Shown: positions 1-23,750 of the stretch, piece by piece | How positions within the stretch are numbered: the stretch's first letter is position 1 | How the letters are laid out: each line of letters opens with the position of its first letter | Source: a virus | Strand: one strand, 5' to 3' | DNA length: 23,750 nt | IMG/VR virus record: IMGVR_UViG_3300017763_000192 | Coordinates: 1-23,750 of that record | The notes under the pieces: generated by a model | What the model saw: the letters and a program-made list of their open reading frames with translations, nothing else | Databases searched by the model: none | What the model was told of the DNA's origin: nothing | Program-made: the position numbers and the translations under genes

Positions 1-26
1 AGAAACTAAAAGACAAAACTAAATAG
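1..26 (+). CDS. 3' end of an unidentified upstream gene (partial)
   Basis: One frame is open from the left edge to a TAG at 24-26, and that stop overlaps the GTG of the next gene in a TAGTG arrangement. Only about eight residues, mostly Lys/Thr/Asp, are visible, so no function can be given. It is called only because stop/start overlaps are common between the late genes of this window. Confidence 0.25.
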
Positions 27-160
27 TGGCTAAAAATATTACATATAATTATAGAAAAAAATCAAAGAAAAAAAGACCTGGCATACACAGTAAAAATGCT
101 AGTAGAACAAAAGGAAGTAAGGGATATAAAAAAAAATATAAAGGACAAGGTAAAAATTAA
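26..160 (+). CDS. small Lys/Arg-rich basic protein, 44 aa
   Basis: Starts at GTG (26-28), overlapping the preceding TAG by one base, and ends at TAA 158-160. The product is strongly basic: a Lys/Arg-rich first half containing KKKRPGIHSK, then a second half rich in Ser, Gly, Lys and Tyr (GSKGYKKKYKGQGK). From memory, similar short basic peptides recur in marine phage genomes near structural genes, but their role is unknown to me. The composition would suit nucleic-acid binding or packing inside the head; this is inference from charge only. An ATG at 96 opens a different frame over the same bases but gives a less convincing product. Confidence 0.6.
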   Translation: MAKNITYNYRKKSKKKRPGIHSKNASRTKGSKGYKKKYKGQGKN

Positions 161-166
161 AAAACT

Positions 167-451
167 ATGGCAACTAAGCAGCTTTATAGTGCAAATCACT
201 ATCATAGATTATCATTTGGTGATTTCGGTTTTAGATTATTGGATGAAGATGCTACTACGTCTACAGCTGCAGGAGAAAACTTTTGTACCATTCACTGCTT
301 AAAAGATTCGGTTTTAACTTTGACTTCTAACATAAGCTCTGGAGATAGTTCTATAACAAGTTTAGATTTTAAAGAAGGTCATATAATATATGGAGATTTT
401 ACCAATGTTTCTATAAGTGGAGGGATTGTTATCTGTTATTTACATCGATAA
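167..451 (+). CDS. conserved-looking beta-rich phage protein, 94 aa (possible virion component)
   Basis: ATG follows the previous stop by six bases. The product is short and rich in Gly, Ser, Thr and alternating hydrophobic residues, with a Gly/aromatic N-terminal segment (LSFGDFGFR, about residues 15-23) and a C-terminal stretch ending GGIVICYL, consistent with a small beta-sandwich. The pattern resembles short hypothetical proteins found beside fibre genes in marine phages, for which a decoration or fibre-associated role seems likely; this is inference from position and composition. No catalytic motif, signal peptide or membrane segment is visible. Confidence 0.65.
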   Translation: MATKQLYSANHYHRLSFGDFGFRLLDEDATTSTAAGENFCTIHCLKDSVLTLTSNISSGDSSITSLDFKEGHIIYGDFTNVSISGGIVICYLHR

Positions 452-452
452 A

Positions 453-596
453 ATGCCTTTAGGTAATTCAAATAATAATGTAAAAAGGTTTAAGCATATA
501 GCTAAAATAAGAACTATAATAAAAAAATTCACTGATGAGCTTTGGGATTTTAAAAATATAAATTGGGATTCATCAAACTCAGAATGGGATGAGTAA
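453..596 (+). CDS. hypothetical protein, 47 aa
   Basis: Short frame from ATG 453-455 to TAA 594-596, one base after the stop of the 94-aa gene and ahead of a candidate promoter. The N-terminal half is basic (VKRFKHIAKIRTIIKKF, about residues 10-26) and likely helical; the C-terminal half is acidic and Trp-rich (three Trp among the last 17 residues, with Asp and Glu). I do not recognise it. Tight spacing on both sides supports it being a real gene. Confidence 0.55.
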   Translation: MPLGNSNNNVKRFKHIAKIRTIIKKFTDELWDFKNINWDSSNSEWDE

Positions 597-603
597 AAAT
601 TAG

Positions 604-611
604 TAAATTTG
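604..611 (+). promoter_or_regulatory. candidate TAnnTTTG (-7) box before the fibre gene
   Basis: TAAATTTG matches the Bacteroidota -7 consensus TAnnTTTG and ends 13 bases before the fibre ATG at 625. The surrounding 19 bases (604-622) recur exactly at 2215-2233, again with 13 bases between box and ATG. No clear -33 TTG is seen at the usual distance, so it may be a weak promoter or a conserved translation leader. Confidence 0.4.
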
Positions 612-624
612 TAAAAAATAAATT

Positions 625-2217
625 ATGGGTACTACGCTCACTGGTAAAAAAATAAAAGATACTTATAAATCGCTAGTAAAAGTGACTGATAATACAGAAG
701 CTGGAACTAGCGCCAAACAGCTATCAGATGGAAATGGTAATGATTTTGGTTTATTTATAGATACAGATGGCGTTGTAGGTATTGGAGCAGGAGCTGCATA
801 CTCTTTAGACGTATCATCTAAAAATGATGGAATAGCTTTGCCTACAGGCACTACCGCTAACAGACCTACAGGATCAGCTGGTTTAATAAGGTATAATAGT
901 ACTTTATCTAAATTAGAATATTTTGATACAGGGTTCAAACAAATAGCTTCTGAAACGTATGTAAATACCCAGGTCACAAACTTAATAGATTCAGCTCCTG
1001 GTGCTTTAGATACTTTAAATGAAATAGCTGCAGCTCTAAATGATGATGCTAATTTTAGCACTACTATAACCAATTTAATAAACGCTAAGCAGGACACTAT
1101 AACAGGCGCAGCAACCACTATAACTGGAGCTAATCTTACAGCATCTAAAGCGGTTATATCCAATTCCTCTGGAAAAGTAGCAGTAAGCACTACTACTGAC
1201 ACTGAGCTGGGTTATGTTAGTGGAGTTACTTCGGCTATTCAAACTCAAATAAATACTAAACAAGACACTGTAAGCGCTGGAACTGGAATAAGTATAACAG
1301 GAGCAACTATAAGCGCAGATTTATCTAATTTAGTAGATACAGGGGCAATTCAAAGCGATGCTGTTACTGCTCCAAAAATTGCTCAGTTTGATGATAATTT
1401 AAGCGCTGCAGTAGCTGGAACTGTTTTAATATCAAATGGTACTGATTTTACAGATGTAGCAATGTCTGGAGATGTCACAATAAATTCTAGCGGAGTTACA
1501 GCTATAGGATCTGATAAGGTAGATGGCAGTAATATTGCTGATGATTCTATAGATTCAGAGCATTATGTGGATGGATCTGTAGATTTAGCTCACTTATCAG
1601 CGGACAGCGTAGATGGAACTAAAATAGCAGATGACAGTATCAACTCAGAGCATTATGCTGCAGCTAGTATAGATGAAGAGCATTTAAATGCTACTAATTC
1701 GCCAACTGATAACTATATCTTAAGTTATGATAGTGCTTCTAGCGGTTTTACCTGGATAGAATCTAGCGGAGGCGGTGCTACTACAATAAATGTAGAAACT
1801 TTTAATGGAGATGGTTCAGATACTACATTTACATTATCCAATACTATAGTAAATGAAAATAATTTACAGATTTTTATAGATGGAGTTTATCAGTCAAAAA
1901 GTAATTATTCTACAAGCGGCACGACTTTGACTTTTAGTACAGCTCCAGCAACTGGAACTGCAAACATTGAAGTCACTCATGCAGTAGCTATAGGAGGTAC
2001 TCCTAGCATAGAAGTAGATACGTTTAGTGGCGATGGATCAGATACTACGTTTATACTTACAACCGAACCAGCTAATAAAAATAATCTTCAGATCTATATA
2101 GATGGAGTTTATCAAACGAAAGCAAATTATTCGACAAGTGGCACGACTTTAACATTTACAACTGCGCCACAAACAGGAACTAATAACATAGAAGTGACTC
2201 ACATAAAATTATCTTAA
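625..2217 (+). CDS. tail fibre protein with C-terminal tandem repeat domains, 530 aa
   Basis: Likely receptor-binding or tail fibre protein. The N-terminal region (about 1-110) is typical of collar/fibre proteins; near residue 120 comes the PGALDTLNEIAAALNDD segment that is widespread in phage tail fibres. The middle (about 130-380) is low in complexity and repetitive (SAIQTQINTKQD, DDSIDSEHY, DDSINSEHY, SIDEEHL), suggesting a trimeric fibrous shaft. The C-terminus holds two copies of a 74-aa module, starting near residues 390 and 464, built around GDGSDTTF, NNLQIFIDGVYQ and TLTFSTAP. Such modules occur at fibre tips in marine phages and probably contact the host surface or help trimerise. 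The gene follows a TAnnTTTG box. Host range cannot be deduced. Confidence 0.85.
   Translation: MGTTLTGKKIKDTYKSLVKVTDNTEAGTSAKQLSDGNGNDFGLFIDTDGVVGIGAGAAYSLDVSSKNDGIALPTGTTANRPTGSAGLIRYNSTLSKLEYFDTGFKQIASETYVNTQVTNLIDSAPGALDTLNEIAAALNDDANFSTTITNLINAKQDTITGAATTITGANLTASKAVISNSSGKVAVSTTTDTELGYVSGVTSAIQTQINTKQDTVSAGTGISITGATISADLSNLVDTGAIQSDAVTAPKIAQFDDNLSAAVAGTVLISNGTDFTDVAMSGDVTINSSGVTAIGSDKVDGSNIADDSIDSEHYVDGSVDLAHLSADSVDGTKIADDSINSEHYAAASIDEEHLNATNSPTDNYILSYDSASSGFTWIESSGGGATTINVETFNGDGSDTTFTLSNTIVNENNLQIFIDGVYQSKSNYSTSGTTLTFSTAPATGTANIEVTHAVAIGGTPSIEVDTFSGDGSDTTFILTTEPANKNNLQIYIDGVYQTKANYSTSGTTLTFTTAPQTGTNNIEVTHIKLS
1792..2214 (+). repeat. two tandem copies of a 222-bp coding repeat at the fibre 3' end
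   Basis: Copies begin at 1792 and 2014, a period of 222 bases (74 codons). They share landmarks at matching positions, such as GATGGAGTTTATCA and TTATTC.ACAAG.GGCACGACTTT, and both end in GAAGT.ACTCA. Divergence is moderate, mostly at third positions and in the TLSNTIVNE versus ILTTEPANK segment, which suggests an old duplication under selection. Confidence 0.85.
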
Positions 2218-2222
2218 ATTTG
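2215..2222 (+). promoter_or_regulatory. candidate TAnnTTTG (-7) box before the 129-aa fibre-associated gene
   Basis: TAAATTTG overlaps the fibre stop codon (TAA 2215-2217) and lies 13 bases before ATG 2236. It is part of the same 19-base string found at 604-622. The base context on both sides of the shared string differs, so the leader itself appears to be the conserved unit. Confidence 0.4.
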
Positions 2223-2235
2223 TAAAAAATAAAAA

Positions 2236-2625
2236 ATGGCAATAACTAAAGTAACTGGAGATGTAATAGCGAATAATGCTATAGATCACGACCAATTATC
2301 AAACAGATATACAGCAGCAATTGCGGTAACATCAGAAGCAGCAATTACTATTAACACAGAAGATGCAGATGTATTTACTTGGACAGCAGGACACGATACA
2401 ATAGTAGCTTTTACAAATGTTAAAATAGGTTCTACTTGTACTTTACAGATAACAGGTAGTGGAGGTTCTTTTACTTTAGCACTTGGTAATATAAACGGAT
2501 CTGCAGGAACATTTAATAAACTAGGAGGAACTTATAGTGATACAGGTTCTGCAAAAAACTTAATAGAATTTAAATTTATATCTACGTCAGAGGCGTGGTA
2601 TCAAATCTCTCAAATAGGATCATAA
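2236..2625 (+). CDS. small fibre/tail-tip-like structural protein, 129 aa
   Basis: The N-terminus (MAITKVTGDVIANNAIDHDQ) resembles segments of marine phage fibres in which short elements of this type precede a tip domain. The rest is Gly/Thr/Ser-rich and beta-strand-like (TLQITGSGGSFTLALGN, about 70-86) and ends with FKFISTSEAWYQISQ, like the closing strands of a compact beta-sandwich. It sits between a long fibre gene and a fibre-assembly-like gene, so a role as fibre tip or fibre-associated subunit is likely. No enzymatic motif is seen. The stop overlaps the next start (TAATG). Confidence 0.65.
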   Translation: MAITKVTGDVIANNAIDHDQLSNRYTAAIAVTSEAAITINTEDADVFTWTAGHDTIVAFTNVKIGSTCTLQITGSGGSFTLALGNINGSAGTFNKLGGTYSDTGSAKNLIEFKFISTSEAWYQISQIGS

Positions 2626-3107
2626 TGGCATACGCAATAAATAGAAACGGAACGATACAGGTATATACATCAGTACCTAAAGCATTTAAAGGTAGTCAAA
2701 AAGAATATCTAGGAGGGTTTGACCAATTACCAAGAGCTGACCAAAAGTCAGAAGGGTTGTTTGATGTAGTATTACCAGATGGTTATAACTCACAAATTCA
2801 CGATTTAGGAGAAATATTTTGGGATAGTGAAAATATTCAATTTACATATCCTAAAACTAATAAAACTTGGACACAAACTTTAGCAGAATTAAAAACTCAA
2901 AAGATTGTTAATTTAAAATCTATTGCTAATAATAAACTATCTGAAACTGATTGGGTAATTATAAGAGATACTGAATTAGGTAATACTACTGAATCTGATA
3001 TAACAGATGCTAGAGCAGCAATAAGAACAACTGTAGAAACAAAAGAGGGCGAAATAAACGCCAAGACCACAAAAGCACAAGTAGTACAGTACGATATAAA
3101 CATATAA
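2625..3107 (+). CDS. tail fibre assembly chaperone-like protein, 160 aa
   Basis: I chose ATG 2625, which overlaps the previous TAA by one base, over an in-frame ATG at 2595 that lies inside the previous gene; the chosen start gives MAYAINRNGTIQ. The C-terminal half carries NNKLSETDWVIIRDTELGN (about 108-126) followed by DITDARAAIRTTVETKEGEI, the LxxTDW...R motif seen in tail fibre assembly and tail-assembly-chaperone-like C-terminal domains of many phages. The N-terminal part (about 1-90) is probably the partner-specific portion. It is flanked by adhesin genes, consistent with a folding or assembly helper for one of them; a structural subunit is the alternative. Confidence 0.6.
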   Translation: MAYAINRNGTIQVYTSVPKAFKGSQKEYLGGFDQLPRADQKSEGLFDVVLPDGYNSQIHDLGEIFWDSENIQFTYPKTNKTWTQTLAELKTQKIVNLKSIANNKLSETDWVIIRDTELGNTTESDITDARAAIRTTVETKEGEINAKTTKAQVVQYDINI

Positions 3108-3108
3108 T

Positions 3109-6100
3109 ATGGCTTTAAATAGAAAGACATTTAAGAAGGCAGCAGGAGATGCTCCTTCAAATCTACCATCAGGTTATTTCAATACTGTACTCTATACAGG
3201 TAACGGAAGCACTCAAAGGGTAGGAGGGTATATTAATAGAGCTGCTGTATTTAATGGGAGTAGCAGCTATATTGATTTAGGCAATAACGAATCAAATAAC
3301 AAATCTTTAATATCTGTTTCCTGTTGGTTTAGAACTTCTTCTACTTCAACAGCAATTATTTGGAATAATGGCGGTAACGACTCATCCTCTACAGGTTTAG
3401 CTTTAAAATCTTTAGCTTCAGGTGTGCTTTATTTTCAGGCAAATACAAGTGGAACAAGTGTTACTGATACAGGAACAACTACCATAAATGATGGAAATTG
3501 GCATCACGTTGTAGTTAATTATGATAATGGAGATTTTAATGTATATCTTGATGGTAATTCTACTGCTGAATTAACAGGAACTTCTTCTGCCTTTACAACT
3601 ACTGCAAATCAAAATTTTATAATTGGTAGGCTTTCAAGAGTATCAGTAGATTATTTTAATGGTGCAATAGACCAATTTAGAATATTCAATAGAGAGTTAA
3701 CAACTTCAGAAGTAACTACTCTTAAGGGAGAAACATTTGCTTCAGCATCTAAATCAGTTACTGATATATTCTCTGATAGTTCAGCTATTGCTTTATACCA
3801 ATTAGATGGAAATGCTAATGATACAGGAGGAGTAAGTGGTAAGTTTGGAGAAGCTGCTATATTTAATGGGAGTAGTTCTATAATTAAAAACACATCTTTA
3901 GGTACTGATTACAGAGGGCAAACAACATTATCTTTATCTGCTTGGTTTAAAACATCAGCTTCATCAGGAAGAATGACTATTGTTTCATTTAGTGCCACAG
4001 GGGATGGTTCTACTGATTTATTTTTAGGATTAGATGTAAATACAGTTGGTTTTAGAAATATAAATGATGGAGCAAATCAAGTACAAGCAGAAAACATATC
4101 AGGTTCAAGTGTAAGAGATGGTAATTGGCATCACGCTGTTTTTACCGCTGATTCAAACGGAAATAAGCTATATGTTGATGGGAATGAAATTACAGTAAAT
4201 TATGATACAGGTTCATCTTCTTCAACAATAGTAATGCCATCAGATTTAAATCAATTTAATATAGGAGGCAATCAAGATAGTGGAGGTAATCAATGGTATT
4301 GGGACGGAGAAATAGACGATGTAAGAATATATTCAGACGTACTAACCTCACAAGAAGTAGGATATATATACAACAATACTACTGCATCTATTCCAACAGA
4401 TAACCTAACTGCATACTACAAACTAAATGGAGATGCAAGAGATGAGCAGCAACTATACGATGGTACTGCAACTAACGTAACATACGCTTACAATGGTACT
4501 GCTACAAACGTAACTTATCAGGATGCTACAAATTTCTCACCTGATTTAATTTGGGTTAAAAGAAGAGATAGTGGTATTGGGAATACAAATCATTTACTTT
4601 TTGATTCCGTAAGGGGTGCAGGGAAAAGATTAATATCTAATGTTTCAAATGCTGAATCTATAGAAACTGATGAAGTAACATCTTTTAATTCAAATGGATT
4701 TACTGTAGGAGCTGATCCAAGTACAAATGGAAGTGGAGGTAGTTTAGTTGCTTGGTGTTTCAATGCAGCAGACACCACTACAACAATAGCAGCTAATACA
4801 GTAGGTAATACAATAGCAAGTGAAGTAAGAGCTAATACAGATGCAGGGTTTAGTATTGTAAAATGGTCTGGTTCAAGTAGTCAACATAGTGTAGCACACG
4901 GATTAGGCGTTAAACCATCTGTAGTCCTAATAAAATCATTAGATAATTCAAATAATTGGTACTGGTATACAGATGTAATAGATGGTAGTATGGACTACTT
5001 ATATTTAGACACATCAGGTGCAAAAGCAGATAGTGGTAGACCTTTATTTGATGCGGATGTATTTTATTGGGCGGCATCAGGAAATAACATAGCATACTGC
5101 TTCCACAGCGTAAACGAAATACAAAAAGTCGGTTTTTATACAGGTAATGGTTCTGCTAATGGTACTATTGTAGAAACAGGATTTGAACCTGCTTTTTTGA
5201 TGATTAAAAAAACAAACGGAACAGGTTCTTGGTATATGTATGATAATAAGAGAACTACAAGTAATCCTCGTAATGTTATATTACAAGCTAATGAATCAGC
5301 AGCAGAAGGAGGGACTTCTTATTCTCATTTAGATTTTCTTTCTAATGGTTTTCAATTAAAAACTACAAATGCAGAGTTTAACGGAAGTAGCGATACTTAC
5401 ATCTACCTAGCTATAGCTGCAGACCCTGATATTACTACTCCAACTGTAGAGAATAGTTTTGATGTTGTTACTTGGACAGGGAATGGTTCTAGTTCTAGGT
5501 CAATATCTACGGATTTTAAACCTGACCTAATTTGGTTAAAAAATAGAACAGGAACTGCTAACAATCACTTTCTTATAGATAGCGTTAGAGGCAAGGGTTC
5601 AGGCACAAGTTATTTAAATGTTTATCCTAATGTAACAAATGCAGAAGTTAATGATAGCGGAATAGCTTCAATTGACGATAATGGATTCACTACTAGCAGC
5701 TCTAGATATGCCTCTAACGACTGGGTAGCTTGGTGTTGGAAAGCAGGAGACCACAATGACAATCTCCCACAGATAAACACAGAGGGAACTATAGATAGTG
5801 TTGTATCAGTTAATGATGCTGCAGGGTTTAGCATTGTGTCTTATACAGGAGACAGTCAATCGAGTGCAACAATAGGACACGGATTAAGTTCTGCTCCTGA
5901 GCTAATAATTACAAAAGCAAGAAATTTTGGAGCAGGATGGCCTACAATGGTTAAAACATCTTCAGCATCATTTTATGGTTTACGTCTTAATGATACTGGA
6001 GCTAATAATACTCCAAATGGTCTTGGATTTTATAACAACACAGCTCCTACATCAACAGTATATTCAGTTGGAGGCAGTGATGAAGTTAATGATAATTATA

Positions 6101-6435
6101 ACTACATCGCCTACTGCTTCCACTCTGTAACAGGTTATCAGAAAGTCGGTTTTTACAATGGTTCAAGCTCAACAGTTACTATAACTACAGGTTTTCAGCC
6201 AAGATTTCTTATTATTAAAAGAAGCAATGGAAATAATGATTGGACTATGTATGATACTGTTAGAAGTGGCGGTACTTCTATGGATGATTATTTAATACCA
6301 AATAGTTCCTCTGCTGAATATGCGAATTCTTCTTTAGTAGTAAATGCTACATCTACAGGATTTACCATTGCGTCAGGATTATGGGCAGGTATGAATGAAG
6401 CAGGAGGCGAATACATCTATTTAGCAATTAAATAA
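3109..6435 (+). CDS. large adhesin/tail spike-like protein with two LamG-like domains and duplicated C-terminal modules, 1108 aa
   Basis: Probable host-binding virion protein. Two concanavalin/LamG-like domains lie at about 45-210 and 245-425; both have FNGSSS, a SxWFxTS strand, DGNWHH and a YLDG or YVDG turn, then FNG(A)IDxFRIF or WDGEIDDVRIY. A linker of two 11-aa repeats follows (about 450-471). The remainder is a duplication: about 472-772 and 784-1108 each run PDLIW(V/L)KxR...DSVRG...VAWC, then AGFSIV...HGL...P, then IAYCFHSV...QKVGFY...GF.P.FL.IK and YIYLAI. Such modules (DUF7483-like) occur in marine phage structural proteins, and LamG folds often bind sugars. It starts one base after the previous stop. 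No peptidase or lyase motif is evident, so binding is more likely than depolymerase activity. Confidence 0.75.
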   Translation: MALNRKTFKKAAGDAPSNLPSGYFNTVLYTGNGSTQRVGGYINRAAVFNGSSSYIDLGNNESNNKSLISVSCWFRTSSTSTAIIWNNGGNDSSSTGLALKSLASGVLYFQANTSGTSVTDTGTTTINDGNWHHVVVNYDNGDFNVYLDGNSTAELTGTSSAFTTTANQNFIIGRLSRVSVDYFNGAIDQFRIFNRELTTSEVTTLKGETFASASKSVTDIFSDSSAIALYQLDGNANDTGGVSGKFGEAAIFNGSSSIIKNTSLGTDYRGQTTLSLSAWFKTSASSGRMTIVSFSATGDGSTDLFLGLDVNTVGFRNINDGANQVQAENISGSSVRDGNWHHAVFTADSNGNKLYVDGNEITVNYDTGSSSSTIVMPSDLNQFNIGGNQDSGGNQWYWDGEIDDVRIYSDVLTSQEVGYIYNNTTASIPTDNLTAYYKLNGDARDEQQLYDGTATNVTYAYNGTATNVTYQDATNFSPDLIWVKRRDSGIGNTNHLLFDSVRGAGKRLISNVSNAESIETDEVTSFNSNGFTVGADPSTNGSGGSLVAWCFNAADTTTTIAANTVGNTIASEVRANTDAGFSIVKWSGSSSQHSVAHGLGVKPSVVLIKSLDNSNNWYWYTDVIDGSMDYLYLDTSGAKADSGRPLFDADVFYWAASGNNIAYCFHSVNEIQKVGFYTGNGSANGTIVETGFEPAFLMIKKTNGTGSWYMYDNKRTTSNPRNVILQANESAAEGGTSYSHLDFLSNGFQLKTTNAEFNGSSDTYIYLAIAADPDITTPTVENSFDVVTWTGNGSSSRSISTDFKPDLIWLKNRTGTANNHFLIDSVRGKGSGTSYLNVYPNVTNAEVNDSGIASIDDNGFTTSSSRYASNDWVAWCWKAGDHNDNLPQINTEGTIDSVVSVNDAAGFSIVSYTGDSQSSATIGHGLSSAPELIITKARNFGAGWPTMVKTSSASFYGLRLNDTGANNTPNGLGFYNNTAPTSTVYSVGGSDEVNDNYNYIAYCFHSVTGYQKVGFYNGSSSTVTITTGFQPRFLIIKRSNGNNDWTMYDTVRSGGTSMDDYLIPNSSSAEYANSSLVVNATSTGFTIASGLWAGMNEAGGEYIYLAIK
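4456..4521 (+). repeat. 33-bp tandem repeat (two copies) in the adhesin linker
   Basis: Units 4456-4488 and 4489-4521 encode YDGTATNVTYA and YNGTATNVTYQ. They sit exactly between the second LamG-like domain and the duplicated C-terminal modules. A short in-frame repeat at a domain boundary can expand or contract and could mark the site where modules were joined. Confidence 0.8.
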
Positions 6436-6575
6436 TGGAAGAGTTGAAGATAGGTTTCGTTAATATTTTTGCTTTAGGCATTTCTATAAGTGAGGCGAAT
6501 CCTATACTTCAAAGTATTTCTTTATGTCTTGCAGTTGTATATACATCAATTAGTATTTATAAAAAATTAAAATAA
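6435..6575 (+). CDS. small single-span membrane protein, 46 aa
   Basis: ATG 6435 overlaps the adhesin stop by one base (TAATG), and its own stop overlaps the next ATG in the same way. A short N-terminus (MEELKIGFVN) is followed by mostly hydrophobic sequence, with a likely membrane segment at about 26-42 and a basic C-terminus (YKKLK). It directly precedes a two-span coiled-coil membrane protein. Together they look like a lysis or holin cassette; that role is inferred from size, topology and position only. Confidence 0.6.
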   Translation: MEELKIGFVNIFALGISISEANPILQSISLCLAVVYTSISIYKKLK

Positions 6576-6985
6576 TGAAACTTCCTTCTAATGGAGCGGC
6601 AAAATCAATACGAAGCTATGCAGGTAGTTTATTTGTATTTCTATTTATAGTCGGTATTATAATTACATTAATACAGTTTCCTGTTTTAGAATCTAACAAA
6701 GAGATTGTGCTAATGTTAATAGGATCTATTGCAGCCTCAATACCTGTTTTAATTTCTGCTATAAGTGGTACAATACCTGATGATGTAAATGCTTTAAAAT
6801 CTACATTAGAAAAAAAAGAACACCAAATACAAATGCTTGTAGATGCTAAAGATAGGTTAGAGGAAATGGTTATAAACCTCCAAAGAGAAATGCTGCAAAA
6901 CCAAGATAATATGATGGATAAATTCATCCTTAAGGCAGCAATGGACTTTGATGACAATCGTAACCCACCAAAAGGAAAGCTATGA
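6575..6985 (+). CDS. two-span membrane protein with C-terminal coiled coil, holin candidate, 136 aa
   Basis: A short N-terminal segment is followed by two hydrophobic stretches at about 19-37 and 44-65, separated by a short polar turn (LESNKE). The C-terminal half (about 72-125) is a charged helical region (LKSTLEKKEHQIQMLVDAK, then RLEEMVINLQREM), probably a coiled coil on the cytoplasmic side. Size and topology fit a small holin, but no endolysin gene is visible in the window, so this is inference. Other possibilities are a membrane anchor or a DNA-injection component. The stop overlaps the next start as ATGA. Confidence 0.65.
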   Translation: MKLPSNGAAKSIRSYAGSLFVFLFIVGIIITLIQFPVLESNKEIVLMLIGSIAASIPVLISAISGTIPDDVNALKSTLEKKEHQIQMLVDAKDRLEEMVINLQREMLQNQDNMMDKFILKAAMDFDDNRNPPKGKL

Positions 6986-7059
6986 AAGAAGTAAAATGTA
7001 AGTGCGGATGCACAAATAACCCAGAAGGTTACTGTGATGGTAGCCATTTAAATAAATAA
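6982..7059 (+). CDS. 25-aa CDGSH-like Cys-rich peptide
   Basis: ATG 6982-6984 overlaps the preceding TGA (ATGA), and TAA is at 7057-7059, three bases before the next ATG (7062). The peptide has Cys6, Cys8, Cys10 and then Cys18-Asp-Gly-Ser-His22, with Pro14 between. The CDGSH family binds a 2Fe-2S cluster through three Cys and one His (C-x-C-x8-C-x3-H in mitoNEET). Here the final C-x3-H matches exactly, but the spacing from the first Cys pair is one residue long (Cys6/8) or one short (Cys8/10). It would be a minimal metal-binding module, well below the usual domain length of about 40 residues. A zinc rather than iron-sulfur site is equally possible. The role is unknown. Confidence 0.6.
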   Translation: MKEVKCKCGCTNNPEGYCDGSHLNK

Positions 7060-7061
7060 TT

Positions 7062-7217
7062 ATGAAAGAATATTTAAATTTAATTAAGTTAAAAATAACA
7101 AGCTATATAATAATAAATTGGAATAGCGGAAATTATTACGGAAAAGGTAAAATTATCTTTATTGGTATAGTTATCTTCTTTATGATTTGGAAAGCTATAT
7201 ATTCAATCTTTAACTAA
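7062..7217 (+). CDS. small single-span membrane protein, 51 aa
   Basis: Opens two bases after the stop of the CDGSH-like gene and ends at TAA 7215-7217. The first 30 residues are polar and basic (KEYLNLIKLK at the start, then GNYYGKGK), and residues 31-48 form a strongly hydrophobic segment (IIFIGIVIFFMIWKAIYS). It is the third membrane-associated small gene in this cluster. Not recognised; holin accessory or anti-holin are guesses from position. It is followed by a TAnnTTTG box. Confidence 0.55.
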   Translation: MKEYLNLIKLKITSYIIINWNSGNYYGKGKIIFIGIVIFFMIWKAIYSIFN

Positions 7218-7239
7218 AAATTAAAAAAATAATAATCAC

Positions 7240-7247
7240 TATATTTG
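7240..7247 (+). promoter_or_regulatory. candidate TAnnTTTG (-7) box before the major tail protein gene
   Basis: TATATTTG is a full match to the Bacteroidota -7 consensus in a 47-base intergenic gap, with 17 bases between its last base and ATG 7265. This gap is among the larger ones in the late region, and a strong promoter would be expected before the abundant tail-tube protein. No -33 TTG is seen upstream. Confidence 0.5.
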
Positions 7248-7264
7248 TATAAAATTTATAACTA

Positions 7265-7675
7265 ATGGCTACGACAGGCGTATTTAACGGAACTAACTTA
7301 ATCCTAAAAATTGAGAGCAATACTTTAGGACATACTACATCTTGCTCATTAACACTAAACGGAGATCTTCCAGAAGCTACTACTAAAGACAGTAGCGGTT
7401 TTCAAGAAGTAATCGCTGGAGTTATGAGTGGAGAGATCTCTTTTGATGGATTAGTTGCTTATGATGATACTGCAAACGCTATAAATCTTGCTGATTTCTT
7501 ATTAGCTAGAACCCAACTTACTTGTGTATTCGGTACAGCTGTCACTGGCGATGCTGTTTATACTGCTGAAGGTTTTCTATCTAGTGTTGAAATGAGTGCT
7601 GAGATGGAATCTCCAGTATCTTACAGCGGATCAATAACTTTGACAGGTGCTATCACTAAGAGCGTAAATTCTTAA
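7265..7675 (+). CDS. major tail (tube) protein, TP901-1-like, 136 aa
   Basis: Forms the tail tube by stacking of rings. The sequence pattern fits the Phage_tail_2 / TP901-1 major tail protein family: an N-terminal NGTNLILKIESNTLGHTTSCSLTLNG (about 8-33), then TKDSSGFQEVIAG and GEISFDGLVAY, and a closing ESPVSYSGSITLTGAI (about 115-130). About 130-140 residues is usual for this family. Its place immediately upstream of a gpG/gpGT-type chaperone pair and the tape measure gene is the standard siphovirus order and strongly supports the call. Confidence 0.88.
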   Translation: MATTGVFNGTNLILKIESNTLGHTTSCSLTLNGDLPEATTKDSSGFQEVIAGVMSGEISFDGLVAYDDTANAINLADFLLARTQLTCVFGTAVTGDAVYTAEGFLSSVEMSAEMESPVSYSGSITLTGAITKSVNS

Positions 7676-7691
7676 TAAAATATAAAACATA

Positions 7692-8075
7692 ATGGCAAAC
7701 AAAAGGAGGGGGTATTACACCACTAAGCTAGGTGGGCGTGAAAGAACGCTACATTTCAGCATGAATTTTTGGGCAAATTTTACCGAAATTATGAAAGTGC
7801 CACTGGATAAAATAGGAGATCTGTTTTCTGGTGGCGTTTCTATTTCTGCTATAAGAGCTTTAGTTTATTCAGCAATTTTAGCGAATGACCAGGAACAAGG
7901 TAATGAGATAGATTATAATCAATTTAAAGTAGGTGACTGGCTAGAGGATATAGATCAGAATGAGCTAGAAAAAATGATAGGCGCTATGATGGAATCTCGT
8001 ATTTTAGGCAATGATCTAAATATGGGTATTGACCGCCAAGAAAAAAAAGTATCTAATAGCCAGGGAAAGCAATAG
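7692..8075 (+). CDS. tail assembly chaperone, short (gpG-like) form, 127 aa
   Basis: Lies between the major tail protein and tape measure genes, where siphoviruses encode the gpG chaperone. The product is helical, with NFWANFTEIMKVPLDKIGDL (about 26-45) and FKVGDWLEDIDQNELEKMI (about 77-95), resembling tail assembly chaperones of this type. The stop at 8073-8075 follows a G GGA AAG heptamer at 8063-8069 in the correct register for -1 slippage, so a fraction of ribosomes should continue into the downstream frame. The C-terminus past residue 115 (DRQEKK onward) is polar and probably disordered. Confidence 0.82.
   Translation: MANKRRGYYTTKLGGRERTLHFSMNFWANFTEIMKVPLDKIGDLFSGGVSISAIRALVYSAILANDQEQGNEIDYNQFKVGDWLEDIDQNELEKMIGAMMESRILGNDLNMGIDRQEKKVSNSQGKQ
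8063..8069 (+). promoter_or_regulatory. programmed -1 ribosomal frameshift site GGGAAAG
   Basis: In the frame of the gene starting at 7692 the bases read G GGA AAG, the X XXY YYZ arrangement for -1 slippage and the same heptamer used in the lambda G-T genes. The only window in which a -1 shift can join the two frames is between the last stop of the downstream frame (TAG 8057-8059) and the stop of the upstream frame (TAG 8073-8075); the heptamer lies inside it. An upstream A8 run at 8041-8048 cannot serve because the -1 frame is closed at 8054 and 8057. Confidence 0.88.
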
Positions 8076-8404
8076 CCGATTCTCTAACTTGGGATGATTT
8101 ACAGGATTATTATATAGGGCAAATCGGCATAGATCCAGATAAGTTTTGGATATACACCTGGAAAGAAAATCAGCTTTTAGGAGAATCGTATATGATAAAA
8201 CAAAATTTGGAATGGGAGAGGATTCGCTACTTATCTACTATGATTCATAATGTCAACTGTCAAAAAAAGCAGCAAATGATCAAACCAGAAAAATTGTTCC
8301 CATTACCTCAAGATAAATTTAACAAAGCACAAAAACCAAAAGGAACAGAAAAAGATTATAATAATTTTAAAGATAAAGCTATAGAGCAAGGTGTTAAATT
8401 TTAA
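8069..8404 (+). CDS. gpT-like C-terminal extension of the tail assembly chaperone, made by -1 frameshift (fusion 7692-8404, about 237 aa)
   Basis: This frame is open from 8060 to TAA 8402-8404, with no good start until an ATG at 8192. Its conserved-looking part lies before that ATG: IADSLTWDDLQDYYIGQIGI, then DPDKFWIYTWKENQLLGESY, so a gene starting at 8192 would lose the domain core. Joined at 8069 after Lys126 of the upstream gene, it adds about 111 residues. In lambda, gpGT binds tape measure through gpG and tail-tube protein through the T part, and the ratio of the two products matters for tail assembly; the same is expected here. The Lys-rich end (KAQKPKGTEKDYNNF) overlaps a terminator hairpin. 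Confidence 0.82.
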   Translation, partial: AIADSLTWDDLQDYYIGQIGIDPDKFWIYTWKENQLLGESYMIKQNLEWERIRYLSTMIHNVNCQKKQQMIKPEKLFPLPQDKFNKAQKPKGTEKDYNNFKDKAIEQGVKF

Positions 8405-8417
8405 CGCCTTTTTTTTT
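8390..8417 (+). terminator. intrinsic terminator after the gpGT gene
   Basis: GGTGTTA (8390-8396) pairs with TAACGCC (8402-8408), including one G-T wobble, around a 5-base A/T loop, and is followed at once by nine T (8409-8417). The gpGT stop codon lies inside the hairpin. It would separate the tail tube and chaperone unit from the tape measure gene. Confidence 0.75.
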
Positions 8418-8419
8418 AG

Positions 8420-8427
8420 TATTTTTG
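8420..8427 (+). promoter_or_regulatory. candidate TAnnTTTG (-7) box immediately before the tape measure gene
   Basis: TATTTTTG matches the -7 consensus and directly follows the T tract of the terminator. Its last base is only four bases before ATG 8432, so a transcript starting at the usual distance would begin at or next to the ATG and be essentially leaderless. A chance match in a T-rich terminator tail is possible. Confidence 0.4.
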
Positions 8428-8431
8428 TAGT

Positions 8432-10348
8432 ATGGCAGATCAAAAATTAAGAGTAGACATTATAGGGGATGCTAGTAAGCTAAACAGAGCTTTAAATACT
8501 GCATCTGGTAAATTAAAATCATTTGGCACTAGAGTTTCTGGAGTAGGAAAACGCTTAGCAGTAGGACTTACTCTTCCTATAGGAATAGCTGGCGCTGCTG
8601 CAATTAAAATGGCTTCCGACTTTGAGGAATCTATGAATAAAGTAGATGTAGCTTTCGGATCTGCTTCAAGTGAGGTCAAGGATTTTGCTAAAAATACATT
8701 AGACCAGTTTGGAATAGCGCAAGGAACTGCTTTAGATATGGCTGCTTTATTTGGCGATATGTCTACTTCTATGGGATTGTCTGTAGATAGTGCTGCTGAT
8801 TTATCGACTTCTTTAGTGGGACTAGCTGGTGATTTAGCTTCTTTTAAAAACATGAATATTAAAGAGGTTACTACTGCTTTAAATGGCGTTTTTACAGGTG
8901 AAACTGAATCTTTAAAGCGTTTAGGTATTGTAATGACTCAAGTGAATTTAGAGCAATTTGCTATGGAGCAAGGCATTACAAAAACTATAAAACAAATGTC
9001 TCAAGCGGAAAAAGTTCAACTCCGCTATAATTTTGTGATGTCAAAAACAGCAAATGCACAAGGAGATTTTGCTAGGACTTCTGGTGGAGCTGCAAATCAA
9101 ATGCGAATATTTCAAGAAACAACTAAAGAGTTAGGCGCTCTTTTTGGAGCTGTTATTCTGCCAGCTTTTACAAGTTTAGTTAAAAAAGCAAATGCTGTAC
9201 TTAAAAAATTTAGAGATTTAGATAATGGTACAAAAAAAACTATAATAATTATTGGAGGGATTGCTGCTGCTATAGCGCCAACTCTAATAGTTATAGGTGC
9301 AATGTCATCTGGAATAGGCGCATTAGCATCTGGACTAGCTATAGCTACGCCTATATTAATAAAAGTCGCTAGCGCATTTAAAACGCTTACTGTAGCTATG
9401 CTAGCAAATCCAGTGGGCATTATAGCCAGCGCTGTCGCTTTACTTACTGCAGGCATGATAGAACTTTTACATAGGATAAATCCAGCAGTATCAAGAATCC
9501 AAACCTTTTTTAATGTAATAAAATCTCTAGGAGATCCTGTAAAATTTGCAGCATTACAAGCTGAAAGTTTAGCTATTTCTCTTAAAGAAAAAAGCGATGC
9601 TGCTGCTGCTGCATCCAAAGCTCAAGAGGAATTAAAAAAGACACTTGAGAAAGCTGTAACGCCTACAAAAAAATTAAAAACTGAAACTGATAAATTAGCT
9701 ACCTCATTAAAAAAAGTAAAATCAATCTCTAGCGGAGGCGATTTTGGTGGAGCTGGCATTACCGCTGTAGGTTTACAAAAAGCTAATGTAAATGAATTAG
9801 GTGTAGCGTTTATAGATCTAGATAATGTTTTAAATAAATCTCTAGAGGGTTACAATGATAATACAGAAAAAGCAGCTGAATTAACTCAATACTGGGCAGG
9901 TACAGTGGGAGGTCTTTTGATGGACTCTTTTACTTCTTTGGCAAATGGCGGAGATTTTTTTGCTACTTTGATTGATGGATTAAAAAGATTAATTATAAAA
10001 CTCGCAGCAGCAGCCGCAGTAGCGGCTATATTGTTTGCTTTAACTGGTGGAGCTTCTGGAGGAGGAGTTTCTTCTTTAGGTGCTTTTAAAGATATTTTTG
10101 CTTCTTTAGCTGGTATACCAAAATTCGCTAATGGAGGTATAGTTTCAGCTCCTACTCTTGGACTTATGGGTGAATATACAGGTGCTAGATCTAATCCAGA
10201 AGTAATAGCGCCACTAGATAAACTAAAAGGAATGATAGGACATCAAGGAGGTCAAAATATAAATGTAGGAGGCGAATTTAGAATACAGGGACAGGATTTA
10301 GTAGTGGCTTTACAGCGAGCTGAAAAAAATCGTAGTAGATTATTATAA
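8432..10348 (+). CDS. tail tape measure protein, 638 aa
   Basis: Sets tail length and is probably released during DNA entry. The N-terminal 60 residues (ASKLNRALNTASGKLKSFG onward) and FEESMNKVDVAFGSASSEVK (about 70-89) belong to the core of the TP901-type tape measure family. Hydrophobic segments lie at about 270-290, 300-345 and 518-538. A charged coiled-coil stretch (about 380-435) precedes Gly-rich sequence, and the C-terminus has the typical FANGGIVSAPTLGLMGE...NPEVIAPLDKL motif (about 567-600). At roughly 1.5 angstrom per residue, 638 aa implies a tail near 95 nm (inference). No muralytic motif is visible. The stop overlaps the next ATG by one base. Confidence 0.93.
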   Translation: MADQKLRVDIIGDASKLNRALNTASGKLKSFGTRVSGVGKRLAVGLTLPIGIAGAAAIKMASDFEESMNKVDVAFGSASSEVKDFAKNTLDQFGIAQGTALDMAALFGDMSTSMGLSVDSAADLSTSLVGLAGDLASFKNMNIKEVTTALNGVFTGETESLKRLGIVMTQVNLEQFAMEQGITKTIKQMSQAEKVQLRYNFVMSKTANAQGDFARTSGGAANQMRIFQETTKELGALFGAVILPAFTSLVKKANAVLKKFRDLDNGTKKTIIIIGGIAAAIAPTLIVIGAMSSGIGALASGLAIATPILIKVASAFKTLTVAMLANPVGIIASAVALLTAGMIELLHRINPAVSRIQTFFNVIKSLGDPVKFAALQAESLAISLKEKSDAAAAASKAQEELKKTLEKAVTPTKKLKTETDKLATSLKKVKSISSGGDFGGAGITAVGLQKANVNELGVAFIDLDNVLNKSLEGYNDNTEKAAELTQYWAGTVGGLLMDSFTSLANGGDFFATLIDGLKRLIIKLAAAAAVAAILFALTGGASGGGVSSLGAFKDIFASLAGIPKFANGGIVSAPTLGLMGEYTGARSNPEVIAPLDKLKGMIGHQGGQNINVGGEFRIQGQDLVVALQRAEKNRSRLL

Positions 10349-12501
10349 TGGCATACGGATTAAAATATCAACTATTTTTTACTGATGTAGAAAATAATAA
10401 ATTTAAAATAGAGATACATCAAAAAAATTTTATTTTAGATCCTTTTGGCGCTGGAACTCAGCCAACTCAAATAATAGCAACTGGAAACCCTGTAGAAATA
10501 AAATGGGATGCGGATAGTGATATTTATTCGCCTATAATTGGCTCTAGGTGTGTTTTAAATTTTTTTGTTACAGATACTACTATTTATGATGATTTTTATA
10601 AATCTGGAGAGCGTGAGTATAAAGTTAAAATATTAGAATACACTAGCTTTGGTAGTAATTGGGAGGATGAAAAATTACACTATAATGTTATAGATCAAAA
10701 TTGGGAAGGTAAACTCGGATCAGAGGTGTTCTATAATCCTATCTGGGAAGGTTTTATAGTCAATGATGGCTATAAAGAAGCAGTAGTATCTGCGCCTTAT
10801 GAGATACAAATTGAAGCTATCGATGGACTGGGAACTCTTGACTCTTTTGATGTTCCATTTCCTAGTGACAATGTAAATGCAAAGGAGCAAATGTTTTTTT
10901 ATTTAAAAGAAATATTAAAACTTACAGGTCACGAATTTCAAATTTATATAGCTAATGACATTAGAAAAAATGGAGCTACTGCAAATGATACTATATTTCA
11001 CGATATAGAAATAGATAGATATATTTTCTCAAATAAGAATTTGATTTTAATGGATGCGAAGCAAGCGTTAAAAAATATACTTATTATGACAAATAGTAGG
11101 ATATTTCAATCATTTGCTAGATGGTATGTAGTAAATAACTCAAGTTTAATAGATAATAGGATTGTCCAGGGAACTGTAGCTCCTAGTGCTGGCGATGTAG
11201 TTAATGAGCCAGCAGCTCCAGTAGCTGCTCCTGTATATGGCTCACCAGATGTCTCAATAGATGGAGTTGCTCAAATGTATCATAATACAGGTACAAGCTA
11301 TAGGTTATTAGCTGTAGAAAATGGCGGCACTAAAGTTATTAAATGGACTTGGAATTTACCTGGTGGGGGTACTGTAGTTCAAAATGATCCTACAAATCAA
11401 TTTTTTGGCGAGTATTCTCTCGGTTTAGTAAGTTCAAGTCAAGATGGAGACAGCTATACAGTTACAGGCGAAGATTCTAATGGTCAAACAGATACATCTA
11501 ATGCTTTTGTACTTAATGTAGACGCTTATAATTTTGTCGCAGATCCTCCATCTGAAGTTGACACTGGAGAAAGCAATTTAAATGTTCCTAGTGTTTTGCA
11601 GGATGTATCTTATGATTTAAGGATTAATGCAGATTCAAACTTTAACGTCACAAATGCTTTTGTTTCACCAGCTAATGGTACTTTAGCATATGGAGCTGGA
11701 GAAGTAGGAGACGCTTTTACAATGACTTTTAATGTATTTTCTAATGTCGGAGAGTTTACATCGGCTAGTCAATTAACAGGCGTATCTGTTACAGGAGGAT
11801 TTAGTGTATCTCACGCTTTAAGTGGTGATTTAATAGTAGTGACTGTAACTGGATCTAGACCTATAGGATCTACTACAGAGCTTTTAGTTTTAACAGGAGC
11901 TGCAGATGTTCAACAATTTACTCATAGCTTTAGCGTTACTGATAGCGCCACAAATGCAAGCATATCTCCATCTAGTTTTTCAGCTGCTGGAGGCGATGGG
12001 CAAACATATACTAAAACTTTTGATATTACAGCCAGCTCTGGATACAAATGGCAAAGCGCTGGTAATGTTACAGTAATTTCTAATAGCGTTATTTACGACA
12101 GTTTAACAGTTTCAAAGGTTTCAGATTCTGTTTTAAGAGTAACTATAGCTGGAACTATAGGAGTTTCAGATAAGAGCGCTACAATAACAGTTACTGGACA
12201 GCCAGTAGGCGCATCTCCAGCTACTTCTATTTCTTTAAATCCAGCTCCTACATATGAGATAGCTCAGAACTCTGGTTATTTTGATGTTTCAGTTACTGCT
12301 AATGGAAATTATAGAATAGAACCAGATAGATCCTGGTTATCATTTACACCTAGCACTGGAGTTCCAGGAACTCAAACTGTAAGAGTAAAATTCTCTGCTA
12401 ATAACCGAGCATCTACCAGATCAAATAGTATTATTTTTTTCCCCAGTGGCAGTAATTCGGTACTACTGTCTGCTGCGGTACAACAAGATGGAACTGCATA
12501 A
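10348..12501 (+). CDS. tail tip/baseplate protein with Ig-like and C-terminal BACON-like domains, 717 aa
   Basis: Follows the tape measure gene with a TAATG overlap, the usual position of distal-tail or baseplate hub proteins. The N-terminal 280 residues (start MAYGLKYQLFFTDVENNKFK) look like a tail-tip scaffold, with ILEYTSFGSNWEDEKLHYNV at about 99-118. A proline/alanine linker (about 285-305) leads to a PKD/Ig-like region (about 308-395, with KWTWNLPGGG and GDSYTVTGEDSNG), then further beta-rich repeats. The last 90 residues (about 627-717) resemble a BACON domain: SGYFDVSVTANGNYRI, SWLSFTPSTG, RSNSIIF and VQQDG. BACON domains are typical of Bacteroidota and their phages and are thought to bind mucin or glycans. 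The Ig/BACON part probably contacts the host surface. Confidence 0.75.
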   Translation: MAYGLKYQLFFTDVENNKFKIEIHQKNFILDPFGAGTQPTQIIATGNPVEIKWDADSDIYSPIIGSRCVLNFFVTDTTIYDDFYKSGEREYKVKILEYTSFGSNWEDEKLHYNVIDQNWEGKLGSEVFYNPIWEGFIVNDGYKEAVVSAPYEIQIEAIDGLGTLDSFDVPFPSDNVNAKEQMFFYLKEILKLTGHEFQIYIANDIRKNGATANDTIFHDIEIDRYIFSNKNLILMDAKQALKNILIMTNSRIFQSFARWYVVNNSSLIDNRIVQGTVAPSAGDVVNEPAAPVAAPVYGSPDVSIDGVAQMYHNTGTSYRLLAVENGGTKVIKWTWNLPGGGTVVQNDPTNQFFGEYSLGLVSSSQDGDSYTVTGEDSNGQTDTSNAFVLNVDAYNFVADPPSEVDTGESNLNVPSVLQDVSYDLRINADSNFNVTNAFVSPANGTLAYGAGEVGDAFTMTFNVFSNVGEFTSASQLTGVSVTGGFSVSHALSGDLIVVTVTGSRPIGSTTELLVLTGAADVQQFTHSFSVTDSATNASISPSSFSAAGGDGQTYTKTFDITASSGYKWQSAGNVTVISNSVIYDSLTVSKVSDSVLRVTIAGTIGVSDKSATITVTGQPVGASPATSISLNPAPTYEIAQNSGYFDVSVTANGNYRIEPDRSWLSFTPSTGVPGTQTVRVKFSANNRASTRSNSIIFFPSGSNSVLLSAAVQQDGTA

Positions 12502-13739
12502 TGGGACAAATAAGGACATATCAATTAGATTTTTTAAACAAAGGAGAGGAAAAAATTAATTATAAAGTTTTTGATTCTGATGGCACTTATGTAGAAACAA
12601 TAGACGAAAATATTTTATTTACTTCCCCAGAGGATTTAGTACCATTAAATAAATCACTTACTAAGCTATATGAGAAACCAATGCTAGAAACTAAGTTTAT
12701 TACTGAACTAGCTGAGTTAAATTATGTAAATCAAAATAGTCAATTTTTATATGGAACAGATGGCTGGGTTCTAGGAACTGCTGGATTAGGTCATGGTGCT
12801 GCAGAAATAATAGAAGCAAATGCTTTCACTGTAAAACCTTTATCTGGAAACAAATATTTAAAAGCTGCAGGAACTGGATCGAATGATTTAATGGTAAAAA
12901 CAAAATTATCAGAAAATTCTGTGAGACAGGGCGTAGATATACAGATAGCATTTTCTTATTTCGTACAAGATAACGCTGTATCTCCCTTTGGCACTTTAAG
13001 CGGCAAATATCATTATTTATTATCAGCAACTATTGACGCTTCTGGCAATGGATCTGTAGATCACGAATATAATTTTTTAGAAAATAAATGGCAATCTTTA
13101 ACAGGTACGCCAGAAGTTTTTGGTATAGTAAATGATGTTACAGGTAAGTGGGTAGGTTTTAATAAAACTTTACAGCCATTTTCTTACAGTTCAGATGATT
13201 CTGATAAAAACATAGAAATATCATTATCCTTTCCTAGTAATTTAGATCTTTCAGATATAACTTTTATAGATAATTTCACAATAGCAGAAAAAATAGAATT
13301 TAACTTTAACAAGTTTACAAATGTTAGAAGTAGATTTTCTTATGATGGCGGTTTTACTGGTAAATATGAAACTAAAAATATAATGTCAAATGAATTAAAA
13401 TCAGATGATAATTTTGTAGGTCAAATAGAAGGCAATTATATAAGACCTAGAGATAGTTCTAATAAAACATTAGAAGCTATTATTACACAGGAAATTATGA
13501 ATGACTCTAGGGATTATATGACTAAATATGAGGGTACGTTTAGGAATATAAATACTAAAAATCTTGGTTTACATAATAAAATATGGATTGACTATGGAGT
13601 AGACACCCTGCAAGAGCCAGTAAGCGCCTACATAGATTCAATGACTTTTAGCGTCAAAGATGCAGAGGTGAGGGTTAATTTACATATACCTAACCAGGAT
13701 GATGACGTAGCCAGTACTTATAAATCAATAGCAGAATAG
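12501..13739 (+). CDS. putative baseplate/tail tip protein, 412 aa
   Basis: Last gene of the tail unit; its ATG overlaps the preceding TAA by one base and a terminator follows. The N-terminus (QIRTYQLDFLNKGEEKINYK) suggests a virion structural protein. The central part (about 75-265, including NSQFLYGTDGWVL and ILSEN-like beta strands) has the rhythm of a jelly-roll carbohydrate-binding module. The C-terminal 110 residues (from about RPRDSSNKTLEAII) look like a baseplate attachment region. I do not recognise a named family. Together with the preceding gene it probably builds the tail tip; host-surface binding is inference. Confidence 0.6.
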   Translation: MGQIRTYQLDFLNKGEEKINYKVFDSDGTYVETIDENILFTSPEDLVPLNKSLTKLYEKPMLETKFITELAELNYVNQNSQFLYGTDGWVLGTAGLGHGAAEIIEANAFTVKPLSGNKYLKAAGTGSNDLMVKTKLSENSVRQGVDIQIAFSYFVQDNAVSPFGTLSGKYHYLLSATIDASGNGSVDHEYNFLENKWQSLTGTPEVFGIVNDVTGKWVGFNKTLQPFSYSSDDSDKNIEISLSFPSNLDLSDITFIDNFTIAEKIEFNFNKFTNVRSRFSYDGGFTGKYETKNIMSNELKSDDNFVGQIEGNYIRPRDSSNKTLEAIITQEIMNDSRDYMTKYEGTFRNINTKNLGLHNKIWIDYGVDTLQEPVSAYIDSMTFSVKDAEVRVNLHIPNQDDDVASTYKSIAE

Positions 13740-13763
13740 CATAAAGATTCCCTTTTGTTTGCT

Positions 13764-13803
13764 GATCCCCAGGATGGTTTTTACTTGAATGGGGATTTTT
13801 TTT
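13764..13803 (+). terminator. intrinsic terminator ending the tail operon
   Basis: ATCCCC (13765-13770) pairs with GGGGAT (13791-13796), with a possible extra G-T pair at the base, around a loop of about 20 bases. A run of eight T (13796-13803) follows. It lies 25 bases after the last tail gene stop, in the largest gene-free gap of the window (148 bases). Confidence 0.75.
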
Positions 13804-13887
13804 AAAATATTTTAAAGATTTATTAGGAAATTACAAATATTTGCGTACTTTTACATCAACAAACAACTAAAACAAATCTTAGAAATT
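13804..13887 (+). promoter_or_regulatory. promoter/leader region of the early operon
   Basis: This 84-base stretch between the late terminator and the first early gene must carry the early promoter if the blocks are separate transcription units. Candidate -7 boxes are imperfect: AATATTTG (13836-13843) and TACTTTTA (13846-13853), each one base off TAnnTTTG. From 13854 an A/C-rich leader (CATCAACAAACAACTAAAAC) without G runs to the ATG, the kind of unstructured leader favoured for translation in Bacteroidota. Confidence 0.45.
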
Positions 13888-14175
13888 ATGACAAATTACG
13901 ATTTTTTAATAGAGCCAGAAACATTAATATTTAAAGCTGAATCAGTAGACAACTGGTTTGATGTTAGATCTGAAATTAATAATAAAGATTTAAACGAAAT
14001 AGCTACAGAGGTAGCTATGAGCTGGACAGAGGATTACAGAGATTCTGATCAAGGTTTCGGATCATCTGATGGGACTTATATGTTAAAAGAGTTTTTAGAT
14101 AATGCCATTTCATTTAGTAAAACAAAATTTAAAACTGATTTTATTAATAACAGATTATCTATAATAAATAAATAA
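13888..14175 (+). CDS. early protein of unknown function, 95 aa
   Basis: First gene after the early leader, so probably the earliest and strongly expressed. The product is acidic and helical, with NWFDVRSEINNKDLNEIATE (about 22-41), an aromatic/acidic MSWTEDYRDSDQGFGSSDG (about 44-62) and a basic C-terminus. I do not recognise it. First-position small acidic early proteins often act on host functions; that is context inference, not evidence from this sequence. A strong G/C hairpin follows. Confidence 0.65.
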   Translation: MTNYDFLIEPETLIFKAESVDNWFDVRSEINNKDLNEIATEVAMSWTEDYRDSDQGFGSSDGTYMLKEFLDNAISFSKTKFKTDFINNRLSIINK

Positions 14176-14182
14176 CTAACCA

Positions 14183-14200
14183 GGGGGGAGCAATCCCCCC
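14183..14200 (+). other. intergenic G/C hairpin with GCAA tetraloop (no T tract)
   Basis: GGGGGGA (14183-14189) pairs perfectly with TCCCCCC (14194-14200) around a GCAA loop, a stable GNRA tetraloop. No T tract follows, so it is less likely a terminator than an RNA-stabilising or processing element. Its left flank TAACCAGGGG is shared with the terminator at 14478. Confidence 0.75.
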
Positions 14201-14215
14201 ACAATAAAACAAATT

Positions 14216-14467
14216 ATGAGAAAATTAATAAAAAAAGAAACTTACTCTGGATTAGAAGGCGAGCTTTATAAATTAACTGGTAAAGATGTAGTGATAGAAC
14301 CGCACTTTAGATATCCAGAGGATGGAGATATAAATTGGAATTATGAGATTTTAATAAATGGCGAAAGTCAGTATTTCACCTGGGGACATTTATCTAGAGT
14401 AAAAAAATCCTTTAACGAATTTTATAGTAAAATATCTTGGAGTAAGGTTTGGAAACACGAAAAATAA
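14216..14467 (+). CDS. early protein of unknown function, 83 aa
   Basis: Lies between two similar GCAA hairpins. The product is charged, with many aromatic residues: LYKLTGKDVVIEPHFRYPED (about 17-36), NWNYEILINGESQYFTWGHL (about 40-59) and KISWSKVWKHEK at the end. The middle looks like a small beta sheet. Not recognised; no nuclease, HTH or membrane motif seen. Likely an accessory early gene, perhaps host-directed (inference from position). Confidence 0.62.
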   Translation: MRKLIKKETYSGLEGELYKLTGKDVVIEPHFRYPEDGDINWNYEILINGESQYFTWGHLSRVKKSFNEFYSKISWSKVWKHEK

Positions 14468-14477
14468 ATAATTAACC

Positions 14478-14505
14478 AGGGGAGGCAACTCCCCTTTTAT
14501 TTTTA
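14478..14505 (+). terminator. intrinsic terminator with GCAA tetraloop
   Basis: AGGGGAG (14478-14484) pairs perfectly with CTCCCCT (14489-14495) around GCAA, followed by TTTTATTTTT. The flank TAACCAGGGG is shared with the hairpin at 14183. It would at least partly separate the two orphan early genes from the replication block. Confidence 0.78.
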
Positions 14506-14508
14506 TAT

Positions 14509-14700
14509 ATGAATAACTTAGAATTAGAATTTATTAACGAGATAAAACGCCTAGGACTTAGGAGAGTAGATGTGGCTGATCATTTAGGTATTTCCTATGA
14601 TACGCTTAAAAGAAAACTTCAAGATCCTGGGCGCTTTACATATGCAGAGCTTATTAAGCTCAAACAATTAAAATTAAACTTAAACAATCTAGAACTATGA
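14509..14700 (+). CDS. small helix-turn-helix protein, 63 aa
   Basis: A Cro/XRE-like small DNA-binding protein: VDVADHLGISYDTLKRKLQD (about 20-39) has the spacing of a helix-turn-helix, with Ala at the first helix, Gly at the turn and Leu/Lys in the recognition helix. The remainder (TYAELIKLKQLKLNLN) is probably a dimerisation helix. At 63 aa it is a bare domain. It overlaps the annealing protein gene by four bases (ATGA), so it may regulate the recombination/replication block it heads. No operator could be identified. Confidence 0.72.
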   Translation: MNNLELEFINEIKRLGLRRVDVADHLGISYDTLKRKLQDPGRFTYAELIKLKQLKLNLNNLEL

Positions 14701-15230
14701 AAAAAGAAAAATCAGTATTTGAGGTTTTATCAGCTGTAAATGTTAGCGATAAAGTCGAGAAAAAAGGTAATCTATCATATCTATCCTGGGCGTGGGCGTG
14801 GGGAGAGGTGAAAAAGCGCTATCCTAGTGCTGAATATTGGTATTACCAGGATCCAGAAACTAAATTACCATTAGCTTTTAATAATGGTTTTGGTGGTTTT
14901 TGCTATACAAGCGTTACCATAAATGGAGATACTTTGCCAATGTGGTTACCTATTTTAGATAACAGAAATCAAACTGTAACAAAACCAAACGCTTTCCAGG
15001 TCAACTCTACTTTAATGAGATGTTTAACTAAAAATCTAGCTATGCATGGACTTGGACATTATATTTATGCTGGAGAGGATTTACCAGCTCCAGCTGATAA
15101 ACCACAGCTATCTGAATCAGATTTAGCTGCAGTTTTAAAAGGAACTAAAGAAAATGCGAGAAAGGTACTCACCTCGTATTTAATGCCAAAAGAGTACAAA
15201 AATCAAATAATTAATAAATTTAAAAAATAG
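14697..15230 (+). CDS. single-strand annealing protein, DUF1071/Sak3-like, 177 aa
   Basis: Recognised by the N-terminal pattern SVFEVLSAVNVSDKVEKKG (about 6-24) followed by LSYLSWAWAWGEVKKRYP (about 26-43) and the later QVNSTLMRCLTKNLAMHGLG (about 101-120), characteristic of the DUF1071 (Sak3) branch of phage annealing proteins. These coat single-stranded DNA and promote annealing during phage recombination and replication. A 5'-3' exonuclease-like gene (15765) and an SSB-like gene (15234) lie just downstream, completing a Red/RecET-type set. Length is somewhat short for the family but the core is complete. Confidence 0.85.
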   Translation: MKKEKSVFEVLSAVNVSDKVEKKGNLSYLSWAWAWGEVKKRYPSAEYWYYQDPETKLPLAFNNGFGGFCYTSVTINGDTLPMWLPILDNRNQTVTKPNAFQVNSTLMRCLTKNLAMHGLGHYIYAGEDLPAPADKPQLSESDLAAVLKGTKENARKVLTSYLMPKEYKNQIINKFKK

Positions 15231-15233
15231 ATT

Positions 15234-15554
15234 ATGAGTACAGAATTAAAAAAAGAAAATCCAAACAAACCTAAAGGAATAGTGGTATTTCCAAAAAGAG
15301 ATAATGCGCCAGATTTTGTTTTAGGTGATATGATTTTAACACCTAACGATTTTTTTAAATGGTGTAAAGAAAAAGAGGAGCATTTAACTGAGTACACTGA
15401 TAAGGATGGAAAAACCCATAAACAGCTTAAATTTCAGATTAAAAGTGGAGAATATGGTGTCAATTTTGAGTTGAACACCTGGAAACCAGATAGTCAAAGA
15501 ACTATAAAGCAAGTTAATCCTATTGCACAGGAAGAGGATGATTTGCCTTTTTAA
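15234..15554 (+). CDS. SSB-like single-stranded DNA-binding protein, 106 aa
   Basis: The product ends EEDDLPF, the acidic tip plus terminal Pro-Phe typical of bacterial and phage SSB proteins that recruit partner proteins. The body is short and mixed: NKPKGIVVFPKRDNAPDFVL (about 11-30), then KTHKQLKFQIKSGEYGVNFELNTW (about 60-83), consistent with a compact OB-like barrel, though a classical SSB motif is not obvious. It lies between an annealing protein and an exonuclease, fitting a role at single-stranded DNA. The call rests on the C-terminal tip and context more than on the fold. Confidence 0.6.
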   Translation: MSTELKKENPNKPKGIVVFPKRDNAPDFVLGDMILTPNDFFKWCKEKEEHLTEYTDKDGKTHKQLKFQIKSGEYGVNFELNTWKPDSQRTIKQVNPIAQEEDDLPF

Positions 15555-15563
15555 TTTAACCAT

Positions 15564-15590
15564 GGGGGGGGTACGCCTCCCCTTTTTTTT
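15564..15590 (+). terminator. intrinsic terminator after the SSB-like gene
   Basis: Seven of eight G (15564-15570) pair with CCTCCCC (15576-15582), including one G-T wobble, around a GTACG loop, followed by eight T (15583-15590). The left flank TTTAACCATGGGG resembles the TAACCAGGGG flank of the two upstream hairpins. Confidence 0.75.
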
Positions 15591-15598
15591 ATATAATT

Positions 15599-15781
15599 AT
15601 GAATTTTTTTAAAGATGTAGATATTTACGACAGCACTCCAGAAGATGATAAAAAATTTATGGAGCAAAGAATTACTGTATTACTTGAATACTTAGCTAAT
15701 TCAAGAAATGAAGTAACGATCCTCAAAGGTGAAAATTCATATTTAAAATTCAAACTAGAACAAAATGATATTAAATACTAA
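15599..15781 (+). CDS. small coiled-coil protein, 60 aa
   Basis: Starts just after a terminator and ends inside the exonuclease gene (17-base overlap), implying coupling. The N-terminus is acidic (DVDIYDSTPEDDKKF, about 6-20); the rest is a probable amphipathic coiled coil (ITVLLEYLANSRNEVTILKG, then LKFKLEQN). Not recognised; perhaps a partner or regulator of the exonuclease, inferred from overlap only. Confidence 0.5.
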   Translation: MNFFKDVDIYDSTPEDDKKFMEQRITVLLEYLANSRNEVTILKGENSYLKFKLEQNDIKY

Positions 15782-16535
15782 ACAAGACACTAATGCTAAA
15801 TATCACTCCAGTAGTGCTATTTCAGCTAGTGGATTAAAAAAAATATATAAAAAATCCGTTTATCATTATTTAAATGACAGTTTTACTGAAACTCCAGCAA
15901 TGGCGCTAGGTACAGCTATGCATACTTTAATGTTAGAAGGTCAGAAGCAATTCGACCAGGATTATTACTTAATGCCAAAATACGATGGTCGCACTAAAGA
16001 GGGAAAGCAAGTCAAAGCCAAACACGATAAGCTAGCAGGGGATCGCAAATGTTTAAGGGACGAGGATATGAATATTATATCTGGTATTATGAAAAATTAT
16101 AAACAGCATGATCTAGCTCAAAAATATTGTAACGGAACTGTAGAACTTTCTCATTATGGTAAAATGGAAGGGGTAGATGTAAGAGTGCGCCCAGACGTAT
16201 TTGACAAAAAAAATAATTGGATAGGAGATGTCAAAACCTGCCAAGATAACTCTCCTACAGCATTTAAAAGGGATTTATATAAATACGCTTATCACTTGCA
16301 GGCGTGTTTTTATTCTGATGTCTTAGGTTTTCCTCCAGAAAATTTTAGATTTATAGCAGTAGAAACAAAGCATCCATATAGCGTAGAGGTTTATGGCTTA
16401 GCAGATAAAGACATAGAGATAGGAAGAGATGCATATCAAAGAGCTTTAAGCGATTGGAAACTGTACTTAGTTACTGGAACTGCAAAAGGTTATTCCGCTG
16501 CTGGATATAATGAAGATGGATCTTTAATACTTTAA
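15765..16535 (+). CDS. PD-(D/E)XK exonuclease, RecE/DUF3799-like, 256 aa
   Basis: Probable 5'-3' double-strand exonuclease that makes tails for the annealing protein. It contains ALGTAMHTLMLEG (about 47-59), the helix seen at the start of the phage exonuclease VIII/DUF3799 fold; a conserved acid at about Glu127; RPDVF with Asp144; the GDVKT core with Asp155-x-Lys157; and YKYAYHLQACFYSDVL with Gln179, the trailing Q/Y helix of this family. All expected catalytic residues (D, D-x-K, Q) are present. The length is shorter than cellular RecE but usual for phage versions. An adjacent SSAP and SSB-like gene make the function convincing. Confidence 0.85.
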   Translation: MILNTKQDTNAKYHSSSAISASGLKKIYKKSVYHYLNDSFTETPAMALGTAMHTLMLEGQKQFDQDYYLMPKYDGRTKEGKQVKAKHDKLAGDRKCLRDEDMNIISGIMKNYKQHDLAQKYCNGTVELSHYGKMEGVDVRVRPDVFDKKNNWIGDVKTCQDNSPTAFKRDLYKYAYHLQACFYSDVLGFPPENFRFIAVETKHPYSVEVYGLADKDIEIGRDAYQRALSDWKLYLVTGTAKGYSAAGYNEDGSLIL

Positions 16536-16538
16536 AAG

Positions 16539-16955
16539 ATGGAATTATATAAAATACAGTTTTTAGTAGAAAATTATTTTGGTTATAAAATAAATATCAG
16601 ATGCAGACAGAGGCATTTGGTAGATGCCAGAAAAATATATTTTGGACTTTGCAGAGATTTTACTAGATATGGTTTAGCTGTAATGGGCAAAACATTAAAC
16701 AGAGATCATGCTACTGCTTTGCATAATATTAGAAGCTGTAAGGATTTAAGACAAACAGATCCAGATTTTAATAGAAAATATATAGCTTTGTATAAGCAGG
16801 TAAATGCTTTAAAAGCAAATAACTGGATTCCAAAAAAAATAATTATACCAAAAGTAATTCATCCAGGAAGATTTATATATGGGACAAAGAAATCCATTCG
16901 AGAAGTATTTAACAAAAGAAGACAAATTACAAAACAGCGTGATGTCTTACATTAA
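16539..16955 (+). CDS. stand-alone DnaA domain IV-like DNA-binding protein, 138 aa
   Basis: Residues about 23-65 follow the DnaA C-terminal domain: RQRHLVDARKIYFGLCRD as the long helix, GLAVMGKTLN as the turn region, and RDHATALHNIR (55-65), matching the DnaA signature RDHTTVLHA. In DnaA this helix-turn-helix binds the DnaA box. No AAA+ ATPase domain is present, so this is only the DNA-binding module, as found in various phage proteins. The C-terminal 70 residues are basic and not recognised. It lies among replication genes and overlaps the VRR-NUC gene by 77 bases. A role in origin binding, or in competing with host DnaA, is inference. Confidence 0.8.
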   Translation: MELYKIQFLVENYFGYKINIRCRQRHLVDARKIYFGLCRDFTRYGLAVMGKTLNRDHATALHNIRSCKDLRQTDPDFNRKYIALYKQVNALKANNWIPKKIIIPKVIHPGRFIYGTKKSIREVFNKRRQITKQRDVLH

Positions 16956-17253
16956 AATGCAATATCCAGGAGCTTTTGCAATCCATGTACCTAATGAGGG
17001 TAAAAGATCTCCATTTGAGCGTTATAAGTTTAAATACTTAGGCGGAACTGCAGGAGTTCCAGATATTTTAATTTTTGAGACAAAATCTAATTACAGTGGT
17101 TTAGCGCTTGAATTAAAGGTAGGTTATAATAAACCTACAGAAAATCAATTAAACTGCTTAAAACGTCTTAAAAATGCCTCCTGGGATGCACAGTGGTGTA
17201 ATACATTTGACGCTGCTAAAGATATTATAGATAATTATATGGCTAATGACTGA
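16879..17253 (+). CDS. VRR-NUC domain nuclease, 124 aa
   Basis: A stand-alone VRR-NUC (virus-type replication-repair nuclease) of the usual phage length. The core is FAIHVPNEGKRSPF (about 33-46), GGTAGVPDILIF (about 55-66, Asp62), LALELKVGYNKPTENQ (about 75-90, Glu78-x-Lys80 and Gln90). Related proteins are structure-specific nucleases, some acting as Holliday junction resolvases. I keep ATG 16879 despite the 77-base overlap with the previous gene, because the next in-frame ATG (16942) would remove helix 1 (EDKLQNSVMSYI). It could resolve replication or recombination intermediates before packaging. Confidence 0.88.
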   Translation: MGQRNPFEKYLTKEDKLQNSVMSYIKMQYPGAFAIHVPNEGKRSPFERYKFKYLGGTAGVPDILIFETKSNYSGLALELKVGYNKPTENQLNCLKRLKNASWDAQWCNTFDAAKDIIDNYMAND

Positions 17254-17497
17254 TTATAAAAATGTTTATTGGAATGAAATAGACCAGAGAATGTGGCGCA
17301 CAAACACCACAGCTGGAGATATTTCAGTCAGATTTGAATATGTAGGCACTATGACAAGAGCAGAATATGATTTACTAATTGAAGTTTTATGGGAATTATT
17401 TGAGGATGATAAAATAACCTTAGATGAGTTTAATAAGATTTTTGGTGATATTCGCAGCTTTTGTGATAGAATTAAAAAACTAATAGAATCTACATAA
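17246..17497 (+). CDS. hypothetical early protein, 83 aa
   Basis: Overlaps the VRR-NUC stop by eight bases. The product has Trp-rich N-terminal sequence (NVYWNEIDQRMWRT, about 6-19), then EYDLLIEVLWELFEDDKITL (about 40-59) and a helical end. The DDKITLDEFNKIFGDI stretch resembles an EF-hand-like acidic loop only superficially. Not recognised. Position between nuclease and initiator genes suggests a replication accessory. Confidence 0.6.
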   Translation: MTDYKNVYWNEIDQRMWRTNTTAGDISVRFEYVGTMTRAEYDLLIEVLWELFEDDKITLDEFNKIFGDIRSFCDRIKKLIEST

Positions 17498-17504
17498 ACA
17501 AACT

Positions 17505-18230
17505 ATGAAACCAAATTACTATGCTATAATACCAGCTGAGGTTAGGTATGATGAAAAACTATCGCCTAACGCTAAATTACTTTTTGGCGAGATAACTGCT
17601 TTATCAAATAAAAAAGGTTATTCCTGGGCATCTAATAAATATTTTTCAGAGTTGTATGATGTAGATAAAAAAACTGTTTCTAGATGGGTAAAGCAGCTAG
17701 AGGATTTAAACTATATATCTTCTGTTATAGAATACGATAAAGAAACTAAAAGAGTAGTAAAAAGAACTATAAAAATTAATAGCTCCTACCCTATGGACAA
17801 AAATGTGGGGGGGGGACAAAAAGATCCCCAGGGTGGGGACAAAAATGTCCAGGTTAATATATATAGTAATAATAATAATAATATAAAAAATAATAACGCC
17901 ACTTTTAAAAAAGTGTCTGATTTTGATAAAAAGTATGTTACTGCTTATGATCATATCAAAGTGTTATTTGAAAATAGATACCAGCCAAAAACAACTCTGC
18001 AGAAAATAAACTGGCTTAATGTTATACGCTTATGCGATACTAAAGATGATGTAAATCCCAGACAGCTTTACTGGATATGTAAAAAGGCAGTGGATGATGA
18101 ATTTTGGTCAACTAACTTTTTATCTATAGCAGGAATAAGAGAAAAAAAGCAAGGGGTTTCTAAGTTAGATAGATTTATTAAAAAATTTGGAGGTAAAGAA
18201 TTTGATATACTAGCTGATGATAATAAATAA
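17505..18230 (+). CDS. HTH replication initiator / helicase-loader-like protein, 241 aa
   Basis: The N-terminal 92 residues (YYAIIPAEVRYDEKLSPNAK at about 5-24, WASNKYFSELYDVDKKTVSRW at about 41-61) are a winged helix of the HTH_36 type found at the start of phage replication proteins. A Gly/Asn-rich linker (about 96-132) is followed by a helical C-terminal domain (about 135-235, including LYWICKKAVDDEFWSTNF), which in such proteins often interacts with helicase. The linker is encoded by iteron-like repeats and a long AT tract (see 17795-17896), as in the lambda O gene. The gene overlaps the next one by 14 bases. Function from domain layout and context. Confidence 0.75.
   Translation: MKPNYYAIIPAEVRYDEKLSPNAKLLFGEITALSNKKGYSWASNKYFSELYDVDKKTVSRWVKQLEDLNYISSVIEYDKETKRVVKRTIKINSSYPMDKNVGGGQKDPQGGDKNVQVNIYSNNNNNIKNNNATFKKVSDFDKKYVTAYDHIKVLFENRYQPKTTLQKINWLNVIRLCDTKDDVNPRQLYWICKKAVDDEFWSTNFLSIAGIREKKQGVSKLDRFIKKFGGKEFDILADDNK
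17795..17896 (+). other. candidate replication origin: iteron-like repeats plus AT-rich tract inside the initiator gene
   Basis: GGACAAAAATGT occurs exactly at 17795-17806 and 17837-17848, with a variant GGACAAAAAGAT at 17814-17825. The third copy extends to the inverted repeat GGACA-AAAA-TGTCC (17837-17850). An AT tract of 43 bases with a single G (17854-17896) follows immediately. Repeats followed by an easily melted AT stretch, inside the linker of an HTH initiator gene, is the arrangement of the lambda origin within O. No experimental support is possible here, and repeated DKNV codons could also explain the repeats. Confidence 0.5.
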
Positions 18231-18738
18231 TAAATACATATTAACGACATTAGAACAGAAGATAGTAGAGATCACTGGAAAAGCTAGACAAAAAAACAAA
18301 GAATTAACAGGTATAAACGGAAAAGGTGCTGTCGCCAATAATAACGAATACCTCCACAATAATATTATCGGTTTTGGAGCTGAATTTATATTTTGTAAGC
18401 ATTATAACCTCCATTGTGATTTTTATATTGGTAACACTTCTAAAATCAAAGGTACTGATGTATATGATGCAACCTGGAATGGTATATCCATAGATGTAAA
18501 GGTAACTGAAAAGGATTTGCCGCTAATGACTCCAGCATTTTCAAAATCTGATGTGGGGGGGTTTGCTTTTTTTCATTGTAAATATCCAGAGTTTATATTT
18601 AAAGGATTTGCTACTAATGATCAGTTATTTCAAAAAGAAAATATTAAAAAAGTAAAAGTCGAATCTTATGTTTTAGAACTAAAAAATTTGCTATCAGAAT
18701 CAGAATTTCTATTTTTAAACAAATTAAACAAACTATAA
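18217..18738 (+). CDS. PD-(D/E)XK-like nuclease, putative, 173 aa
   Basis: The visible signature is GFGAEFIFCKHYNLHCDF (about 52-69, Glu56), GTDVYDATWNG (79-89, Asp81) and SIDVKVTEKD (91-100, Asp93-x-Lys95), the E...D...D-x-K order of restriction-endonuclease-like folds. The C-terminal part (GGFAFFHCKYPEFIFKGF) looks like continuing core strands. The exact family is not recognised. It sits between initiator and primase-helicase genes, so a role in replication or recombination is more likely than restriction. It starts inside the initiator gene (14-base overlap). Confidence 0.58.
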   Translation: MIINNKYILTTLEQKIVEITGKARQKNKELTGINGKGAVANNNEYLHNNIIGFGAEFIFCKHYNLHCDFYIGNTSKIKGTDVYDATWNGISIDVKVTEKDLPLMTPAFSKSDVGGFAFFHCKYPEFIFKGFATNDQLFQKENIKKVKVESYVLELKNLLSESEFLFLNKLNKL

Positions 18739-18739
18739 A

Positions 18740-20422
18740 ATGAATTATAATGAATTTATAAATATAGGTATTACTCCAAAAGGTAATGCCATAGAGCAAA
18801 AGGTAATCTGTCCACAATGCTCGCACACTAGAAAAAATAAAAAAGATCCCTGCTTATCTATAAATTTAGATAAAGGCGTTTATAATTGTCACAACTGCGG
18901 ATGGAGTGGAAATGTAAATTTTAAACCAAAAAAAGAATTTGTAAAACCTCCAGAGGCAAAAACAAATTTGTCAGAAAAAACTATAAAATGGTTTAATAAA
19001 AGAGGTATTACAGAAGCTACTTTAGCGCATTGGAAAATAGGCGAATCGATAGAATACTTTCCTCAAGCTCGTAAAGAAAGAAATGCTATAAACTTTAATT
19101 ATTTCAGAGAAGGTGAACTCATAAACTGTAAATATAGAGATGGACAAAAAAACTTTAAAATGGTTTCTGGAGCTGAGCTTATTTTTTATGGTCTAGATTC
19201 TATAAATGAAATGTCTACTATTTATATAGTAGAAGGAGAAATGGATGCTTTGTCACTGCATGAAGCTGGTATATATTCTGTATGCTCAGTTCCTAATGGC
19301 GCTTCTAAAGGAAATCAGCGCTTAGATTACTTAGATAACTGCTGGGAATATTTTAAAGACAAAAAAGAAATTATTTTATGTACCGATAATGATCAGCCAG
19401 GATTATCTCTCAGAAACGAACTCGCTAGAAGGTTCGGACAATATCGCTGTAAATATGTAGAATTTGGCGATTTTAAGGACGCTAATGAGGTTTTAATTGA
19501 AAAAGGTGCTGAAGTACTAAGAAACATTTTAAAGACCTCAAAGCACTTTCCACTAGAGGGCGTAGTAAATGTTAATGATATATGGAAGGATGTATTAAAT
19601 TATAATGAAAATGGTATAAAAAACTATTCTGTAGGTTTAGGAGATAGCGATGATTATTTTAAAATTGATTTTGAGGGTTCTTGGTCAGTTGTTACTGGTA
19701 TTCCAAACTCTGGTAAATCAGACGTAGTAGATCAAATAGCTTGTAATATGGCTGTAAATTATAGACATAGAACAGCTTTTTTTGCTCCAGAATCATTTCC
19801 ATATGAAGGTCATATTAAAAGATTAGCCAATAAACTTAATGAGCGTATTTGTACTAATGAAGATTTAAATAATACTAAAGATTTTATTGAAGAGCATTTC
19901 TATTTTGTTAAAATTGATTTAGATAATTTAACTTTAGATGGCATACTAGAGGCGTTTAGAGATTTGGTGTTTCAAAAAGGCGTTAATCTTTTAGTAATTG
20001 ATCCCTGGAATATGCTTGACCATTCAGCTCAAAGAGATCACTCCTATATAGGGATTATGCTTTCTAAGATTACTCAGTTTTGCCAGCAGTCAAAAACTCA
20101 TCTTTTTCTAGTGGCGCATCCTAGAAAAATGTCTATTAGTGAATCTGGTATTTACCAAGTTCCAACTCCTTATGATATTTCTGGATCTAGTGACTTTTTT
20201 AATAAGGCATTTAATTGTGTTACAGTATACAGATCATTAGGCGAGATAACTAAATATAAATCTGATGCTGTTCAGATGCATATACAAAAAGTAAAGCGCA
20301 AAGAAAATGGAAGCCAGGGAATGTTCACTGTTGCTCCAGATTTTAAGGGTGGGGGGGTGTATAAATCAATAGATGAGAAAAAACAAAGATTTACAGTAGT
20401 TCATGATAAAGTACCTTTTTAA
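18740..20422 (+). CDS. bifunctional primase-helicase, T7 gp4/Twinkle-like, 560 aa
   Basis: Synthesises primers and unwinds the fork. Domain order: an N-terminal zinc finger with Cys24-x2-Cys27 and Cys50-x2-Cys53; a TOPRIM primase core with IVEGEMDALSLHEAG (about 164-178) and the acidic CTDNDQPG (Asp216, Asp218); then a RecA-like DnaB-type helicase with Walker A GIPNSGKS (320-327), FFAPESFP (about 350-357), Walker B LLVIDPWN (Asp421) and HLFLVAHPRK (about 454-463). The length and full set of motifs fit T7 gp4-like proteins and suggest a functional enzyme. It lies directly after the initiator and nuclease genes and before the packaging genes. Confidence 0.93.
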   Translation: MNYNEFINIGITPKGNAIEQKVICPQCSHTRKNKKDPCLSINLDKGVYNCHNCGWSGNVNFKPKKEFVKPPEAKTNLSEKTIKWFNKRGITEATLAHWKIGESIEYFPQARKERNAINFNYFREGELINCKYRDGQKNFKMVSGAELIFYGLDSINEMSTIYIVEGEMDALSLHEAGIYSVCSVPNGASKGNQRLDYLDNCWEYFKDKKEIILCTDNDQPGLSLRNELARRFGQYRCKYVEFGDFKDANEVLIEKGAEVLRNILKTSKHFPLEGVVNVNDIWKDVLNYNENGIKNYSVGLGDSDDYFKIDFEGSWSVVTGIPNSGKSDVVDQIACNMAVNYRHRTAFFAPESFPYEGHIKRLANKLNERICTNEDLNNTKDFIEEHFYFVKIDLDNLTLDGILEAFRDLVFQKGVNLLVIDPWNMLDHSAQRDHSYIGIMLSKITQFCQQSKTHLFLVAHPRKMSISESGIYQVPTPYDISGSSDFFNKAFNCVTVYRSLGEITKYKSDAVQMHIQKVKRKENGSQGMFTVAPDFKGGGVYKSIDEKKQRFTVVHDKVPF

Positions 20423-20424
20423 TT

Positions 20425-20676
20425 ATGGCAAAAAGACAAAAATATAAACAGCCAATAGTAAATACTGAACAGATGCATTATGATGCTTTTAAATGGTGTT
20501 GTGATAATCATATAAAAGTTTATCCTAAACCCAAGGGGGGACAATTTATATTAGTTTATTCTATAGATGGAGTGGCTAACACTTCGAATAAGTTACATGA
20601 GAAAAAGAATTACCAGCAAGCTATCTGGGATTTTTACCTATTTTTGTATAATAAATTTAAGGATGTTAGAAATTGA
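20425..20676 (+). CDS. hypothetical protein, 83 aa
   Basis: Begins two bases after the primase-helicase stop. The product is basic and aromatic: KRQKYKQPIVNTEQMHYDAF (about 3-22), KWCCDNHIKVYPKPKGG, and a C-terminal helix YQQAIWDFYLFLYNKF. No family recognised. Its last 14 bases overlap the next gene. Possibly a small replication accessory, from position only. Confidence 0.6.
   Translation: MAKRQKYKQPIVNTEQMHYDAFKWCCDNHIKVYPKPKGGQFILVYSIDGVANTSNKLHEKKNYQQAIWDFYLFLYNKFKDVRN
20639..20646 (+). promoter_or_regulatory. candidate TAnnTTTG (-7) box inside the end of the 83-aa gene
   Basis: TATTTTTG matches the -7 consensus, with 16 bases between its last base and the ATG at 20663. It could start a transcript for the 54-aa gene and the packaging genes. 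It also encodes part of the upstream protein (the Leu-Phe-Leu-Tyr segment), so chance is possible. Confidence 0.33.
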
Positions 20677-20827
20677 TTTTTTTCCTATTTATGGTATAAT
20701 GTTCGGTATTAACTATTCTAATGAAGATATAGAGATGATAGAGGTTTTAGCAGATGACAAAAGGCACACTCTACAATTCTTCTTATTTATATTCGGATTT
20801 AATATTCACTGGTTTAAAAAAAAATAA
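20663..20827 (+). CDS. conserved-looking small membrane-associated protein, 54 aa
   Basis: ATG 20663 overlaps the upstream gene by 14 bases; an in-frame ATG at 20567 lies deep in that gene and is less likely. The N-terminus (FFPIYGIMFGINYSNEDIE, about 6-24) is followed by a polar stretch and then a hydrophobic end (FFLFIFGFNIHWF, about 39-51) with terminal lysines. From memory, short proteins with this hydrophobic-acidic-hydrophobic layout occur in Bacteroidota phages just before terminase genes; function unknown. Confidence 0.58.
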   Translation: MLEIDFFPIYGIMFGINYSNEDIEMIEVLADDKRHTLQFFLFIFGFNIHWFKKK

Positions 20828-20828
20828 A

Positions 20829-21206
20829 ATGGCTTACGATACAAAAGAACTAGAGAAAAAATCACTAATTGCAATCAATCAGCATAAATTAATGTTTATG
20901 GAGCATATAGTGGCATTTTTACCATGTTCTAAAGAAACTTTTTATAATCATAAATTACATGAATCGGACGCTATAAAAAAGGCAGTTGAGGAAATGAGAG
21001 TTGGAAAAAAAACAAAGATGTTATCCAACTGGATTAATTCAGAAACTCCTTCATTGCAGATAGCAGCTATGAAGATGATTTCTGAGGAGCATGAAGCTCA
21101 TAGGTTAAACGGAACTAAGCAGGAAATTAGACAAACAGGGGGATTGAAGTCGAGAGTAATAGAGTGGATCCCAGCAGACCAGGGAAATGATCCAGAAGGT
21201 AAATAG
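20829..21206 (+). CDS. terminase small subunit, 125 aa
   Basis: I chose ATG 20829, one base after the previous stop; an in-frame ATG at 20754 lies inside the upstream gene. The product has an N-terminal HTH-like region (LMFMEHIVAFLPCSKETFYN, about 17-36), the stretch HESDAIKKAVEEMRVGKKTK (about 39-58), and SETPSLQIAAMKMISEEHEAHRL (about 67-89), the pattern of small terminase subunits in Bacteroidota phages and prophages. It recognises phage DNA ends or pac and delivers them to the large subunit. It overlaps the large subunit gene by 20 bases. Confidence 0.82.
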   Translation: MAYDTKELEKKSLIAINQHKLMFMEHIVAFLPCSKETFYNHKLHESDAIKKAVEEMRVGKKTKMLSNWINSETPSLQIAAMKMISEEHEAHRLNGTKQEIRQTGGLKSRVIEWIPADQGNDPEGK

Positions 21207-22356
21207 ACAGTTTTACGATTTAAAGAGTTCTACAGCTCGTTTAAGAGTTCACCAGGGGGGTACTAGATCTGGAAAGACATATGCTGTATGTCAGTATTTA
21301 ATATGGCTGTTAACGGAAAGTAAAGAGCCGCTGGTTATTTCAATTATTAGAAAAACACTACCAGCATTAAAGGGATCTGTTCAAAGAGATTTCCTGGAAA
21401 TAGCAGAAGCTGTAGGAATGTACGATAATGGAGCTAATCTAAATAAGGTCGAAGGGCATTTCACTTATTCAAATCACTTAGTAGAATTTTTATCAGTAGA
21501 TACACCACAAAAAATCAGAGGTAGAAAAAGAAACATAGCTTTTTTAAATGAAGCTAATGAGTTAGATATGGAGGACTTTCGCCAGATCAATATGAGATGT
21601 ACTGATTTTATGATTTTAGATTTCAATCCATCTGATCCAGTTCACTGGATTTATGATGAGATAATACCTAGGAATGATTGCGATACCTGGATAACGACTT
21701 ATAAAGACAATAAATTCCTCCCAGATGACTTGGTTTACGAGATTGAAAGGATGAGAGAGCGTGATCCAGATTACTGGAGAGTATTTGGTGAAGGTCAAAA
21801 GGCGGTTTTTTCAGCTAGACAAATATTTACCAACTGGACATTCATGTCTCATAGAGAGTTCCCAGAGTTTGATAGGGATTCAGAAGGCGTTATAGGATTA
21901 GATTTTGGTTATACTAATGATCCTACTTCAGCAAATTACATAGTTCGTAAAGGAGATAACATATATATACATGAGCTTATATATAAAACAGGGTTAACAA
22001 ACAGTGACATCGTAGACGAGCTAAAACATTTGGGTTATGATCAAACGCTAATTTTCTATGATGCTGCAGAGCCAAAGAGTGGAGAGGAAATGAAACGACT
22101 AGGAATGTTTGTTAAACCAGCTGTAAAAGGAACTGGATCTATCAATGCTGGCATTTCACTACTTAAAGAATTTAATATAATAATCTCCCAGGAATCTAAA
22201 AATATAATAAAAGAATATAATAACTATTACTGGCAGGAAATAAAGGATGGAACCATCATAAACAAACCAGTGGATCGCTTCAATCACGCTATGGACGCTA
22301 TTAGATATGGAGTTTATAGTCAATACGCTAAGCGTGCTGATTTCTTTGTAATTTAA
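21187..22356 (+). CDS. terL: terminase large subunit, 389 aa
   Basis: ATP-driven DNA packaging motor and nuclease. The N-terminal ATPase has Walker A GGTRSGKT (24-31), a SIIRKTLPALKGSV segment (51-64) and Walker B IAFLNE with Glu121. The C-terminal RNase H-like nuclease has GLDFGYTNDP (Asp239), FYDAAEPKS (Asp292) and DRFNHAMDAIRYG (about 363-375, Asp370). All catalytic acids expected for the Terminase_3/6 nuclease are visible, and the length is near normal, so it should be functional. It is followed by the portal gene. Confidence 0.95.
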   Translation: MIQKVNRQFYDLKSSTARLRVHQGGTRSGKTYAVCQYLIWLLTESKEPLVISIIRKTLPALKGSVQRDFLEIAEAVGMYDNGANLNKVEGHFTYSNHLVEFLSVDTPQKIRGRKRNIAFLNEANELDMEDFRQINMRCTDFMILDFNPSDPVHWIYDEIIPRNDCDTWITTYKDNKFLPDDLVYEIERMRERDPDYWRVFGEGQKAVFSARQIFTNWTFMSHREFPEFDRDSEGVIGLDFGYTNDPTSANYIVRKGDNIYIHELIYKTGLTNSDIVDELKHLGYDQTLIFYDAAEPKSGEEMKRLGMFVKPAVKGTGSINAGISLLKEFNIIISQESKNIIKEYNNYYWQEIKDGTIINKPVDRFNHAMDAIRYGVYSQYAKRADFFVI

Positions 22357-22360
22357 TTAC

Positions 22361-22368
22361 TATTTTTG
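22361..22368 (+). promoter_or_regulatory. candidate TAnnTTTG (-7) box before the portal gene
   Basis: TATTTTTG lies in the 34-base gap between the terL stop (22354-22356) and ATG 22391, leaving 22 bases to the start. A TTG at 22346-22348 is too close (12 bases) to be a canonical -33 element. It may add a start site for head genes. Confidence 0.45.
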
Positions 22369-22390
22369 TATAATAAAATAAATCGACTTA

Positions 22391-23750
22391 ATGGCATCTC
22401 TACTAGATAGATTCAAAAACATTGTTTCTAAAAGCGCATCTAAAACTCATATAGATTTTAATAAAGCTATTTATAAATATTTAGGCGATTCATTGGTTTG
22501 GAATCCAGAAAATGATGATACTTATATTGATAAAGGATATAGGTATAATGCAACTATTTACTCAATAGTTAATTTAATAACTAAAGCAGCGACAAATATT
22601 CCTTTTCAAGTTTATGAAGTACAAAAGGAAAACGACTTAAAAAGATATAAAGCTCTCACATCTGGAGAGTTTAACGGAAATACAGTGCTGCAAGCTAAGA
22701 TGCTGCAAAAAAAAGCATTAGTTGAATTAGAAGGCACTGATTTACATCAGTTGCTAGATAGACCTAATCCAGCTCAAAGCTATTCCAGCTGGATCCAGGA
22801 AATTATAGCTTTCGGAAAACTTACTGGAAATAGATATATTTATGGTATAGCGCCAGAGACAGGTATAGGAGCTGGTAAATATAAAGAACTATATGTATTG
22901 CCATCTCAAAAAATAGAAATTAACTCTGGAGGTATTATGCAGCCAGTAAAAGAATATACTTTATCTTATAATGGATCATATAAAATAGCAGCTGATGAAA
23001 TCTGTCATATAAAGGATAATAACCTTTATTATGATGGAACTGGATCACATCTTTATGGAATGTCTCCACTAAAAGCTGGACTCAGAGTAATGGATGCTAA
23101 TAACCAGGCGCTAACTACAGGAGTAAAATATTTACAGAATCAAACAGCTAGGGGGGTGCTTATGTCTGATGAAGGTGATCTAAATGAAACTCAAGCTAGA
23201 GCATTAAAGGAAAAATTTAAACAACAATACCAGGGAAGTGAAAATGCTGGAGATGTTATTATAACACCTAAGAAACTCAGCTGGGTAAACTTTGGACTTA
23301 ATGCCTCTGATCTATCGCTTATAGAACAATATAACGCCACTATTAAGGATTTATGTAATATCTATAATGTTCCAGTACAGCTTTTAAATAATACAGACAG
23401 CACGACTTACAACAATATGAAGGAAGCGAAAAAAGCGCTTTATCAAAATGCTGTAATTCCAGAGCTAAATAAAATCAGAGATGAATTGAATAGATGGCTC
23501 GCTCCGCAATATGGAGATAAGATTTATATTGACTTTGACTATAGCGCTATTCCAGAGCTTCAAGAGGAAATGGATAAGGTAGTGGGACAAATGTCTCAAG
23601 CGTGGTGGCTAACTCCTAATGAAAAAAGAGCTGCTATGAGCTATGGCATGGATGATCAAAATACTAAGTTAAATGATTATTATGTACCTGCGAATTTACT
23701 ACCAATAGATGGCGAAATTATCCCAGAGATTGAAGGTAAAAAAATAGATG
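22391..23750 (+). CDS. portal protein, HK97-type (3' end beyond the window)
   Basis: The frame is open from ATG 22391 to the right edge, 453 codons without a stop. Typical portal features are visible: YIDKGYRYNATIYSIVNLIT near the N-terminus (about 45-64), LLDRPNPAQSYSSWIQEIIA (about 119-138) followed by GKLTGNRYIYG, a YVLPSQKI strand, the GMSPLKAGLRVM helix region (about 220-231), and IYNVPVQLLNNT (about 326-337). This is the order of HK97-type portals, which form the dodecameric DNA entry ring. The C-terminus is missing, so completeness cannot be judged. Confidence 0.9.
   Translation, partial: MASLLDRFKNIVSKSASKTHIDFNKAIYKYLGDSLVWNPENDDTYIDKGYRYNATIYSIVNLITKAATNIPFQVYEVQKENDLKRYKALTSGEFNGNTVLQAKMLQKKALVELEGTDLHQLLDRPNPAQSYSSWIQEIIAFGKLTGNRYIYGIAPETGIGAGKYKELYVLPSQKIEINSGGIMQPVKEYTLSYNGSYKIAADEICHIKDNNLYYDGTGSHLYGMSPLKAGLRVMDANNQALTTGVKYLQNQTARGVLMSDEGDLNETQARALKEKFKQQYQGSENAGDVIITPKKLSWVNFGLNASDLSLIEQYNATIKDLCNIYNVPVQLLNNTDSTTYNNMKEAKKALYQNAVIPELNKIRDELNRWLAPQYGDKIYIDFDYSAIPELQEEMDKVVGQMSQAWWLTPNEKRAAMSYGMDDQNTKLNDYYVPANLLPIDGEIIPEIEGKKID

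Follow-up and report, generated by a model that had tools for sequence, protein, structure and literature searches.

In phage lambda, the ori occupies the central part of the initiator gene and consists of imperfect inverted-repeat iterons with an internal run of A, followed by an AT-rich region (PMC7466680). Initiators of the RepA_N type (pSK41, pTZ2162 and PLE RepA) have a winged-helix N-terminus and semi-palindromic direct repeats that converge on a poly-A tract (PMC7145576), and in pSK41 the origin is central in the rep gene and the linker is dispensable (PMC5703833). The staphylococcal plasmid pPR9 is reported to correspond to a pSK41-type plasmid in which about 500 bp, holding the origin and the RepA_N domain, are replaced by a segment with a pfam13730 HTH, and a pPR9 mini-replicon with this HTH replicated autonomously and was compatible with pSK41 (PMC5703833).

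The viral DNA analysed here (the window, 23,750 bases) contains a gene (Table 1) whose product matches PF13730 (HTH_36; E 3.5e-14, 52.8 bits against a Pfam gathering score of 25) and PHROG families for replication initiation (lowest E 4e-29). Passing the PF13730 threshold, matching phage initiator families and having a primase-helicase nearby, it belongs with the HTH_36 phage replication initiators. An AlphaFold2 model (pLDDT 76.8) places a wing after the recognition helix, and the C-terminal domain is presumed to be the replisome-recruiting part. The preliminary description had reported three copies of GGACAAAAA in this gene, starting at 17795, 17814 and 17837, and all three lie exactly there: GGACAAAAATGT occurs as identical 12-mers at 17795–17806 and 17837–17848, with the variant GGACAAAAAGAT at 17814. 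The inverted repeat GGACA-AAAA-TGTCC that it described is perfect at 17837–17850; iterons 1 and 2 have one imperfect arm each, a point against the origin reading, and several relatives read GGACAAAAATGTCC at the position of iteron 1. Successive copies start 19 and 23 bp apart. Allowing up to two mismatches, the 14-mer GGACAAAAATGTCC occurs within the 23,750 bases at the three iteron sites only, and no further copies were found in the window or in a 31.5-kb relative. The 43-base tract with one G that was said to follow the repeats directly is likewise present, and it is the single most AT-rich 43-mer in the window. Together, iterons and AT tract are exactly the DNA encoding the predicted disordered linker. 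With regular repeats inside an initiator gene and an adjoining AT-rich element, the locus has the sequence features of an intragenic iteron origin.

Table 1 Features of the initiator locus and its downstream helicase gene (window coordinates)
Feature	Coordinates	Strand	Basis or description
Replication initiator gene (241 aa)	17505–18230	+	HTH_36 winged helix, disordered linker, helical C-terminal domain
HTH_36 DNA-binding domain, residues 18–71	17556–17717	+	Pfam match
Recognition helix, residues 55–67	17667–17705	+	DSSP of AlphaFold2 model
Recognition-helix codons K56, T57, R60	17670–17672, 17673–17675, 17682–17684	+	Top arm-covarying columns
Disordered linker, residues 94–132	17784–17900	+	pLDDT <50 over these residues
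Iteron 1, GGACAAAAATGTGG	17795–17808	+	Frame GAC AAA AAT, DKNV
Iteron 2, GGACAAAAAGATCC	17814–17827	+	Other frame, GGA CAA AAA, GQKD
Iteron 3, GGACAAAAATGTCC	17837–17850	+	Perfect inverted repeat, frame DKNV
AT tract, candidate DNA-unwinding element	17854–17896	+	42/43 A or T; one G, no C
Helical C-terminal domain, about residues 136–235	17911–18209	+	AlphaFold2 model; weak PHROG O-like and DnaD-like matches
Primase-helicase	18740–20422	+	phrog_239, E 8.6e-85; Toprim and AAA_25 domains

The candidate origin is of the in-gene iteron type already known from lambda, pSK41 and pPR9. The lambda-like layout proposed in the preliminary description holds, in that inverted-repeat iterons with an A run adjoin an AT-rich tract within the initiator gene in both cases (PMC7466680). 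However, the lambda iterons are 19 bp long and those of the window type 14–16 bp, and what is encoded downstream is a phage primase-helicase, not a P-type loader. The protein also differs from lambda O: PF04492 (Phage_rep_O) is absent from its Pfam matches at E 0.1, and its O-like PHROG matches are weak only. Refining the lambda reading, we find the closest precedents, in the form of the iterons and the way cassettes behave, in the HTH_36 replicon pPR9 and in RepA_N plasmids (pSK41). The window protein shares with RepA_N proteins a winged-helix N-terminus and the in-gene origin layout, and GGACA-AAAA-TGTCC corresponds to their inverted-repeat iterons converging on a poly-A tract (PMC7145576), but it belongs to another Pfam family, PF06970 (RepA_N) being absent among its Pfam matches. 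With pPR9 it has in common an HTH_36-type N-terminus, linker repeats (spaced by 45 bp in the pPR9 rep gene) and a following AT tract, which in pPR9 is Asn-rich; as in the phage cassettes described below, helix and origin were exchanged there as one segment. Unlike the window, pPR9 is a plasmid with a weak HTH match (19.8 bits), a pSK41-type C-terminal domain and different iteron arms. Searches beyond these families gave little: a PDB sequence search with the initiator found no initiator, just weak MarR-type matches, and a fold search with the model returned generic winged helices including the plasmid initiators 4pt7, 4pql and 5kbj, none at E <0.001. The latter reflect ordinary winged-helix likeness, and we count them against the origin reading.

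Repeats within a coding sequence could reflect selection on the protein, with DKNV-type linker motifs as the selected unit and DNA likeness as a by-product, and copies 1 and 3 do encode the same DKNV (GAC AAA AAT GTN). However, copy 2 is out of frame with them, reading GGA CAA AAA GAT (GQKD), a shift absent from the preliminary description, and spacings are mostly not multiples of three. In the initiator linkers of relatives, GGACAAAAATGTCC is found in all three frames, even within one gene, so that the same DNA gives DKNV, GQKCP or TKMS, in a linker predicted to be disordered. Codon choice points the same way. GAC encodes the Asp of DK[NI]V in 27 of 27 homology-sampled cases, against 155 of 443 Asp codons in the HTH domain; in 11 close relatives, Gly in the repeats is GGA in 11/11 cases (7/74 elsewhere) and Val is GTC or GTG in 21/21 (29/120 elsewhere). 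In no relative was DKNV kept while synonymous changes removed the 12-mers, the pattern named at the outset as one that would speak against an origin. The shifted frame of copy 2 and the unvarying Asp codon show the repeats to be DNA elements and not protein repeats; frame and codons already refute protein-level selection, to which we assign a negligible probability.

The same arrangement recurs in related genes. Two close copies of GGACAAAAATGTCC occur in 59 viral stretches, against 2 for an equally composed control palindrome pair, so the repeats exceed chance; L222, one of the two control hits, again proves to be such an initiator gene, with arms of its own. In 31 of the 59 stretches the pair lies in an open reading frame (ORF) matching the HTH model, and reading of the others adds at least another dozen initiator genes, including one for a RepA_N protein (L110). 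A simple 15-mer repeat score compared with synonymous shuffles discriminated poorly in AT-rich genes: 39 of 98 genes scored above all 60 of their shuffles, whereas 2 of 60 shuffles scored above the window gene, whose best seed fell in AT-rich sequence. Iterons were therefore called with a palindrome-aware method. Across the 60 non-redundant genes with called iterons, arrays of 2–6 copies lie regularly spaced and deep in the coding region, with 99 of 139 intervals measuring 22 or 23 bp; 51 of the genes use two or three reading frames. The family-wide iteron is an inverted repeat with 5–6-bp arms around a central A4, and its arms vary (GGACA, TTAAAG, TACAAG, TTAACA, TTGACG, CCCAAG and others). 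In 57 of the 60, the iterons are followed by a tract with less GC than the remaining gene (mean GC 0.20 versus 0.38).

The iteron also appears in other settings. It lies mid-protein in genes for a RepA_N protein (L110), a DnaA_N-containing protein (L114) and two unclassified proteins (L094, L100), a distribution that suggests that it is shared or convergent across initiator families. Five stretches (L065, L068, L080, L093 and L098) carry two copies of GGACAAAAATGTCC 31 bp apart outside any initiator gene; in all of these except L065 the pair precedes a small ORF that looks HicA-like, where it is perhaps an operator with the same inverted repeat. Within the AT tract of the window, TAG/TAA triplets at 17866–17890 resemble a DnaA-trio, and several Firmicutes relatives (L254, L258, L262, L264 and L265) share AATACAAGTATTAATA or a near variant in theirs. 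This may be a second conserved origin element.

As the preliminary description had proposed to check by aligning homologues, the repeat sequence covaries with the HTH and the spacing is kept. Residue 60 ranks first of 95 columns for association with the arms (partial r 0.82 over all genes, controlling for the rest of the domain), followed by 56 and 57; the three residues share a face of the recognition helix, and the covariation of helix residues 55–66 with the arms exceeds that in 2,000 of 2,000 permutations. Because part of this set had been fetched by motif, the analysis was repeated on genes from protein similarity alone, where residue 60 still came first (partial r 0.66) and the associations were 0.78 between residue 60 and half-site position 5 and 0.44 between residue 56 and position 3. 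In the final table of 77 genes (three of 80 were dropped as their called half-sites, without G or C, were AT-tract artefacts), R60 goes with C at position 5 in 44 of 44 genes and C5 occurs without R60 in 0 of 33, counts that depend partly on ancestry, a dependence that the following pair test lessens and does not remove. Between closest independent pairs, position 5 differs in 22 of 27 when residue 60 differs and in 1 of 32 when it is the same. For 54 further non-redundant genes, predictions were fixed before their linkers were read, and they were right for position 5 in 8 of 9 cases and for position 3 in 12 of 14; the strict caller could call iterons in only 20 of the 54, which we count against our explanation. 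A natural variant, L275 (R60N), has VDKKTVSNW in place of VDKKTVSRW and the half-site GTAATA in place of GGACA. Arginine to guanine is the usual Arg–Gua contact, and here R60 would face the G opposite C5. These data argue strongly for binding of the iterons by the HTH. The rule relating residues to bases (60 to position 5, 56 to position 3) appears to be new: judged by title or abstract, none of 16 open-access papers that mention HTH_36 is about such a code, and a literature search for the letters of the iteron motif found no paper.

Helix and iterons also move together. In two groups of genes (L021/L016/L023 and L028/L031/L032), identity is 88–96% across the initial 34 codons, the AT tract and the part encoding the C-terminus, but falls to 46–61% across the HTH and iterons. 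Conversely, L035 and L040 have the HTH and iterons in common and not the C-terminal domain. Helix and iterons are swapped together as a cassette.

Given the initiator-family matches, the coincidence of repeats and linker, the frame and codon evidence, the covariation, the frozen predictions, the cassettes, the helicase or loader genes close to the initiator in named phages and the pPR9 precedent, we take the iterons to be in-gene binding sites, and consider it highly probable that they are the sites of the gene's own HTH_36 dimer and form, with the AT tract, an in-gene replication origin. An HTH_36 dimer would bind each iteron (half-site NGGACA around the central A4) and read its arms through the recognition-helix residues K56, T57 and R60. 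The three iterons, about two helical turns apart and with the AT tract directly after them, would constitute the origin; three bound dimers could deform the DNA, putting the AT tract under strain until it opens, and the primase-helicase that the phage encodes downstream would be recruited by the C-terminal domain. In this scheme the dimeric state and stoichiometry, melting, helicase recruitment and firing are inferred.

The covariation speaks to binding and not to firing, and the iterons might instead serve mainly for control, as an in-gene operator, roadblock or incompatibility site, with replication starting elsewhere. A winged-helix dimer on a palindromic site is a typical form of repressor, and the initiator is similar in fold to MarR-type regulators. 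However, the sites lie deep in the coding region in regular arrays of 2–6 copies, have an AT tract behind them in 57 of 60 genes and no extra copies in the window or the 31.5-kb relative, and the precedents in lambda, pSK41 and pPR9 are origins; we regard a mainly regulatory role as unlikely. The exchange of cassettes around the site could also be read as the mark of a packaging or recombination site (pac/cos or a hot spot of module exchange). This is very improbable, as the sites fit the initiator's own helix and not a terminase or recombinase, and are found in plasmids as well as in a wide variety of phages.

The surroundings of the putative origin include further replication genes. The primase-helicase, the second gene downstream of the initiator, is likely to be the client loaded at the origin, and the named phages examined mostly have a DnaB helicase or DnaC-type loader one or two genes after the initiator. 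Between initiator and primase-helicase, a 173-aa ORF (18217–18738) without a family match may, by eye, encode a PD-(D/E)XK nuclease. Other neighbours are a Sak annealing protein and an exonuclease VIII-like nuclease, and a few genes 5′ of the initiator a 138-aa protein (16539–16955) has a DnaA DNA-binding domain (PF08299, E 1.2e-8). DnaA boxes are not in excess near the repeats or in the window (16 observed versus 37 expected), and Rfam and tRNA searches found nothing. Cumulative GC skew rises steadily without inflection in the window and three relatives and is uninformative as an origin test, because coding lies almost wholly on one strand; one of these relatives carries a 91-bp terminal direct repeat and is probably complete. 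With its length of 31,981 bases and a 91-bp terminal direct repeat, the relative G004 (L598, L599) is probably a complete circular genome, which suggests a genome size of about 32 kb for the phage group. Relatives of the terminase and primase-helicase in Bacteroides, Cellulophaga and Flavobacterium phages suggest a host among the Bacteroidota.

Beyond this phage, the same layout is readable in many uncultured phage genes, so that origins can be located from sequence. Each gene carries a DNA-binding helix together with its sites, a natural data set for the winged-helix recognition code, and across about 80 related genes one or two initiator residues predict letters of the docking site; close natural variants (L275 with R60N, and staphylococcal V56/E56 pairs) make the code testable. 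We think it likely that the DNA specificity of HTH_36 initiators is written into their own genes in this way, with a simple residue-to-base code holding across phages of several bacterial phyla and with helix–iteron cassettes exchanged independently of the AT tract and the C-terminal domain. A phage lineage could thereby change its origin specificity and plausibly escape incompatibility or an origin-targeting defence.
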